From Oligoflexia bacterium (lineage in GTDB: Bacteria; Bdellovibrionota; Bdellovibrionia; JABDDW01), in NCBI GenBank assembly GCA_034439615.1, contig JAWXAT010000047.1:1-64000 (forward strand): 64,000 nucleotides of DNA, written 5' to 3'. The position numbers and the translations under genes are program-made. This document shows, in pieces, positions 1 through 64,000 of this stretch. The first letter of the stretch is position 1, and the number at the start of each line of letters is the position of its first letter. The notes under the pieces are model-generated. The model did not search any database. It had not been told where the DNA came from and saw only the letters and a list, made by a program, of their open reading frames with translations.

Positions 1-262
1 ATCGAAGTGCGATCTGAAGCGGGGGATTACAAACTTTGTTGCTCCATCGAAGTGCGATCTGAAGCGGGGGATTACAAACTTTGTTACTCCATCGAAGTGA
101 GATCTGAAACAGGGGCAATATTATTATTGTTTTTATAATAACAAGTAACTCAATTGTTCCATCGAAGTGAGATCTGAAGTGAGAGCATTACAAACTTTGC
201 TGTTCCATCGAAGTAGGAACTGAAATGAGAGCAATACAAACCCTATTGCTTCATCGAAGCGG
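1..262. repeat. Degenerate 45-46 bp tandem repeats
   Basis: Units begin ATCGAAG and start at 1, 46, 91, 161, 207 and 253. The first two are identical over 45 bp except for one base. The third is interrupted by an A+T-rich insert that makes its period 70 bp, and the last three are more diverged, with a 46 bp period. The array runs off the left edge of the window. In frame 1 the first copies are open and encode a 15-residue repeat (IEVRSEAGDYKLCCS) up to a TAA at 136-138. They could therefore be the 3' end of a repeat-protein gene, but homologous copies continue past the stop, which favours a non-coding array. There are no unique spacers, so this is not CRISPR. Confidence 0.8.
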
Positions 263-466
263 GAATAATACCAAATCAGTAATCATATTTAATCTGGTGT
301 GTGTTCTTAATGCGTTATAGTACATGGCTAATTTTTCAATATTTTGTCGAAGTTATTGCCAGTTCAAGATGATTGACGAATTTTAAAGGACACAAGTGCT
401 GAGATGCTCGTATTTTCAATCACTTAACAAACTAGCCTATGGTACGGAGTTTGAACTAAACATCAT
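263..466. other. Gene-free A+T-rich stretch
   Basis: Between the 45-bp array and the next repeat set I see no convincing coding frame, RNA gene or terminator. Short reverse-strand frames exist here but have no ribosome binding site or recognisable product. Confidence 0.5.
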
Positions 467-564
467 ATGAATTTTGAATTGAGTAATGATTCGTATGTAT
501 GAATTTTGTTGTGAATAAATTATTCGGGCAAATGAATTTTGAAGTGAACATTGAACACCAATAA
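467..564. repeat. Three degenerate 32-33 bp repeats
   Basis: ATGAATTTTG recurs at 467, 499 and 532, each followed by similar A+T-rich sequence, giving a 32-33 bp period directly upstream of the lipoprotein gene at 600. Only the first ten bases are strictly conserved. A short motif, CACCAATAA, also recurs between 555 and 590. The repeats may carry the promoter or operator of that gene, but no clear -35/-10 pair is visible. Confidence 0.45.
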
Positions 565-599
565 TAAATATGGGGCACCAATAATGAACAAGGAACACC

Positions 600-1223
600 A
601 TGACCACGCTCAAAAATAACCTCATCTTGATTCTTCTCGTCGGCACTGGTGTCATCAATAGCGGATGCGGAAATAGCAATACTTTGAAGAAATTAACCAG
701 TGCTAGTCTCAGCGATGAAGATCTTCATACACCGACTCCGTCTGATTCGAATAATTCACAAACACCAACGCCCTCACAAACAGCTATCAACACAACGCCT
801 GGTGGCTGTTATCCAAAACCACCACCGATAAGTCGAATTGATCTTGTTGTTCATATAAAAATGCACAACAAAGTTCTGCTGGATGTCACGCCAGTCGTGT
901 GCGGTTCTGATGACCCAGAAAGTATTCATTATAATTATTGTACTAAAATCATGCAGCGACCTTATGGCCGGTGTTGCGCAATGGGTCCGGATGGCGATGC
1001 AATGAGAATCCAATGTGAAAGTGAACTCATGGGATATGACCTTGAAGACGAGCGAGTCGGCCCAAAGTGGTACAGCCTAGGCTCCGGCGAAGTGGTGAAA
1101 CATCCTGACAATTCCTACCTCGCTCATTATTATGGAAACGGCACCGCAAAAGCCTGTACGAATAAATCGCCAGCAATTTGTGGAACAGTTGAAATAACAG
1201 ATAACGATCCAAGCCAGCAATAA
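600..1223 (+). CDS. Predicted lipoprotein, function unknown
   Basis: The product has 207 residues. The N-terminus has a lysine, a hydrophobic core and a lipobox-like NSGC ending at about residue 23, so it is probably exported and lipidated. A Ser/Thr/Pro-rich linker (about 35-65) follows, then a domain with many cysteines that could form disulfides in the periplasm or outside the cell. I do not recognise the family. AAGGA a few bases before the ATG is a usable ribosome binding site. The gene stands alone, with repeats upstream and a gene remnant downstream. The ORF, signal and lipobox are seen; the location is inferred and the function unknown. Confidence 0.75.
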   Translation: MTTLKNNLILILLVGTGVINSGCGNSNTLKKLTSASLSDEDLHTPTPSDSNNSQTPTPSQTAINTTPGGCYPKPPPISRIDLVVHIKMHNKVLLDVTPVVCGSDDPESIHYNYCTKIMQRPYGRCCAMGPDGDAMRIQCESELMGYDLEDERVGPKWYSLGSGEVVKHPDNSYLAHYYGNGTAKACTNKSPAICGTVEITDNDPSQQ

Positions 1224-1363
1224 TTAATCTTGAAGAAGTAAACTCTTGGCAATTAATTTTGAACAAACACTTCCTAAGTAAATAACTGCATCTGGAAATA
1301 CATCTACCTACAATCTTGTATAAAAAATTATTATTGCTGAATTATCTCCATTATGAGGAGAAT

Positions 1364-1453
1364 ATGGCGGTGTTACCCAAAGGGTTTGAACCCACCCAAG
1401 TTGAAAATAAGTGGTATCCATTGAATTTTCACCGCTCAATTAAAATACTTTAA
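1364..1453 (+). pseudogene. Possible valS 5'-end remnant
   Basis: A strong ribosome binding site (GAGGAG, 1355-1360) precedes an ATG that opens a 29-codon frame ending in TAA at 1451. Its first 19 residues, MAVLPKGFEPTQVENKWYP, resemble the extreme N-terminus of valyl-tRNA synthetases (pattern Y/F-x-P-x-x-V/I-E-x-K-W-Y). The similarity stops at about codon 19, and the last ten codons look random. This looks like the leader and first codons of a valS gene cut off by a rearrangement or deletion. A functional short peptide is possible but less likely. No remaining part of the synthetase is present in the window. Confidence 0.5.
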
Positions 1454-1464
1454 ATGCTTAAAAT

Positions 1465-3066
1465 TTAAATCACTGTGTCGCTTGCGAATTTTTGATTTGT
1501 GTCGGGGTAATCTAGTGTGAAATGAATTCCGCGGCTTTCTTTTCGTGACAGTGCAGATTCAATTACAAGTTCAGCGATGAGAGCAATGTTACGAAGTTCG
1601 AGCAGGTCTTTATTCACTCTAAAATTCCAATAATATTCTTTGATTTCATCTTGCAATACTTTAATGCGATTATGTGCACGCTCGAGACGTTTTGTTGAAC
1701 GAACAATGCCAACGTAGTTCCACATCAAACGTCTGATCTCATCCCAGTTGTGAGAAATCACAATCATCTCATCGGGATTCACAGCTTCGCCATGATCCCA
1801 CTCTTTTACTTTCATATTCAACTCAGGGTAATCTAAAAAATGCTGTTCAATATACTCAACCGCATTATGAGCAAAAACCGTTGCTTCCATTAAAGAATTA
1901 CTAGCTAATCGGTTGGCACCATGAAGGCCTGTGTGTGCTGTTTCACCAATTGCAAATAAATGATTAATATCTGTCTCGGCATTTTCTTTTGTCCACACTC
2001 CACCGCAAATATAATGAGCTGCAGGAACCACTGGAATGGGTTGCACTGTCATATCGATGCCATACTTTAAACATCGCTCATAAACTCCAGGAAAACGTGT
2101 TTTCAATTCAACTGCTGGCATATGTGTCACATCTAAAAATACGCAATCTTGACCGGTTCGTTTAATTTCGGCATCAATCGCTCGAGCCACGATATCACGA
2201 GGAGCAAGCTCTGCTTTCTCATGATACTTCGGCATAAACCGCTCACCATTTTCTAATATGAGATGAGCTCCTTCGCCTCGCAATGCTTCGGTGATTAAAA
2301 AATTTCTTGCCTGTGGATGATAGAGACATGTTGGATGAAATTGCAAAAACTCCATATTTGCAACTCTGCAACCAGCGCGTCTTGCCATGGCGATTCCGTC
2401 ACCGGTAGCTCCATCCCAATTTGAAGTGTAGAGATAAACCTTTCCTGCGCCACCGGTAGCAAGAATAGTGAAGCGAGAAATTTGAGTTTGAACCTGATTA
2501 TTCTTCGTATCTAGCACATAGGCGCCCAAGCATTGTGTTGGGCCGGTTTTGAGTGGATTAATTTTTTTATCGATAATCAAATCAATTGCCATTTGGTATT
2601 CAAGAATTTTAATATTTGAATTTTTAGCACATGCTGCAAGCAGAGCATTTTGAATCGCAAGACCTGTCTGATCAAAACTGTGTAAAATTCTTTTTTGAGA
2701 ATGGCCACCTTCCCGTGTAAGATCAAATAAATCTGATCCGGTTGTTTTATTAAACACAACTCCGTACTCAATAAGATCACGAATGCGTGCAGGTGCTTGA
2801 CTCACACACATTTTCACAATTTCTTCGTTACAAAGTCCAGCGCCGGCAACAACAGTATCTTTAATATGAGAATCAAAACTATCATCTTGCCCCGTTACAC
2901 TGGCGATTCCACCTTGGGCCATTGCTGTTGCAGTATGTGTTGCAGAACCCTTTGCAAGAACAGTCACGGTGCCAAGTCGTGCCGCTTTCAACGCAAAGAA
3001 AAGCCCAGCAATACCTGAACCGATGACTAAGAAATCAGACTTTTGAACTGACACTGACGCTGACAT
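1465..3066 (-). CDS. nadB: L-aspartate oxidase NadB
   Basis: NadB oxidises L-aspartate to iminoaspartate with FAD, the first step of de novo NAD synthesis; NadA then makes quinolinate. The N-terminus has the dinucleotide-binding motif VIGSGIAG (about residues 14-21). The family motifs HSQKRILH, QFHPTCLY and GANRLASNSLMEA follow, and the length of about 533 residues is normal for NadB. The frame stays open to a TTG at 3102, but that codon is part of a good -35 box (TTGACT), so I chose the ATG at 3066, which lies 7 nt after a -10-like TACTTT. nadA and nadC are not in the window. The 26-bp repeat array lies just upstream. Confidence 0.95.
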   Translation of the reverse strand: MSASVSVQKSDFLVIGSGIAGLFFALKAARLGTVTVLAKGSATHTATAMAQGGIASVTGQDDSFDSHIKDTVVAGAGLCNEEIVKMCVSQAPARIRDLIEYGVVFNKTTGSDLFDLTREGGHSQKRILHSFDQTGLAIQNALLAACAKNSNIKILEYQMAIDLIIDKKINPLKTGPTQCLGAYVLDTKNNQVQTQISRFTILATGGAGKVYLYTSNWDGATGDGIAMARRAGCRVANMEFLQFHPTCLYHPQARNFLITEALRGEGAHLILENGERFMPKYHEKAELAPRDIVARAIDAEIKRTGQDCVFLDVTHMPAVELKTRFPGVYERCLKYGIDMTVQPIPVVPAAHYICGGVWTKENAETDINHLFAIGETAHTGLHGANRLASNSLMEATVFAHNAVEYIEQHFLDYPELNMKVKEWDHGEAVNPDEMIVISHNWDEIRRLMWNYVGIVRSTKRLERAHNRIKVLQDEIKEYYWNFRVNKDLLELRNIALIAELVIESALSRKESRGIHFTLDYPDTNQKFASDTVI

Positions 3067-3073
3067 TGTGGGC

Positions 3074-3102
3074 AAAGTACTGGGATGACCCGCTACAGTC
3101 AA
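3074..3102 (-). promoter_or_regulatory. Candidate nadB promoter
   Basis: On the minus strand TTGACT (3097-3102) is followed after exactly 17 bp by TACTTT (3074-3079). The nadB ATG lies 7 nt further on and no ribosome binding site intervenes, so the transcript may be leaderless. The -35 box is good and the -10 box is weak. Confidence 0.45.
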
Positions 3103-3138
3103 GTGGGGTTACAAAATACAATTATCATCTACGTAAGG

Positions 3139-3242
3139 GTATTTAGACTATCTTTCGCACCAAAGCATTTGGACTATCTTTGACACCAATGCATTTGGAC
3201 TATCTTTGACACCAATGCATTTGGACTATCTTTGGCGCCAGG
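3139..3242. repeat. Four-copy 26-bp tandem repeat
   Basis: Units occupy 3139-3164, 3165-3190, 3191-3216 and 3217-3242. The two central copies are identical and the outer ones each carry a few substitutions. The unit core is TTGGACTATCTTTGACACC. The last copy contains the stop codon and final codons of the minus-strand gene at 3226, while the array lies upstream of nadB. It could be a simple slippage-prone repeat or a set of operators; the 26-bp period is about 2.5 helical turns. Confidence 0.9.
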
Positions 3243-4212
3243 GCAATTCAGCCAATTTAGATGCACATGATTGAGCTCTTAATAATGCTAATTCTAATTG
3301 TGTTTGATTTCTTACAGCCTCAAGGCGTCTTGTTTCTTTTTGGTAGCGTGTACTTCCATCAACCATAGCCTCACGATTTGACGTTTGTGAGACAAATTCT
3401 TTGGAATACCTAAATACTTCCTCATGTGCTTGAGAACTACCGGATTGTGAATCGTGAATCTGTGAACCGCTTAATGGTAACTTCATGTCAGTAATTAATT
3501 GCATATTTGTTTCAAGTGATAGGGCTTGAAGATTTAAAACTGCATCACCTCTCGCGATAGACGGAGGTGTTGCGTTACTATTTGGAATATGAATCGAAGC
3601 CCCCGTCTTTAAGGTAAGCGTCATGCCCTTTATATTTTTTTCTACATGCATAACAGTTTCTTTTTTTCTTGCGCCTGGTTTGCCAATATAAACTTCATAC
3701 TGATCATAAGTGAACATGGCTTTTGCTGCTGTGATGATCACGTATGAATCGCCCGCTCCCTTTAACAGCATCATTACTTCTCTGACATGATTTGATTCAT
3801 AAAAATGCAAAATATTATTTTTAATTTTTGAAACTAAAACTTCACGCTCTGGGCGCGACATTTCTCTAAACTGTGAACGAAAATTCTTATCATTCAAATC
3901 AATAGTAGTTGTTAAAGGAAAAAATCGCCCCTGCCCGCCCCAAAACTTTGAACTTGCGCCTGATTCTGGCCCAGAGAAATTTAAGAGTGAAACTATTGAA
4001 TTCCCGGCATTGTCTGAATAGGCCCATTCTATAACTACATTTTGTAATTGCTCAGGAGGTGATGTTTCGACAGCTGCGTTTGCAGATAAGACCGTGGCAG
4101 CAGATGTGGATGCTCCTGTAACTGCAACACTTGCAGTTGCCGCAAAAGAAAGTGCAGTACTGAGTAAATTGACAGTCAGTAATTGCAGCAATTGTGTATT
4201 TATAAACCGCAT
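3226..4212 (-). CDS. Exported protein, function unknown
   Basis: The product has 328 residues. It starts with a hydrophobic signal-like segment rich in Ala/Ser/Val (about 8-45) without a lipobox, so a periplasmic or outer-envelope location is likely. The rest is mixed alpha/beta with a predicted beta-rich middle (about 150-220) and a charged, Gln-rich helical tail (about 265-328). I recognise no domain. GAGGT 8 nt before the ATG supports the start, and a TATAAT lies just upstream on the same strand. The TAG stop falls inside the last copy of the 26-bp repeat, so the present C-terminus may have been set by the repeat expansion. Confidence 0.75.
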   Translation of the reverse strand: MRFINTQLLQLLTVNLLSTALSFAATASVAVTGASTSAATVLSANAAVETSPPEQLQNVVIEWAYSDNAGNSIVSLLNFSGPESGASSKFWGGQGRFFPLTTTIDLNDKNFRSQFREMSRPEREVLVSKIKNNILHFYESNHVREVMMLLKGAGDSYVIITAAKAMFTYDQYEVYIGKPGARKKETVMHVEKNIKGMTLTLKTGASIHIPNSNATPPSIARGDAVLNLQALSLETNMQLITDMKLPLSGSQIHDSQSGSSQAHEEVFRYSKEFVSQTSNREAMVDGSTRYQKETRRLEAVRNQTQLELALLRAQSCASKLAELPWRQR

Positions 4213-4589
4213 CTGATGACCTCTATATTATATAACTTTACCGACATCTTTTCTGACATATAGGGCTCAACTTCAACCAAACCCGCTCAACTTCAACCTA
4301 AGCTTCATCACATCCACTTACCCATTAAGAATACAAGATTTATACCCATTGATTGGCTCTATAACACCCGTGGCCCAATGAACCGCTCGCCAAATCGTGG
4401 TGATGACAAAAATTGTTACTCGCATGACTTTCAACGCTAAATTCAGAATCATTTATGAAACTTTTTCAGATCACCACTCAGCCATCACCACTGAATTTCT
4501 TTTAAGACTATAAAAGCCATGGCATATGCATTGCTCATATTTGAAATTGAAAAGAAGCATAAGTAACAAAATAGAAAAGTGGAACGTTT
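4213..4589. promoter_or_regulatory. Divergent intergenic region
   Basis: This 377-bp gap separates two divergent genes and must contain both promoters. TATAAT at about 4226-4231 on the minus strand fits the gene ending at 3226 but has no good -35. GCTCAACTTCAACC is repeated 20 bp apart (4265-4278 and 4285-4298). I see no small gene or RNA. Confidence 0.4.
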
Positions 4590-5537
4590 ATGAAAATTTT
4601 TAAGTTGTTTGTAATTTTTGGTCTCTTGATCTCTACCACCCCTTCATTTGCTGCAAGTGGAGAAAAACCATTTCGATTTGAACAGTGTGGGTCATGGCTC
4701 ATACGCCTGGGAGATATTCATTCTAACCTCGATCGAGAACAATCAGACAAACAAACATTTAATGCTCTCATGGGTTTAAATAATTTCGAAAAAAGTTCAC
4801 TCAAACCCCAACCCAAGTCTCTTCGTTCAACTTATCCATTCACGCTCGATGTGACTTCAGAAATAATTGATGAAGCAAAACATGCAGACATTTCAGATCG
4901 CGTTGATCGCATTAATCTTATGATGCGTAAGCAATCGCCTAATGTACTTACACGTGTGGGAAAGCGAACAATTATTGCCGGTTATGAAGTCCGAGGGGAA
5001 AAAGAAATTAGACTTATGCTAGACGCTGTATCCAATGATCGACAGTTACTAGAAGACATAAGAGCCGCTAAAAAAATGAAAAATTTGCTTACGGGCCTTG
5101 CAGAAACAGGAGTTGGCTTAACAGCAATTGCTTTCTTGGATTCTTATTTTGGTTTGCCTCAATATATAGGCTTAGTCAATTTAGTCGCAGGTGCTATTAC
5201 TTTGTGTGCTTTACCTTTGGATCTTGTTCATCGAGAAAATGATTTTGAGAAAAAGCAAAAAGCTATTGATGCTTTTTTGGTGAAAAAGGATCCTCAATCT
5301 TGGATTTATCAAGGTCGAAGCTCCTACGTCGACAGACAAGTTGGACACCTATGGCGTAGTACTAAAAATGTAGAACGTATCGCAAACAAAGAAGTTCAAC
5401 ACCAGCTTACACCAAACATGCTCACAAGAAGTACTGACCCGCATCTCATTGAAACCGATATGCTCATTCGTTATGAAAAAGACGAGCAGGGCCAAATTAC
5501 TCCGGTACTCTCAGTATTTTTACAATTTAGAAAATAA
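4590..5537 (+). CDS. Exported or membrane protein, function unknown
   Basis: The product has 315 residues. Residues 1-22 form a signal peptide ending PSFAAS. A hydrophobic segment at about 170-205 (Gly/Leu/Ala-rich) may span the inner membrane or be a buried helix, and charged regions lie on both sides. The family is not recognised. The site before the ATG is only a weak GTGGAA. The gene converges on the lipoprotein gene at 5547, with 9 bp between the stop codons and no clear hairpin. Confidence 0.7.
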   Translation: MKIFKLFVIFGLLISTTPSFAASGEKPFRFEQCGSWLIRLGDIHSNLDREQSDKQTFNALMGLNNFEKSSLKPQPKSLRSTYPFTLDVTSEIIDEAKHADISDRVDRINLMMRKQSPNVLTRVGKRTIIAGYEVRGEKEIRLMLDAVSNDRQLLEDIRAAKKMKNLLTGLAETGVGLTAIAFLDSYFGLPQYIGLVNLVAGAITLCALPLDLVHRENDFEKKQKAIDAFLVKKDPQSWIYQGRSSYVDRQVGHLWRSTKNVERIANKEVQHQLTPNMLTRSTDPHLIETDMLIRYEKDEQGQITPVLSVFLQFRK

Positions 5538-5546
5538 TTGTTATTC

Positions 5547-6149
5547 TTATTTTGAGAACTTTAGAAAGCTTCCGCCCAATGGCCCCGCAAGCGTTAATCC
5601 AACAGCGCCTGATGTTGCGGCTACAGTTCCGATTGGAAATTTAATAATGTAGGGCTTACTCCATATATTGTGATAAGGATATTTTGCTGCCAAAGCGACT
5701 TTGTTTTCGTAAACACGCTTAATAGATTTCGGCATTACTCTTTGACCACTAACATCTAAAAAAATATTCCATACAGAATCTTTTTTATCTAAAACATTGG
5801 TATCATCTTTGTCGGTATAAAGGCTGACAAACACTGTCGTCTCATTTTGCGCTTCATACAAAGCTTTTTGACGAGCTTCGCGCAATTGCTCAGCACTCCA
5901 TTGATACTGTTGTGCATCTTGAAACACCTGATGCTCAACAACTTCCATTGCCTGCAGAGTAGCTGTGACTTGATAGGCGGCACTCATGCTGGCATAAGAT
6001 TTTTCACCAGTAGTCCAACGATCTAAAACCGTCGTGTATTTTCCTGGAGGGCGCTCAATGCCCTTGTAGTTGAGAGTTTCTTCGTGATTTGTCGTAGAGC
6101 ACCCAATCATGCTTAAAGCTAAAACAAACATTACAGCGAGAAACTTCAT
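5547..6149 (-). CDS. Predicted lipoprotein, function unknown
   Basis: The product has 200 residues with a short signal ending in lipobox MIGC (Cys at about residue 17), so it is probably anchored by lipid. The middle is predicted helical and rich in Gln/Glu/Ala. The C-terminus carries a Gly-rich hydrophobic stretch (about 172-193) that may insert in a membrane. The start codon overlaps the pyrE stop as ATGA, so translation is probably coupled to pyrE, making it the third gene of the hydrolase-pyrE-lipoprotein operon. No link to pyrimidine synthesis is evident from the sequence. Confidence 0.75.
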   Translation of the reverse strand: MKFLAVMFVLALSMIGCSTTNHEETLNYKGIERPPGKYTTVLDRWTTGEKSYASMSAAYQVTATLQAMEVVEHQVFQDAQQYQWSAEQLREARQKALYEAQNETTVFVSLYTDKDDTNVLDKKDSVWNIFLDVSGQRVMPKSIKRVYENKVALAAKYPYHNIWSKPYIIKFPIGTVAATSGAVGLTLAGPLGGSFLKFSK

Positions 6150-6727
6150 TTGCTTATCTCCAGTATCATCTGTTTTGTTACGATGGGTTCATAATCAAGG
6201 CCTGCTTTTTTAATATTTTCTGCACCACCCTCTTGGCGATCAACAGCGGTGTATACACCAACTACATCAAGGCCAGCCAACTTTGCTCTTTCTACACTTT
6301 TTAAAGTTGAGCCTCCGGTAGTCACCACGTCTTCAAGAATAATCACCTTATCACCTTGGCTAAAATTCTTCATTCCTTCTACCCACTGCTGTGTGCCATG
6401 TGCTTTTGGTTCTTTACGGATATAAAAGGCAAAAAGTGAGTCGCTCCAATCTTGCGTGAACATACTCACACCTGTTGCCAGTGGGTCTGCACCCATGGTC
6501 AAACCACCAACACCTTTGATTTTTGCACCGCTTTGATTCTTCGCTTTAATTTTTCCGGCAATAAGACTACTCACCAACCAAATTCCACGCGGGTGTAAGA
6601 GTGTATGCTTCATATCGATGTAGAAATCACTAGATTTCCCTGAAGCCAGCGTGACATTACGTTTTTCGTAACTTAGTTTTCTAACCAGGCTTACAAATTC
6701 TTGGAGCATTTCTTTTGAATCAGTCAC
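6146..6727 (-). CDS. pyrE: Orotate phosphoribosyltransferase PyrE
   Basis: PyrE joins orotate to PRPP to give OMP in pyrimidine synthesis, in the cytoplasm. The diagnostic PRPP loop VIILEDVVTTGGST lies at about residues 128-141. An N-terminal segment with SGKSSDFYIDMK (about 29-40) matches the orotate-binding end, and 193 residues is a normal length. The start is GTG at 6727, preceded by AGGA at about 10 nt; an ATG six codons later is the alternative. It follows the hydrolase gene by 26 bp and overlaps the next lipoprotein gene by 4 bp. Confidence 0.93.
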   Translation of the reverse strand: MTDSKEMLQEFVSLVRKLSYEKRNVTLASGKSSDFYIDMKHTLLHPRGIWLVSSLIAGKIKAKNQSGAKIKGVGGLTMGADPLATGVSMFTQDWSDSLFAFYIRKEPKAHGTQQWVEGMKNFSQGDKVIILEDVVTTGGSTLKSVERAKLAGLDVVGVYTAVDRQEGGAENIKKAGLDYEPIVTKQMILEISK

Positions 6728-6753
6728 TTTTATAAATCCTGTCGCGAAAAAAA

Positions 6754-7590
6754 TTATTGATGCTTAATAAGCCATTTTTTCAAATCAGAAAATGGTTTAT
6801 CGCGCCCGACTTCATTGTAAATCTCATGATAGAATTGCTCATAAATCAGCAGTTCTTTGTCTTTTGCTTCTAATTGTTCATAAAACTCTTCGGCTTTTGG
6901 TCGACTCACTATTTTATCGTCGCCTGAAAGTTGCATCAGCACAGGAAGTTGAATTTTACGAGCGCAATCAAAAACGTATTTCATACTTGCTAGCAATTCT
7001 ACAAACAGTTTCGGACTGATTCGATTATGGCGTAAGTGATCTAACTCCATAGTGCCCACATGTTCTTTATCGTGGCTAAGGTGATTCAGAGGGATTTCAT
7101 TGTACAAAGTCATATTGGGTGCCATCGCTGCTAAAACGCCTGCACTTTTTCTTTTAAGTTTTGGAATTTGGACACTCAAATCTAATAATGGAGAACTAAA
7201 AATAGCACCTCGTGCTCCAAAATCTCCATGTCTGATGAGAAGTTTTGAAAGTACTAACCCACCCATTGAATGACCGAGAAAAAAAATAGGCTTTCCAGAA
7301 AATCGAGTCTTCACAACGCTGTGAAAAAGTTTGATATCTAAAACAAACTCATCGATTGTTCCAACTCCTCGTTTGCCAGAGCTTCGACCATGACCTCGAA
7401 GATCAGACATAATTAATTGATAGGGTGAACCCATAAGACCTTCGGCGAGAAGTTTGTATGAATCTGAATGCTCTCCAAGTCCGTGGATCCCCAAAATAAC
7501 GGCTTGGGATGATTGTTGAGCCCAGGTTTGAAAAAATAATTCCGAACCATCGTAACCTTTGAATGTACCTTCTTCGATTTGCAAGCCCAT
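6754..7590 (-). CDS. Alpha/beta hydrolase, monoacylglycerol lipase-like
   Basis: The product has 278 residues of the serine-hydrolase fold seen in monoacylglycerol lipases and lysophospholipases (Hydrolase_4 type). The oxyanion motif HGLGEHS is at 36-42, the nucleophile elbow GHSMGG has Ser108, and the acid is probably D224 or D225 in SGDDKIV. The base is probably H255 in FYHE. There is no signal peptide, so it is probably cytoplasmic and acts on lipid or other esters; the substrate is inferred only from the family. AAGGA precedes the ATG. It is the first gene of the operon with pyrE. Confidence 0.85.
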   Translation of the reverse strand: MGLQIEEGTFKGYDGSELFFQTWAQQSSQAVILGIHGLGEHSDSYKLLAEGLMGSPYQLIMSDLRGHGRSSGKRGVGTIDEFVLDIKLFHSVVKTRFSGKPIFFLGHSMGGLVLSKLLIRHGDFGARGAIFSSPLLDLSVQIPKLKRKSAGVLAAMAPNMTLYNEIPLNHLSHDKEHVGTMELDHLRHNRISPKLFVELLASMKYVFDCARKIQLPVLMQLSGDDKIVSRPKAEEFYEQLEAKDKELLIYEQFYHEIYNEVGRDKPFSDLKKWLIKHQ

Positions 7591-7634
7591 AGTCCTTATT
7601 GTGATAGGAGTTTAAAACCACGTCAAGGCGATCA

Positions 7635-7663
7635 TTGAACTTGTAGGCCTATCAATGTAGAAT
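7635..7663 (+). promoter_or_regulatory. Promoter with predicted leaderless start
   Basis: TTGAAC (7635-7640), 17 bp and TAGAAT (7658-7663) form a good sigma70-type promoter. Only GTTTTC lies between the -10 and the ATG at 7670, so transcription should begin at or next to the start codon. No ribosome binding site is present. Confidence 0.65.
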
Positions 7664-7669
7664 GTTTTC

Positions 7670-8275
7670 ATGGATCGCAATTTAATCGTGCTGCTAATGG
7701 TCATAGTTTGTTTACAATTTCCTTTTATGGGAAGCGCTCAAGAATTTGATGACCCCAATAATCCACAGGCCAAAGAAGGCGAAGTCAACGCGCGCTTTGC
7801 AAGAATGACAAAAGAAGTAGGCTTTTTATGTGGTAAATTTTTGCCCAATTCAATACCTGGAATCACAGAAGTGATGTCACTGTGTGGACCGCGAGCGGCA
7901 ATCAAAACCGGGCGAAATGCTTTTTTCGAAGGCACACTTCTTCAAGGTTCTGGCAGTGGACAAAGATATCTCATGGGTTCGGGAGCATTTAGATCTGATT
8001 CTCAGATAGATGATTTTGTTGCCTCATTTTATGCTGGTGCAGATATTCATTATGCGACAAATCCCATATACACGGTTGTTCCCACAGGTGAAGAAACCAG
8101 AATCTACCCAGGTCTTCATGCTGGAGGAGCACTTTGGTGGGAATTCAATGACGTCACAAGTCTTAGATTTGATTTAAAATTTAATTTTTACCCAGGGTCA
8201 TCTCTGATTGTAGGTGTGGGGCTTGTGATACGCTTTGGACCTGCCGGGCAAGATGCCGATCAACAAGGCCAATGA
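7670..8275 (+). CDS. Predicted outer-membrane beta-barrel protein
   Basis: The product has 201 residues. A signal peptide ends at about residue 24 (MGSAQ). The C-terminal half has alternating hydrophobic strands, and the last strand is near LIVGVGLVIRFGP, as in small barrels of the outer membrane. An acidic, Gln-rich tail follows. No specific family is recognised. The mRNA is probably leaderless. The last 95 bp overlap the 3' end of addA on the other strand, so the two convergent genes share coding DNA. Confidence 0.7.
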   Translation: MDRNLIVLLMVIVCLQFPFMGSAQEFDDPNNPQAKEGEVNARFARMTKEVGFLCGKFLPNSIPGITEVMSLCGPRAAIKTGRNAFFEGTLLQGSGSGQRYLMGSGAFRSDSQIDDFVASFYAGADIHYATNPIYTVVPTGEETRIYPGLHAGGALWWEFNDVTSLRFDLKFNFYPGSSLIVGVGLVIRFGPAGQDADQQGQ

Positions 8276-11200
8276 TAACTTCTTTTTTCTCTCGCGGTTC
8301 AAATATATAAGCACGCCCATCAAGTGGTGCAATCACTGCTAACTTGATTTTATCCCATGAAGCACCTGCGCGATTTACAGCCAATGCGTATAACTCTAAT
8401 TGTGCACGCGCACGCTCTAATGCATCATCAGATATATTTTTTGCACTCTTATAATCGCAAACCCACACCACCTCATCGACTATTCCCCAAAGATCAATTT
8501 GCCCTTCAAGAATTACCCCTCCCTCTGTGATTAAAAAAGGCCATTCTGAAAAACCTTTTGAAATTAGTTCTTTTAAGGGTGGCTGCTTAATTTCAAGAGT
8601 TTTTTGCACAGCCTTAGAGTTAATCTTCCAACTGGTAATAAATCGTTGTGAGATAGTACTAATAAGTTCATCAAGATTTGCATCAGGATTTGTTTTGAGA
8701 AATTCAAATAAAGCGTGAAGCGCTAAACCTCGTTGTTGTGATTCTAGCTGCGCTTTTAGGGGCAGCTTTTCTTGAGATTGTGGAAGTCCATACGCACCAC
8801 CCAGTGCTTCACTTACGGTAAGACGTTTAATTTTTTCTTGGGAAGATTCAGGAAGTTTCAGTTTTATATCAGCACTTGATTTAATATTTTCTTTGGCTTT
8901 TGAAATCTCAAGAGGTTCAGACCAAACTTTTACTGAATAAGTATTTTCTTGAACGCCTTGAGAAATACTAGGGCCATTAAAAAGTGATACTTTAGAAAAC
9001 CAACTCTTCTCAACAACTTTACTCTTTGCTATGAGGCTGAGTTTTTCTGCTGCTCGTGTCACTGCCACATAAAAAACTCTGAGACTCTCGGCAAGTTCAC
9101 GTTTATAGCGCTCTTCTTTAAGAACATGGTGCATGATGGGAGCAACTTTTTCTTCAGCTTCAGGGCTTAATACTTTCACAGCCCATTTGCCGTCAGAGGA
9201 AAGCTCTAAAAGATTTGATTTTGGCCTCAACGGATCAGAACAATATGGCACAACGACGCAATTAAATTTTAGCCCCTTACTTTTATGAATAGTCATGATG
9301 TTTACACGCTGAGGTTCAATGAAGCTTGCAGCCTCACTTTCTTCGTTAGTTTGTTCAAGATCACTCCACGCACGTTTGATAAAAACTGTGGCTGAAAATC
9401 CAGGACTCCTCTCTTCTTGACGAAGGCTTGAAACAAGTTTTCTCAAATTTGCTTCTCTACGCCCACTGACATCACCGATGAGACAAAATTCAAAAAAACC
9501 AAGGCGATTTAAGATTTCATCAAAAGCGACAGACAATGGCCAGGTTTCAACTTTTTCCACTGCATTTCTGAGATCAAGTAGTGATGGGTATTTTTCAATT
9601 TCCAAATTATTTGATTCAAGCCAATGCCAAAATGACTTTGATTCACGTTCGTGGCCCCAACGAGCTAATACAGTGTCGGGGATTCCAATCCACGGTGAAC
9701 GCGCTATAAGAATAAATGCATCATCGTCAGAAGAATCTTCGATAAAACTTAAAACCGCCAACGCATCAAGAACTTCACGCCGATCATAATAGCCACCAGT
9801 CGAATGTATATAAACGGGGATCCCCGCATCAGCCAAAGTACTGGCAACAAGCCTTGCTTTATCGTTGGTCTTTACAAGGACTGCCATTTCATGAAATGCG
9901 TGCCCTTGAATTTGCCAATCTAAAACTTGTCTGGTTATAAGGTCTTCTTCGGTAGCCAAATTTTCTGCAAATTGCACATGGGTACGAATACCACCCTCTT
10001 CTGGCCCCTTTGCTACAAGATTATTCATCGGAGGATTGAGCGAAGTAAAAAGCATGTTCATAAATTTCAAGAGATCCGGGTGACTACGATAATTCACCTC
10101 AAGTCGTTCAACTAGGCCATGAGCTTCTTTGACGATTTTTTTTGTATCTTGAAAAACATTTTCATCAGCACCTCTGAAAAGATAAATACTTTGCTGAGGG
10201 TCACCAACAAAATAAGAGTTCCAAGGTTTTCTAAACAATTCAAAAAGAAGCTTTTTTTGTAATGGGCTTGTATCTTGATACTCATCTACAAACCAAAAAT
10301 CCCACTCCTTACGAACAGAACTCACAACCTGCGGATGTTTTTCAATGAGTTCAAATGTTAAAAACTCAAGATCATCAAATGAAAGAGCCCCCTGTGTTCG
10401 CTTTTCTTCAAAAACTTGATTGATCGACAATGCAACTAAATCACTAATTAATTTTGCAAGCTCATCATGGTTTTTATTAATTTCAGGATCATAACTTAAT
10501 TCAGCCCATTTTTCTTTTTTAAGCTCAAAAATAAAATCAATAGATTCTTTAAATTCAGAACCTTTAGCCCCTACTCTTATAGCGGGCTTAGACATCTCAC
10601 CAACGACATTTAAAAATTTCTCACGTACTACCACATAGTCGTCAGCTGTTTTATCAAGAATAAGCCAGAGCGATTGAAGCTCGCTAATTTTTTCACCCAG
10701 CTTATCGGATAATTTTGAGATATCGGCTGTGCATAAAAATTTTAGATGATCTTTGAGACTGGAAATATCTTTTTTGGCGATATCTTCCCACCCAGTGGCA
10801 GACTTAAAATCATTTCCATAGGTTTGACGATGGGCCATTAAATCACAAACGATGCTAATAAGTTCTGAGAAAGAATATTGCTCTAGTAAAATTCCATACT
10901 CAGGTTTTTGAGAGATAATACTCCTTAAAACTTTTTGAACAATTTCTCGCTCTTCTGGGCCATTTAAAATTACAAACTCAGGGTCAAGACCCAAGAGCAT
11001 ACCAAACCTATGTAAAATGAGTGAGAGTGTTCCGTGGATTGTGGATATATGAAGCTTCTCTGTATCTTGCACAAAATGTACAAGCCAAGAAGGTGGATTT
11101 TTTTCTTTTGATAATATTGAAACAACTCTTTCACGCAGCTCAGCTGTAGCGCGCTCCGTGAAAGTAGTCGCCACAAGCCTTGGAACTCGCTTATTTTGAT

Positions 11201-11309
11201 TATAAAGATATGTAGCGATTTCAATAATTCTACGAGCGAGGCTTTCGGTTTTGCCAGTACCTGCTCCCGCTTCAACGATTGTAGTTATGAGAGGTGAGGT
11301 GCTCGACAT
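8181..11309 (-). CDS. addA: AddA-type helicase-nuclease subunit
   Basis: This 1042-residue UvrD-family helicase with a RecB-type nuclease is the AddA partner that resects double-strand breaks for RecA. Walker A GAGTGKT is at about 15-21. Walker B is in WFVDEYQDTSP, followed by GDPQQSIYLFRG, then TIHKSKGLKF and VFYVAVTRAAEKL of the second RecA-like domain. The nuclease motif GQID...DYK lies at about 936-954. I chose the ATG at 11309 because GGAGGA (11314-11319) sits six to seven nt upstream; an upstream in-frame start at 11336 has no such site. It overlaps the addB end by 25 bp, so the two are coupled. The C-terminus overlaps the convergent barrel gene. Confidence 0.9.
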   Translation of the reverse strand: MSSTSPLITTIVEAGAGTGKTESLARRIIEIATYLYNQNKRVPRLVATTFTERATAELRERVVSILSKEKNPPSWLVHFVQDTEKLHISTIHGTLSLILHRFGMLLGLDPEFVILNGPEEREIVQKVLRSIISQKPEYGILLEQYSFSELISIVCDLMAHRQTYGNDFKSATGWEDIAKKDISSLKDHLKFLCTADISKLSDKLGEKISELQSLWLILDKTADDYVVVREKFLNVVGEMSKPAIRVGAKGSEFKESIDFIFELKKEKWAELSYDPEINKNHDELAKLISDLVALSINQVFEEKRTQGALSFDDLEFLTFELIEKHPQVVSSVRKEWDFWFVDEYQDTSPLQKKLLFELFRKPWNSYFVGDPQQSIYLFRGADENVFQDTKKIVKEAHGLVERLEVNYRSHPDLLKFMNMLFTSLNPPMNNLVAKGPEEGGIRTHVQFAENLATEEDLITRQVLDWQIQGHAFHEMAVLVKTNDKARLVASTLADAGIPVYIHSTGGYYDRREVLDALAVLSFIEDSSDDDAFILIARSPWIGIPDTVLARWGHERESKSFWHWLESNNLEIEKYPSLLDLRNAVEKVETWPLSVAFDEILNRLGFFEFCLIGDVSGRREANLRKLVSSLRQEERSPGFSATVFIKRAWSDLEQTNEESEAASFIEPQRVNIMTIHKSKGLKFNCVVVPYCSDPLRPKSNLLELSSDGKWAVKVLSPEAEEKVAPIMHHVLKEERYKRELAESLRVFYVAVTRAAEKLSLIAKSKVVEKSWFSKVSLFNGPSISQGVQENTYSVKVWSEPLEISKAKENIKSSADIKLKLPESSQEKIKRLTVSEALGGAYGLPQSQEKLPLKAQLESQQRGLALHALFEFLKTNPDANLDELISTISQRFITSWKINSKAVQKTLEIKQPPLKELISKGFSEWPFLITEGGVILEGQIDLWGIVDEVVWVCDYKSAKNISDDALERARAQLELYALAVNRAGASWDKIKLAVIAPLDGRAYIFEPREKKEVIIGLVDRHLARQVQSVSQAPHLQSEMTLGKN

Positions 11310-14119
11310 AGAGTCCTCCATGAGCAAGAAGGACACAAAGTTTCAGTTCGAGGTATCGGTGTGAATTTTCCTTCACGAATGTGTTCTAAACATTCATGTA
11401 CACTTTCATTGATTTGGGTAAAATACTTATCTTTTATTTCTTGAGTAACATTTGCATTACCCACTTTTTCTAAGGGCAACACACCTGCTAATTCCACATC
11501 ACTTAATTGAAAACCTTTTTTACGATTCATTTTTTTCAATGAATAAAATTGAGCGGCAATTATTTTTTTAAGTTTCTCACCGTTTTTTTCTAACAAACCT
11601 GACTCGATGGCCTGTGCATAAAGTGCTAATTGATAACTGCCACGCTTTTGCCAACTTGGAATATTGCTGCTGGCAGAATCACCACTTTTATAATCAATTA
11701 AGATTGCAGAGCCCTGTGCCGCCACATCAATACGATCGATACTTCCTCGAAAAGGGGCCCAATGTTTTGACACATCTTGCGGAGCAACTTTACTAAATTC
11801 TAATGTCTTTTGACCTTCACTCCACGCAAGATAACCCTTAAACGACATTTCAAAACCAAGTGGGGTTGTACATGGATATTCTTTTCTCCAATCTATTTCA
11901 TATTGGATAAATCTACGTAAGAGTCTGACAAATCTTGATCTGATTGAAGGCCAAATATCAGAGCTCACTTGTTTTTGAACTACATCAAGAGTGTCGATGA
12001 GCTCTTCACATTCTTTATCACCCCAGAGTTCAAGTGAAATTTCAGATTGCAAAATTCGCTCAGCAGCTCGATGCAGCCATTGACCACGAGTTTGGGCTGA
12101 AGGTTCAACGTCAAGTTCGCTTTCATCAAATAGTCGTAAATGGGTACTTGCAAAAAACTTAAACGGACACGCCCCATAAGATTCAATCTTTGATGCACTC
12201 AATGATACAGAAAGTGGTTTTGCATCTTCAGCAGGTATTACAACTTGTCGCAATCCTTCAATTTCTTCACTTACACGGAGGCCAAGATTTTTTGCAGTTA
12301 AGGGGTTCCATATTTTAAAACCATCAACTTGATCAGCGACCATGGGGTTTAAAATGTTTTTTTGCACATCAAGCCACATTGTGTGTTCAGAAAAATCAAG
12401 GGTTTCAAGATTTTTACCAAGATCTGAAGCGGTCTTAAGCCATAACGAACTTGCACTTACAGTGCGCCCATTTGAATCTGTTTTTGGACAACTTAATACA
12501 ATGTGATTCCACGCTCCAGTTTTAAGCCAGCGGATTTGGCTATCATCACGTTTATCAGTCGATGCAGAAAGGTCAAAACCATACTGCTTTAACAAAATCA
12601 ATTGATCTGAATTAAGGTTACTCACTACCGATCGACGCCCAGGCGTATCGATACTTCCTAAAATAATTAAATGCGTGGCAGGTGCTTCTTCGGCAGAAGC
12701 TAAGTCCACGGCCCAAATTCCTTTAGCACCCGCTTGCTTGTAGACGATATCAATGCGGCTTGTGATTTCTTGCCAAGCTTCAATCCAAAGTTTTAATTGC
12801 AACTTACCATCACCCACCTCTGATCGCAAAGCGGTCACGGCTCTTAAGAAATTTACATCTCGTTGTGAGTCAGACAAATCCAACACAAGTTCTTCATAAA
12901 GTTTGAAAAGTAGACTTTCAAAATCTTGTCTTGTGAGCTCACCTCGTGATTTGAGTCGCCCAAGTTTTAGGATTTGATTACGCATTTCATCAATCGAAAC
13001 TTGGTCTTCAGATATAACGGGGCCGAGCACACGTTTTTCTTTTCTTCGCCTGCTCGTTCGACGATAATGAGACATCGTTAAGAATGCTTCTTGTAGGATT
13101 CCTGAGTGAACTTGGCCATCAACTAATTCTAATCTGCCATTGAGGGCACGAAAAACACGGCCCGCCGATAATCGAGCAGAAAGAGATCTTTGAAATCCGA
13201 TTCCTTGCCAAGCTAAATCATGATTTAATAAATTTTCATATTCAGAAATTTCTGGAGCTGCGATACAAATCGATTCAGGTTTAATACCTGCAGCAACCCA
13301 TTTTGAAATAGTCTCCACAGCTTTACGAGCTTCAGCATCTGGTGAGCTGCAACGCCAAATATCAAATGGTACATTCGCATTTAAAACTTCTACCATTTTT
13401 TCTTCTTTTACCTGAGGTACACCCAAACCCAAACCACGATATGAATAAAGACCTGACTCTAAAAGTGCTTCTGCATTTTCTACAGGCACAAGAATTTTTA
13501 CATTGCTCTCTTTAGCAAGTCGGTGAATAAGCTCACGCTCTCCGTCTGTCATGTCTAAACCCAAATCAAAAACAAGTTCAGAGTCTTGCTTTAACACTTC
13601 AGGATGTTCCGCTAAATAGTAGGGAACAAAAAACCATGGAAGCCTTTTTGCTTCGATGCAACGTTTATAAAAGCGAATCCCAAGGCTTGCGAGTTCTTGA
13701 AACTGAGAAGAATCAAAAGGATTTTGGTGTTCAAATTCTGCAATAGTTTCTAATGCAATTGGATGAGAAATAATTTGAGCGAGATTCTGACAGGCTTCTA
13801 AAAATTTTCGAGGAGCCCGAGGTCTTTGACACCACTGGGCCGTGCCTTGCGTTTGAAGAAAATCTCGAGCGGTGATTTTTGAACCCACAGGACCTAAAAT
13901 TCCCATGGAAGGATCAACGCTTTGCAGTAAATTTCGCCAAAACTCTGAAGCACGCTTCACGGGTTCACCGATGACGATGCCATTTCTTTCAAGGAGGTTT
14001 TGGCGCAAAAATATTTTAGATTTAACGTCGCTGACCACCCAGACCTGTCGCGAAGGATCAAATCGGGACCAAAGAGTTTTTTTGCAAGCTAGTTTAGAAA
14101 GCCATACAATAGTAAGCAT
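11285..14119 (-). CDS. addB: AddB-type nuclease subunit
   Basis: The product has 944 residues and precedes addA in the same operon. Its N-terminus lacks an obvious Walker A, but the C-terminus has a nuclease motif GSIDRID...LIDYKSG (D795, D809-K811). Four cysteines, C651 in YGACPFKFF and C929, C932 and C938 in CPSCSWRTLC, match the Fe-S-cluster nuclease of AddB, which binds DNA ends. This makes the pair a dual-nuclease AddAB rather than RecBCD; no recC or recD is present. The start is the ATG at 14119; the ribosome binding site is poor, and TATAAC lies 11 nt upstream of the ATG. Confidence 0.8.
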   Translation of the reverse strand: MLTIVWLSKLACKKTLWSRFDPSRQVWVVSDVKSKIFLRQNLLERNGIVIGEPVKRASEFWRNLLQSVDPSMGILGPVGSKITARDFLQTQGTAQWCQRPRAPRKFLEACQNLAQIISHPIALETIAEFEHQNPFDSSQFQELASLGIRFYKRCIEAKRLPWFFVPYYLAEHPEVLKQDSELVFDLGLDMTDGERELIHRLAKESNVKILVPVENAEALLESGLYSYRGLGLGVPQVKEEKMVEVLNANVPFDIWRCSSPDAEARKAVETISKWVAAGIKPESICIAAPEISEYENLLNHDLAWQGIGFQRSLSARLSAGRVFRALNGRLELVDGQVHSGILQEAFLTMSHYRRTSRRRKEKRVLGPVISEDQVSIDEMRNQILKLGRLKSRGELTRQDFESLLFKLYEELVLDLSDSQRDVNFLRAVTALRSEVGDGKLQLKLWIEAWQEITSRIDIVYKQAGAKGIWAVDLASAEEAPATHLIILGSIDTPGRRSVVSNLNSDQLILLKQYGFDLSASTDKRDDSQIRWLKTGAWNHIVLSCPKTDSNGRTVSASSLWLKTASDLGKNLETLDFSEHTMWLDVQKNILNPMVADQVDGFKIWNPLTAKNLGLRVSEEIEGLRQVVIPAEDAKPLSVSLSASKIESYGACPFKFFASTHLRLFDESELDVEPSAQTRGQWLHRAAERILQSEISLELWGDKECEELIDTLDVVQKQVSSDIWPSIRSRFVRLLRRFIQYEIDWRKEYPCTTPLGFEMSFKGYLAWSEGQKTLEFSKVAPQDVSKHWAPFRGSIDRIDVAAQGSAILIDYKSGDSASSNIPSWQKRGSYQLALYAQAIESGLLEKNGEKLKKIIAAQFYSLKKMNRKKGFQLSDVELAGVLPLEKVGNANVTQEIKDKYFTQINESVHECLEHIREGKFTPIPRTETLCPSCSWRTLCRAPHLS

Positions 14120-14197
14120 CGCAGGCGGAAGTTATAAAAATTCGCCAAAGAAAGCAATGAAGCATTGACCAAAGAAGTTAACCGCCAGAGGTTCTAA

Positions 14198-14518
14198 ATG
14201 ATTATTGCAGCTTTAAGGCTCACCTTTATGACGTCACCGGATAATAGCTCTAGCCGCGGACTAGCTCAAAAAATTAAAGACCGACTTTTAACCAAATTTA
14301 AAGCTTCTGTGACTGAAATCCCAACACCTGGTTCAAATGAACTTGTAATCGGCGTAGCAATTGTTGGTTACGACGAAGCAAAAACAAAAGAGCGCGTGAA
14401 TCAGATCATTCGTCATTTGCAAGAATGGAGTTCTGTAGAACTCGTCAATGATGAAGTCGAGATTATGCAATTTGATGATCTTGAGATGGAACGGGATTTT
14501 GAGAAGTACAATCCGTAA
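14198..14518 (+). CDS. DUF503 / YlxP-like protein
   Basis: The product is 106 residues and small and soluble. The pattern of a hydrophobic first strand, a KIKDRLLTKFKASVTEIP segment and a VIGVAIVGYD strand resembles DUF503 (YlxP) proteins, often found near translation and ribosome maturation genes, with no firmly known reaction. Here no such neighbours exist; it sits divergently from addB. AGAGG precedes the ATG. Similarity is by pattern only. The bidirectional terminator just downstream separates it from the convergent lipoprotein gene. Confidence 0.65.
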   Translation: MIIAALRLTFMTSPDNSSSRGLAQKIKDRLLTKFKASVTEIPTPGSNELVIGVAIVGYDEAKTKERVNQIIRHLQEWSSVELVNDEVEIMQFDDLEMERDFEKYNP

Positions 14519-14533
14519 TTGTTAAATTAAAAA

Positions 14534-14575
14534 ATGAACTCTCCCGAACAGTATTGTCCCTAAGGGAGAGTTCAT
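14534..14575. terminator. Bidirectional terminator
   Basis: A perfect 12-bp inverted repeat (ATGAACTCTCCC, 14534-14545, and GGGAGAGTTCAT, 14564-14575) encloses an 18-nt loop between two convergent genes. It is followed by T-rich sequence on the plus strand and preceded by A-rich sequence that serves the minus strand, so it can end both transcripts. Confidence 0.8.
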
Positions 14576-14583
14576 CTGAATTT

Positions 14584-15282
14584 TTAGTGAGGAGTCGCCA
14601 AGTAGTTACTCAGACAAGTAGCAATGGCGGCATCTGTTTGCCCGCCAGCACAATTATCGGTAAATGCCTTAGCTTTTACACATGGATTATTAGCGTCAGT
14701 TGAAGTGTTATCCGATGGAGACGCACAGGCTGAGCTTTTTAGATCACGGGCCATTGTTGCGACCAACGCAGGATTTGTTCCCGCACAAGCTGCGACTGCT
14801 GTTTGTACTCCAGTGGCACCAGCTCCGAAAGTTGAACAATCATTTAAATTTGTAGCCATATTGATTAACGAGGCCACCTTTTTAATTCCGCTTGAAGCTG
14901 ATCCGTTACCCGCATTAACGTATGATTGTGAACGAGTAGCTCCCCCCGGAACAACCAACACACTCAAAGCCACGTTCATACCATCGAGGCCACCTGAATT
15001 TGTTTTCATGGCATCAACCATCTCAGCCATTCGATGAAGTTTTTTATCAACGATCAGATAAATTCCAAAACGAACGCGCTGAGCTTCTTTGGTAGTAACA
15101 CTACCAAGTTTTGCTTCACAACCGGAAGCTGCTGTAGAAGCTGCATCAGGATTAGTAAAAGCCGATTTCGCGGCGTTATCTACGCAGGCCCTAGCCGCTT
15201 CGATATTTCCATCCTCAGCAGTTTCACACGCTGTTAGAGAAAATGATAAGAGTACGCTACACAAGATGAGACGTTGAGACAT
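14584..15282 (-). CDS. Predicted lipoprotein, function unknown
   Basis: From the ATG at 15282 the product has 232 residues. The signal is MSQRLILCSVLLSFSLTAC, with lipobox LTAC at residues 16-19. The mature part is rich in Ala/Asn/Thr and has regularly spaced cysteines, probably disulfide-bonded after export. GGAGGA (15291-15296) at about 8 nt upstream fixes the start; six more codons upstream are open but lack a site. The family is unknown. It lies in the envelope block with the barrel genes and is transcribed away from the paralogue at 15451. Confidence 0.75.
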   Translation of the reverse strand: MSQRLILCSVLLSFSLTACETAEDGNIEAARACVDNAAKSAFTNPDAASTAASGCEAKLGSVTTKEAQRVRFGIYLIVDKKLHRMAEMVDAMKTNSGGLDGMNVALSVLVVPGGATRSQSYVNAGNGSASSGIKKVASLINMATNLNDCSTFGAGATGVQTAVAACAGTNPALVATMARDLKSSACASPSDNTSTDANNPCVKAKAFTDNCAGGQTDAAIATCLSNYLATPH

Positions 15283-15450
15283 TGTTGATATCCTCCACAA
15301 GTAATTTGCTCTTAAAGTGTAGCACAGTGCTTACTGTTTACTCACTCTTGCGAAAGACTAGTTTGTTTGAGGGGCAAAAAATTCCCCTCTACTTTAGTCA
15401 TGTCAATCAGATGATCCTTAATAAATTTAAAATGCGCCGATAAAAAGAAT

Positions 15451-16530
15451 ATGAAGTCTCTATGGACGGTGACATTCAGCATTGCATTACTTTTTTCTTT
15501 TGAATCATATTCTCAAGAAATCCAACCTTTTTTCAGAAGTGTTCGTGCCCAAGCTATGGGAGGTGCTGGAGTTGCAACCGTTAATGACGAAACGGCACTG
15601 TTTATTAACCCCGCTGGTTTAGGAAAAATTCGCGGCCCTTACTTTGTATTAATAAATCCTGAGCTTGAAACTAATTATGAGGCAAACGCTGCACTGAGTG
15701 CTGGGTTTCAATATGCAGCAGTACTCAATGCTCAATCCATGCTCGATGTGGCAAAGCGAAACCCAGATAAACGTCTGCATCTACGTGTTCAAGCTCAACC
15801 CTCTTTTGTGACCACCAACTTTGGATTTGGAGTCTATTCAAAGTATAACTACGACGGTGAATACACCTCATCAACTGATAACTATCATCTAGATTATATC
15901 AACGATTATGGTGCTGTGATTGGTTACAACTTACGTTTGTGGGAAGGTCGTATCAAAATTGGTTTTGCAGGAAAATTTATAAACCGCGTATATGTAAATC
16001 AAGATGTTGCCGGCACCACGACTGGACTTCAATTCAGTGACATCGCCAATGAAGGCGGAGGAGTGGGTTGGGATGGCGGAGTTATTTTATCGGGACCTTG
16101 GTTGTGGTTACCAAGTATCGCAGCCGTCGTCCACGATGTTGGAAAAACTTATTTCACCACTACGAACGGTTACTTTTATAGAAACAATCTTCCTCGACCA
16201 CCACCGCAAAGCCAAAGTATAGATGCAGCCATTGCCGTATTTCCTATTCTAAGCAACAAGGTGCGTTCAAGCTTTACCGCTGAATGGCGAGACGTACAAA
16301 ACCCAGAACGAGTCGACATCTACAGACGTTTACATGTTGGAGCTGAGATAAATTTTAACGATACATTTTTCTTACGTGGTGGAATGAACCAGCGGTATTA
16401 CACAGCTGGATTTGAATTATCAATGCTTGGGCAACAATTTCAGTTCACTACCTATGGCGAAGAAATCGGAACACCTACTCGTTTTCGAGAAGACCGCCGC
16501 TATATTATCGAATACGGAATCCGATTTTAA
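15451..16530 (+). CDS. PorV-like outer-membrane protein, paralogue 1
   Basis: The product has 359 residues with a signal peptide to about residue 22. The N-terminal motif RAQAMGGAGVATVND..ALFINPAGLGKIRG resembles PorV/PorQ-type and FadL-like outer-membrane barrels. The rest alternates polar and hydrophobic strands and ends REDRRYIIEYGIRF, a typical barrel end. The genes at 17443 and 18603 share both motifs, so these are local paralogues. There is no ribosome binding site; GATAAA lies 6 nt before the ATG. Substrate or partner is unknown. Related proteins bind or carry lipids and surface proteins, but nothing here proves that role. Confidence 0.75.
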   Translation: MKSLWTVTFSIALLFSFESYSQEIQPFFRSVRAQAMGGAGVATVNDETALFINPAGLGKIRGPYFVLINPELETNYEANAALSAGFQYAAVLNAQSMLDVAKRNPDKRLHLRVQAQPSFVTTNFGFGVYSKYNYDGEYTSSTDNYHLDYINDYGAVIGYNLRLWEGRIKIGFAGKFINRVYVNQDVAGTTTGLQFSDIANEGGGVGWDGGVILSGPWLWLPSIAAVVHDVGKTYFTTTNGYFYRNNLPRPPPQSQSIDAAIAVFPILSNKVRSSFTAEWRDVQNPERVDIYRRLHVGAEINFNDTFFLRGGMNQRYYTAGFELSMLGQQFQFTTYGEEIGTPTRFREDRRYIIEYGIRF

Positions 16531-16550
16531 TTTGTTTTAGCGTCAAGTAA

Positions 16551-16585
16551 TTGACACTGAATTTCATAATTTTCTAAGCTAAACT
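16551..16585 (+). promoter_or_regulatory. Candidate promoter of the lipoprotein gene
   Basis: TTGACA (16551-16556) is followed by two possible -10 boxes, TAAGCT (16575-16580, 18-bp spacer) and TAAACT (16580-16585, 23-bp spacer). The second lies exactly 6 nt before the ATG at 16592 and no ribosome binding site is present, so the transcript is predicted to be leaderless or nearly so. Confidence 0.45.
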
Positions 16586-16591
16586 ATTAAT

Positions 16592-17452
16592 ATGGCTAAG
16601 AATATTTCTTTGATGGCTATCATTATGCTGGTGTCACTTGTGAGTGGTGGCGGCTGTAATATGTTCGGAGATTTGGCAGACAAATCTTCTGATGAAGCTA
16701 TTCTTGATGATGTCGAAAATTTAATCGATGCTGGTTTATGGAATGATGCCGTTTTAAAATGGCAACTCCTATCTTCTACTGCCAAATCAAAGCGTGAGAA
16801 TAAATTACTTCTCGCTTCAGCATATGCAGGTCGTGGCGGATTAGACATACTTCGACTCATCAGTGCCATTAATTCAGGTGGTACAAATTTTTTCACAATC
16901 CTCATGAAGGCGTTTAGAAGTTCGCAGTATCGACATATTGATGATCAGATTCTAGCTGAAGCAGTAATGGTTAATATTGGCGCAACAGCACTTCTACGCA
17001 CAGTTGATGAAAATATTTTTACGATGTTCGTAGAATTCGCAAAACTTGGTACCATTATGGCAGCGTTTGCCGATACTGATGCAGACAATGTAGTAGATAC
17101 GACCTTTAATAACTGCACAGCTTTAGATAGTCACCCTACATATAAAAAACATATTGTCACTGGGCTTACAATAATCATTGAGAGTCTAGCGGCTACAGGG
17201 AGTACACTTGCTGGTAGTAGTGTGTCCAATATCTCAGCAAATTGCACAGTTTTTGGTGTTAATTTTTGTTCAAAAACTGACATCAGTAACGTCACAGCAG
17301 CTGAAGAACTTTCAGCTGAAACACTGATGGGCGAAAGTCATCTCGCAATCGGTCTTGCTGCAACAACGAGTGTTAACACTCGTGAATTCACTACACCAGT
17401 CACTTCAAATGGAGACCCCTGTGCTGGAGTCGCCCCGTGTTTATGTCCGTAA
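16592..17452 (+). CDS. Predicted lipoprotein, function unknown
   Basis: The product has 286 residues. The signal ends in lipobox SGGGC at about residue 22. The mature part starts with helices of a TPR-like look (DDVENLIDAGLWNDAVLKWQLL). A later Thr/Ser/Ala-rich region contains six or more cysteines, the last two in PCLCP at the end. It overlaps the start of the following barrel gene by about 10 bp, suggesting co-translation. It lies between two barrel paralogues, so it may be a partner of one of them, as PorV-like proteins often act with surface proteins; this is inference from position. Confidence 0.7.
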   Translation: MAKNISLMAIIMLVSLVSGGGCNMFGDLADKSSDEAILDDVENLIDAGLWNDAVLKWQLLSSTAKSKRENKLLLASAYAGRGGLDILRLISAINSGGTNFFTILMKAFRSSQYRHIDDQILAEAVMVNIGATALLRTVDENIFTMFVEFAKLGTIMAAFADTDADNVVDTTFNNCTALDSHPTYKKHIVTGLTIIIESLAATGSTLAGSSVSNISANCTVFGVNFCSKTDISNVTAAEELSAETLMGESHLAIGLAATTSVNTREFTTPVTSNGDPCAGVAPCLCP

Positions 17453-18597
17453 GTAAAAAAGTTTTTATTCATTTTAATAAAATCACAAGCACTCTACTAC
17501 TTTTCACCTGTTTAACTACAACTGCTACTGCAAATGAGATCGTTGAGAATTGGCAATCAGCCAGAGCCATGGCACTTGGAAATGCCTACACCGCAATTGT
17601 TTCTGATAAAGATGCACTTTTTTATAATCCAGCTGCACTCAATAAAATCCGCGGACTTCACCTCACACTTCTTGACCCTGCAATTGCGAGTGATGCCTTA
17701 AATGGGTATCAACTTTACAAAGATTTCACAGGTTCAAATTATTCAACGGCAATTCGTAATTTTTATGGCAAACAAATTTGGGCGGGAATTTCTGATTCAC
17801 TTGCTTTTTCAATGCCCAATTTCGCAATTGCTGGTTACTCATATACAAACTTTTTCTTAAATCTCCACAACCCCGCTTATTCAAACGTTACTTTTAGCGC
17901 CACAAGTGATTACGGAATCATCGGTGGAATGGGTGCTAGTCTTTTACCTGGAGACGCACTTAGACTTGGTTTTGCAATTAAGCGTGTCACACGCTACGGT
18001 GGAAGAGTAACTTTGGGCCCCAGTACACTTGCAACACTTTCTAATTCAGAACTCACAAGTCTTATTGCAGTTTCTGGAACCGGATACGGACTTGATGGTG
18101 GACTACTGATTGAATTGCCCGCCCCAGCAAGCCCTACCTTTTCATTAGTCTGGCAAGATATTGGACAAACAAGATTTACACCCACTACGGGTTTACGAGC
18201 GCCTCCGGCTCTAGACAATAACGCCGTCGCAGGTTACTCAATGCTCTTTGATTGGACACTTATAAAATTTCGCCCTTCATTTGAATATCGACATATCAAT
18301 TTGCAAAATGAGCAAGGTGGTAAAAAAATCCATCTTGGTGCAGAGCTTACACTTTTGAACATTGATATTCGCGGTGGAGTAAATCAAGGATACTTATCGT
18401 ATGGCGTTGGAGTTGATCTAAAATACATACGTGTCGATGCGTCTTCTTGGGGTACAGAACTTGATACCTATGCCGGTCAAAGAGAAGATCGTCGCTACAT
18501 GGTGCAATTCACCCTGGATCTGAACTTCAACCCTACTTTCGGCACGGACAATAACGCTAGCGGTAATGCCCGGCCGAAACCTTATCAACGTCGATAA
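17443..18597 (+). CDS. PorV-like outer-membrane protein, paralogue 2
   Basis: The product has about 384 residues, with a signal peptide ending near TATANE (about residue 32). It contains RAMALGNAYTAIVSDKDALFYNPAAL after the signal and ends with QREDRRYMVQFTLDLNF plus a short tail. It shares both motifs with the proteins at 15451 and 18603. The start is ATG 17443 (or GTG 17437), inside the end of the preceding lipoprotein gene, so it is probably translated by coupling. It ends 5 bp from the convergent third paralogue with no room for a separate terminator. Confidence 0.75.
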   Translation: MSVSKKVFIHFNKITSTLLLFTCLTTTATANEIVENWQSARAMALGNAYTAIVSDKDALFYNPAALNKIRGLHLTLLDPAIASDALNGYQLYKDFTGSNYSTAIRNFYGKQIWAGISDSLAFSMPNFAIAGYSYTNFFLNLHNPAYSNVTFSATSDYGIIGGMGASLLPGDALRLGFAIKRVTRYGGRVTLGPSTLATLSNSELTSLIAVSGTGYGLDGGLLIELPAPASPTFSLVWQDIGQTRFTPTTGLRAPPALDNNAVAGYSMLFDWTLIKFRPSFEYRHINLQNEQGGKKIHLGAELTLLNIDIRGGVNQGYLSYGVGVDLKYIRVDASSWGTELDTYAGQREDRRYMVQFTLDLNFNPTFGTDNNASGNARPKPYQRR

Positions 18598-18602
18598 AAT
18601 TA

Positions 18603-19742
18603 TTAGAAATCCAAACTGAGTTTTGCGATATAACGACGGCTTTCGCGAGGAGAGCTTGATGTGCCAATCTCTTCAGAATATGTAGCAACATCGAGTCTTA
18701 AAATGCTGAGTTCAGCACTTGCACCCAAAGTAAAATAACCTTGTGAAATACCAGCGCGGTATCCGCCCTGAAGCCATCCGAAAGCTTTCCACAAAAGTTC
18801 AGCACCGATGTGTGTGCTTTTACGTAAACTTGCATAACGAGTTCCCATGTCACGAGCATCAATCATCACACGTGGTTTAAACACCCAAAACTCGGGTAAT
18901 TCTAATTTTGTGCCCACATCAAAGCGGCGTTCTAATTTTGCATCAGTTATAGAGCTTGTCTCTTTACCAACGAGGTGAAGATTTGTTTTAAATCCAGCAT
19001 CAACAACGTTACGTACGGCAAAGCCGAAAGTTGGTTTTGCATATTTAAGAAATTTAAAAAAGCCTTCTTCTGGAGGAGTCACTCGATACATAAAACCGAT
19101 GTCAGTATCAAAAGCCAAACCCTCTTGAGCATCAGACATACGAAATAATTCTGAGGATTGTACAAAATCAAAAAGTGTTAAATCTTTTTCAAAATAAACA
19201 CGGTAGACAACTTTAGGCGCAAGACCCATTGAAAATGATTTAGTAGCACCGAAGAACCACGCTTTTCCATATTGAAGCACGCTGTCTTGATTAGCTTGAA
19301 CACCAACCGTAGTGCCTGCTGTTCCGTGAATATCACCTTCAATTGAAAGATCAACGGGTTTGAAACCAACGGCCCAAGTAGGACGCGCCCATGTTGCTGC
19401 CAATCCAACGCGACTTGCAAAATGCTCACCGTAGTATTTTTGAAGAGCTGTTTGAATCGCCGTAGGATTACTTCCTGCATCTTTTAAATCTTTTTGCACG
19501 TTGAAAAGTGTCGGAGTAAACATACCTTGAATGTCAAAATTAAGTTCACCCTCTTCTAGAAAACCCAAGCCCGCAACGTTCGTATAAAGTGCGTTGTAGT
19601 CATCAGCCACTGCTGTAAATGCACCCCCCATACCCATAATTCGTGGCGTGAGATGTGTGTTGTGCAGATACTCACTTTGAGCTGCGTGGATAGTTTGAGT
19701 GAATAATATTAAAAATATGGCGAGTGAGATGTTTGTTTTCAT
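18603..19742 (-). CDS. PorV-like outer-membrane protein, paralogue 3
   Basis: The product has about 379 residues. The signal peptide ends near IHAAQ. It contains RIMGMGGAFTAVADDYNALYTNVAGLG and the C-terminal motif PRESRRYIAKLSLDF, so it belongs to the same family as the genes at 15451 and 17443, though transcribed the other way. The ATG at 19742 is preceded by GGAGGA (19748-19753); the six codons further upstream have no such site. The family fold is a 14- to 16-strand barrel by analogy with FadL/PorV; function is not known here. Confidence 0.75.
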   Translation of the reverse strand: MKTNISLAIFLILFTQTIHAAQSEYLHNTHLTPRIMGMGGAFTAVADDYNALYTNVAGLGFLEEGELNFDIQGMFTPTLFNVQKDLKDAGSNPTAIQTALQKYYGEHFASRVGLAATWARPTWAVGFKPVDLSIEGDIHGTAGTTVGVQANQDSVLQYGKAWFFGATKSFSMGLAPKVVYRVYFEKDLTLFDFVQSSELFRMSDAQEGLAFDTDIGFMYRVTPPEEGFFKFLKYAKPTFGFAVRNVVDAGFKTNLHLVGKETSSITDAKLERRFDVGTKLELPEFWVFKPRVMIDARDMGTRYASLRKSTHIGAELLWKAFGWLQGGYRAGISQGYFTLGASAELSILRLDVATYSEEIGTSSSPRESRRYIAKLSLDF

Positions 19743-19806
19743 TGTTGTCCTCCGTGACACCTTTTAATGTTAGCGACAACATGTTGCGTTACGATAGACT
19801 AATCTT

Positions 19807-20436
19807 ATGGCGAAAGCGTCCGGTTTTATTATGATTGGTATATTTCTTTTTTCGCTATTCAGTGTTGCCGGCCCCATTAACCCTGATCCAAAAACTAATA
19901 AGCCAGATCCAAAAGCAGAAATGACTAAGTCAGAAGATGTGCTCCCACTTCAACAAGTCGATGTAACCACACCCGTAGAAAGTACCGATAGTGAAACCTC
20001 ATTCTTTTATCCGCATCAAAGTGCATTTTCAATTTCATTTGGGCCAGTTTTTTTATCACCCGCTGAAGGCGTAGTTATGACCTATGGTCAACTCAGCGGG
20101 ACCTACGTCTGGCAAAGCCCTACATCATTTCATTTAGAAACAGGGCTTGATGCCACAACTCAAGGCCAAGGTCATTTATGGCAGGCCTTTCGAAATAATT
20201 TTAGCTCATCACTAAAATGGCGCCCCTTTTGGTCACTCGGTGTTGGTTTTAAAATGTATCCAGAAAGAGGCCTCATTACATTCTTGTCATTATCGAATTA
20301 TTTTTTTCGATTAGCTCTTGGAACCGAATACTCGATTTGGGAATCAGTTTCATTTCGTTCAGAAATGTTTTTGGCACCCGACATGGAAGGTCGAGGGTTT
20401 TTTGGTGGGATTTTAGGTTTCTCGTACGGGTTTTAA
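19807..20436 (+). CDS. Predicted outer-membrane protein, function unknown
   Basis: The product has 209 residues with a signal peptide ending SVAGP (about residue 22). A Pro/Asp/Lys-rich linker follows (about 23-60), then alternating strands of a small barrel ending GGILGFSYGF. It is not clearly a member of the three-paralogue family. There is no ribosome binding site; TAGACT ends 6 nt before the ATG, so it may be leaderless. It converges on coaE, 9 bp apart. Confidence 0.65.
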   Translation: MAKASGFIMIGIFLFSLFSVAGPINPDPKTNKPDPKAEMTKSEDVLPLQQVDVTTPVESTDSETSFFYPHQSAFSISFGPVFLSPAEGVVMTYGQLSGTYVWQSPTSFHLETGLDATTQGQGHLWQAFRNNFSSSLKWRPFWSLGVGFKMYPERGLITFLSLSNYFFRLALGTEYSIWESVSFRSEMFLAPDMEGRGFFGGILGFSYGF

Positions 20437-20445
20437 CTCAAATAC

Positions 20446-21045
20446 TCACTTATTTAATAAACTCACAACTTGTTTTCGCGTTTCTTCTACACTGAAATTA
20501 TTATCAATTAAGATATCTGCTAACTCCATTTTTTTCTCTAGAGGCCATTGTGTAGCGACTCGTTTTAATGCTTCTTCTGCTTTGATTTTATCGCGACTCA
20601 TCAATCGTTTTAATTGAATATCTGAAGTTGTATGAACCACCATTACTTCACTAAAGTGACTCACTAAATCTTTTTCATAAATTAATGCCGCATCATAAAA
20701 CAAAAGCTTACAACCACTACGTTCATGAAACTGAAACTCACAGCGTGCTCGCCACTGAATTAACGGATGGGTAATACGCTCTAATGTTTGACGACTTCGT
20801 TCATCAGAAAATACTATCTCTCGGAGCGCACTACGATTGAGCGCCCCCCCTGAAGCAAATGATTTGCCGTTTAAAACTTCCTCGCCAAAAGTCTCGCTAA
20901 TACACTTCAAACCAAAAGACCTAGGCTCTACAACTTCACGTGCGAGCTTGTCAGCGTCGATAACGACTTGACCTTCATCGCGTAGCATTTTTGATACAGT
21001 GCTTTTTCCGCTGGCTATACCACCAGTGAGACCAATAATTTTCAT
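20446..21045 (-). CDS. coaE: Dephospho-CoA kinase CoaE
   Basis: CoaE phosphorylates the 3'-hydroxyl of dephospho-CoA with ATP, the last step of coenzyme A synthesis in the cytoplasm. The P-loop GGIASGKST is at 8-16, followed by the expected DADKLAREVV (30-39). The LID-region residues and the motif HPLIQWR are also present. The length of 199 residues is normal. No ribosome binding site is seen; TAAAGT lies exactly 6 nt before the ATG on the minus strand, as for four other genes here, suggesting a leaderless mRNA. It is divergent from the kinase gene. Confidence 0.92.
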   Translation of the reverse strand: MKIIGLTGGIASGKSTVSKMLRDEGQVVIDADKLAREVVEPRSFGLKCISETFGEEVLNGKSFASGGALNRSALREIVFSDERSRQTLERITHPLIQWRARCEFQFHERSGCKLLFYDAALIYEKDLVSHFSEVMVVHTTSDIQLKRLMSRDKIKAEEALKRVATQWPLEKKMELADILIDNNFSVEETRKQVVSLLNK

Positions 21046-21099
21046 ACTTAAACTTTAACCCCATAATGCCGATCAAATCTATGACGGAGAATACTATAA

Positions 21100-23064
21100 G
21101 TGTCACAAAAAGCTGAAATGTTTGGCAAATTTATTTTACTAGATAAACTCGCCATGGGTGGTATGGCCGAAGTGTATCGTGCGAAAGCTCCAGGAGCTGA
21201 AGGCATTGGTAAAATCATTGCACTCAAAAGAATTCTACCTCAATACACTGCCAATAGCGAATTCATTGATATGTTCAAGGGCGAAGCGAAGATCACAGTT
21301 AATCTCAATCAAGGAAATATCGGGCAAATTTTTGAATTCGGTGAAGAACAAGGGCAATTTTATCTTGCCATGGAATTCATTGATGGCCGAAATCTTAGAC
21401 AAATTCTTTCTCGCTGCACAAAAATTCAAAAATCTCTAACTATCGAGCAATGTGTATTTGTCATGGCACAAGTGGCAAATGGCCTAGATTACGCTCATCG
21501 CTGCACTGATAAAAATACAGGAAATTCTCTAAGCATTATTCATCGTGATATGAGCCCTCAAAATATTATGATGAGCTTTGAAGGCGAAGTGAAGATTGTC
21601 GATTTTGGAATTGCAAAAGCTGAAAGCAAAATTGAAGCGACACGTGCTGGAACCCTCAAAGGCAAATTTGGATACATGAGCCCCGAACAAGCCGAGGGAA
21701 TGGAGTTAGACGCACGTACAGATATTTTTTCTGCTGGCATTGTACTCTGGGAATTACTCAGTGGCGAACGTCTCTTTATTGCAAATAATGAGATCAATAC
21801 TATCCGCAAAATTCGCGAATGCCAGATACCATCCTTAAGAAAAATTAATCCAAATATTCACGAAGAACTAGATCGAATTTCAAATAAAGCACTCGCTAAA
21901 GATCGCAGCCTTCGCTATCAAACAGCCGCTGAACTTTATAAAGATTTGAGTCGTTTTCTCTACAAAGTGAATCCCGAGTTCACACAACATGAGCTGGGTA
22001 TATTTCTAAAAACTCTATTTAAAGAAGATATTCTTGAAGATCGCAAAAAAGTAGCTGAGTTTGCGAAAATCAGTTTTCCTTCATCGGCATCAGCAGCCTC
22101 TGCAACCGCAGGCGCCAAAGAAGACCATACGATGGTCACTGAAGATGATGACACAAAAACTTACACCGGGACTTCCATCATTTCAGATATAGAAAAACGA
22201 ATGGATCCAAATAAAATAGATGCTCCAAAAAATCTCATTGCTGATGATAAAAGTAAAAAAGAACTCACTTTTGATTTTAAAGTCGATAAGTTGGATTTAT
22301 CTCAAAAAGTAAAAGCAGCACAAAGCCAGCGACCTGATATTCAATCAACATATTCAGGTACTCATCCTGCACCACCCCAATTAAACTCCAACACATACAG
22401 TGGCAATACCAATATGAGGTCCGCTGGCACTGGTAGCTACACTATGAAGCGCGAGAGTGTAGTACTTAAATGGTTACCAACATTATTGATACTAACGGGA
22501 GTAGGTTTAGGTGGATACTACGCTATCAAGCATCCAGAAAAAATATTTGGTGAAACAGAAAGATTAATTGCTGCGACAAAAGGCACAGAAACACCCACAA
22601 CTTCTACAGCTGTATTACCTGTAGTTGAAACGGCACGAGTTTATGTTCATAGCGTTCCTGCTGGAGCTCAGATTGAAGTGGATGGTCAAGCAAATGGGAC
22701 TACCCCTGCTGAAGTAATCGTGTCTATTAATAAAAAATTAACTATTTCATTAAGACGCGATGGATATTTGACCTACAGCAAAGAATTCATTGCAACTAAA
22801 AGCCCCGAAGATTTTGGTGCAACACTCCAAAAAGCCAACTTTGGATACCTCGATGTGGAAGTTCAACCCGCAACAGCTGATATTTATATTAACGGACAAA
22901 AATTATCAGAAAAAAGTCCATTGAAACGCTACCCTGTTCCAGCTGGTGTGAGCATTACTGTAAAAGCCTATAATCCCTATACCAATAGTTCAGATCAAAC
23001 CGTCATCACAGTCAAACAAGACACTTCAAAATCTATTCGCCTGTATCCACGAAAATCAAAATGA
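21100..23064 (+). CDS. Ser/Thr protein kinase with PEGA domains
   Basis: The product has 654 residues. The catalytic domain (about 8-280) has a Gly-rich loop LAMGGMAEVY, K43, HRDMSPQN (148-155), DFG (168-170) and an SPEQAEG segment, so it should be active. A low-complexity juxtamembrane region follows (about 320-445), then a transmembrane helix at about 452-473. Two extracytoplasmic PEGA-like repeats follow (about 505-560 and 570-640, with VPAGAQIEVDG and PATADIYINGQ). This is a receptor-type kinase that may sense the cell wall or another signal. The start is GTG at 21100 with ACGGAGA upstream. It is divergent from coaE by 54 bp. Confidence 0.88.
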   Translation: MSQKAEMFGKFILLDKLAMGGMAEVYRAKAPGAEGIGKIIALKRILPQYTANSEFIDMFKGEAKITVNLNQGNIGQIFEFGEEQGQFYLAMEFIDGRNLRQILSRCTKIQKSLTIEQCVFVMAQVANGLDYAHRCTDKNTGNSLSIIHRDMSPQNIMMSFEGEVKIVDFGIAKAESKIEATRAGTLKGKFGYMSPEQAEGMELDARTDIFSAGIVLWELLSGERLFIANNEINTIRKIRECQIPSLRKINPNIHEELDRISNKALAKDRSLRYQTAAELYKDLSRFLYKVNPEFTQHELGIFLKTLFKEDILEDRKKVAEFAKISFPSSASAASATAGAKEDHTMVTEDDDTKTYTGTSIISDIEKRMDPNKIDAPKNLIADDKSKKELTFDFKVDKLDLSQKVKAAQSQRPDIQSTYSGTHPAPPQLNSNTYSGNTNMRSAGTGSYTMKRESVVLKWLPTLLILTGVGLGGYYAIKHPEKIFGETERLIAATKGTETPTTSTAVLPVVETARVYVHSVPAGAQIEVDGQANGTTPAEVIVSINKKLTISLRRDGYLTYSKEFIATKSPEDFGATLQKANFGYLDVEVQPATADIYINGQKLSEKSPLKRYPVPAGVSITVKAYNPYTNSSDQTVITVKQDTSKSIRLYPRKSK

Positions 23065-23145
23065 GTACTTGACCTTAAGGGTCTCCATTGAGCAAATTAG
23101 TTACTAGATACTCACTTTTCACCACCCTACGTATTGGAGAAATTT

Positions 23146-24942
23146 ATGGCCACATCAAATACCAAATCCATCAGCCAAGTTTTTGTCGAGACACGTAACA
23201 AACCGACTACATCAGTGGCTTTTAGATACTCAGATGGAACAAAATGGCATGATATTTCTTGGCCTGAATATTATCGTATGTCTGAAAGATTAGCAGCGGG
23301 CTTAGCGAGCATCGGTGTTAAACGCGGTGATCGCGTTGCGATAATGAGTAACACGCGGTACCAATGGGCCGCAGCAGATATGGCAATACTAGGAATGGGA
23401 TGTGTCACAGTGCCCATTTATCAAAATAGTACTTTAGAAGACGTAGGTTTTATCATCAATAACTCTAACGCCGTTGCTGCCATCGCCGAAGATGACGGAC
23501 AAGTTCAAAAACTACGTCGCTTGGGTTCACAAATTCCTTCTTTGAAACACATTGTCGCCATAACCCCTGTAACTGATTCTGATACACATCAGTGGGAAAG
23601 TTTTTTAAAAAAAGGCGAAACATATCTAAAAACAAATCCGAATTATTTTATTGATGAGTGTCGTAAAGCCGCAATGTCTGACATGGCAACCATTGTTTAT
23701 ACATCAGGTACAACTGGCCAACCAAAAGGTGTTGTACTTTTACATTCATGCATAGCTTCTGAATGTTCAGACCTTGAAACACTTCTGGATTTGGGCGAAA
23801 AAGATTCCACACTTACCTTTTTGCCTTTTGCTCACATTTTTGGTCGCGTAGAACTTTGGGCAAATATCTACATCGGATGGAAAATTGGTTTTGCCGAAAG
23901 CATTGATCGCATTGCAGCAAACCTTGTTGAAATTAAACCAACATTTATGATGGCTGTTCCTAGAATTTTTGAAAAAATCTATGCAAAAATTCTAGGACAA
24001 GTTGACGAAGGAAGCCCTGCAAAAAAACAGATATTTAAATGGGCCATTAAAGTTGGTTCTGAAGTGAGTAAATGTAAATGCGAGAAAAAACCCATCCCAC
24101 TAGCACTCTTAATTCAATACAAAGTTGCATACAAGCTAGTGTTTTCAAAAATAAACGCAAAGCTTGGTGGAAACATTCGATTTCTCGTGAGCGGCGGAGC
24201 TCCACTTTCTAAGCAGATTGCAGAATTTTTTCATGCTGCTGGAATTCTTGTTTGTGAAGGTTACGGTTTAACTGAAACCACCGCAGCGGTTACAATAAAT
24301 ACACCTTACAAGTATCGCTTCGGTACGGTTGGCCCAACGCTTGGCGATTCACAAATAAAAATAGCAAGTGATGGCGAGATTCTCATTAAAAGTAAAAAAG
24401 TTTTTAGAGAATATTTTCTTAATCCTGAAGCCACCAAAGAAGTGTTAACTCAGGATGGGTGGTTTCATTCAGGCGATATCGGGGAGATCGATGGCGATGG
24501 CTTTATTAGAATCACTGACCGTAAAAAAGATCTCATCATTACTGCTGCTGGTAAAAACATTGCACCACAAAAAATTGAGGGAGTCTTAAAAACCAATAAA
24601 TTCATCAGCCAAGTAGTTATCTTCGGAGATAAAATGAAATATCTCGTAGCCCTTGTGACTTTGAATCCTGATGAATTAAAGAAATTTGCTGTTACACATA
24701 GTCTCGAACATCACAACCCTCAAGATCTTGTGAAACACTCCAAAGTTCAAGATGCAGTTCGTGAAATTATTCGCGAAAAAAACGGTATCTTAGCAAGTTA
24801 TGAGACGATCAAAAACTTTACGATTTTGCCCATTGATTTCAGCATCGAAAATGGTGAGCTAACACCTTCAATGAAAGTTAAGCGAAAACATCTAAGTCAA
24901 AAATATGAAAGTATTATTCGTGATCTTTACGTTGGGCACTGA
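23146..24942 (+). CDS. Long-chain acyl-CoA synthetase-like enzyme
   Basis: The product has 598 residues of the ANL superfamily. It activates a carboxylic acid as acyl-AMP and then forms the CoA thioester. The AMP-binding motif YTSGTTGQPKGVV, the GYGLTETTA motif, GWFHSGDIG and the C-terminal DRKKDLIITAAGKNIAPQKIE hinge are all present. By overall pattern it is closest to long-chain fatty acid-CoA ligases. The ATG at 23146 follows GGAGA; an in-frame TTG at 23134 is upstream. It follows the kinase gene on the same strand, but with 81 bp between them, so a shared transcript is uncertain. Confidence 0.88.
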   Translation: MATSNTKSISQVFVETRNKPTTSVAFRYSDGTKWHDISWPEYYRMSERLAAGLASIGVKRGDRVAIMSNTRYQWAAADMAILGMGCVTVPIYQNSTLEDVGFIINNSNAVAAIAEDDGQVQKLRRLGSQIPSLKHIVAITPVTDSDTHQWESFLKKGETYLKTNPNYFIDECRKAAMSDMATIVYTSGTTGQPKGVVLLHSCIASECSDLETLLDLGEKDSTLTFLPFAHIFGRVELWANIYIGWKIGFAESIDRIAANLVEIKPTFMMAVPRIFEKIYAKILGQVDEGSPAKKQIFKWAIKVGSEVSKCKCEKKPIPLALLIQYKVAYKLVFSKINAKLGGNIRFLVSGGAPLSKQIAEFFHAAGILVCEGYGLTETTAAVTINTPYKYRFGTVGPTLGDSQIKIASDGEILIKSKKVFREYFLNPEATKEVLTQDGWFHSGDIGEIDGDGFIRITDRKKDLIITAAGKNIAPQKIEGVLKTNKFISQVVIFGDKMKYLVALVTLNPDELKKFAVTHSLEHHNPQDLVKHSKVQDAVREIIREKNGILASYETIKNFTILPIDFSIENGELTPSMKVKRKHLSQKYESIIRDLYVGH

Positions 24943-24970
24943 AGTCCCAAGTAGATAATAATTATCGCGA

Positions 24971-25732
24971 TTAATTAAAATAAAATCTAAAAGTCATAGC
25001 AGCCCATGGACCACTAAGATCTGTGAAGCGATTTGTACCATCTATGTTTTTAATTTGATTTCCAGATTCAATACGCCCCCGAACCGTGCTTGCTGATCGA
25101 TTCGCAGTATAGTTATTAACTACAAGATATCTATAACCGCTATCCAAACTCATGCTTACATTGTCAAAAAATGAAAATTCGATTCCAGCAAAAGCTTGCC
25201 CCATTATACCAAAACCTGAACCTTCTTCGATATAATCGGTGACTCCGTAGAGAGTGGTTCCGGTCGGTGTCATGGTAACCGTATTTTTTAAAGTAGCTAA
25301 TGCATACCCTGCACCACCGCCGATAAAAAGTTTATAATTGGTTGAGCTTTTCATTGGAATTTCAAAATTAATCTGCGGAATAACAGCATACACTTGACTC
25401 GTAACACTAAGGGCTTTCAAAGTATTCACACGCCCTTCGAGTTCTTTTGTGAGCTGCGGGTACAAAAGTTCTACTCCTAAACGTGTGGTGATCCCCTTGG
25501 TAAAAGAGAATCCAAATTCACCAGAATAATTTTGATTCACACCATCGTTATCAGGAAAATCAACAATTGTAGGGAACCCAGGTGCATATGCATACTTTTG
25601 TAGTTTATTAAGTCCAACCGCACCTCGAAGATAAGCTGCAGCCGTCTGTGATTTAAAATTAAAAACACGCGCATCAGATATTGATGCATGGCTTAAAACG
25701 ACAGCCATGAAAAAAATAGATTTTATTTTCAC
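24971..25732 (-). CDS. Predicted outer-membrane beta-barrel protein
   Basis: The product has 253 residues with a signal peptide to about residue 22 (ISDAR). Alternating strands include GEFGFSFTKGITTRLGVELLYP and FFDNVSMSLDSGYRYLVV, and the last strand PWAAMTFRFYFN ends in Phe-x-Asn, as barrel proteins often do. It resembles small OmpW/OmpA-like barrels in pattern, with no firm family. Its start overlaps the stop of the upstream AMIN-like gene by 4 bp (ATGA), so the two are coupled. Confidence 0.72.
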   Translation of the reverse strand: MKIKSIFFMAVVLSHASISDARVFNFKSQTAAAYLRGAVGLNKLQKYAYAPGFPTIVDFPDNDGVNQNYSGEFGFSFTKGITTRLGVELLYPQLTKELEGRVNTLKALSVTSQVYAVIPQINFEIPMKSSTNYKLFIGGGAGYALATLKNTVTMTPTGTTLYGVTDYIEEGSGFGIMGQAFAGIEFSFFDNVSMSLDSGYRYLVVNNYTANRSASTVRGRIESGNQIKNIDGTNRFTDLSGPWAAMTFRFYFN

Positions 25733-26250
25733 ATGCCTTTCACGTCGACAACGATGCGACCAGGCTTATCTGTACTTACCAATTCAAAAACCTCCACTTG
25801 CGCTTTTGACTTCAATAGCATTTCAATAGTGAGGTTCTTATTGGATTCATCATAGTACATTGTGCCAGTTGAAAAAAATTTCGACTTAGAAAGTAATTGT
25901 TTTAAAATTGGATTATTAATTTTAGATGGAATCACATTCTCTAAATCAATTACCACTCGTCTTTGATTGCCTTGAACAGCCACATGAAAAAACCCTGGGC
26001 GAAGGGCCAGCTTACCACCATCTTTATGAGCGATGTCGAGCACTAGTCTTTCTAAACCAGTAACCTTATCAAAACTTTGGCGTATATTTAAAAGTGCGAC
26101 ATCACCCTGGTCGTGTCCGCCAACAAACACACCATTATCCATATATTTTTCACGCTTCTCAGCTGTGACTTGTTGTACAGGAATTGCTGCGTCAGCATTT
26201 GAAAGAAAGCATACGAATATAAAAAATATCGGCACAACTTTGTTTGTCAT
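25729..26250 (-). CDS. Exported AMIN-like domain protein
   Basis: The product has 173 residues with a signal peptide to about residue 22 (SNADAA). The mature part is a beta-rich domain whose end, VFELVSTDKPGRIVVDVKG, fits the AMIN-like fold found in periplasmic peptidoglycan-linked proteins such as AmiC and secretins. I place it there with modest confidence. GAGGT lies before the ATG. It is coupled to the barrel gene, so the pair may work together at the cell envelope. Confidence 0.6.
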   Translation of the reverse strand: MTNKVVPIFFIFVCFLSNADAAIPVQQVTAEKREKYMDNGVFVGGHDQGDVALLNIRQSFDKVTGLERLVLDIAHKDGGKLALRPGFFHVAVQGNQRRVVIDLENVIPSKINNPILKQLLSKSKFFSTGTMYYDESNKNLTIEMLLKSKAQVEVFELVSTDKPGRIVVDVKGM

Positions 26251-26343
26251 ATTTTACCTCTGAGCCTTATTTCTGAAGCAGACTCAATGTTGATGGTACT
26301 GATGAAGAGGTAAGATTATCAAATATAAAATGAAGAGCGTGAT

Positions 26344-29300
26344 CTAGTTACCATTGTTAATTTGATCTATCAGTACACGAGAGAGGCCTGAGACCTGATT
26401 ATTCTTTGCCAAGAGCAAGCCGACATCAATCAACCTTTTGCGCTGCATGTCGTCTTGTAATAAAAAGGCCAATCCATCTCCTACGCCACTTTGCCCAGAT
26501 GACTGATTGAGTATGCTTTTTATAAGTTCACTAGGCTTAATTTCCACAACACGAGGGTCAAGGGAGTATAGGTTTAAAGCCGAATTAATCTGAGAAAATT
26601 CACCAGGTCGCTTCGCATAACCGTCTGAAGTAAGTTTCATAAGTGAAGGAAGTAAGTAGGCACTGCGCGAATCACGCAGCGTCAGTAGAGTGTCAATAAA
26701 CTTGATAAACACATTCCATGACGATGAATCTAAAGTTAATAAATTAGCACCTAATTTAAGCGCTCCGCCTTGAGGCTGTGTTGAATCTTCAACCAAAGTG
26801 TCTGTGAGGTCATTCCAAACTACCGACTTATTGATCACAAACGGTAAACCTTGAAGAAGAGATGTTAACTTGAGAGTTGGGGCTTCGATATTAATCACAT
26901 TATGAAAAATTGAATCTTTGAAATTTTTGTACCCCTGAAGATTATTTTCCTGAATCGCCAATAATTTATCAATGAGGATTTCAATTGGCGATAAATCTCC
27001 TTGTTGAGCTTTTGTTAATAAAGCATCAATTACTTTTTTCAATGGCTCAATATCATCTGGTTGAATGAGACTAATAACGCTTAATACACCATTGATGATT
27101 CGCTCCGCATAACCTTTCTCTGCTGCATGACTAAGAGATTGTGTGAGCAAATTAAAAAGGCCCACGTAACTCATGTAGCGAAGACTTCCCATATGATTAT
27201 TAATAGGGTCATCTTTCCATTTGAAAGCTTCTGGAGTTGCATTTTGAAGTGCAATATAGAGGCGTTTTAAAACCCTAAGATCACCATTGGCAGCAAGCTC
27301 ATGAAGAGCATCAATATTCTCTTCCATATTCTTAAGATGAATACCACGGTTGCTATTACCATAGAGTGCTGTCGCAATATTAAGTTGGCTGTGTTTACTT
27401 TTAATTACCTCGGAAAGATCAACACCCTTAATAATTCCTAATTGAAAGTCTGTTCCTACGTGGCTAATTCCCCCGATGGGAACATCAATATCAGCCACAT
27501 TTACTAAAGTTTCTAATTGATCTAATCGTGTGACGATGTGAATTTTTCTACTACCATCTGGCATGTAATTGACTACAAGTCTTTGAGATCTTATTGATTC
27601 CATCAAAAACCGAGGCATATTATAATTTTTGTGCAAATCTTTTAGTGCGGCAATGAGTTCATGTAAATCTGTAGTGCGCAATGAATCTCTAAGAGCAACA
27701 ATAATCTGCTCTTTCCATTGTTGATTATTGAGCCGTGGATATAAGCCAGTTTCATACAACCAAGTATTGTTGCGTGTTTCAAAATTTTCTACAGCTTGAT
27801 TAAATTCAGCGTCGATATGTGATTGTGACCAGTGAGTGTACACATCTTTGATATTTTTTTTCATGTCTTTAATTATTTTAGGATCAGTCGTTATCTTTAT
27901 TCTAAAATTATTATCACTCTCAAAAACTTTCACTGGCCCTTGATTTTTTAAATTGAGTGCAATAACACCCATTTGAGTAAAATCGCGCATCTGAGTAATC
28001 TTCCCAAGCATTTGAAGTGCGTGGTCGGCACCGCTGTGAGAAAAAATGTCAGATAATAGACCGTCAAACCGATAAGGAATTGTGTAAGGGCTTTCACCAG
28101 AAATACTTATGAGTTTAAAAATTTTTGTCAAATCACCAGATTTAAAGATTCTTTCAATTTCACTTAACGTTCCAAGCAAGTAGGGTGAAGTTACAAGTGT
28201 AGTTCTTAAGAGCTCAGCAGCGCTCTCAAGAAGACCCGCCCCTTTTAATTGCTCAGCGATTTGCCCAATTACAGGCACCGAACCTTCTGCATTAATGCAT
28301 TTCATTGCTAAATAAAGGTTATTACCACCCGAACTAAAGAGGCTTGAACCTTGAAGTTGTGCGCACGAAGTATAATCTCCCGATGGCGGTGCAGGAGTGA
28401 ATGGCGTGATATTATTTAAGACAGTATTTGGGTCTTCTTGGTTTGGCACATACAGTGATTGTGGTGAACCACTTCCCATGCCTGCATTTTGAGAATTCTT
28501 AAAAATTTCGACCAAGAATTTTACTAAGACTTTTAACTGACCATTTCCTGCAATTGTCCCAGTAAATGCAACCGCATTTATAAATTTATTATCCGTGAAC
28601 CAGTTATATAAAACAGGGGCGATATTTTTCAGCAACTTCTCATCTAAAAGTGTATCGCGAATTACCTCTTGCACGGGTCTCTCACTCGCCAAACCCAGTG
28701 TCTGAGCAGCAACTCCAAGAGACATCCCCAAACCACCGCGCTGATCAGCGAGAGATTTTTTAAAACTTTTAGCAAACGCTACAAGCTCTATGCGACGTTG
28801 AGGGTCTGCAGCTAAAATGTTTCTTAGTACAACTTGAAGACTTGCTTCTGCACTGTTAGTAAATACTTGCTTAGCAACAGCATCTTTTAAATCTCTCAAT
28901 GCTTGATCTTGGCTAGTAATACCAGCCACAAGTACTGAGAGATTAATAAAATCTCTTTTCTCTGGTACTAAACTATTGAGATCAGTTAATAAAATAATTC
29001 GTGATCGCTCAGGAATATTTAGATTTATCCAATCAACTAATAATTTACCGCTTAAATTTTCAAGAACCAAATAATTTAATAAAACACTTAAAGTGTTCAG
29101 GTCAGTCTCGGTGAGATCTTTTGCCATAAGTTCAAGTAAAAATCGCGACGCACCTCGGGCAGCAATTTCTTCTAACAATGGCCCAGCTAAGGTGACATAA
29201 TCTGATTTTACTACTCGAACCCACTCATTAAGCCTTTTGCTTTTATCAAGTAACCCAAGTGATGATTTTATTCCTACACCATACCCACGTAATGCCAAAT

Positions 29301-30210
29301 CTGAAAGTAAGTCGATATTACTGGTAAGATCTGTATGGTAGTCACAAGAATCTTTGCTCGTTGCTAAAAGCAGAGGGACTGTTTGCAAAAAGAATCTATT
29401 TGCTGCGTCTGTTGAGGTTAAACTATTTACTTCTCGCGCGAAGAATCCCCAGATATTTTCATGTTTACGATTACTCGTTCCATTTTGAAAACAAGTAAGC
29501 GGGCGATCTGCTCCATTGATAGTTTTTCTTAACCGTTCAAGCCGATTACCACCAGTTGTGTTTCCCAATGGAAGATAATCTAAAAGATCTCCCATATTGA
29601 TGAGGTCCAGATCTGTTAGTAATTTTAGCCCTCTTCCAAATTGTGCATCTGAAAGATGCGTGAGTACCCCATGAAAATTTCCATCTGTTATACTATGTAA
29701 AATAATGTCCGCTGCCAAATTCGTGGTCTGATTTACATCTACGACAGAATTTGCATCATCTTTTGAAAACAAAACTGAAAGTACACGAGCTCGCAAGCCA
29801 CTAAATGTATTTGCACCTGCAACAATTGCAGGACTGAGCTGATCTCGCTTAATAACGTCACCAGCATAACGGGCTAATGAAATAAAATCTTTCTCATCTT
29901 TAACCAAATGACGAGCCAGTGGCAGAGCTTTTTGTAGAGTCTGTGTTTCACCCAGCACCTGAATATTTTTATAATAACCGTCTAAGAATCCATGAGTGTC
30001 CATGCGACTCACGAGGTCTAAGATTTTATTGAGGCGATTATCTGAAGAATTAATGTGGCGATTATAAATTTCAAGAGATGCATTAAGGTCAGAATCAGCA
30101 GTTGAATCTAAAAAATCTTTGTACGGCTGAATAGAATTATTCTCACCATTGAGACACGTCACCATTGAACGAATTTTTTTTGCTGTGAGCTGACGCATGT
30201 CTAATTCCAC
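26344..30210 (-). CDS. Giant predicted lipoprotein, start codon unclear
   Basis: From GTG 30210 the frame encodes 1288 residues with no recognised domain: Leu/Asp/Asn-rich helices throughout, with a Pro/Gly-rich break near residue 610. The same frame continues upstream of 30210 to a TAA at 30379-30381. That extension encodes RKYAIGLSLSFAACSPTAEPPSFN..., a lipoprotein signal with Cys at 30280-30282. No ATG, GTG or TTG lies in the extension, so the annotated start would lose the signal. The true start may be UUA 30322-30324 or AUU 30307-30309, or an ATG at 30377-30379 in another frame may be joined if one G of the G5 run (30341-30345) is extra. Probably a large envelope lipoprotein. Confidence 0.65.
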   Translation of the reverse strand: MELDMRQLTAKKIRSMVTCLNGENNSIQPYKDFLDSTADSDLNASLEIYNRHINSSDNRLNKILDLVSRMDTHGFLDGYYKNIQVLGETQTLQKALPLARHLVKDEKDFISLARYAGDVIKRDQLSPAIVAGANTFSGLRARVLSVLFSKDDANSVVDVNQTTNLAADIILHSITDGNFHGVLTHLSDAQFGRGLKLLTDLDLINMGDLLDYLPLGNTTGGNRLERLRKTINGADRPLTCFQNGTSNRKHENIWGFFAREVNSLTSTDAANRFFLQTVPLLLATSKDSCDYHTDLTSNIDLLSDLALRGYGVGIKSSLGLLDKSKRLNEWVRVVKSDYVTLAGPLLEEIAARGASRFLLELMAKDLTETDLNTLSVLLNYLVLENLSGKLLVDWINLNIPERSRIILLTDLNSLVPEKRDFINLSVLVAGITSQDQALRDLKDAVAKQVFTNSAEASLQVVLRNILAADPQRRIELVAFAKSFKKSLADQRGGLGMSLGVAAQTLGLASERPVQEVIRDTLLDEKLLKNIAPVLYNWFTDNKFINAVAFTGTIAGNGQLKVLVKFLVEIFKNSQNAGMGSGSPQSLYVPNQEDPNTVLNNITPFTPAPPSGDYTSCAQLQGSSLFSSGGNNLYLAMKCINAEGSVPVIGQIAEQLKGAGLLESAAELLRTTLVTSPYLLGTLSEIERIFKSGDLTKIFKLISISGESPYTIPYRFDGLLSDIFSHSGADHALQMLGKITQMRDFTQMGVIALNLKNQGPVKVFESDNNFRIKITTDPKIIKDMKKNIKDVYTHWSQSHIDAEFNQAVENFETRNNTWLYETGLYPRLNNQQWKEQIIVALRDSLRTTDLHELIAALKDLHKNYNMPRFLMESIRSQRLVVNYMPDGSRKIHIVTRLDQLETLVNVADIDVPIGGISHVGTDFQLGIIKGVDLSEVIKSKHSQLNIATALYGNSNRGIHLKNMEENIDALHELAANGDLRVLKRLYIALQNATPEAFKWKDDPINNHMGSLRYMSYVGLFNLLTQSLSHAAEKGYAERIINGVLSVISLIQPDDIEPLKKVIDALLTKAQQGDLSPIEILIDKLLAIQENNLQGYKNFKDSIFHNVINIEAPTLKLTSLLQGLPFVINKSVVWNDLTDTLVEDSTQPQGGALKLGANLLTLDSSSWNVFIKFIDTLLTLRDSRSAYLLPSLMKLTSDGYAKRPGEFSQINSALNLYSLDPRVVEIKPSELIKSILNQSSGQSGVGDGLAFLLQDDMQRKRLIDVGLLLAKNNQVSGLSRVLIDQINNGN

Positions 30211-30324
30211 ATTGCGACAAGCTTCTATATTGATGGGTTTTATGGGTGAGTTAAACGAAGGCGGCTCTGCAGTTGGTGAGCAGGCAGCAAAAGATAACGA
30301 AAGTCCAATGGCGTACTTCCGTAA
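30211..30324 (-). other. Upstream extension encoding a lipoprotein signal
   Basis: This stretch is in frame with the giant gene and has no stop. Residues L-S-F-A-A-C form a plausible lipobox after Arg/Lys and a hydrophobic core; the -3 position is Phe rather than the usual Leu. It lacks any usual start codon. The G5 run on the minus strand at 30341-30345, just upstream, and the near-repeat GGGGATTTACG beside it are candidate sites of slippage or sequencing error. Confidence 0.6.
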
Positions 30325-30399
30325 ATCCCCTGTCGTAAATCCCCCGATGATGCCTACGGACGAAAGCCTGGCTCTGCATTAAGAAGCCATTAACTTTAT

Positions 30400-30415
30400 G
30401 TTAAATGAATTTAAC
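30400..30415. promoter_or_regulatory. Palindrome GTTAAAT-GA-ATTTAAC
   Basis: Two 7-bp arms separated by 2 bp lie upstream of the giant lipoprotein frame, within the gap to the gene ending at 30494. This is a possible operator. It is not a terminator because the arms are A+T only. Confidence 0.35.
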
Positions 30416-30493
30416 AAAGCTCGCCATGGGACAAGAGGATAGATTTCATAGGAGATAAACTGAGTAAGATTTTAAAGACTTTGGTCTTGAAGG

Positions 30494-31030
30494 TTAAGTT
30501 CCATAACCAGAGTAACCAGAGCAACAAATGCCACCTTGAGTACCAAATCGGGGCTCAGGCATACATCGTGATGATTGACCACAATATGCTGTGGCATTAC
30601 TCGTGTTACAGTAACTTCCGTAACCTGAACCACCAAATGATTGGTAATTCACGCCAAAAGAAAATCCCCAGCGACGAGAAATACGGTAACCGCCGTAATT
30701 ATTTTGGGGATAATAATTCTGAGGAACACACGCAAATTGAGGAGATTGTCCCCATTGTGAAACGTTCATGGGGTATCCACCACTTTGTAGGCAATTATAA
30801 TATTGAGCGCGTGCGATGCCATATGCATCATTGCCATATTGGGGGCCATATTGATTGTACTGACCATTATTTGTATATGAGTTACAGTATTCAACCGGCA
30901 TTCCAGGAGGACAATTTGTTGCCTGAGGGGTAACAGCGACTGTTGGTGCTTGGCCTTTTGATTCTTCTTTTTGACAACCAGCTAAACCAAATGCAGCTAC
31001 CGTTAGGGCTAAAAGAACTACTTTTTTCAT
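30494..31030 (-). CDS. Small Tyr/Gly/Cys-rich lipoprotein
   Basis: From the ATG at 31030 the product has 178 residues. The signal MKKVVLLALTVAAFGLAGC ends in lipobox LAGC, with the lipid-bearing Cys near residue 19. The mature part is rich in Tyr, Gly, Asn and Gln, with at least ten cysteines after the lipobox and a CCSGYSGYG end, suggesting a disulfide-rich or surface structure. No family is recognised. AGGAGG (31041-31046) is 10 nt upstream of the ATG; a TTG two codons earlier is less likely. It is divergent from nadK across a 273-bp gap. Confidence 0.78.
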   Translation of the reverse strand: MKKVVLLALTVAAFGLAGCQKEESKGQAPTVAVTPQATNCPPGMPVEYCNSYTNNGQYNQYGPQYGNDAYGIARAQYYNCLQSGGYPMNVSQWGQSPQFACVPQNYYPQNNYGGYRISRRWGFSFGVNYQSFGGSGYGSYCNTSNATAYCGQSSRCMPEPRFGTQGGICCSGYSGYGT

Positions 31031-31303
31031 ATGCAACGTGCCTCCTAAAATTGAACGTTATACTCACCTATAACAATGTCCGTGCCAACGTGCCAGCCAA
31101 GCGTGCCAAGACTCAATAAACACTTGAAATTCATCTGAAAAACATAGATTTGTGCTGCTAATTCTTAACTTTAAAAGTAGTGTAAAAATCATCGTTACTT
31201 GTAGGCCACACGAACACTCTTGCATTTTTTTCAAAGGCCTCTATATTTTTGATTTGCTTGAGTTTGCTTAAAGTTTAGACACACCTAGGAGGATTAATTC
31301 TTT
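31031..31303. promoter_or_regulatory. Divergent intergenic region before nadK
   Basis: The gap must carry promoters for the small lipoprotein and for nadK. It contains a short direct repeat CGTGCCA at about 31079-31110 and an AGGAGG ribosome binding site for nadK. I see no strong -35/-10 pair or hairpin. Confidence 0.4.
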
Positions 31304-32170
31304 ATGGCAAAGGCACCCAAAAACATCTGCATCACGTATCGTCCCCAATCTGCCCGCGCCTTAAAAACCGCCAATGAAGTTGCACAATGGTTGATTCAAA
31401 AAAAACTCAACGTATTCACACATCCTGGTTTAGATACCATTGCCGGAACAAAAAAAATTGCATCTCGAAGTCATGTAGCTTCTTTAGATTTAGTTATAGT
31501 TTTAGGAGGAGACGGCACCTTCTTAAGTGCTGTTCGACTGTTGCAAGACAAACAAGTCCCTATTTTAGGAGTGAATCTTGGCAATCTTGGTTTTTTAACA
31601 GAAACCAAAGTTGAAGAACTTTATGACGTCTTAAAACTTGCATTGAAAAATAAAATGCTCAAAACCGAACGCACCACTTTAAAAGCCCAGATTGTTAAAA
31701 AAAATGGCAAGAAATTCAGCTACCATGCGCTTAACGACGTTGTTGTTGAAAGAGGTCCAAATTCACGATTGATTGATCTTTCAATTTACTCAGGTAACTT
31801 TTTAGTGAGTACAGTTAAAGCTGACGGTTTAATTTTGGCAACACCTACGGGCTCAACAGCTTACTGCCTAGCAGCCGGTGGGCCGATCGTGCACCCCAGT
31901 GTAAGCGCCATTAACATGACCCCCATATGTCCGCACACACTTACAAACCGTCCGATAATTCTGCCCGACAATCAGGCCATCAAGCTTAAATTGAAGCAGC
32001 ACCCTGGCAAGGCCGTGCTTATGGTAGATGGCCAGCGATGTGAAGATCTCACGAGTTCTGATGATCTCATCATTACTCGAGGTAAAAACACGATCATCAT
32101 GCTCACACTTCCGTCGCGTAATTATTTTGATATTCTTCGCGCCAAACTCAGATTTGGTCAGCGCGAATAA
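31304..32170 (+). CDS. nadK: NAD kinase NadK
   Basis: NadK phosphorylates NAD to NADP with ATP or polyphosphate in the cytoplasm. The signature GGDGT is at 68-72, followed by NLGFLTE at about 93-99. The Gly-rich segment TPTGSTAYCLAAGGPI lies at about 185-200. The length of 288 residues is normal. AGGAGG lies before the ATG. It is 42 bp upstream of recN on the same strand; nadK-recN adjacency is common in many bacteria, so they are probably one transcript. Confidence 0.94.
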   Translation: MAKAPKNICITYRPQSARALKTANEVAQWLIQKKLNVFTHPGLDTIAGTKKIASRSHVASLDLVIVLGGDGTFLSAVRLLQDKQVPILGVNLGNLGFLTETKVEELYDVLKLALKNKMLKTERTTLKAQIVKKNGKKFSYHALNDVVVERGPNSRLIDLSIYSGNFLVSTVKADGLILATPTGSTAYCLAAGGPIVHPSVSAINMTPICPHTLTNRPIILPDNQAIKLKLKQHPGKAVLMVDGQRCEDLTSSDDLIITRGKNTIIMLTLPSRNYFDILRAKLRFGQRE

Positions 32171-32212
32171 GTTTTAAAGCCTTTATTTTTAAAAAGGTTT
32201 GAAGGAGATTAA

Positions 32213-33916
32213 ATGTTATTAGAACTCAAAGTCAGTCACTTCGCCGTTATCGACAGCTTGCAAGTTCACTTCTTACGCCCCGGCCTTAATGTACTCACAG
32301 GTGAAACCGGAGCCGGAAAAAGTATTTTACTTAAATCTTTAGCCCTTCTTCTTGGGGGAAAAGCCAGCCCCGATGTGATTCGTACAGGTCATGAGCAAGC
32401 CATTATTGAGGGCTCTTTTGATATAGGTCAAAGAGCAGACATCAAACAAGAACTTAAAGATCTTGATCTTGATTCAGGCGATGACAGTCTTGTTATAAGA
32501 CGCATTATCAGTCAAACTGGTAAACACAGGCTTTATATCAATGGGCATCTTTCAACATTGAATGTTTTAGAAAAAACAGTCCCACGTCTTGTTGAAATCA
32601 CAGGTCAACATGAACATCACACTCTCACCAAACCAATTGCACAACTCAATGTGCTGGATAAATTCGGTGAGCTTATAGATTTGCGACGAAGTTTTTTTGA
32701 GAAATACACTGAAGCTCGTGTTTTACGTGAAAATATTGAGACAATTACGGCCGCTTCAAAAGATCGTGAACAAAAAATTGATTTTTTGAGATTCCAAATT
32801 AGTGAAATCGAAAGTTTTAATCCCGTTTTAGGAGAAGACCAAGACCTTCAAAGCCGCCATCAGCGTGCTCGTTTTGCTACAAGACTTCATTCGTATGCTC
32901 AAAAAGGTGAAAGTGTTCTTTATAATCAAGAGCCCAGCGTTCATGCCATGTTGAGTGATTTAGTACGAGAAGGCGAGAACCTCGTTGAGCTTGATCCAAA
33001 ATTAAAACCAGCACTCAATGCACTTAAAGAAGCGTCTATCTTGGCAGAAGATGCCTCTTTTGAATTTCGTGATTATTCAAAACAACATCAAGCAGATGAA
33101 GGTGAGATTGAGCGCCTAGAAGAAAGAGTGAGTAATCTTAAAAAATTACAGAAAAAATACGGCACCACCGTCGAAGAGATCTTAGAATTTAAAAACCGAG
33201 CTGTTACAGAATGTAATCTCTTAGAAATGCACGACGAAAACCTTAAAGATCTTTATCTAAAAATTAATAAAATAAATTCAGAGCTTAAATCTCAAGCCAC
33301 TGATCTTCATAAAAAACGTCTCAAAGCAGCTAAACAGTTAGAGACAAGTGTTAACCGTGAACTCTTAGATTTAAACATGAAAGGCACAGAATTTCTCATA
33401 GCTGTTAAGCCCCTAGAAGAACTTATAACAACTGGTGGTGATGAAGTTCTCTTTTTAATTAAATCTGCGTCTAAAGATGAACCAAGGCCAATTAGCAAAG
33501 TAGCTTCTGGAGGAGAACTTTCTCGCCTGATGCTTGCATTAAAACAAGCATCCAGTACATCTCTCGAGTCTGCAATGACTTATCTTTTTGATGAAGTTGA
33601 TACTGGCGTTAGTGGTACCACAGCTGAAAAAGTGGGTCGAAAGCTTAAATCCATCGGCAACAACCACCAAGTTATTTGCATAACTCATCTTCCACAGGTT
33701 GCAGCATTTGCTGATGCTCATTTTTTAATTACTAAAGATGTGATCAAGGGTCATGTGAAAAGTGATGTTACTGAACTTAATCAAAAAGAACGTGTTCAAG
33801 AACTTGGTCGCATGATTAGTGGTGAAAAAATCACAGCTGCTAGTCTGACACATGCCCGTGAGATGATTGAATCCAGCTCACGACGTCAAAAGCCCACATC
33901 GCCCGCCAAACATTAA
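32213..33916 (+). CDS. recN: DNA repair ATPase RecN
   Basis: RecN is an SMC-like ATPase that holds broken DNA ends during recombination repair. Walker A TGETGAGKS is at 29-37. A long coiled-coil region (about 160-390) follows, then the ABC signature SGGELSR (about 428) and Walker B YLFDEVDTGVSG (about 455). The length of 567 residues is normal. GGAG precedes the ATG. The gene is distant from addAB in this window, but both take part in break repair. Confidence 0.94.
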   Translation: MLLELKVSHFAVIDSLQVHFLRPGLNVLTGETGAGKSILLKSLALLLGGKASPDVIRTGHEQAIIEGSFDIGQRADIKQELKDLDLDSGDDSLVIRRIISQTGKHRLYINGHLSTLNVLEKTVPRLVEITGQHEHHTLTKPIAQLNVLDKFGELIDLRRSFFEKYTEARVLRENIETITAASKDREQKIDFLRFQISEIESFNPVLGEDQDLQSRHQRARFATRLHSYAQKGESVLYNQEPSVHAMLSDLVREGENLVELDPKLKPALNALKEASILAEDASFEFRDYSKQHQADEGEIERLEERVSNLKKLQKKYGTTVEEILEFKNRAVTECNLLEMHDENLKDLYLKINKINSELKSQATDLHKKRLKAAKQLETSVNRELLDLNMKGTEFLIAVKPLEELITTGGDEVLFLIKSASKDEPRPISKVASGGELSRLMLALKQASSTSLESAMTYLFDEVDTGVSGTTAEKVGRKLKSIGNNHQVICITHLPQVAAFADAHFLITKDVIKGHVKSDVTELNQKERVQELGRMISGEKITAASLTHAREMIESSSRRQKPTSPAKH

Positions 33917-33979
33917 ATCAGTCCGAACATTAGACTAAAGACATGTGCAGTAATATCTTTTGAGCACCGATGATAAAAT

Positions 33980-34447
33980 ATGGTCATCCGCGCATTAGCA
34001 ACATTGCTGGTAATCACATTTTATTCTTCAGGACTTTTGGCTGAGGATTCGTCTGAGTTCTCAGTGAAAACTATAAGTACAAAAATTCCAGTTCCACCTA
34101 AACCCATTCAACTTATTTCACCTCCACATAAATCAGAAGTCACACCTGGTATTTTAACCTTCATCTGGGAACAAACAACTTTTGTACCAAGTGCAAAGGT
34201 GCAACTTACGGTTGAAAAATTAGACGAAAATAAAAAGTATGTGATGCGCACCAAACATAGTCAAAAACAAATGCACTGTAACCCTGGCAATTATCGTTGG
34301 CGCGTAACAGGTGTTGATAATCCTACCCATGAAAGCCGCTGGAGAAGTTTTAATGTAATTGGCTATAAATCACGTGGGATGGCGTCTATTCCCAATGAGA
34401 AAATAGGCTTAAAGAAGAAAACTAAGCCCCTACCCTCCCCTCAATAA
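33980..34447 (+). CDS. Exported protein with possible Ig-like fold
   Basis: The product has 155 residues with a signal peptide to about residue 22 (LLAED). The mature part has PIQLISPPHKSEV..LTFIWEQ and YRWRVTGVDN..SRWRSFNV, a pattern seen in Ig-like or FecR-associated domains of envelope proteins. A Lys/Pro-rich tail ends it. It follows recN by 63 bp on the same strand; no ribosome binding site stands out. The family assignment is by pattern only. Confidence 0.6.
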   Translation: MVIRALATLLVITFYSSGLLAEDSSEFSVKTISTKIPVPPKPIQLISPPHKSEVTPGILTFIWEQTTFVPSAKVQLTVEKLDENKKYVMRTKHSQKQMHCNPGNYRWRVTGVDNPTHESRWRSFNVIGYKSRGMASIPNEKIGLKKKTKPLPSPQ

Positions 34448-34574
34448 TAGTCCCAAATCAGCAGCGTCAACACCGTTGACAGGTAAATTTTACTCAACAA
34501 CTCCTCTTGCTTACAACCACAACTCGTATTAAGTTTCGTAACTGTGAATTCATGTGTATGGGGCGGGAATGGTC

Positions 34575-35216
34575 ATGAAATTATTAAAATTAAAAATTAT
34601 TTTAGCACTAACACTTATTTCTTTAAATTGTTTTGCTGATCCTCAAAATCCAATCTCCATTCATGGTTATGTTTATTGCCAGTATCTCGTTGATTACAAT
34701 AACGATGCCTGGGCGACACGAAACGTTACTGGGGTAGTCACCCTCAATACTGCCGGTGAATACGACTTCACACTTTCTGGGGATTTTATATTCGTGAATT
34801 GTTCACCACAAAAAGTATGGATACATACGTATTTTCAAAAAGCACCTGGCGAATATAATTTTGATTATAAAAAAAATCGTGTCCTTATGTTTACTGAACA
34901 CCGAGAAAAAAACGACAAAGACCATGAACCCAGACTTATTTATATTCCCATCAATACTATCACTACCACACAAGGGCAAAAACATAGTTTCACAGGTTTT
35001 GCACCATTACGAACAATATTGGGTGATAGGTATAACGATTTTGCAAATGGTAATGTTGTTAAAGTTGCTCTGAATATTCGTGTTGGGCACCCTGAAGTTA
35101 AATCTCCAACATCCAAGTTTACACCAAAAATTAATAAGTATGGTCTTTCAATTGGAATCCAAAGGGCGATTTTTAAATTTGAAAACAGACAGTTTATTTC
35201 GGTAACCCTAGAGTAA
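34575..35216 (+). CDS. Exported protein, function unknown
   Basis: From the ATG at 34575 the product has 213 residues. The signal peptide ends at about NCFADP. The mature part is beta-rich with two cysteines early on. An upstream GTG at 34554 is open but the signal peptide would be extended by seven neutral residues. GGGA lies before the ATG. It is followed 11 bp later by another exported protein gene of similar size, so the two form an operon. Confidence 0.65.
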   Translation: MKLLKLKIILALTLISLNCFADPQNPISIHGYVYCQYLVDYNNDAWATRNVTGVVTLNTAGEYDFTLSGDFIFVNCSPQKVWIHTYFQKAPGEYNFDYKKNRVLMFTEHREKNDKDHEPRLIYIPINTITTTQGQKHSFTGFAPLRTILGDRYNDFANGNVVKVALNIRVGHPEVKSPTSKFTPKINKYGLSIGIQRAIFKFENRQFISVTLE

Positions 35217-35227
35217 AGGATAATGTC

Positions 35228-35914
35228 ATGAAGCTTAAATTAGTATTTATTTTATTATTTCTAGTACAAGCTATCACTATAGAAGTAAAAGCTCAGGAAT
35301 TACCCAATACTTCTTATCCGTACTACGGTCGTTATTCTCGCTGTGAAAATTCCGGCGATACAAAACGCAACTTAGGCCGAAACAACTGGGCATTTTCCGT
35401 GACCCTTGAATTCGTTACTGCAGTCAATTCAGCATCTCCACTGGACTTTACCACTTCAGCACTTGAATATGACAGATGGGTTGATTTCAAAGCAAAGCCC
35501 GCCACCGATTCTGAATACGTATTGGTAAAAACCTTAGTACGTGAAGTAAGATGTAAACATCTTCCTAGATTTCCAAACGAGTTTCGCTACACTCCCATAC
35601 TTCGTGATCAACGCAATCGTGTTGAGATTACCTGTAAACACAAAGCATTTTCTGGTGGATACAAAGATGAGGCTAGAACTTTAGATTCTGGTATTATCAC
35701 AATGCCTCGCAATTCGAATGCCTTTGAATATTACGATACCTACGGACAACGTGACTTTCTTATTCCTATCAAAGAGTGCCTCAACAAGGTTGATCTTAAG
35801 CGCTATGAAAATGGTGAGCTTGTTGATTTAACCCTTATCACACGCTATTTGCCTCAAGGAAAATATGGCCCTAAGTACGCTTCACGCTTAGAAACTATTA
35901 CTGTATCAAAATAA
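35228..35914 (+). CDS. Exported protein, function unknown
   Basis: The product has 228 residues with a signal peptide ending VKAQE (about residue 22). The mature part is beta-rich with several paired cysteines and conserved-looking Tyr/Arg residues. It shows the same general layout as its upstream neighbour, but I find no clear sequence identity between them. AAAGGA precedes the ATG. It converges on lpxH, 4 bp between the stops. Confidence 0.65.
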   Translation: MKLKLVFILLFLVQAITIEVKAQELPNTSYPYYGRYSRCENSGDTKRNLGRNNWAFSVTLEFVTAVNSASPLDFTTSALEYDRWVDFKAKPATDSEYVLVKTLVREVRCKHLPRFPNEFRYTPILRDQRNRVEITCKHKAFSGGYKDEARTLDSGIITMPRNSNAFEYYDTYGQRDFLIPIKECLNKVDLKRYENGELVDLTLITRYLPQGKYGPKYASRLETITVSK

Positions 35915-35918
35915 GAAT

Positions 35919-36641
35919 TTAAATTTTTTGATGAGTAATTTGACCAGCTGGTGAAACGCGTAAATAATGGGGACCATCAAACCATGAACCCAGATTGATC
36001 AATCGCGCTTTACGCGATGAGGTTTCAAACTCAAAATCATCAGCAATGTGTGTGTGTCCCGTTAATAAAAGATCAAATTCTTGCTTCATGCTTAAACCAA
36101 GCGCGTAAGTTCTCGCAATGTCTTTTGAATCATTCTTAATCTTTTCGGTGTACTGACGACTTGCATGGGAAGCTTTATGCCCGACATTAAACACGAGTTG
36201 TGAAGGCAAATTTTCAATCAAGAGCTTCATTGGAGGGGTTCTTAAAAACCAACGCAAGAAAAGATAATCATAATCTTTTCTATTAATCTCATCACCGTGT
36301 TCTGCCCAAATTTTTATATCGTGGTAATCAATTTTCATAGGCCCCGTCGGGATTTCAAACTCTAACTGAGACTGCCAAAATTTTTTAAGATGCAGATCAT
36401 GATTTCCCTCAAAATAAATAATGCGACAAGTGTTGCGAAGAGTTTTTAACTCAGCAATCAAGGGTGCGTACTCAGCTTGAAAGGCTTTTCCTTCACCGAT
36501 CCAAATATCAAAGAGATCACCAAGAATAACAAAAAGTTCAGCTTCTTTTTGTGCAAGTTTGACAAGAGACAATAAAGCCTCTCCTGTGGGAGAGGCCATA
36601 TTGACAAGATGTACATCTGAAATAAAAAATGCTGATTTCAC
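35919..36641 (-). CDS. lpxH: LpxH-type metallophosphoesterase
   Basis: The product has 240 residues of the calcineurin-like fold. The metal-binding motifs DVHL (9-12), GDLFD (41-45), GNHD (79-82) and GHTH (about 195-198) are all present. LpxH removes UMP from UDP-2,3-diacylglucosamine in lipid A synthesis; the family also contains related hydrolases, so the exact substrate is inferred. It lies 42 bp after ftsZ on the same strand and may be read from the dcw transcript. Confidence 0.78.
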   Translation of the reverse strand: MKSAFFISDVHLVNMASPTGEALLSLVKLAQKEAELFVILGDLFDIWIGEGKAFQAEYAPLIAELKTLRNTCRIIYFEGNHDLHLKKFWQSQLEFEIPTGPMKIDYHDIKIWAEHGDEINRKDYDYLFLRWFLRTPPMKLLIENLPSQLVFNVGHKASHASRQYTEKIKNDSKDIARTYALGLSMKQEFDLLLTGHTHIADDFEFETSSRKARLINLGSWFDGPHYLRVSPAGQITHQKI

Positions 36642-36683
36642 AATCCAGCTCTCAGTGAGTCATAGCCTTTTGTTAGCTCAACC

Positions 36684-38255
36684 TTAAAGACCAGCATCCG
36701 GTGGACGTTGGTTTTTTCGGATGAATGCAGGTATATCGTAAGTTTTTTCATCAAACTGACGACCCATTTCGCGAGCCATCCTACGAGCTGAATCTAAATC
36801 TGAACCACCCATATTATTTTCTGGTGCCGATGGAGCCACAGGCATGGTGAGTTGAACTGGTTCTTGACGTTTAATTTTTACGTCTGTGTTTATGCTTTCG
36901 CGAAATGCGCGAGCCTTCGCCAATAAAATATCACGGGGAAGTACGGGTCTTTGACCATTTTCTTTTGGTACTGACATTTCAATCTGCTGATTCGGGAGCG
37001 GAGGCAAACCTTCAGCTAGTGGTTTAATGATGGGTGGAGCTGACTGCATTGGTGCTTGCTGCATCGGCGTTTGTTGCATTGGAGCTTGAATCGGCTCTTG
37101 ATATTGTTGTTGGTACTGAAAACTTGGTTGTACTGGTTGTTGATAATTAGGTTGTTGTAGATAGCCCACTTGAAAAATTTGGTTATTTGAAATCTGAGGT
37201 TGTGTCACCGCTGCTTCAGCTGTGGGTGGTTCAATAACAGCTTGTGCCTGTGACAACGCTTGCATTTGGCTCATGTGTTCTGAAAAACTAGCGCGTTCTT
37301 CTTTTCCAAAACCAGTAGCGATAACCGTGACTCGAACTTCATCAGTCATATTGTCATCAATCACAGCGCCGAAAATAATTTCAGCATCTTCATGTGCGGC
37401 TTCAGTAATAAGTGTTGAAGCTTCGTTAACTTCAAACATGGTGAGGTCTGGTCCGCCAGTAACATTGATGATGATTCCAGTAGCACCGTCGATGGCTACA
37501 TTTTCAAGCAGTGGGCTCGAAATTGCCATGGTCGCAGCTTCGATTGCACGATTCTCGCCAGTAGCTTGACCGGTACCCATAAGGGCCATGCCTTTATTAG
37601 CCATAACTGTTTTGATATCGGCAAAGTCGAGGTTGATAAGACCACGAATATTAATAAGATCAGCGATACCTTGAACGGCTTGCAATAAAACCTCATCAGC
37701 TTTTTTAAATGTTTCAAGGAGTGGTGTTCTTTCACCTGCGATAGCTAAAAGTTTTTGATTAGGAATAACGATGAGCGTATCAACGTTATCTCTGAGTTCT
37801 GCTAATCCAAGATCAGCGTGCTTTTTACGACGTTTACCTTCGAACAAGAATGGTCTTGTCACAACACCGACTGTGAGGGCTCCAAGTTCTCTTGCGATTT
37901 TCGCTACAACAGGTGCGCCGCCGGTACCAGTACCGCCACCCATTCCCGCAGTAACGAATACCATGTCAGAACCTTCGAGTTTTTCTGCAATGTCATTATA
38001 GCTTTCAATGGCTGCGCGTTTTCCAATTTCTGGATTCGCACCTGCACCGAGACCTTTTGTGAGTTCGCGTCCTAGTTGAATTTTCACTGGAGCGGGCGAT
38101 GCTTCGAGAGCTTGTCGATCTGTATTGGCCACAACAAATTGAACGCCGCTCATTCCTGAGCCCATCATTGTTGTCACCGCATTTGAGCCGCCGCCGCCTA
38201 TACCAACAACTTTGATATTTGCGCCTGCATTATTGATGTCTTCGATCTCGAACAT
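36684..38255 (-). CDS. ftsZ: Cell division GTPase FtsZ
   Basis: FtsZ forms the cytoplasmic Z-ring. The G-box [10 protein letters not shown] (104-113) and the T7-loop [11 protein letters not shown] are present; the GTPase and C-terminal domains cover about 12-325. A long linker of about 170 residues follows, with runs of Gln, Pro and Met (QQ, QAPMQ). The conserved tail [10 protein letters not shown], near residue 505-515, is the FtsA-binding peptide. At 523 residues it is longer than most FtsZ proteins because of the linker. GGGAGG precedes the ATG. ftsA lies 19 bp upstream. Confidence 0.96.
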
Positions 38256-38274
38256 TTATCCTCCCGTTAGAGTA

Positions 38275-39543
38275 TCAGAACGCGCCGTCTAGAAAATCAG
38301 CGACACTTGTTTTAAGTCGCTCTACTAACGATCCTGATTTCTTTGCTGTTTCTTTGGCACTATTTTCAGCACCGTATTTCATAAGTCCAACACCTGTTGC
38401 ATAGGCTGGACTTTGTACAACTTCTTTTAATCCTGTTGTACTAAGGGCCATCCCTCGACGCACAGGCATCTCAAAAATAAATTCACTTAATTCAACAATT
38501 CCATCAAGACAACTTGCCCCACCGGCTAACACAACCCCAGCACCGATGAGCTCTTGATAACCACTTTTTAAAATTTCGTTATTAATTAAATGAAGTGTTT
38601 CTTCAATGCGTGGCTCAATGACTTCTGTCAGAGTTGCACGAGAAACTGTGCGTGGATTACGTCCACCAACACTTGGAACATCGATGGTCTCACCGCTGTC
38701 GATAAGACTTGTCATCGCACAACCGAATTTTTTCTTTATGATTTCAGCTTCAACAACAGGGGTTCTTAAACCTACTGAAATATCTTGTGTGAGATGCATT
38801 CCACCAATGGGTAAAACTGCAGTGTGAACAACGGCTCCAGCTACATAGACAATGATGTCGCAAGTTCCGCCACCCATATCAACCACTGCTACGCCGAGAT
38901 CTTTTTCGTCTTGACTCAAAACGGCTTCAGCAGATGCTAAAGATTCAAGCACGAGTCCTGAAACATGTAGGCCTGCGCGCTCTGCACACTTTGCAATATT
39001 TTGAAGACTCATCTTAGCACCAGTCACGAGATGAACTCCCGCTTCTAAGCGCACACCGGACATTCCACGAGGATCACGAATTCCCTCTTGTGCATCAACT
39101 GCAAAACTTTGTGGGAGGAGATGGAGAATTTCACGATCATCAGGAAGTGCCACAGCTTTTGCAGCTTCAAGCACACGCCTCACATCGTCTGGTGCAACTT
39201 CATGATTTTTAATTGCGACCATGCCTTTGCTATTAAACGAACGAATATGTGAACCTGCAACACCAACCCAAACGCTGTCGATTTTTACTCCAGCCATGAG
39301 CTCAGCTTCTTCTCGGGCTTTTTTGATTGCGTCGACAGTAATATCGATATTGATGACAGAACCTTTTCGAAGTCCTTTAGAAGGGCAATTTCCAACACCA
39401 ATAATTTCGTAAGATATTTTATCTGGATTCACACGTGCAATGATGACACTCACTTTCGTGGTGCCGATATCAAGACCTGCACTTATACGACCCGTAATTT
39501 GTGGTTCCTTTGTTGAAGAAACGTTGGTCGTCTTTTTCATCAA
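38275..39543 (-). CDS. ftsA: Cell division protein FtsA
   Basis: FtsA is an actin-like ATPase that links FtsZ to the membrane. The phosphate-binding motif SAGLDIGTTKVSV is at about 21-33, the 1C subdomain follows, and VVDMGGGTCDI (about 218-228) is the second phosphate loop. The C-terminus ends with an amphipathic helix (SLVERLKTSVADFL) that should bind the membrane. The length of 422 residues is normal. It lies between ftsQ and ftsZ. Confidence 0.95.
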   Translation of the reverse strand: MMKKTTNVSSTKEPQITGRISAGLDIGTTKVSVIIARVNPDKISYEIIGVGNCPSKGLRKGSVINIDITVDAIKKAREEAELMAGVKIDSVWVGVAGSHIRSFNSKGMVAIKNHEVAPDDVRRVLEAAKAVALPDDREILHLLPQSFAVDAQEGIRDPRGMSGVRLEAGVHLVTGAKMSLQNIAKCAERAGLHVSGLVLESLASAEAVLSQDEKDLGVAVVDMGGGTCDIIVYVAGAVVHTAVLPIGGMHLTQDISVGLRTPVVEAEIIKKKFGCAMTSLIDSGETIDVPSVGGRNPRTVSRATLTEVIEPRIEETLHLINNEILKSGYQELIGAGVVLAGGASCLDGIVELSEFIFEMPVRRGMALSTTGLKEVVQSPAYATGVGLMKYGAENSAKETAKKSGSLVERLKTSVADFLDGAF

Positions 39544-39644
39544 TCAGCTCCGATTCCATTCAGGCTGCTGTTGCTTGCCATTTTTTCCAAGTTTTCTAAT
39601 AAATTAGGCCTCTTAATGCGCCTGCTCCAAGGCCTAGGAAAATG

Positions 39645-40349
39645 CTATCGACGTCCTCTAACTTTTACAAGGACTTTTTTTGAGTAGTCGGCATCAATAC
39701 GCGTTGCATTAATTTTATGCTGGTCTAAATACTGGACCACACGTCTTGCGCGATCGAGATGAAGGGGAAGATTTTCTTTACCAATATCAATCACGATTCC
39801 AGTTTTTGCGAGCGTGAGATGATACCCTTGTTCGTTATCATATTGCACTTCACTAACATCACTTAAACTCAGTAAACCCTCTGCTGGTAAGCTTTTTAAA
39901 ATTTCAAGTGCCTTTGTTCTGAGCTCTTTATTAGAATGAAATCCGCTCTCAGAGAGAATTGGATATGCGCCCACACGAGATGCTTGAGCTTGATCAATTA
40001 CATCACTATGACCGTCTAAAAAATAAAACTGCCCCTTTCCATTACCTAATACGGCTACAGGTTTGCGTTCAATAATATCAATAATAAGTGTTCCTAAAAG
40101 TTCACGACGCACCTCAACAGCTTCAACCCAAGGATCAGTTTTTAAACTTTGAGCTTCTTGACTAACGGGAATTTCCCAAAACGCATCGCCGATTTTTGAT
40201 TTTAAAAGTCCACGAAGTCTTTGTGTGGTGGCACTTGATGCACCATTAATTTCAATTTTTTTAAGTTTTACGATGTTAGAATTCATGAGCCCTTGCCACA
40301 GCCCCGTACCAATCATTCCAATAAAAAATAAAACAAATAAATATCTCAT
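39645..40349 (-). CDS. ftsQ: Cell division protein FtsQ
   Basis: FtsQ is a bitopic division protein that links FtsB/FtsL to the ring. It has an N-terminal transmembrane helix (about 3-20) and a periplasmic part with a POTRA-like segment (LKKIEINGASSATTQRLRGLL, about 29-49). Then comes the FtsQ/DivIB region with a conserved WVEAVEVRRELLGTLIIDIIERKPVA stretch. At 234 residues it is slightly short for the family. It overlaps the ddl stop by 4 bp, so translation is coupled. Confidence 0.88.
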   Translation of the reverse strand: MRYLFVLFFIGMIGTGLWQGLMNSNIVKLKKIEINGASSATTQRLRGLLKSKIGDAFWEIPVSQEAQSLKTDPWVEAVEVRRELLGTLIIDIIERKPVAVLGNGKGQFYFLDGHSDVIDQAQASRVGAYPILSESGFHSNKELRTKALEILKSLPAEGLLSLSDVSEVQYDNEQGYHLTLAKTGIVIDIGKENLPLHLDRARRVVQYLDQHKINATRIDADYSKKVLVKVRGRR

Positions 40350-41257
40350 GGATAATCAAGCGTTGCTTCTTCAACGAGCGTTTGAATTATTTCTTCAAAA
40401 CTTAAACCAACTTGTGCTGCGGCTTTTGGAAACAGACTTGTCTCTGTACAACCCGGGAGAGTGTTTATCTCAAGTACAAAGGGGTTATTATTTTTATCAA
40501 TACGAATATCTACACGCGCGTAGTGCCGACACCCCACCACCTTGAATGTCTCAAGCGAAATTTGTTCGCATTTTCTTTTAACCTCTTCACTCAAACGCGC
40601 TGGAATAATATATTCCGTCTGACCTGGAGTATATTTTCTTTTGTAATCATAGAAATCACTTTTTGGAACAATCTCAATAATAGGAAGTACTCGACCAAAC
40701 CAAATAGGGACTGTCACTTCAGTACCCGCAATGTATTTTTCTACTAAAATATTTCGGTCACATTTTGCAGCACTCACGAGTGCATTATTAAAGGCATCCA
40801 TTTTATAAACGATTGTGATACCAACGGTTGAACCTTCATTTGCCGGTTTCACAACTACAGGCGCATCAAACTTTAAAGCCTGATTACCATCGGCGATTTT
40901 ACTAGCATGAAAAACTTGATACTCAGGTGTGGGAACACCCCAATGTGTGAGAATTTGTTTTGTGAATATTTTATTCATTGCTAATGCAGAAGCTAATACT
41001 CCGCTACCTGAATAAGGGATCTTCAGATATTCTAGAATTCCCTGAACAGTGCCATCTTCGCCATATTTTCCGTGTAAGGCCAAAAGTGCACAATCTATAT
41101 TTTTGCTGGCCAAAACTTTGGGGAGATCAGCACCGGCATCTATAACTTCGTGGGGATAATTTAATTTTTGAAGTGCTTTAAGAAACGCGGCTCCGGTTTT
41201 GAGACTAACTTCACGTTCGCTTCCCATTCCACCTTGAATAAGTGCAACTTTTTTCAC
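40346..41257 (-). CDS. ddl: D-alanine-D-alanine ligase Ddl
   Basis: Ddl joins two D-alanines with ATP for the peptidoglycan stem. ATP-grasp features are present: GKYGEDGTVQG, the substrate loop VKPANEGSTVGI, and ARVDIRID...FVLEINTLPGCT with the metal-binding Asp, Glu and Asn. The length of 303 residues is normal. It is read before ftsQ and after the aldo/keto reductase gene, 89 bp downstream of that gene. Confidence 0.95.
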   Translation of the reverse strand: MKKVALIQGGMGSEREVSLKTGAAFLKALQKLNYPHEVIDAGADLPKVLASKNIDCALLALHGKYGEDGTVQGILEYLKIPYSGSGVLASALAMNKIFTKQILTHWGVPTPEYQVFHASKIADGNQALKFDAPVVVKPANEGSTVGITIVYKMDAFNNALVSAAKCDRNILVEKYIAGTEVTVPIWFGRVLPIIEIVPKSDFYDYKRKYTPGQTEYIIPARLSEEVKRKCEQISLETFKVVGCRHYARVDIRIDKNNNPFVLEINTLPGCTETSLFPKAAAQVGLSFEEIIQTLVEEATLDYP

Positions 41258-41346
41258 TGTGTTTTCTCCTGATGCTTATTTTAAAATATTATCACAGCAG
41301 TCTGTTGCACGCTGACTAAATTATGAGTTGAATAACTAGACGTTGG

Positions 41347-42159
41347 TCAGATCAAAAAAATCGTATCGATGTCATTTTGTGTTAATTCAAATTCAGTGAT
41401 TTTGAGATCTTCACGCATATGTTGTTCATTGGTAGTACCAGTGATCGGTAAAATTCCAATTTGCTTACAAAACCTAAAAATTACTTGCTGAGGAGTAACA
41501 TTTAATCTGGTAGCAATACTTTTAAGTGTCGAATGAGTAAGTACATGCATGTTTGCAGTCAAAAGTGAAAACCCCTGATATGTAATATTATTACTGAGGC
41601 AAAATTCTCTGACTCCTTGATCCCAACCCCGTTGGGCAAAACATCTATTTTGCACCATAGTCGGTTTTACTTTGGCATTTTTCATTAACACTTTAAGGTG
41701 TTGTATTCCGACATTGCTAACACCAATTATTTTTGCTTGGCCTGATTGATGCAAATCTTCAATTGCACGCCACACTTCAAAATCACTTTCAGTTAATCCA
41801 TAACCAGAGCTAGGGCCATGTAAAAGAAATGAATCAATGTAATTTGTATGAAGATTTTTAAGTGAGCTTGCAAAAGATGATTTCACCTGATCAGTGAAAC
41901 TATCCTCTGGATTATACGGAAGTCGATGATCTTGCCCATTTTGGTATGTAAATTTAGTTTGCAAAAATAATGACTCACGCTTAACACCAAGTTTGGACAA
42001 TTCTAAAAGTGCATTCCCTAGGTAATCCTCTCTGTAATGTTTTTTTTGATTGGCAGTATCTATTGCAGTAAAACCAACATCTATAGCTTTTTTCACAAGC
42101 TCTGATGTCTTCTCTTCCTTCCAGGCGGTACCATAGATCATTATAGGTATTTGATGCAT
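41347..42159 (-). CDS. Aldo/keto reductase inside the dcw cluster
   Basis: The product has 270 residues of the AKR fold, an NAD(P)H-dependent reductase of carbonyls. The motif GFTAIDTAN with Asp, a Tyr in HYRED, Lys in LQTKF and His in LLHGP form the usual catalytic set. IGVSNVGIQHL and a C-terminal TGTTNEQH phosphate-binding segment are also present. The substrate is unknown. It sits between murB and ddl, 24 bp from the murB stop; this position is unusual for a dcw cluster and may be accidental. Confidence 0.8.
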   Translation of the reverse strand: MHQIPIMIYGTAWKEEKTSELVKKAIDVGFTAIDTANQKKHYREDYLGNALLELSKLGVKRESLFLQTKFTYQNGQDHRLPYNPEDSFTDQVKSSFASSLKNLHTNYIDSFLLHGPSSGYGLTESDFEVWRAIEDLHQSGQAKIIGVSNVGIQHLKVLMKNAKVKPTMVQNRCFAQRGWDQGVREFCLSNNITYQGFSLLTANMHVLTHSTLKSIATRLNVTPQQVIFRFCKQIGILPITGTTNEQHMREDLKITEFELTQNDIDTIFLI

Positions 42160-42183
42160 CCGTGGCTCCTTGCCGGTTTTCTC

Positions 42184-43089
42184 CTACTTATCACCCAACC
42201 AAACAACTTCAGTATGAAGCTTAATATTATATTTTTCTTTCACACTATTTATACATAGATTCATTAATGATTTAATATCTTCTGCTGTTGCGCCACCTTT
42301 ATTTACAATAAAATTTGCATGCTTCATTGAAATTTGAGCCCCTCCGATTTCACGACCTTTAAGCCCCAAATCTTCTATGAGTTTACCTGAGTGCAAGGGC
42401 AATGGATTTCGAAACACAGAGCCACAGCTTGGATACTCTAAGGGCTGTTTTTGTAAACGTGTTTGGTTCAAAGTACGAACCACATTTAAAATATCTGGAT
42501 TAGAAATATTTCTCCACGCAATCTTTACTCGTGTGATGATACCAGGTTGCCAACCCTGACAATGCCGGTAACCCCACTTCAGCTTTTTGGCATCTAGAAT
42601 CTCTAATGTACCATTAGGTTTTAGAACCTCAATTGCTTCGGTGATTTCATGAAATTCACGAGGTGTCAGTTTTTCTCCAACCCCTGCGTTCATGACAACA
42701 CCACCACCCACTTGCCCCGGTAAACCACCTAAAAAAGCTGCGGGATCTAATTTATATTTTAAAAATATTTTAAGTAATTCACTTTTTGCTGTGCCAGTGA
42801 GTGCCCAGAATTTTAATTTTTCTTTATCTTCAAGTATTTCAATCCCCGTTAATCGCGATAGTGAGATAACAACTCCACGTACTCCTTTATCGCTGATAAG
42901 TACGTTTGTCCCACCACCAAGAATAGTCAGGGGGGTTTTATTAAGCTGACAAATTTTTTGGGTATTAATGAGTTCGTCTATATTTTTGGGTTCACAAAAA
43001 AAATCAGCTTTTCCACCAACGAGCCAGCTACTGTGCGAGGCAAGATTTATATTTTTTTGAATTCCGGGGATAGATTCTAGGGTGCTCAT
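42184..43089 (-). CDS. murB: UDP-N-acetylenolpyruvoylglucosamine reductase MurB
   Basis: MurB reduces the enolpyruvyl group to form UDP-MurNAc with FAD and NADPH. The FAD motif ILGGGTNVLISD (about 56-67), GLPGQVGGGVVMNAG and YPSCGSVFRNP with the catalytic Ser are present. The length of 301 residues fits. It overlaps the murC stop by 4 bp. Confidence 0.94.
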   Translation of the reverse strand: MSTLESIPGIQKNINLASHSSWLVGGKADFFCEPKNIDELINTQKICQLNKTPLTILGGGTNVLISDKGVRGVVISLSRLTGIEILEDKEKLKFWALTGTAKSELLKIFLKYKLDPAAFLGGLPGQVGGGVVMNAGVGEKLTPREFHEITEAIEVLKPNGTLEILDAKKLKWGYRHCQGWQPGIITRVKIAWRNISNPDILNVVRTLNQTRLQKQPLEYPSCGSVFRNPLPLHSGKLIEDLGLKGREIGGAQISMKHANFIVNKGGATAEDIKSLMNLCINSVKEKYNIKLHTEVVWLGDK

Positions 43090-44450
43090 TTAAGTATCAA
43101 TTCAGAACTTAATTTATAAATATCACCAGCACCCAAAGTGACAAGCACATCACCTGATTTCAAAAGCTTTGAGAGCTCTTTTACAACATTTTGTTGTTCA
43201 CCCCAATAAAAAATATTCTTTTGTTTCTTACTTAATTCTTGAGCTAAGCGCTGCGAACTAATTTCTGCAATCGCTGTTTCACCAGCCGCGTAAATATCAA
43301 GTAGACCAACGACGTCGGCTCCTTCAAAACATTCTAAAAATTGTTGCCAACAACTTTCAGTTCTTGAATAGCGATGAGGCTGAAATGCAACAACAAGCCT
43401 ATGTTTTGAATAAGCACTTTTAAGTGCTTGAATTGTAGCTCGCACTTCGGTCGGGTGATGCCCGTAATCATCAATCACAATGGCGCCATTATATTCACCT
43501 TTATATTGCAGCCTACGATCAACGCCCTTGTATTGTGCGAGTCCGTTTGAAATTGTTTGAAAATCCAACTTTAACTCTAAACCAACTGCTATTCCCGCCA
43601 ATGCATTTAGCACATTATGGGCACCGGGAACATGCAGTGTGATCGACCCAAGATTATTTCCGTTAAGATCTACTTCAAATGTTTGCGAAGTAGTTTGAAC
43701 TTTCACAGAATGTGCTCTGAGTTTAGCTTCTTTTGAAAAACCGTAAGTCATCATTCTTTTATCAAAAGTGTGAGCAAGCTTAGCTACATATTCATCATCA
43801 ACACATAAAATTGCCATACCGTAAAAAGGAACTTTGTGAGCAAACTCAGAAAAAGCCTTTTGAAGATTTTCAAAATTTTTATAGTGATCAAGATGATCAT
43901 TATCGATATTGGTGATGACAGAGATTTCAGGTTGTAAACGCAAAAAACTTCCGTCACTTTCATCAGCTTCAGCCACTAGCCATTCACCTTTACCAAGTGC
44001 CGCTGTACTTTTAATAAGATCAAGCCTTCCACCAATCACGATGGTCGGATCAAGTTTTGCGGCCAAAAGCATCGCAGCAGTCATACTTGTCGTGGTTGTT
44101 TTTCCATGACTTCCACCAATGGCTATTCCACGTTTGAGACTCATAAGTTCTGCAAGCATTTCAGCTCGCTGAATGATTGGAATTTGTCTGCGTTTTGCCT
44201 CTTGAATTTCAGGATTTTGAGGTTTCACTGCTGAACTGTAAACGAGTACATCACATTGAGTTGGAACATGAGATGATTTATGCCCCTGATGGATCTCAAC
44301 ACCCATGGCTTTAAGTCTTTCAACTTGGGCATTTACAGATTGATCAGAGCCAGTGACATGACAACCCATATTGGCAAGGAGCTCGGCAATTCCACTCATC
44401 CCGATACCACCGATGCCGACGAAGTGAATTTTTGCCTCGATTAAATTCAA
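43086..44450 (-). CDS. murC: UDP-N-acetylmuramate-L-alanine ligase MurC
   Basis: MurC adds L-alanine to UDP-MurNAc. The N-terminal Rossmann motif VGIGGIGMSG is at 11-20. The ATP-binding motif GGSHGKTTTT lies at 112-121, and VVIGGR, EADESDGSF and FQPHRYSRTE follow. The length of 454 residues is normal. It is 3 bp after murG and overlaps murB by 4 bp, so all three are tightly packed. Confidence 0.95.
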   Translation of the reverse strand: MNLIEAKIHFVGIGGIGMSGIAELLANMGCHVTGSDQSVNAQVERLKAMGVEIHQGHKSSHVPTQCDVLVYSSAVKPQNPEIQEAKRRQIPIIQRAEMLAELMSLKRGIAIGGSHGKTTTTSMTAAMLLAAKLDPTIVIGGRLDLIKSTAALGKGEWLVAEADESDGSFLRLQPEISVITNIDNDHLDHYKNFENLQKAFSEFAHKVPFYGMAILCVDDEYVAKLAHTFDKRMMTYGFSKEAKLRAHSVKVQTTSQTFEVDLNGNNLGSITLHVPGAHNVLNALAGIAVGLELKLDFQTISNGLAQYKGVDRRLQYKGEYNGAIVIDDYGHHPTEVRATIQALKSAYSKHRLVVAFQPHRYSRTESCWQQFLECFEGADVVGLLDIYAAGETAIAEISSQRLAQELSKKQKNIFYWGEQQNVVKELSKLLKSGDVLVTLGAGDIYKLSSELILK

Positions 44451-44453
44451 AAC

Positions 44454-45530
44454 TCAAACTCCAGCGATTAAATAGTGGGCAATTTTCTCAGCACTTTGTG
44501 ATTTAAAAAATTTAGAGATATTTTCTTCAGATTCGCGAAGTTTTTCAGGTTGATCCATAAACCCAGTCACTGTTTGTATGAACTTTTCTGGCGTGAATTC
44601 TTTTTGCAGTATCATTGTAGCAGCATTCTCTTTTACTAATGCTTCAGCATTACATTGCTGGTGATTATCGGCTGCATCTGGAAATGGAATAAGTACTGAA
44701 GCCTTTCGACATGCAGCGAGTTCTGCAAGTGTTGATGCCCCAGCACGACTTACTACAAGATCAGCCCACGCATAACGCTCAGGCATATCGTAAAGAAATT
44801 CAAAACATTGAACATTCTCTAGGCCCAGCTTTTGATACTCGACATCCATATCATGATAATCTCGGTTACCAATTTGATGAATAATTTCAACTTTATCTAA
44901 CCAATCACCACCTCGCTTCACTGCATCGAGAACGATAGTGTTGATTCCCCGAGCCCCCTGACTCCCACCAAACACGAGAATACGAAACCGTCGATGTTCT
45001 TGACGGGCTTTAGGAAAAAGTCCGGTTCGAATAGGAATTCCGACTACATCGGCATTGCTAAATGTAGAGCGGGTCACTTCAAAATTTACAAATGCTTTTT
45101 CAACAAGTGATGCTAGCCAACGATTTGTAAGCCCTGGTTGTGCATTGGGTTCAAACAAAACGATACGTACACCTAACAACTTAGCAGCTAACATCACAGG
45201 CCCTGACGCGTAACCTCCGACACCTAAGACAATGCGAGGTTGAAATTGCATCAACAATCGTATGGATTGAATGATCGCCATCGGAAGTCTGATGAACGTC
45301 ATAAGTTTTCTTCCAATGCCAACGTTGTTAAGTGCTCCGATATCGATGAAATGAAGTGGATAACCTTCTTTTGGAACAATTTTAATTTCAAGCCCGCCGC
45401 GTGTACCGATGAAAAATATTTGAAGCTTTGGATTAATTTTCTTTAATGCCTCAGCTACAGCAATAGCGGGGTAAATATGTCCGCCGGTTCCGCCCCCTGC
45501 GATGAATATACTTTGCCCAGCTTCGATCAC
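44454..45530 (-). CDS. murG: MurG, lipid II synthase
   Basis: MurG transfers GlcNAc from UDP-GlcNAc to lipid I on the inner face of the membrane. The Gly-rich loop GGGTGGHIYPA is at 11-21. A second Gly-rich stretch, FGGSQGARGIN, and the donor site VSRAGASTLAEL follow. The length of 358 residues is normal. Its start overlaps the ftsW stop by 4 bp. Confidence 0.95.
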   Translation of the reverse strand: MIEAGQSIFIAGGGTGGHIYPAIAVAEALKKINPKLQIFFIGTRGGLEIKIVPKEGYPLHFIDIGALNNVGIGRKLMTFIRLPMAIIQSIRLLMQFQPRIVLGVGGYASGPVMLAAKLLGVRIVLFEPNAQPGLTNRWLASLVEKAFVNFEVTRSTFSNADVVGIPIRTGLFPKARQEHRRFRILVFGGSQGARGINTIVLDAVKRGGDWLDKVEIIHQIGNRDYHDMDVEYQKLGLENVQCFEFLYDMPERYAWADLVVSRAGASTLAELAACRKASVLIPFPDAADNHQQCNAEALVKENAATMILQKEFTPEKFIQTVTGFMDQPEKLRESEENISKFFKSQSAEKIAHYLIAGV

Positions 45531-46699
45531 GCGTTCTCCCGTAAAACATTTGCACTGTTATGTATGTTTATTAAAATTCCACAAGCTATACTCACAGCTA
45601 TTAGACTACTGCCTCCGTAAGAAAGAAACGGCATTGTCAGACCTTTTGTTGGCAATAGTCCCATTGCAACACCTGCGTTAATGACTACTTGAAAACCAAT
45701 CAGACAACTTAAGCCTATGGCTAAACACCTCCCAAAAGGCTCGCTGCAACGCACAGCAATTTGAACACCTCTTAATACTAACCACGCAAAGAGCAGTAAG
45801 ACAAAGGCCAAACCAACAAAACCGGTTTCCTCGCCAAGGACTGAAAGAATAAAATCAGTATGCGCTTCAGGTAAAAAGAAAAGTTTAGCTTGGCCTTTTC
45901 CGAGGCCCGTCCCGAAAAGACCGCCCGCATGAAAACTTAAAAGTGATTGGATCACTTGAAATCCACTATTAGACGGGTCAGCCCATGGATTCAAAAATGC
46001 AAGTACACGCTGTCTTCTGTAACCAACTCGCATTACAAAAACATAAAAAAGTGGAATTGAAATTATCAGGGCTGAGAAAAGATATCGCCAAGGAAGCCCA
46101 AAACAAAAAAGCATTGATAAACCGATGAGAAAAAATATGACTGAAGAACCAAAATCGGGCTGCTTAAGTAAAAACGCTACAGGAAGCAAAACAGTGAGTG
46201 CGCCAATAAGCCAAATACGCGATCGATTAGTTTCATTTTTCTCATAATTCAAAAGATAAGCAAAAGTAACAGCTGACATTAGTTTTGCAATTTCACCAGG
46301 CTCTATGTGAAACCCAAATGGAAGATTGATCCATCGAGTAGCACCGCCCACACGATGACCCAACCCAGGAACAAAAACCGCAGCTAAAATTACGATCAAA
46401 CCTGCGAAGAAAAACCAAAAGTATTTTTTAAAATATATATAAGGAAACCGACTCGTCACAGCTAACGCAACAAGTGCCAGGCAAACAAAGATCAGTTGTC
46501 GTTTGAAAAAGTGAAGTCCGTCGCCAAATTTCTCGGAGGCAAAAATAAAGCTAGCACTGTAAACCAATACCAGCCCAATTCCCATAAGAGCACACACGCA
46601 CAGAAGAAGACTACGATCAAGCGCAGTCCCCGAAGGGATTGTATTAGAGCTTCTGGATAAGTTCCTTGTAGTAGTTGCCACGCTCCTCAAAATTCTCAA
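45527..46699 (-). CDS. ftsW: FtsW, peptidoglycan polymerase of division
   Basis: FtsW is the SEDS-family glycosyltransferase that acts with FtsI at the septum. The frame encodes 390 residues with about ten transmembrane helices. The conserved PFLSYGGSSLI segment is near the C-terminus, and HIEPGEIAKL lies in the middle. The start is uncertain: TTG codons at 46699 and 46690 and a GTG at 46681 all lie inside the end of murD, and no ATG occurs before the first helix. The overlap with murD is at least 35 bp, so translation is probably coupled. Confidence 0.9.
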   Translation of the reverse strand: MRILRSVATTTRNLSRSSNTIPSGTALDRSLLLCVCALMGIGLVLVYSASFIFASEKFGDGLHFFKRQLIFVCLALVALAVTSRFPYIYFKKYFWFFFAGLIVILAAVFVPGLGHRVGGATRWINLPFGFHIEPGEIAKLMSAVTFAYLLNYEKNETNRSRIWLIGALTVLLPVAFLLKQPDFGSSVIFFLIGLSMLFCFGLPWRYLFSALIISIPLFYVFVMRVGYRRQRVLAFLNPWADPSNSGFQVIQSLLSFHAGGLFGTGLGKGQAKLFFLPEAHTDFILSVLGEETGFVGLAFVLLLFAWLVLRGVQIAVRCSEPFGRCLAIGLSCLIGFQVVINAGVAMGLLPTKGLTMPFLSYGGSSLIAVSIACGILINIHNSANVLRENA

Positions 46700-48017
46700 A
46701 CATGTCGTAACTGGAGCAGCCGGGACTTAACAAGATCACATCACCGCTGCGTGACTTTTGATAAGCAAGTAAAACAGCTTCTTCAAAAGTTCCAATAATG
46801 AACGTCTCGCTGAAATCGCCAATGGTGCGGTTCAGTCTTTCTTTTGCCTCACCAACTAAGATGAGATTTTTTACTTTCTTCTGCACGGGTTCAACTAAGG
46901 GGGCAAAATCCACACCCTTATCTTTCCCACCTGCAATTAGGATAACAGGTTCGTCGAAAGCATCCAAGGCCCTCAAAACTGAATGTACGTTTGTAGCCTT
47001 AGAATCATTATAAAATTCAACGCCACCTTTGCGGCGCACAAATTCCAGGCGGTGTTCAAGCCCTGGGAATTCCTCAATAACTTTTTGAATCTGATCTGGT
47101 TTTGCACCATAAGGTCTAGCTGCAATCATTGAAGCCATGATGTTTTCAAGTGCATGTTTTCCGCGCATTTTAATCTTTGAGGTAGGGTAAATTTCTTGCT
47201 GTCCATTTACATAGAGTCTGATTTCTTTATTGCCGTAAACCGCGCCACCAATGCGTTTGATCTGATCTTCTAGACCAGCACGTTTGCTAAAATAATTTAG
47301 TTTTGCTCGCTGCACATTTTGATCGCGAGCGCATTCAACGACCAAAGGGTCATCTGCATTCATAACTGCATAACTTTCTGAGTTTGCATTTTTGAATATT
47401 TTTTTCTTCGCCGCGGTATAGTCATTCATTCCACGATATCGGTCTAGGTGATCTTCTGCCAAGTTTAACAAAACTGCGTGGTGGGGTTTAAAAGTATCTG
47501 CGGTTTCTAATTGAAAGCTTGATACCTCAACCACCAAGACTTTGGCCGTGGCCTTACTTGTGACATATTCAATAAGTGGTGTACCGAAGTTTCCACCAAT
47601 CCAAGTTTCAACACCGGATTGTCTTAAAAATTCATATGTCAGTTTTGCTACGGTAGATTTTCCGTTTGTTCCAGTTATGGCGATAATAGGTTCTTTAATC
47701 AAACTTGCTGCTAATTCAAGTTCACCAGTGATGGGGATCCCTTTATCTTTTGCTGCTTGAAATGCTTTATTCGTAGGATTCACACCAGGGCTTAAGACAA
47801 TTAGGTCTTGTGCAGTTGTTACTTTTTCAGAATGCCCACCAAGATCCCACTGTGGTTCAAACTCTTCTAACAAATCAGCGACACCGCCAAGTTGTTCACG
47901 GGTTTTCATATCACTTATTGTGATTATTGCTTTTTGCTCGTAGAAAAATTTTGCCAGCGCGATGCCGGTTTTGTGAGCCCCAACAATTAATACCTTCATA
48001 CCCTTATACTTCGACAT
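46644..48017 (-). CDS. murD: UDP-N-acetylmuramoyl-alanine-D-glutamate ligase MurD
   Basis: MurD adds D-glutamate to UDP-MurNAc-L-Ala. The ATP-binding motif TGTNGKST is at 115-122. The HRLEFV and YNDSKATN motifs and LSPGCSSYDMFENFEERG at the end are typical. The length of 457 residues is normal. GAGGT lies 9-10 nt before the ATG at 48017, an in-frame ATG six codons later being the alternative. Confidence 0.95.
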   Translation of the reverse strand: MSKYKGMKVLIVGAHKTGIALAKFFYEQKAIITISDMKTREQLGGVADLLEEFEPQWDLGGHSEKVTTAQDLIVLSPGVNPTNKAFQAAKDKGIPITGELELAASLIKEPIIAITGTNGKSTVAKLTYEFLRQSGVETWIGGNFGTPLIEYVTSKATAKVLVVEVSSFQLETADTFKPHHAVLLNLAEDHLDRYRGMNDYTAAKKKIFKNANSESYAVMNADDPLVVECARDQNVQRAKLNYFSKRAGLEDQIKRIGGAVYGNKEIRLYVNGQQEIYPTSKIKMRGKHALENIMASMIAARPYGAKPDQIQKVIEEFPGLEHRLEFVRRKGGVEFYNDSKATNVHSVLRALDAFDEPVILIAGGKDKGVDFAPLVEPVQKKVKNLILVGEAKERLNRTIGDFSETFIIGTFEEAVLLAYQKSRSGDVILLSPGCSSYDMFENFEERGNYYKELIQKL

Positions 48018-48024
48018 AAAACTA

Positions 48025-49101
48025 CTACCTCAACTTCAATGTACTTAGTGCCAAAATTGCTAATAAAATACTGATAATCCAAAATCGAACAATTACTTTA
48101 GGCTCTGCCCATCCTTTAAGTTCAAAGTGATGATGAATCGGAGCCATCTTAAAGACTCGTTTTCCCGTCATCTTAAATGATGCTACTTGGATGATTACAG
48201 ACATTGCTTCTATGACAAAAATTCCACCTAAAAGCACCATTAAAACTTCGTTCTTTGTTAAAACCGCAATGGTACCAAGAATTCCGCCTAAACTAAGAGA
48301 ACCCACATCACCCATGAAAACTTGAGCCGGGTAAGTGTTATACCAAAGAAAGCCAAGACCAGCAGCAGCTACAGTGGCGCTAACAACTGCTAACTCCCCC
48401 GCTCCGCGCACAAATGGAATTTGTAGATATGTGGCAATTTTAAAATTTCCGCAAACATAAGCCAAAATGGCTAAAGTTACAGCATTGATCATGACTGGTC
48501 CGATGGCCAAGCCATCAAGGCCATCTGTTAAATTCACAGCATTGGCCGTACCGACAATCACGAGCATAGAAAATGGAATGTACCAAATTCCTAAATCAAT
48601 TCCGCTTCCCTTAAAGAACGGAAAATCAAGAGTGGTACCCAGATCTGTAGAACGATAGATAATAACTGAAACAATTCCTGCTAATAAAAATTCTAAAAAT
48701 AAACGTGTGCGACCTTTAAGGCCTTTTGTGTTTTTCTTACTGATCTTAAGATAATCGTCGTAATAACCAATGAGTCCAAAACCTGCACAGATAAAAAGTG
48801 CGGCCCAAACAAGAACACTTTGAACATCAGCCCATAAAAATGAAGGAATAAAAATACTGATTAAAATCAAGGCGCCACCCATGGTGGGAGTTCCCTTTTT
48901 TGACATATGGGATTGAGGACCATCGTCACGAATCACTTGCCCTAGTTGACGTGATTGAAGTCTACGAATAAATCGTGGACCCAAAAGCCAACAAAAAAGA
49001 AAGGCTGTGAGAAAAGCCATAAATGTTCTGAATGTCAGATATTTAAAGACGTTGAGAAAAGAAAATTGGTCGTGAAGTGAATACAAGAGATGATAGAGCA
49101 T
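48025..49101 (-). CDS. mraY: MraY translocase
   Basis: MraY transfers phospho-MurNAc-pentapeptide to undecaprenyl phosphate to form lipid I. The 358-residue product has about ten transmembrane helices. Diagnostic motifs are [29 protein letters not shown] and [11 protein letters not shown], with Asp residues that bind the metal, and a final [12 protein letters not shown]. It is 7 bp upstream of murD and 20 bp after murF. Confidence 0.96.
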
Positions 49102-49121
49102 GGCCGTCCGCAGTTTAGGTT

Positions 49122-50525
49122 TTAATGTTTATCCAAAAAATTAATAGGCCGCCATGATTCTAAAACGCGTTCTAATTTCATGCCTCGCGAACCTTTAATT
49201 AACACTATGTCTCCTGTCTGTAGCACAGTGCCAAAAGAACGCGCAAGTTTTTCTTCATAAGACTTTGAAATAACTATGTTTTTACTAAATCCTTTAGCCC
49301 TTAAACCAAACTCCACATCATGGGCATGCTCGCCGATGAGTAAGATGCCTTCTGGCTGTACAGTTGCAAGGGCTTCACCAACTTCTTGATGCATTTTTTT
49401 TGATAAATCACCTAGCTCAAGCATGTCACCAAACACAATGTACTTACGCCCTCGTGCTGCAAGTTTTGAAAAATTATCAATCGCAGTCATGCAGCTATCA
49501 GGGTTGGCATTGTAGGCATCAAATAATACTTGGGCCCCATTCTCAAGATCAACTAATTGCCCACGTCCCCAACCGGATTTGCAAAGTGCTAAACCTTTCC
49601 AAATAAGTGGGGCTTCTACGCCACAGGCGAGTGCAACACAACTTGCGGCCATTGCATTTGCAATTTGTTGACGACCAAAACTTGGAATACGAGCCATACC
49701 AGGATCTTTTTGAATCACACCTTGAACTTCAATGAAATCAAGTGTGAGAAATTTTTCTTTAAATGAAACATCAACATCGCGGGCGTAACTTGAATATGAA
49801 AATACTTTACACCCCCCAGGGGCACGGGCACGCATCATGGCGGTGTATTGATTATCTAGATTGTAAATGCGCGTAGCTTTATCAGGAGCTGCTTCGTAGA
49901 TCTCTTCTTTAGCTTGAGCGATTTTTTCAAGATTTCCGAAATGCTCGATATGGGCGCGTCCAACGTTTGTGACTAAAACAATATCAGGCTTTGAAAGCTT
50001 CACGAGTTCTGTGATTTCACCGGCGTGATTCATTCCCATTTCAACAACGGCAATTTTATGATGTGTTCGCAATTCTAAAAGTGTAAGTGGAACTCCAATA
50101 TGGTTATTGAGATTTCCTTTAGTCGAGAGCACAGAAAATTTCTGACTCAAAATCGTATGACAAAATTCTTTTGTAGTTGTTTTTCCGTTGCTCCCGGTGA
50201 GTCCGACAAGTTTACCTTGCCACTGCGACCTATGCCAAAGGCCCATGCTTTGAAGTGCTTTGAGTGTATCTTCCACGCGAATTATTGTGACTTCACCACT
50301 AACTTTAGGAACAGGTTTATCAATGATGATTGCTGCAGCACCTTTTTGTACAGCGGCACCAGCGAATTCATGGGCATCGAAATTTTCGCCACGTAATGCA
50401 AAAAAAACTTTTCCTGTGAGATCAGCTCTTGTGTCTGTTCCAACGCCATCAAGAATGCGACTGCCGCGTTGCTGGAGATTTCCGCCCGTGCCTTTTAATA
50501 AATCATCGATTGTCCAAAGTGCCAT
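49122..50525 (-). CDS. murF: MurF, D-Ala-D-Ala adding ligase
   Basis: MurF adds D-Ala-D-Ala to the UDP-MurNAc-tripeptide. The ATP-binding motif TGSNGKTT is at about 110-117 and later [13 protein letters not shown] is typical of MurF. The start is ATG 50525, with AGGGG upstream; a GTG two codons earlier is possible. It lies 8 bp after murE. Confidence 0.93.
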
Positions 50526-50533
50526 TTTCACCC

Positions 50534-52021
50534 CTACCTTAAGTATTCCCTGGCTACTTGCACATCGTCAAACGGATGTTTCTTGGTTCCGATGATTTGA
50601 TAATCTTCATGACCTTTGCCTGCGATCAGGACAACATCGCCAGGCTTTGCTTTGCGGATAGCGAGTTCAATTGCATGACGTCGGTCTGGCTCGACAATGA
50701 CATTCTCACCCGTAACTAGACTTTGAGCTGAAGCACCACCCAAAATGTCTTCGATAATTTCATTAGCATCTTCTGTACGTGGGTTGTCACTTGTCACTAC
50801 TACGAGATCTGAAAAACTCTGCGCCGCTTTCATCATCAGCGGTCTTTTTCCGCTATCACGATCTCCACCACATCCGAATAAAGTAATGATACGTGCATTT
50901 GGAGATTTTTCATCACGTAGGTTTTTTAAAAAACTTAAAACATTTTTTAATGCATCATCGGTGTGGGCGTAATCAACAAAAACATGAATACCTGATTTGG
51001 AAGCTACTTTTTCAAGTCGGCCCTTCACACCTTCAAGTTTACTGAGTGCTTCAGCAATAGTTTGAATTAAAACCCCTGCATGAAGCCCCACACCAATTGC
51101 TCCTAATGCATTTGAAATATTATGTCGCCCAATCATTTGAAGATGAATGTCAACGCTGCCATTTGGAGTTATCGCTTTAAAAATAGTCCCATCAAATGAA
51201 AGATTGATATTCTCAGCTTTGATATCACCCTTATCTAAACCGTATTTCCATGTGGGAACATCAGGCATCATGCTTTCCCAATGAGGATCATCAATATTGA
51301 TGATGGCTCGTTTATTTTTCTTTTTTGATTTTTTCAATAACTCTTTAAACAGGCGAGCTTTTGCTTTGATGTAATCATTCATAGTTTTATGAAAATCTAA
51401 ATGATCACGAGTTAAATTTGTAAAAACTGCGGTATCAAAGTGCACAGAATCAGCGCGCATCAATGAAAGTGCATGTGATGACACTTCTATACTCACAGCT
51501 TTTGCACCGGCTGTGATCCATTGAGCTAATAATTTTTGAAGCTCAAGGGCATCAGGTGTTGTGTGGCTTGAGGCCACTACTGATTTTCCTAAATGATTAT
51601 TGATTGTGCCAATCACACCTGTGGGCATTTTATTTGCGATTAAAATAGCCTCGATCATATGGGTGATCGTCGTTTTACCATTGGTGCCTGTGACACCTGC
51701 TACAAAAAGATTTTCAGAAGGTTTGGCATAAAAATTTGCTGCAAGAACATCAACAGCACTGCGAGAATTATTAACTTTAATGACAGCACCAGCGAAGCGC
51801 ACAGAAACTACGCGGTCATCTTCGACAACTACAGCTGAAGCTTTCTTTTCACAGGCTTCGCCAATAAAAAGATGCCCGTCAAACTGGTGACCTCTAACTG
51901 CTATGAAAAGATCACCGGGTTGAAAATGACGAGAATCGCTGCAAATTCCTTTGATCTCAACATCAACTGATCCCCGAAGGGAAATAACCGGTAGACCTTC
52001 GATTACATTGCGAAGAATCAT
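50534..52021 (-). CDS. murE: MurE, probably meso-DAP-adding ligase
   Basis: From the ATG at 52021 the product has 495 residues. MurE adds the third amino acid to UDP-MurNAc-L-Ala-D-Glu. The ATP-binding motif TGTNGKTT is at about 111-118. The DNPR motif that selects meso-diaminopimelate over lysine is at about 412-415 (DNPRTEDANE), so the peptidoglycan is likely of the DAP type. GAGAG lies before the ATG; a TTG at 52042 is also in frame. It lies only 21 bp after the prolyl oligopeptidase gene and probably shares its transcript. Confidence 0.94.
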   Translation of the reverse strand: MILRNVIEGLPVISLRGSVDVEIKGICSDSRHFQPGDLFIAVRGHQFDGHLFIGEACEKKASAVVVEDDRVVSVRFAGAVIKVNNSRSAVDVLAANFYAKPSENLFVAGVTGTNGKTTITHMIEAILIANKMPTGVIGTINNHLGKSVVASSHTTPDALELQKLLAQWITAGAKAVSIEVSSHALSLMRADSVHFDTAVFTNLTRDHLDFHKTMNDYIKAKARLFKELLKKSKKKNKRAIINIDDPHWESMMPDVPTWKYGLDKGDIKAENINLSFDGTIFKAITPNGSVDIHLQMIGRHNISNALGAIGVGLHAGVLIQTIAEALSKLEGVKGRLEKVASKSGIHVFVDYAHTDDALKNVLSFLKNLRDEKSPNARIITLFGCGGDRDSGKRPLMMKAAQSFSDLVVVTSDNPRTEDANEIIEDILGGASAQSLVTGENVIVEPDRRHAIELAIRKAKPGDVVLIAGKGHEDYQIIGTKKHPFDDVQVAREYLR

Positions 52022-52042
52022 GATTCTCTCATGATGTTCCAA

Positions 52043-54205
52043 TTATTTTTTTGGTGCAAGACCCATGTTACTCAAAACAAAAGTCCATTTATCTGCGATC
52101 TCTTCAATTGTTTTAGAAAGTGGTTTACCCGCACCATGACCTGCTTTTGTTTGAATATGAATAAGCACTGGGTTTTTACCCTTTTGGGCATTTTGTAACG
52201 CAGCTACGAATTTAAAACTGTGCCCCGGTACTACCCGATCATCGTGATCACCGGTCATAACCATTGTTGCAGGATACTTTTCTCCTTTTTGAATATTATG
52301 GAGCGGAGAGTACTTAGATAAGAATTTAAAATGATCAGGGTTTGTGGCAACACCATATTCACCAGTCCAATATCTACCAGCTGTAAATTGTTGATAGCGA
52401 TACATATCAAGAACACCAACTGCTGGAATAGCGACTTTAAATAAATCAGGCTCTTGAACCATAACAGCACCAACTAAAAGCCCACCATTAGAACCACCAC
52501 CTATGGCTAAGCGTTCACTTGATGTATATTTATTATCGATAAGCCAATGTGCCGCTGCAATGAAGTCATCAAAAACATTTTGCTTTTTCTCTAGCATTCC
52601 TTGTGCGTGCCACGACTCACCGTACTCACCGCCACCGCGAAGATTGGGCATTGCATAAACTCCGCCCTTTTCAAGCCAGGCAAAAACACTGGCGCTAAAG
52701 CTCGATGTCAGTGAAATATTAAACCCACCATATCCATAGAGATAAGTTGGATTCGTACCGTCAAGAACAAGATCTTTTTTATGAACGACAAACATAGGAA
52801 CCTGAGTTCCGTCTTTACTCTTATAAAAAATCTGTTTTGTTTCATAGTTTGAAAAATCTGCAGGAATATTTGGCTTAAAATAAACCTCACTTTTATTTGT
52901 AAGCATATCGTAACGATATATTACAGCTGGGGAAGTGAAACTCGTGAAGGTGTAAAATGTTTTTGTATCTTCGTCTTCGCCGTTAAATCCACTGACAGTT
53001 CCCAAACCTGGTAATTCGATATTGCGAATGAATTTACCCTCGAGATCATAAACGCGCACAACTGATTGTGAATCTTTTAGATAAGTAATAACAAATTGAT
53101 TATTGAGAATAGAAATATCTTCAATGACTTCGCCATAACCTGGTTCAGGAATTATATCTTTCCACTTTGAAGGGTCAGTGTCGTTTATCTCTGTAGAAAT
53201 AATTTTACCCTTTGACGCATCTTTAGTTGTAGAAACCCAGATGCGTGTGCCGTCGACCTTTAGAACATGATAAGCGGCATCAAAAGCATTAAAGAGTGGT
53301 TTAAATGGCGCGTTTGCACCGGCCCTAAGATCTTTCGCGTGTATAGTATTTTTTTTGTCAGTCGTTTTGCTACCTGATACAAAAAGATAATTACCCGATT
53401 TTATTTCCCATGCTCCAAAGCCCCAGTTTTTGTCTGTGAGATCTTCGTAAACAACCTTATCTGAACTCTCAGGCGTCCCTAAAATATGAAAAAACACTTT
53501 ACTCGAAAACAAGACACCAGATTTTGTTTTTTCAGTAAAGCGAGAATAATAAAAGCCTCGATCGTCAGCACTCCAGCTAAGACTTGAAAACTTGATATCT
53601 TTAATCTGATCAGGTAGTTCAACTCCCGTTTCAATATCACGCACTCCCCAATTGACATAATCAGAGCCTGCAGTTGAAAGAGCATAAGCGAGGAGCTTTC
53701 CATTTCGGCTTAATGAGGTACCAGATAAAGCAACGGTTCCATCTTTTGCGTAGGCATTTGGATCAAGAAGTACTTGTGGTTCATCGCCAAGATTTTTCAT
53801 TGTGTAAAGGACACTCTGATTAGCCAATGCTTTATGTTTATAAATAAAATATCGATCCCCTCTTTTAGAAGGGGCGGATTGTGAATCATAATTAAAAAGC
53901 TCAGTGAGACGTTCTTTAAACTCTTTATGAATTGGGCGATTGGCTAAATATTTCTGAGTGAATTCATTTTCTTTTCGGATCCATTTACGCACGGGTGTTG
54001 ATCGATAATCACCTTCTAGCCAACGATAAGGATCTAAAACTTTATTGCCATGAAAATTGTCAGTTACAGCCGTACGTTTTGCATAAGGTAGGAGTGCGCC
54101 TAAAAATTTCTTACAAACTGTAGGAAGGTTTTTTGCTGCTTGAGATTGATTTGGTGAAAAGGACAAAATTAGAACTAAAACAATCAAACTGTGAAGTCGT
54201 TGCAT
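52043..54205 (-). CDS. Exported prolyl oligopeptidase (S9A)
   Basis: From the ATG at 54205 the product has 720 residues. A signal peptide precedes the enzyme (about residues 1-24, SQAAK). The seven-bladed propeller region is about 45-440, and the catalytic domain has GGGSNGG with Ser572, GDHDDRV with Asp655 or Asp656, and KAGHGAG with His690. Prolyl oligopeptidases cut short peptides after proline. The signal peptide suggests a periplasmic or secreted form. GAGGAT precedes the ATG. It lies between ftsI and murE and is probably the first gene of the murE-ftsZ operon. Confidence 0.9.
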   Translation of the reverse strand: MQRLHSLIVLVLILSFSPNQSQAAKNLPTVCKKFLGALLPYAKRTAVTDNFHGNKVLDPYRWLEGDYRSTPVRKWIRKENEFTQKYLANRPIHKEFKERLTELFNYDSQSAPSKRGDRYFIYKHKALANQSVLYTMKNLGDEPQVLLDPNAYAKDGTVALSGTSLSRNGKLLAYALSTAGSDYVNWGVRDIETGVELPDQIKDIKFSSLSWSADDRGFYYSRFTEKTKSGVLFSSKVFFHILGTPESSDKVVYEDLTDKNWGFGAWEIKSGNYLFVSGSKTTDKKNTIHAKDLRAGANAPFKPLFNAFDAAYHVLKVDGTRIWVSTTKDASKGKIISTEINDTDPSKWKDIIPEPGYGEVIEDISILNNQFVITYLKDSQSVVRVYDLEGKFIRNIELPGLGTVSGFNGEDEDTKTFYTFTSFTSPAVIYRYDMLTNKSEVYFKPNIPADFSNYETKQIFYKSKDGTQVPMFVVHKKDLVLDGTNPTYLYGYGGFNISLTSSFSASVFAWLEKGGVYAMPNLRGGGEYGESWHAQGMLEKKQNVFDDFIAAAHWLIDNKYTSSERLAIGGGSNGGLLVGAVMVQEPDLFKVAIPAVGVLDMYRYQQFTAGRYWTGEYGVATNPDHFKFLSKYSPLHNIQKGEKYPATMVMTGDHDDRVVPGHSFKFVAALQNAQKGKNPVLIHIQTKAGHGAGKPLSKTIEEIADKWTFVLSNMGLAPKK

Positions 54206-54243
54206 TTTAAAATCCTCAATAAAAGCATTTAATTGATGCGGCG

Positions 54244-54272
54244 AGTATAAACACCTTGACCCCAATTATCAA
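54244..54272 (-). promoter_or_regulatory. Strong promoter upstream of the peptidase-murE operon
   Basis: On the minus strand TTGATA (54267-54272), exactly 17 bp and TATACT (54244-54249) make a sigma70-type promoter. It is about 40 bp upstream of the peptidase ATG at 54205 and could serve murE through ftsZ as well, since no terminator is seen before murE. Confidence 0.7.
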
Positions 54273-54328
54273 TTGAAGTAATTACAATACGGTACTTAAA
54301 GTTTTCTGATTCATTAGTGGGGGTGGTG

Positions 54329-55687
54329 ATGCAACAACTCAAAATTCTATTAAGCCTACTGGTCTTATTAATACACTCATTAGCAGGAGCAAATCCGTAC
54401 CCCTACCAAGACGAAGTAACAAAAGATCCTGAGTGGCTTAAAAATTGGCAGCCTCATCAAATTTTTGAAAAACAAATTCTTCACTCGCGATTAAATGTTG
54501 GTCAAGAAGTCATGCGCATTCAAGTTGATTGGTCTCAAACCGGTGAAGTCTATGCGTTAAACTCAGTCACCAAAGAACTTTCTGGAACTCCAGGTCTTAA
54601 AAAAACAACATCTCGCCGTGATGCTTTAGGCAGCTACATCGGTATAATTCGTAATAGTCAAACAGGTGAAGCACTGGGTTACTCGTCAGTGGGCACAGGT
54701 CAAGAATATAGAAAATTAGTCAGAGCCATGACCTTTAGATTTCCCATGCCTCAAAGCAAAGTGATCTTTCAATTAATGGCCGAAGATCCACAATCGGGTA
54801 TTATGAAATTAGTACTTGAAAAAACCGTTGAGCTTCCACTTATTCAAACCATTGTTTCAATACCTGTAGAGACTAGAATTCTCAGTTCAGCAGTAAATCA
54901 AAATGAAAAATTGATTTTTGCAATTTATGCTGATGGATATTTAGCAAATCGTAAAAATGTTTTTTGGCTTCAAGCTCAAAAAACTGTTGATGCATTAAAG
55001 CGCACAAACTTTCCGGGCATTGAGCATTTTGAATTTGTAGGAGTTTTTGCTCCTTCAAATCAAGCATTAGGGTCAGCTACTGATTTTGGATTACCTGTAA
55101 AAACAAGAGATTCATTTTTAGGACTCTACTACCCCTACTGGAATAAATTCGGAAGGTGGTATCATATTGTTTACCCTACAAATGAAAAGAAGTTTCGCGA
55201 TGCTTTAGGGCAAGTACCTCATGATTACGCGCTAGCACTTTTAGACAATTCAGAATACTGGGGTATCGGAAACTACAAAGCATTCACCGCTATTCCCGCA
55301 GGTAACACTCAATACTTTGCATATCTACTCACTCACGAATTAGGGCATTTTTTCGGCCTCAATGAAGAGTACGATGGCGGGGGCGCCACAGAATTAGAAT
55401 TTGCTACTGGCATTGATGAACCTTGGTCACAAAATATTACTTTTTTAAAAGATCCTAAAAATCTTAAATGGAAACAATTCGTAAAACCACAAACTCCCAT
55501 ACCTACACCACTCACCCACTGGAGTATGACAACAAGACCGCTAGGAGCTTACGTTGGTGGTTACGCAGATTCCCTTGGGAACTCTCATATTCCTGGCATG
55601 GATTGCGCCATGTCTAAAATTTCTGATTTTTGCCCCGTCTGTAAACACGCCATCGTTGAACGCGTGAAATTTGATTTAGGTCACTAA
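54329..55687 (+). CDS. Secreted M64-like metallopeptidase
   Basis: The product has 452 residues. A signal peptide (MQQLKILLSLLVLLIHSLAGA, about residues 1-21) precedes a propeptide-like region. The zinc-binding motif HELGHFFGLNEEY starts at His336, with Glu337 and His340, and a downstream Glu/Asp-rich stretch; this matches the IgA-peptidase M64 type. The last part has a Cys-rich DCAMSKISDFCPVCKHA segment. It may digest host or prey proteins; this is inference. The ATG at 54329 follows a G-rich ribosome binding site. It is divergent from the prolyl oligopeptidase gene. Confidence 0.78.
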   Translation: MQQLKILLSLLVLLIHSLAGANPYPYQDEVTKDPEWLKNWQPHQIFEKQILHSRLNVGQEVMRIQVDWSQTGEVYALNSVTKELSGTPGLKKTTSRRDALGSYIGIIRNSQTGEALGYSSVGTGQEYRKLVRAMTFRFPMPQSKVIFQLMAEDPQSGIMKLVLEKTVELPLIQTIVSIPVETRILSSAVNQNEKLIFAIYADGYLANRKNVFWLQAQKTVDALKRTNFPGIEHFEFVGVFAPSNQALGSATDFGLPVKTRDSFLGLYYPYWNKFGRWYHIVYPTNEKKFRDALGQVPHDYALALLDNSEYWGIGNYKAFTAIPAGNTQYFAYLLTHELGHFFGLNEEYDGGGATELEFATGIDEPWSQNITFLKDPKNLKWKQFVKPQTPIPTPLTHWSMTTRPLGAYVGGYADSLGNSHIPGMDCAMSKISDFCPVCKHAIVERVKFDLGH

Positions 55688-55754
55688 AACTGGACCAGTA
55701 ATTATTACCAGCTGAGATAAAGTATGTCAGAGCCAAAATCATGGAGGGCTGCTG

Positions 55755-56732
55755 ATGAATTACTTTATTTCAGTTTTAGTCGCATGCGTGTTTTTACTAT
55801 TTCCGACGCTCACAAAAGCTATCGTCTATGTAGACACCATCAAGGGAATCGCCAGTGACTTTGATAAAAAGAAAACCAAACACAAAATAATTAAAAAAAG
55901 CATTCTAGATGGCACTTGGGATTCTTCTGAACTGGATTTTCCAATTAATCTTGAAAATAAAAGCACTCAAGGTTTTGAAGCCGCCATTGTCGATAAACGC
56001 TATGTGCGTGTTTCATCAAAAACTTTTCTTTTACTGCCCAAACTTTTGCAAACAAAAATTGTGAGAAATTTATCTTCTTGGGATGACAATCTCACAGCCT
56101 ATAAAGTCATGGTGAAAACCAAAAATAATGATCTTCAAAATATGGAGGTTATTAAAAGATTACGCATAAATCTGAACTCACTTCCTGAAAATGTGGGAGC
56201 AGAAAAACTTCTTTCTGAATATGCAAGACGCTGGGCTTACAATGTCTCTGATTCTGATGGGCCCAATTGCCTTCACACATCTTTAGCTGCAATTTTCTCA
56301 CGCTGGACAGAACCCATGTACTTAGATCAGCCTGATTTTCTTTTTTACCGTAACGGTGTGTTTAAAGTTATTCCCGAGCCCACACAATGGGGCGATATGA
56401 TCTACTTTGATCTGGGTCGAGACTATCACGCTTTTAATTTTTTGGGCCTTGATCTCAAAGATCCGTCAAAGAAAATTGTTTTTAGCAAAAATGGCTACGA
56501 ACGAGGGCATTTTTTGTTTATGGATCTTGAAGACGTAAAAGCTCTTTACGCACCTATTGCAAAGATCACTTATCACCGAGCAAAAGGGACTCCCCCTCCG
56601 CCCACTAACGATGAAGGTGATTTTGGCCCACGTAAACTTGAGAAATCGTTTATCAGTCTAGAAAGCTTTCCTGTGATTAAAGCGGGGCTACGCACAAAAC
56701 CTGCGCGAAGTTTTGCACCTATAGAATTTTAA
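55755..56732 (+). CDS. Exported protein, possibly NlpC/P60-like
   Basis: The product has 325 residues. A signal peptide ends near LTKAIVY (about residue 22). A Cys in GPNCLHTS (C172), a GDMIYFDLGRDYHAF segment with H225, and a later FSKNGYERGHF (H252) follow the Cys-His layout of papain-like NlpC/P60 amidases that cut peptidoglycan peptides. The assignment is by pattern and is not firm. GGAGGG precedes the ATG. It follows the metallopeptidase gene, 67 bp apart. Confidence 0.5.
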   Translation: MNYFISVLVACVFLLFPTLTKAIVYVDTIKGIASDFDKKKTKHKIIKKSILDGTWDSSELDFPINLENKSTQGFEAAIVDKRYVRVSSKTFLLLPKLLQTKIVRNLSSWDDNLTAYKVMVKTKNNDLQNMEVIKRLRINLNSLPENVGAEKLLSEYARRWAYNVSDSDGPNCLHTSLAAIFSRWTEPMYLDQPDFLFYRNGVFKVIPEPTQWGDMIYFDLGRDYHAFNFLGLDLKDPSKKIVFSKNGYERGHFLFMDLEDVKALYAPIAKITYHRAKGTPPPPTNDEGDFGPRKLEKSFISLESFPVIKAGLRTKPARSFAPIEF

Positions 56733-56805
56733 AAAGCCTGGCTCATTGGTTATCAGATTGCATTTATAAAATTATGAAAAACTAGCATCCCTTAATGGAG
56801 AACCT

Positions 56806-57480
56806 ATGCGTTTTAAAAGCATACTGGTGATCATTTTATTGACACTTGCTTTACCATTTCAGGCCTCAGCCGGGCTGGGTGAAATTTGTAATAGTTTGTT
56901 TCAAACTATTATTGGCCGCGTACCTTCCCTTGAGAAAATCCAACTCACACAAGTAATGCGTGATGAATTAACTCATGCGTACCAAGTTTTATTAAAGGCA
57001 CAAACTAAACCTACATCTAAATCTGAAACCTCACATTTAGATATACCAAGCACAATACAATTAAATGAAACACAATATAATATACTAGGCTATCTCGGGT
57101 ATGGCGGCGAGGGTGAGGTTTTTTTAGTTGAATCAGGTGGGATTAAATATTCAATCAAAGTATTTCACGAGAAATCTCTTTTAACTGGAAGTATAAAAGA
57201 TCATAAAAAAATAAAAAGAAACGGGTTTAATAGCGTAGAACCCCTAGAAATAGATACGAAAAGAAATTCGGTTTTATTTCGGTATGTAGAAGGTCCAGAT
57301 TTACACTTGATCTTTAAAAATTACGGCGTCATTTTTAATTTGCGTCAGGAACTAAAAATTTCTGAAACTACACGAAGCTACATTAAGCAACACTTTGATG
57401 TTTTAAAAGTACTTTATGATTCAAAAAGTGGGCTCCTATTATTCACGCAGAATGTAATTTTTGATCTTAACAGCGACTAA
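56806..57480 (+). CDS. Exported kinase-like protein, possibly truncated
   Basis: The product has 224 residues with a signal peptide to about residue 22. A Gly-rich loop LGYGGEGEV (97-105), a Lys in SIKVF (K118) and a hinge FRYVEGPDLHLIF look like a small protein-kinase N-lobe and linker. The region where the HRD Asp and Asn are expected reads GLLLFTQNVIFDLNSD and lacks the catalytic Asp, so it is probably a pseudokinase. The frame stops with TAA at 57478, but the next codons encode FVIIDPQ and then TAA at 57502, which would complete a kinase metal-binding strand. GGAGA precedes the ATG. Confidence 0.55.
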   Translation: MRFKSILVIILLTLALPFQASAGLGEICNSLFQTIIGRVPSLEKIQLTQVMRDELTHAYQVLLKAQTKPTSKSETSHLDIPSTIQLNETQYNILGYLGYGGEGEVFLVESGGIKYSIKVFHEKSLLTGSIKDHKKIKRNGFNSVEPLEIDTKRNSVLFRYVEGPDLHLIFKNYGVIFNLRQELKISETTRSYIKQHFDVLKVLYDSKSGLLLFTQNVIFDLNSD

Positions 57481-57505
57481 TTTGTCATTATTGATCCTCA
57501 ATAAA

Positions 57506-57528
57506 AAAGCCCGCTATATGCGGGCTTT
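57506..57528. terminator. Terminator after the kinase-like gene
   Basis: A 9-bp stem (AAAGCCCGC, 57506-57514, and GCGGGCTTT, 57520-57528) with a TATAT loop lies between the convergent kinase-like gene and the first DUF4360 gene. The G+C stem and flanking A and T runs allow termination in both directions. Confidence 0.85.
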
Positions 57529-57556
57529 AAATTATGTTTTCAACAACAAAATTTTA

Positions 57557-58150
57557 TTAAGGCTGGCATTGTCTAAATGCCAAGTGATAAACGAGTGCTG
57601 CTTGCACGTCTTGTGAATCAACACTTGAGTAAGCTTGTCGACCTGAATAACTAGCTACTCGAATGCTGGAGTTTGTACGCAAGATGACGTCATCACCACA
57701 ACCTGACCATACCACTGAAGATGCAATAAGATCATTACGGATCAAATAGTTTGCTTCAGACGGGCCACGAAATGTTCTTCTAAAACTTGGTCCACGACTT
57801 CCAGCAAAGAAATATTCAACGTTAAATTCAGCACTGGAGTTAGTGGGAAGATAATTATATCCACGATAATCTACAGCAAATACCGACACACTATAGCCAT
57901 TTGGTACTCGTACAGGAATAGCTACGTTACAACTTTTTCGTTCAAAAGTTCTACCGGTTGTGCCGCCAGCCTCAGAAACATATTGATCAAAAATAATCGA
58001 GAGACTACGAGCGTCCTCGCTTAATACGGCTGCAGCTGTTCCAGCTGGGCATCCGGTGCCGCCGTAAGCTGGTTCACCCAGTGAGATATCTTGAGCAACA
58101 ACTGGTGTGCTCAAAAAAACTAATGTTAAAAAACTTAAAATATTTTTCAT
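57557..58150 (-). CDS. Secreted DUF4360 protein, paralogue 1
   Basis: The product has 197 residues with a signal peptide ending VVAQD (about residue 19). The mature part has GCPAGT, YVSEAGGTTGR, a Cys in RKSCNVAI, VDYRGYNYLP and a final YHLAFRQC, the pattern of DUF4360 proteins, known mainly as secreted proteins of fungi and some bacteria. Cysteines probably form disulfides. AAGGGG lies before the ATG. It is convergent with the kinase-like gene and divergent from its paralogue. Confidence 0.78.
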   Translation of the reverse strand: MKNILSFLTLVFLSTPVVAQDISLGEPAYGGTGCPAGTAAAVLSEDARSLSIIFDQYVSEAGGTTGRTFERKSCNVAIPVRVPNGYSVSVFAVDYRGYNYLPTNSSAEFNVEYFFAGSRGPSFRRTFRGPSEANYLIRNDLIASSVVWSGCGDDVILRTNSSIRVASYSGRQAYSSVDSQDVQAALVYHLAFRQCQP

Positions 58151-58350
58151 TTTCAGACCCCTTGTTAAAAATTGTTTTTAGACTTGCTACTTTATTCATA
58201 GCTATTTTCATGCCTGAGTTCTTTTGCGTAAAATTTCGAATACGCCCCCGCACTAGAGTCAGTGCGTCTCATATGGGGGGCGATATGACACAGTGATGCG
58301 CTAATGAAATTGTATGGCCCATAACAGCGAACTGAAATCAGGAACTGATT

Positions 58351-58378
58351 TTGCACAATGCTTTATTGGCTTTATAAG
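58351..58378 (+). promoter_or_regulatory. Candidate promoter of DUF4360 paralogue 2
   Basis: TTGCAC (58351-58356), a 16-bp spacer and TATAAG (58373-58378) fit a sigma70-type promoter. A 5' leader of about 32 nt would reach the ATG at 58417 and includes its GGAGAG ribosome binding site. Confidence 0.5.
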
Positions 58379-58416
58379 TTTTGAAGAATTATGACACACG
58401 AAATTGGAGAGTGATT

Positions 58417-59004
58417 ATGAAAATAATTAGCATTGTTTTGGGATTATTTTTTGCAAGTGTTAGTTTCTCATATGCTTATGGGGATTTTAATTCAAATGGA
58501 TGTCCTCCAGGCACATACAGTGTGGTTTTGAGCCCAGATCAACAAGTCTTAAGTGTTTTATTTGACAGCTTCAATGTTGAGGCCGGCGGCAATACAGGAA
58601 GACTACAAGACACTAAAACATGTCGATTACAAATTCCAATAAATGTTCCTGCGGGTCATCGCATCGGTGTTTATAAAGTAGATTATCGAGGTTATGTAAA
58701 TATCCCTCACAAAGGACGCAGTCATTTGATGGTAGATTATATTTTCGCAAATCAAAAATCTCCTACTTTTCACAAGCAGATGATGGGAGCTCGTAACCAA
58801 GAATACATACTCACAGATACAATCGGCGCAGGTCACATGAAATGGACAGCCTGTGGAATGCCAACCATCATTGATTTAAAGGCGACACTTTCATTAGCCC
58901 TTAATGGCGAAGCTGCACAATCAATGATTACGTTTGATTCACTCGACGGACAACCCAAAGGTGGAATCACTTACCATTTACAATTAAAACGATGCAGTAA
59001 TTAA
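58417..59004 (+). CDS. Secreted DUF4360 protein, paralogue 2
   Basis: From the ATG at 58417 the product has 195 residues. The signal peptide ends near SYAYGD. It shares with the gene at 57557 the block order GCPPGT, VEAGGNTGR, a Cys in TKTCRLQI, VDYRGYVNIP, a Trp-Cys pair near residue 145 and a final YHLQLKRC. The two are true paralogues in divergent orientation. GGAGAG lies before the ATG. It ends 3 bp from the convergent ftsI stop. Confidence 0.78.
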   Translation: MKIISIVLGLFFASVSFSYAYGDFNSNGCPPGTYSVVLSPDQQVLSVLFDSFNVEAGGNTGRLQDTKTCRLQIPINVPAGHRIGVYKVDYRGYVNIPHKGRSHLMVDYIFANQKSPTFHKQMMGARNQEYILTDTIGAGHMKWTACGMPTIIDLKATLSLALNGEAAQSMITFDSLDGQPKGGITYHLQLKRCSN

Positions 59005-59007
59005 TTT

Positions 59008-61014
59008 TTATTTTGATTGTTTGAACTGAAACTTAATTTGTTGATAGCGCTCCCAGGATACTCCTGGCTCGGGAAACTGGGATTGCACAACACCTGTTCC
59101 TAAAAACAAAACTTCAGGCTCGCGTTTTGATGGGTTTAATTGCGCAGTTTTTATACGTTCACTACGCTTTTCTAAATACTGAGAAACTTCTCTCACTGTT
59201 AGACCCGTGAAATCAGGAATCACTTCATCTTCTGTGGCATTAAGTGGTTGTCCGATTGACCACTGTGCTTTTACAGGCATTCTGGCCATTTTATTATTCT
59301 CAGCGATCATCCCATCAACTTTTGTAACGGCTGCATTTACACTCACGGGTTTTGTCACAGAATTCTCATTAACCACGATTGGCATGTATCCTTTTTTATG
59401 AAGTGCGTATGAAGCAATGCGATTAAAGATTGGAGCCACGACTTGTGCTCCGTAAAATTGGTGCTGAGGATTATCAACCATAATATAGATTGTGAATTGT
59501 GGATTATTAGCCGGAACAAAACCTGCAAAACTTGAGATATATGATTTTGCTAAATACCCACGACCATTTGGATTCACTTTTTGAGCGGTTCCGGTTTTAC
59601 CGGCGACAGGATAACCATCTACTCGGGCTAACATCCCGGTACCACCCCGTTCAGTTACACCCGTGAGCATCATGGCAAGTGTTGAAGCTTCTTTTGTTGT
59701 TAAAACTTCGCGCACGATTTCTGTTTTACGCTGTTCAACAACATTGTTCTCACTATCAATAACTCTTTTCACTAAATAGGGTCGCAAAAGTTTTCCACCG
59801 TTTGCGATAGCTGAATAAGCATTAGCCATTTGCAAAGCAGAAACACCAATGCCATGACCAAAAGAAATATTTGTGAGCAAATGATCACTCCACGTACCTT
59901 GCTCGGCCATGCCTGAGGCTTCACCACTAAAATCAATTCCTGATTTAGTTAAAAAGCCAAAACTATGAAGAGTATTTTTAAGCGCAGCTTGCCCGATATC
60001 TAACGCAACTTTAGCTGTACCAATGTTTGATGACACTTCTAAAATTTCAGCTAATGAGAGCCACTCATATTTATGATCTGTTTCAGACTCATGTATGGTG
60101 CGTTTGCCAATTTTAAATTTTCCATTTTCACAAAAATATTTTGTATTTGGTTGAATTTTACCTGTTTTTAATGCGGCAGCAATAGTTACGATTTTAAAAG
60201 TTGATCCTGGCTCAAAAATATCAGTGACAGCGTTATTGCGACGAGTTTCAGGGTATGTTCCCATGGCCAATACTTCACCAGTAGCAGGGTCCATAATAAT
60301 TCCAGTAGCCTTGATTGCCTCTTGCTTACGAACTACCTCTTCAAGCTCACGCTCAAGTGTATACTGAAGTTCTAAATCGATTGTTGTCTCAATAGTTGCG
60401 CCGTCACCACTTAATTCAAAGAGTTGTCCATCAACAACTAATGGTCGTCCACGTGCATCTCGACGTGAACGCACTGATCTTTTTTCACCTTTAAGTTCTA
60501 GGTCATATTTTTTCTCTAAACCCTCTAACCCATCACCATCAGAACCAACAATACCCAAAACCGGAGCTAAAAGATTTTGATTCGGATAAGCACGTTTACC
60601 TTCTTCTACAAAACGAAGACCTGGCTCATTTAATTGTTTCACAATGAGTGCTGTATCGGGGGTGAGCTGACGCTTTAGCCAAATAAATCTTTTAGGGGCA
60701 ATGAGTTTTTCATAAACCTCGCGAACAGACATTCCAATAAGTGGCGCTAATTTTTTAGCCAATCTCTTGGGTTTTTCAATAAGCGTTGGGTCAGCATAAA
60801 GTGATTGTGATGTTATTGATGTCGCTAGGTCAACACCATTACGATCTAAAATTTTTCCTCGTTGAGGCGGAAGCGTAACAACAGTGGTGTATTGATTTTT
60901 TCTTAAACGTTCGAGATTTTCTTGAGGCAATAGCTGAAGATAAAATGCTCGGGCTACGAGCAATGAAAAAAGGCCTAAAAACGCAATTACCAAGAGAACT
61001 ATTCTAGATTTCAT
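59008..61014 (-). CDS. ftsI: Division transpeptidase FtsI (PBP3) with PASTA domain
   Basis: FtsI cross-links septal peptidoglycan in the periplasm. The 668-residue product has an N-terminal membrane helix (about 4-22). The dimerisation region follows, then the catalytic motifs STFK (Ser271-Lys274), SSN (328-330) and KTGTAQ (473-478). A PASTA domain is at about 598-668 (VIPDFTGLTVREVSQYL), more usual in Gram-positive PBPs and SpoVD. It overlaps the ftsL stop by 4 bp. Confidence 0.94.
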   Translation of the reverse strand: MKSRIVLLVIAFLGLFSLLVARAFYLQLLPQENLERLRKNQYTTVVTLPPQRGKILDRNGVDLATSITSQSLYADPTLIEKPKRLAKKLAPLIGMSVREVYEKLIAPKRFIWLKRQLTPDTALIVKQLNEPGLRFVEEGKRAYPNQNLLAPVLGIVGSDGDGLEGLEKKYDLELKGEKRSVRSRRDARGRPLVVDGQLFELSGDGATIETTIDLELQYTLERELEEVVRKQEAIKATGIIMDPATGEVLAMGTYPETRRNNAVTDIFEPGSTFKIVTIAAALKTGKIQPNTKYFCENGKFKIGKRTIHESETDHKYEWLSLAEILEVSSNIGTAKVALDIGQAALKNTLHSFGFLTKSGIDFSGEASGMAEQGTWSDHLLTNISFGHGIGVSALQMANAYSAIANGGKLLRPYLVKRVIDSENNVVEQRKTEIVREVLTTKEASTLAMMLTGVTERGGTGMLARVDGYPVAGKTGTAQKVNPNGRGYLAKSYISSFAGFVPANNPQFTIYIMVDNPQHQFYGAQVVAPIFNRIASYALHKKGYMPIVVNENSVTKPVSVNAAVTKVDGMIAENNKMARMPVKAQWSIGQPLNATEDEVIPDFTGLTVREVSQYLEKRSERIKTAQLNPSKREPEVLFLGTGVVQSQFPEPGVSWERYQQIKFQFKQSK

Positions 61015-61313
61015 CTTCTGATAGCAAAACTTCCAGTAGCAGCCATGAGGATCACTTGATTTTTTTGAGCACGCATCAACGCAAGTCTTTGAGTTCCTAT
61101 TTGATCAAGCCTCTCAGGTCTAATGAGTTTTGTATAAGCAAGTTCCATGGTGACTTTTTCGTCATTGACTAACTTTTGAATTCGACCCAATCTTAATACT
61201 TCATAACCTTCTCTTACGGCTTCCATTTTCACAAAAACATACATAAGGCCAATCACCACCAAAAAAACAATTGATATAAAAGGGGCGATACTATTTTTTT
61301 GTTGATTACTCAT
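61011..61313 (-). CDS. ftsL: FtsL-like division protein
   Basis: The product has 100 residues with a single transmembrane helix (about 12-29) and a coiled-coil-like periplasmic tail, the FtsL layout. FtsL with FtsB and FtsQ recruits FtsW/FtsI. It is placed by position between rsmH and ftsI as much as by sequence, since FtsL is poorly conserved. It overlaps both neighbours by 4 bp. Confidence 0.75.
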   Translation of the reverse strand: MSNQQKNSIAPFISIVFLVVIGLMYVFVKMEAVREGYEVLRLGRIQKLVNDEKVTMELAYTKLIRPERLDQIGTQRLALMRAQKNQVILMAATGSFAIRR

Positions 61314-62206
61314 TCGTGGCCTCCCATTTCAAAAATGCGCATCTTAGCACTGCGTGATCGTGGATTTCTTTCAATCTCTTCATCACTTGCTATGATCACT
61401 TTTTTATTTATGATTTTTCCAAATTTATAATTCATTTTTTTAAAAGTTTGCTTGATGATGCGGTCTTCTAAACTGTGAAAACTTATCACCACAAAACGAC
61501 TTCCTGGCTCCATGTGAAGATGCATTTCTTCACAAAACTCAACAAGCCCTTCTAATTCACTATTCACAGCAATTCTTAAACCCATAAAATAATTTGTCGC
61601 AGGATGTGCTCCACGACGTTTAGGTTTATAGCGACTATCAACACGCTCAATGAGTGAGGCCAACTGGCGCGTTGATGTAAAAGGCACTTCTTTACGATCA
61701 TGAACAACGGCTCTCACAACCCGATTTGGTTTCCGCACTTCACCCAAGTGATAAAAAAGATCAGAGAGTTCTTTTTCTGAATATTCATTAATTATTTTTG
61801 CTGCTGTAAGTTCTTGAGTTTGATCCATGCGCATATCTAGCGGGCCATCATTCATAAAACTAAAACCGCGCTCTGCTTGATCAAATTGAGGAGATGAAAC
61901 ACCTAAATCTAAAAGTGCGCCATCAAAGAGACCTAGTTTATGTTTGTTCAAGTTTTTAAAATCATCTTGAACCAGCGTGAGTTTTCCTTTTGTAATCTCA
62001 GAAGCAAATGTTTCTTTGCCATGGGCAATTGCTTGAGCATCTTTATCAAAGCTTGTCACCGAGGCTCGTACAAATTTATTAAGTAAACTTTTGGTGTGGC
62101 CACCACGGCCAAAGGTTCCTTCAAACAAATGTTTAGGAATACGCGTTTGCTCGATGAATGCATTGAGTACTTCTTTTTCTAACACGGGAACATGTTCATT
62201 CGTCAT
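61310..62206 (-). CDS. rsmH: 16S rRNA m4C1402 methyltransferase RsmH (MraW)
   Basis: RsmH methylates C1402 of 16S rRNA with SAM. From the ATG at 62206 the product has 298 residues. The motifs NEHVPVLEKEVL, FGRGGHTKSLL, DLGVSSPQFDQAERGFSF and FVVISFHSLEDR are diagnostic. The ATG at 62206 lies inside the end of mraZ and is preceded by GGAG; the more upstream in-frame TTG at 62233 is less likely. The two genes overlap by 11 bp. Confidence 0.95.
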   Translation of the reverse strand: MTNEHVPVLEKEVLNAFIEQTRIPKHLFEGTFGRGGHTKSLLNKFVRASVTSFDKDAQAIAHGKETFASEITKGKLTLVQDDFKNLNKHKLGLFDGALLDLGVSSPQFDQAERGFSFMNDGPLDMRMDQTQELTAAKIINEYSEKELSDLFYHLGEVRKPNRVVRAVVHDRKEVPFTSTRQLASLIERVDSRYKPKRRGAHPATNYFMGLRIAVNSELEGLVEFCEEMHLHMEPGSRFVVISFHSLEDRIIKQTFKKMNYKFGKIINKKVIIASDEEIERNPRSRSAKMRIFEMGGHE

Positions 62207-62681
62207 GAGTATCAATCTCCGATACGGCAGCAAGTGTCTGACTAAAGTCTTGGGCTAGATTATCAAAAAGTCCTGACCAAGTCTCTTGTGACCATATCTC
62301 AAATTTATTAGCAAATCCCACGAGCACTACTTCACTTTGAATTCCAGCATAACTTCGAAGCGTTGGCGGAATTAAAAGCCGAGATTGAGCATCAATATCA
62401 ACCGGATGCCCACCTGAAAGATAAAATCTTTGGAAATTTTGAACTTCCACTTTGAGCTGTGGAAGCTTTGAAATTTTCTTTTCTAATTTGGTCCATTCAG
62501 AAAATGGATACGCATCTAGACAGCGCTTACCTTGATATTGGCTATTGGTAATTATCATGCGAGAATCAGTAATAGTGCGTAGTACTTCACGAAAAGATGC
62601 TGGAAGTATGAGTCTGAATTTTGGATCAACTTTAACTTCAAAGCGTCCACGAAATTGGGGGGGAACAACACTGCCGATCAT
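62196..62681 (-). CDS. mraZ: Transcriptional regulator MraZ
   Basis: MraZ is a DNA-binding regulator with two AbrB-like SpoVT folds and usually represses the dcw cluster. The product from the ATG at 62681 has 161 residues, close to the family length of about 150. QFRGRFEVKVDPKFRLILPASFRE and a second DIDAQSRLLIPPTLRSYAG match the two half-repeats. GAGG ends six nt before this ATG; the open frame to an ATG at 62741 would add 20 residues with no site. The MraZ box lies just upstream. Confidence 0.93.
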   Translation of the reverse strand: MIGSVVPPQFRGRFEVKVDPKFRLILPASFREVLRTITDSRMIITNSQYQGKRCLDAYPFSEWTKLEKKISKLPQLKVEVQNFQRFYLSGGHPVDIDAQSRLLIPPTLRSYAGIQSEVVLVGFANKFEIWSQETWSGLFDNLAQDFSQTLAAVSEIDTHDE

Positions 62682-62754
62682 CCATGACCTCAAAATTGGG
62701 GAAAGCCCATCCTTGGGCTCCGATAGAGGCTTGATGGTCATAGTTCACACTAAA

Positions 62755-62783
62755 AACCACTTTGCCCCACTTATCTCCACTTT
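62755..62783 (-). promoter_or_regulatory. MraZ box, three repeats with 10-bp period
   Basis: On the minus strand AAGTGG occurs three times with starts 10 bp apart: AAAGTGG, TAAGTGG and AAAGTGG at about 62777-62783, 62767-62773 and 62757-62763. This matches the spacing and core (GTGG) of known MraZ boxes. The repeats overlap the -10 element, so MraZ binding should repress its own operon. Confidence 0.8.
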
Positions 62784-62808
62784 ATCGGGTTGATGCCTCT
62801 AGCGTCAA
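62781..62808 (-). promoter_or_regulatory. Candidate mraZ promoter
   Basis: TTGACG (62803-62808) and GATAAA (62781-62786) are separated by 16 bp on the minus strand. The MraZ box begins within the -10. A leader of about 95 nt would run to the ATG at 62681. Confidence 0.6.
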
Positions 62809-62875
62809 GACGGGATTTTTTAATTTTTTTTAATGCTTTCGCATGCTAGCCTGACGTCAGAAATCGGGGAGACAC

Positions 62876-63892
62876 ATGCTCGTTAGCTGTCCGCGATGCG
62901 GATTTGAGCAACCAAAAGACAAGTTTTGCGCTAAATGCGGGATCGTTATGGACGGTTTTGTTGGGAAAAAACCACCCATCCTATCTCGCATCGCGTCATC
63001 AGTCACCTTTTACGGAATTATCATTGGTCTTATCATTGGGAGTTTCATTTTTTTCTACATTTCAGAAAGCAAAGTTACTGAACAAGAATTGGCTGTGCAA
63101 ACACCTGTCACAAACCCCGTTGTTGCGAATGAAGGAACTCCCACTCGCGAAGTTTCCCCTCTCACCGCTTCTAATTCTAATAATTTGAAAACTCCGCTTC
63201 AAAATGCGCGCACGAACTCTGCTCCCAAAGATTTACAAAGAGGGGCTGTACCAAGTGATCTTACTGCGGGGTCTTCTCAAAAAGTTCTAGATGCAACAGC
63301 GACAAATCCTGGAGCCCAAGAAGCAAATGTGAACATTGAATTTGCATTATCAAATGCCGATACCCTGGGCCGCTTTCAACAAGATGCGGAAGGAAACCTC
63401 GAGATTGGACGTCATTCGATGGCGGTTATTTCTCAATTTAAAACAAAACATGATTCAGTGATACGTGACGGTGGGTTTAAACATATCGCACACGAAACTA
63501 GAAATCTTATTTTAGCTCAACCCAGCCTAGTTTTTCGCGGCGGTAAAGAACCAAAATCAAATGAGGCAATTGGTTTTTTTGTTGAGGTAACACCCGTTCG
63601 TACTTCAGAACGTGGAACCGAATATAAAGTTTCTGTTAAAAGAAGCCTACCAGAAGTGACAGCCACTGAAGTGCGCGTCGTATCAACAAACTATGATGAA
63701 ACTGTCACATTGGCCCCACAAGCTGGGATCATCATCGCAGGTCTCTTACCACGAAAAACTATCATTGAAGGCGAAGAAGAATTGTATAAAGCAAATGTTC
63801 TCAAAGCCTTACTAGATCCTGCGTTCCAACGAGGTGATGCCGAATTTATCATTCTTATTTATCCACAATTCCAAAACACGCACACACCTTAA
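62876..63892 (+). CDS. Zinc-ribbon membrane protein, function unknown
   Basis: The product has 338 residues. A zinc-ribbon with C5-x2-C8 and C18-x2-C21 begins it, followed by one transmembrane helix at about 42-64, so the ribbon is probably cytoplasmic. A Ser/Thr/Asn/Pro-rich linker (about 70-145) and an extracytoplasmic alpha/beta domain (about 150-330) follow. No family is recognised for that domain. GGGGAG precedes the ATG. The gene is divergent from mraZ, and the intervening promoter region may serve both. Confidence 0.7.
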   Translation: MLVSCPRCGFEQPKDKFCAKCGIVMDGFVGKKPPILSRIASSVTFYGIIIGLIIGSFIFFYISESKVTEQELAVQTPVTNPVVANEGTPTREVSPLTASNSNNLKTPLQNARTNSAPKDLQRGAVPSDLTAGSSQKVLDATATNPGAQEANVNIEFALSNADTLGRFQQDAEGNLEIGRHSMAVISQFKTKHDSVIRDGGFKHIAHETRNLILAQPSLVFRGGKEPKSNEAIGFFVEVTPVRTSERGTEYKVSVKRSLPEVTATEVRVVSTNYDETVTLAPQAGIIIAGLLPRKTIIEGEEELYKANVLKALLDPAFQRGDAEFIILIYPQFQNTHTP

Positions 63893-64000
63893 TTATTGAC
63901 CAGTTGAATCAAATTTCTTTGTAAGAAAACTTAATTATTTTTATCGAAATACTCTTGTACTTTTCACTCACCGTTCAATACAGTTTTCTCGGGAAAAGAA
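63893..64000. other. Right edge without recognised features
   Basis: The last 108 bp are A+T-rich. I see no gene, hairpin or promoter that I can support. Confidence 0.4.

Follow-up and report, generated by a model that had tools for sequence, protein, structure and literature searches.

A giant lipoprotein of Bdellovibrionota lacking a canonical start codon before its conserved signal peptide, with ACG as the best-placed candidate start

The 64,000-nucleotide stretch of DNA from an Oligoflexia bacterium that we analyzed here (the window) encodes a giant lipoprotein whose export signal is shared by its relatives, in a reading frame that contains no ATG, GTG or TTG ahead of that signal. Comparison with orthologues points to an ACG behind a GGGGG run as the likely start position, and gene linkage in most relatives suggests a partnership with a MoxR ATPase system. 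We hold this account as a whole, that is, an exported lipoprotein, the MoxR partnership and a weakly initiating ACG behind GGGGG, with no more than middling confidence.

The open frame runs from 30378 to 26344 on the minus strand (1344 codons), follows a TAA stop at 30381-30379 and begins with the peptide RKYAIGLSLSFAACSPTAEPP. Between this stop and the lipobox cysteine codon at 30282-30280 there is no ATG, GTG or TTG, and the first canonical starts, GTG 30210 and ATG 30198, both lie 3' of the cysteine codon. The original prediction had described this situation correctly, including the stop, the frame and all coordinates, and it had likewise placed UUA (30324-30322), AUU (30309-30307), the G5 run (30345-30341) and an out-of-frame ATG (30379-30377) where we find them. 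Such an absence is unusual in the window's genome, since all 26 other lipoprotein N-termini collected from 776 kb of it had a canonical start (0/26 without one; the controls were picked regardless of start codon, and one cytochrome-oxidase-like internal helix that matched the regular expression was excluded by eye). No case was found either among 13 further lipoproteins of relatives or among 138 MoxR, DUF58 and VWA neighbor genes. A gene caller limited to ATG, GTG and TTG truncates the protein past the lipid cysteine and the invariant C54, and thereby, as had been anticipated, hides its export. The relevant features of the gene are the following.

26344..30336, minus strand: coding frame of the giant lipoprotein, from the proposed ACG to TAG, based on the sequence and homologues
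30341..30345, minus strand: GGGGG, the proposed Shine-Dalgarno sequence, with the equivalents AGGGGG in G002, GGGGG in G024 and AGGGG in G055
30334..30336, minus strand: ACG, the best-placed start candidate, 18 codons before the lipid cysteine and, like the GTG of G002, 8 codons from ATTGGAC
30280..30336, minus strand: predicted lipoprotein signal peptide, (fM)TGDLRKYAIGLSLSFAA followed by C, conserved in homologues
30280..30282, minus strand: lipobox cysteine, C33 of the frame, with Ser next to it, invariant in alignment A2
30217..30219, minus strand: invariant cysteine C54, upstream of GTG 30210 and lost with a conventional start
26267..26347, minus strand: out-of-frame continuation LDHALHFIFDNLTSSSVPSTLSLLQK up to a stop, matching the C-terminus that the family conserves; the window lacks one base here

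The predicted signal has the parts of a signal peptidase II substrate, namely, a basic n-region, a hydrophobic h-region and a lipobox leading to the cysteine (RK-YAIGLSLS-FAAC), in which the Phe at position -3 is slightly unusual. In three rounds of reading (34 + 60 + 16) we inspected the N-termini of 110 homologues from about 100 genomes of Bdellovibrionota type, and all 110 show a hydrophobic stretch leading to a lipobox-like cysteine that stands just before the conserved N-terminal block. Homologues without a lipoprotein signal, which the original prediction had named as the observation that would speak against a giant lipoprotein, were thus not encountered. Moreover, in a 30-member alignment five cysteines (C33, C54, C75, C296 and C345) are invariant and two (C672 and C694) nearly so, a pattern as expected if the protein is exported and disulfide bonded. 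Because both the signal and the cysteines are conserved in homologues, the signal is more than a product of chance; judged by comparison with relatives, we are certain that this predicted export signal is real, and lipidation of its cysteine is predicted from the lipobox. Initiation at GTG 30210 or ATG 30198 would make use of the first canonical codons of the frame and yield a cytoplasmic protein, but it would discard the invariant lipid cysteine together with C54, although all readable homologues possess the signal, and we consider it highly improbable.

Where, then, does translation begin? In the orthologue G002, the start codon is a GTG located 5 bases past AGGGGG and 8 codons before a conserved ATTGGAC. 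The window codon 8 places before the same ATTGGAC is ACG 30336-30334, separated by 4 bases from GGGGG at 30345-30341. In the window's genome, GGGG precedes the ATG start of 22 of 278 genes, versus 2 in a control interval, with a spacing of mostly 3-7 nt, so that GGGGG-N4-ACG lies at a proper Shine-Dalgarno distance; no Shine-Dalgarno sequence stands at a suitable spacing before any of the other near-cognate codons of the frame. The comparison of starts with homologues hence points to 30336-30334, the equivalent of the GTG of G002, as the likely start position, and it favors none of the codons put forward originally. ACG is a rare and poor initiator in bacteria. An unambiguous ACG start was found in no other member, nor is the near-cognate codon fixed in orthologues, the nearest of which start with GTG (G002) and ATG (G001). 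A 16S gene, with its anti-Shine-Dalgarno sequence, was not found in the assembly of the window's genome; the predicted fold of the leader is not exceptional (z -0.92), and a promoter search upstream of the gene returned nothing convincing. We also considered a conserved leader peptide, given the short ORFs that precede the gene in G001 and G002, and dropped the idea for the window because the overlapping ORF ends ~80 nt after the ACG, too far for simple coupling. In G001 itself (locus L012), a short ORF, MRPQSRIHG followed by a stop, has GGAGG-TT-ATG at its start, and its stop overlaps the lipoprotein ATG (ATGA), making it a possible coupled leader peptide.

Several other ways of starting the frame have to be weighed against the ACG. 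UUA and AUU, the non-standard codons proposed in the original prediction, share with ATC 30351-30346 a position in frame and upstream of the cysteine, and initiation at the TTA (30324-30322) would even produce a textbook n-region, MRKYAIG. However, TTA departs from ATG at two positions, and the G-run closest to it, at just 2 nt, is base-paired in the predicted fold; the ATT (30309-30307) leaves no basic n-region and has no G-run in range that could act as a Shine-Dalgarno sequence, which is also missing before the ATC. We therefore regard a start at any of these codons as improbable. Slightly less probable again is the second original proposal, in which an extra G in the G5 run masks the ATG at 30379-30377 and with it a longer n-region, or its variant in which ribosomes starting at this ATG shift by +1. 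The neighboring-frame ATG does exist and the frame is open up to the lipobox, but the run is retained in orthologues (G5 in G002 and G024, G4 in G055), as befits a Shine-Dalgarno sequence rather than an indel. In addition, G002 carries an in-frame TAG directly before its G-run, so that translation cannot enter from where the window has its ATG, and this ATG itself has no Shine-Dalgarno sequence and no visible frameshift signal.

A more serious competitor accepts the same start position and holds that the copy in the window is damaged or misread: an ordinary start would have been changed to ACG and one base lost at the 3' end, either in a fresh pseudogene or through an assembly that is wrong twice. 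The gene ends at a TAG at 26346-26344, whereas homologues continue with ALHF(L/I)FDNL, a motif present in the window in the adjacent frame, up to 26267. Compared with homologues, one base is missing near 26346, at the cost of ~25 conserved C-terminal residues. There are thus two irregularities, one per gene end, and together they may reflect either a recent null allele or a pair of local sequence errors; standing among ~50 intact-looking genes of the window, the 3' frameshift hints at a damaged allele or a local sequence error. That homologues keep the C-terminal motif which the window has out of frame, that ACG is a single transition away from ATG, and that the orthologues G002 and G001 start with GTG and ATG are all in line with damage. 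Against it stand the lack of any obvious frameshift in the ~50 other genes, the 1300 intact codons and the independent loss of canonical starts in other members, and the missing ~25 terminal residues may be harmless. Long-term gene decay found no support in a relative-rate test, in which the window gene evolves no faster than its orthologues G002 and G001. We consider a damaged or misread copy a substantial possibility that falls short of being probable; the choice between actual use of the ACG and such a copy is about even.

If the ACG is used, the closest precedent is infC, the gene of IF3, whose AUU or AUC start is under the control of IF3 (summarized in PMC5472188). The window's organism appears to employ a near-cognate start of its own in this gene, since its infC (L112) offers none of ATG, GTG and TTG ahead of the conserved N-terminus and an ATC fits as the start (GGAGG-N6-ATC). 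The window gene resembles infC in combining the lack of a canonical start with a good Shine-Dalgarno sequence and a near-cognate codon, and a conserved N-terminus without any canonical start upstream is found not only in the window but also in G055, G198, G220 and G222. It differs in that the family consists of envelope lipoproteins without a link to translation, in that the window codon is ACG rather than AUU or AUC, and in that the near-cognate codon varies within the family. A second precedent is sigR of Streptomyces, where a GTC start is repressed by IF3 (PMC5472188), again a non-canonical start acting as a throttle, and outside infC. That case concerns a sigma factor in one genus, while the present one is a phylum-wide lipoprotein with mixed predicted starts.

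The starts of the whole family show a bias toward weak codons. No canonical start is in reach in 5 of the 110 members, counting the window, whose gene was selected for its missing start. The other four are arranged as follows.

G198: GGAGG-N5-ATT
G220: GAGG-N7-ATA
G222: ATT with a weak Shine-Dalgarno sequence
G055: AGGGG-N6-ATT, or ACG at 3 nt

In the two clearest cases, an ATT or an ATA follows a good Shine-Dalgarno sequence; G220 and G222 are from a single genus. In G024, GTG and TTG are present but would leave no basic n-region, which GGGGG-N4-ATA does provide. With the window omitted, 4 of 109 members against 0 of 177 controls lack a canonical start (p=0.02), the controls being the 138 MoxR/DUF58/VWA genes and 39 other lipoproteins (0/39). 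An ATG is absent from the signal region of ~41 of the 110 members, compared with 5-15 of the 138 MoxR/DUF58/VWA genes, a deficit that depends on how the control genes are anchored and whose p value accordingly ranges from 2e-12 to 6e-7. A comparison restricted to other lipoproteins shows a weak deficit (42/110 vs 7/39, p=0.03); applying the later cut to L065, which has an ATG at -11, lowers the count from 42 to 41. The near-cognate codon overlaps the preceding gene's stop codon, or comes only a few bases from it, in three members, G198, G220 and G222 (loci L174, L160 and L146), where termination-reinitiation may make a strong start codon less necessary; coupling of this kind with the preceding gene is not visible in the window. 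For comparison, switches of an ancestral AUG to AUU or CUG are very rare, at 1.6e-5 to 3.2e-5 (PMC5622118). It is a tentative idea that the giant MoxR-Bat-linked lipoproteins are kept under weak initiation throughout the phylum, with more than a third avoiding ATG and several unrelated members relying on infC-like near-cognates (ATT, ATA, ACG), some of them touching the preceding stop.

As to the protein itself, Pfam and NCBIfam gave no match for the window protein and only two isolated weak matches among 30 members, and a Foldseek search against the PDB gave none at E<=0.001. The sequence profile resembles helical-repeat proteins (PPR and alpha-solenoid, designed or natural), and AlphaFold predicts the N-terminal half as all-helical, the models of the two halves being modest and poor (mean pLDDT of 62.8 and 46.7). 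Predicted all-helical repeats and profile matches are common to the window protein and these repeat proteins, but with no family or fold match found the likeness is likely compositional and not a matter of homology.

Orthologues were found in G002, G001, G055, G024 and G143. A single-sequence scan of genome contigs returned nothing, while an alignment search led to three named relatives, metagenome genomes labeled Oligoflexia and Bdellovibrionaceae, and a profile search detected homologues in 114 of the 369 genomes examined from the phylum, about a third. The family is apparently undescribed and unannotated. Among the 85 members with enough downstream sequence, 62 have a MoxR AAA+ ATPase gene within 1.6 kb downstream in the same orientation, and in 36 of these the distance is no more than 250 nt. 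MoxR is adjacent or one gene downstream and is followed by genes for DUF58, DUF4381-like and VWA proteins (loci L044-L069 and L123-L182), the arrangement of the MoxR-DUF58-BatA/B/C/D operons of the Bacteroides aerotolerance type, whose description does not include a giant lipoprotein (PMC5700661). In this phylum, the MoxR-DUF58-VWA (Bat) operon seems to have the lipoprotein as a constant part that has so far gone unnamed. The window gene, by contrast, is unlinked from MoxR, DUF58 and VWA; the genome's own MoxR-Bat operon is intact on contig C9, as a separate HtpX | MoxR-DUF58-DUF4381-BatA-VWA-TPR-BatD cluster. The downstream neighbors of the window gene are these.

25729..26250, minus strand: next gene, with a weak AMIN-like match, a conserved neighbor in G002
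24971..25732, minus strand: outer-membrane barrel-like protein, a conserved neighbor in G002, G055 and G024

The order NAD kinase/RecN, lipoprotein gene, AMIN-like and barrel genes is common to the window and G002 and partly kept in G055, G024 and G143. Just upstream of the giant gene, the window encodes a small Cys- and Tyr-rich lipoprotein (30494-31036, minus strand, TTG or ATG start); in G002, no such gene lies between those for NAD kinase and the giant lipoprotein. Pieces of a second giant lipoprotein copy stand at contig ends in G001 (C82 and C141), and G001 probably has a paralogue or is a mixed bin.

From the linkage to MoxR-DUF58-(DUF4381)-VWA/Bat genes in most members, we infer that the family is likely a partner of the MoxR-DUF58-Bat system. 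The frame would specify an exported, alpha-helical lipoprotein of ~1320 residues, probably anchored in the outer membrane and most likely a periplasmic partner or client of the MoxR ATPase; as a lipid-anchored helical scaffold, it might take part in envelope maintenance, either serving the MoxR-Bat complex or being served by it. In the window's lineage, the gene would have moved beside the AMIN-like and barrel genes, leaving the MoxR-Bat operon on another contig. Translation would most likely begin at the near-cognate ACG behind GGGGG, a deliberately weak start that would keep initiation and protein levels low and that IF3 could restrain further, as it does for infC.

A conserved giant lipoprotein tied by its relatives to MoxR-Bat offers a testable partner for a system whose function and clients remain open. 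Should the phylum-wide idea of weak initiation be true, the family would be among very few besides infC with recurrent non-canonical starts in bacteria, and a component of envelope stress would come under control by IF3 or by reinitiation. Provided that the near-cognate starts are genuine, the family would serve as a comparative case of start-codon throttling beyond infC.
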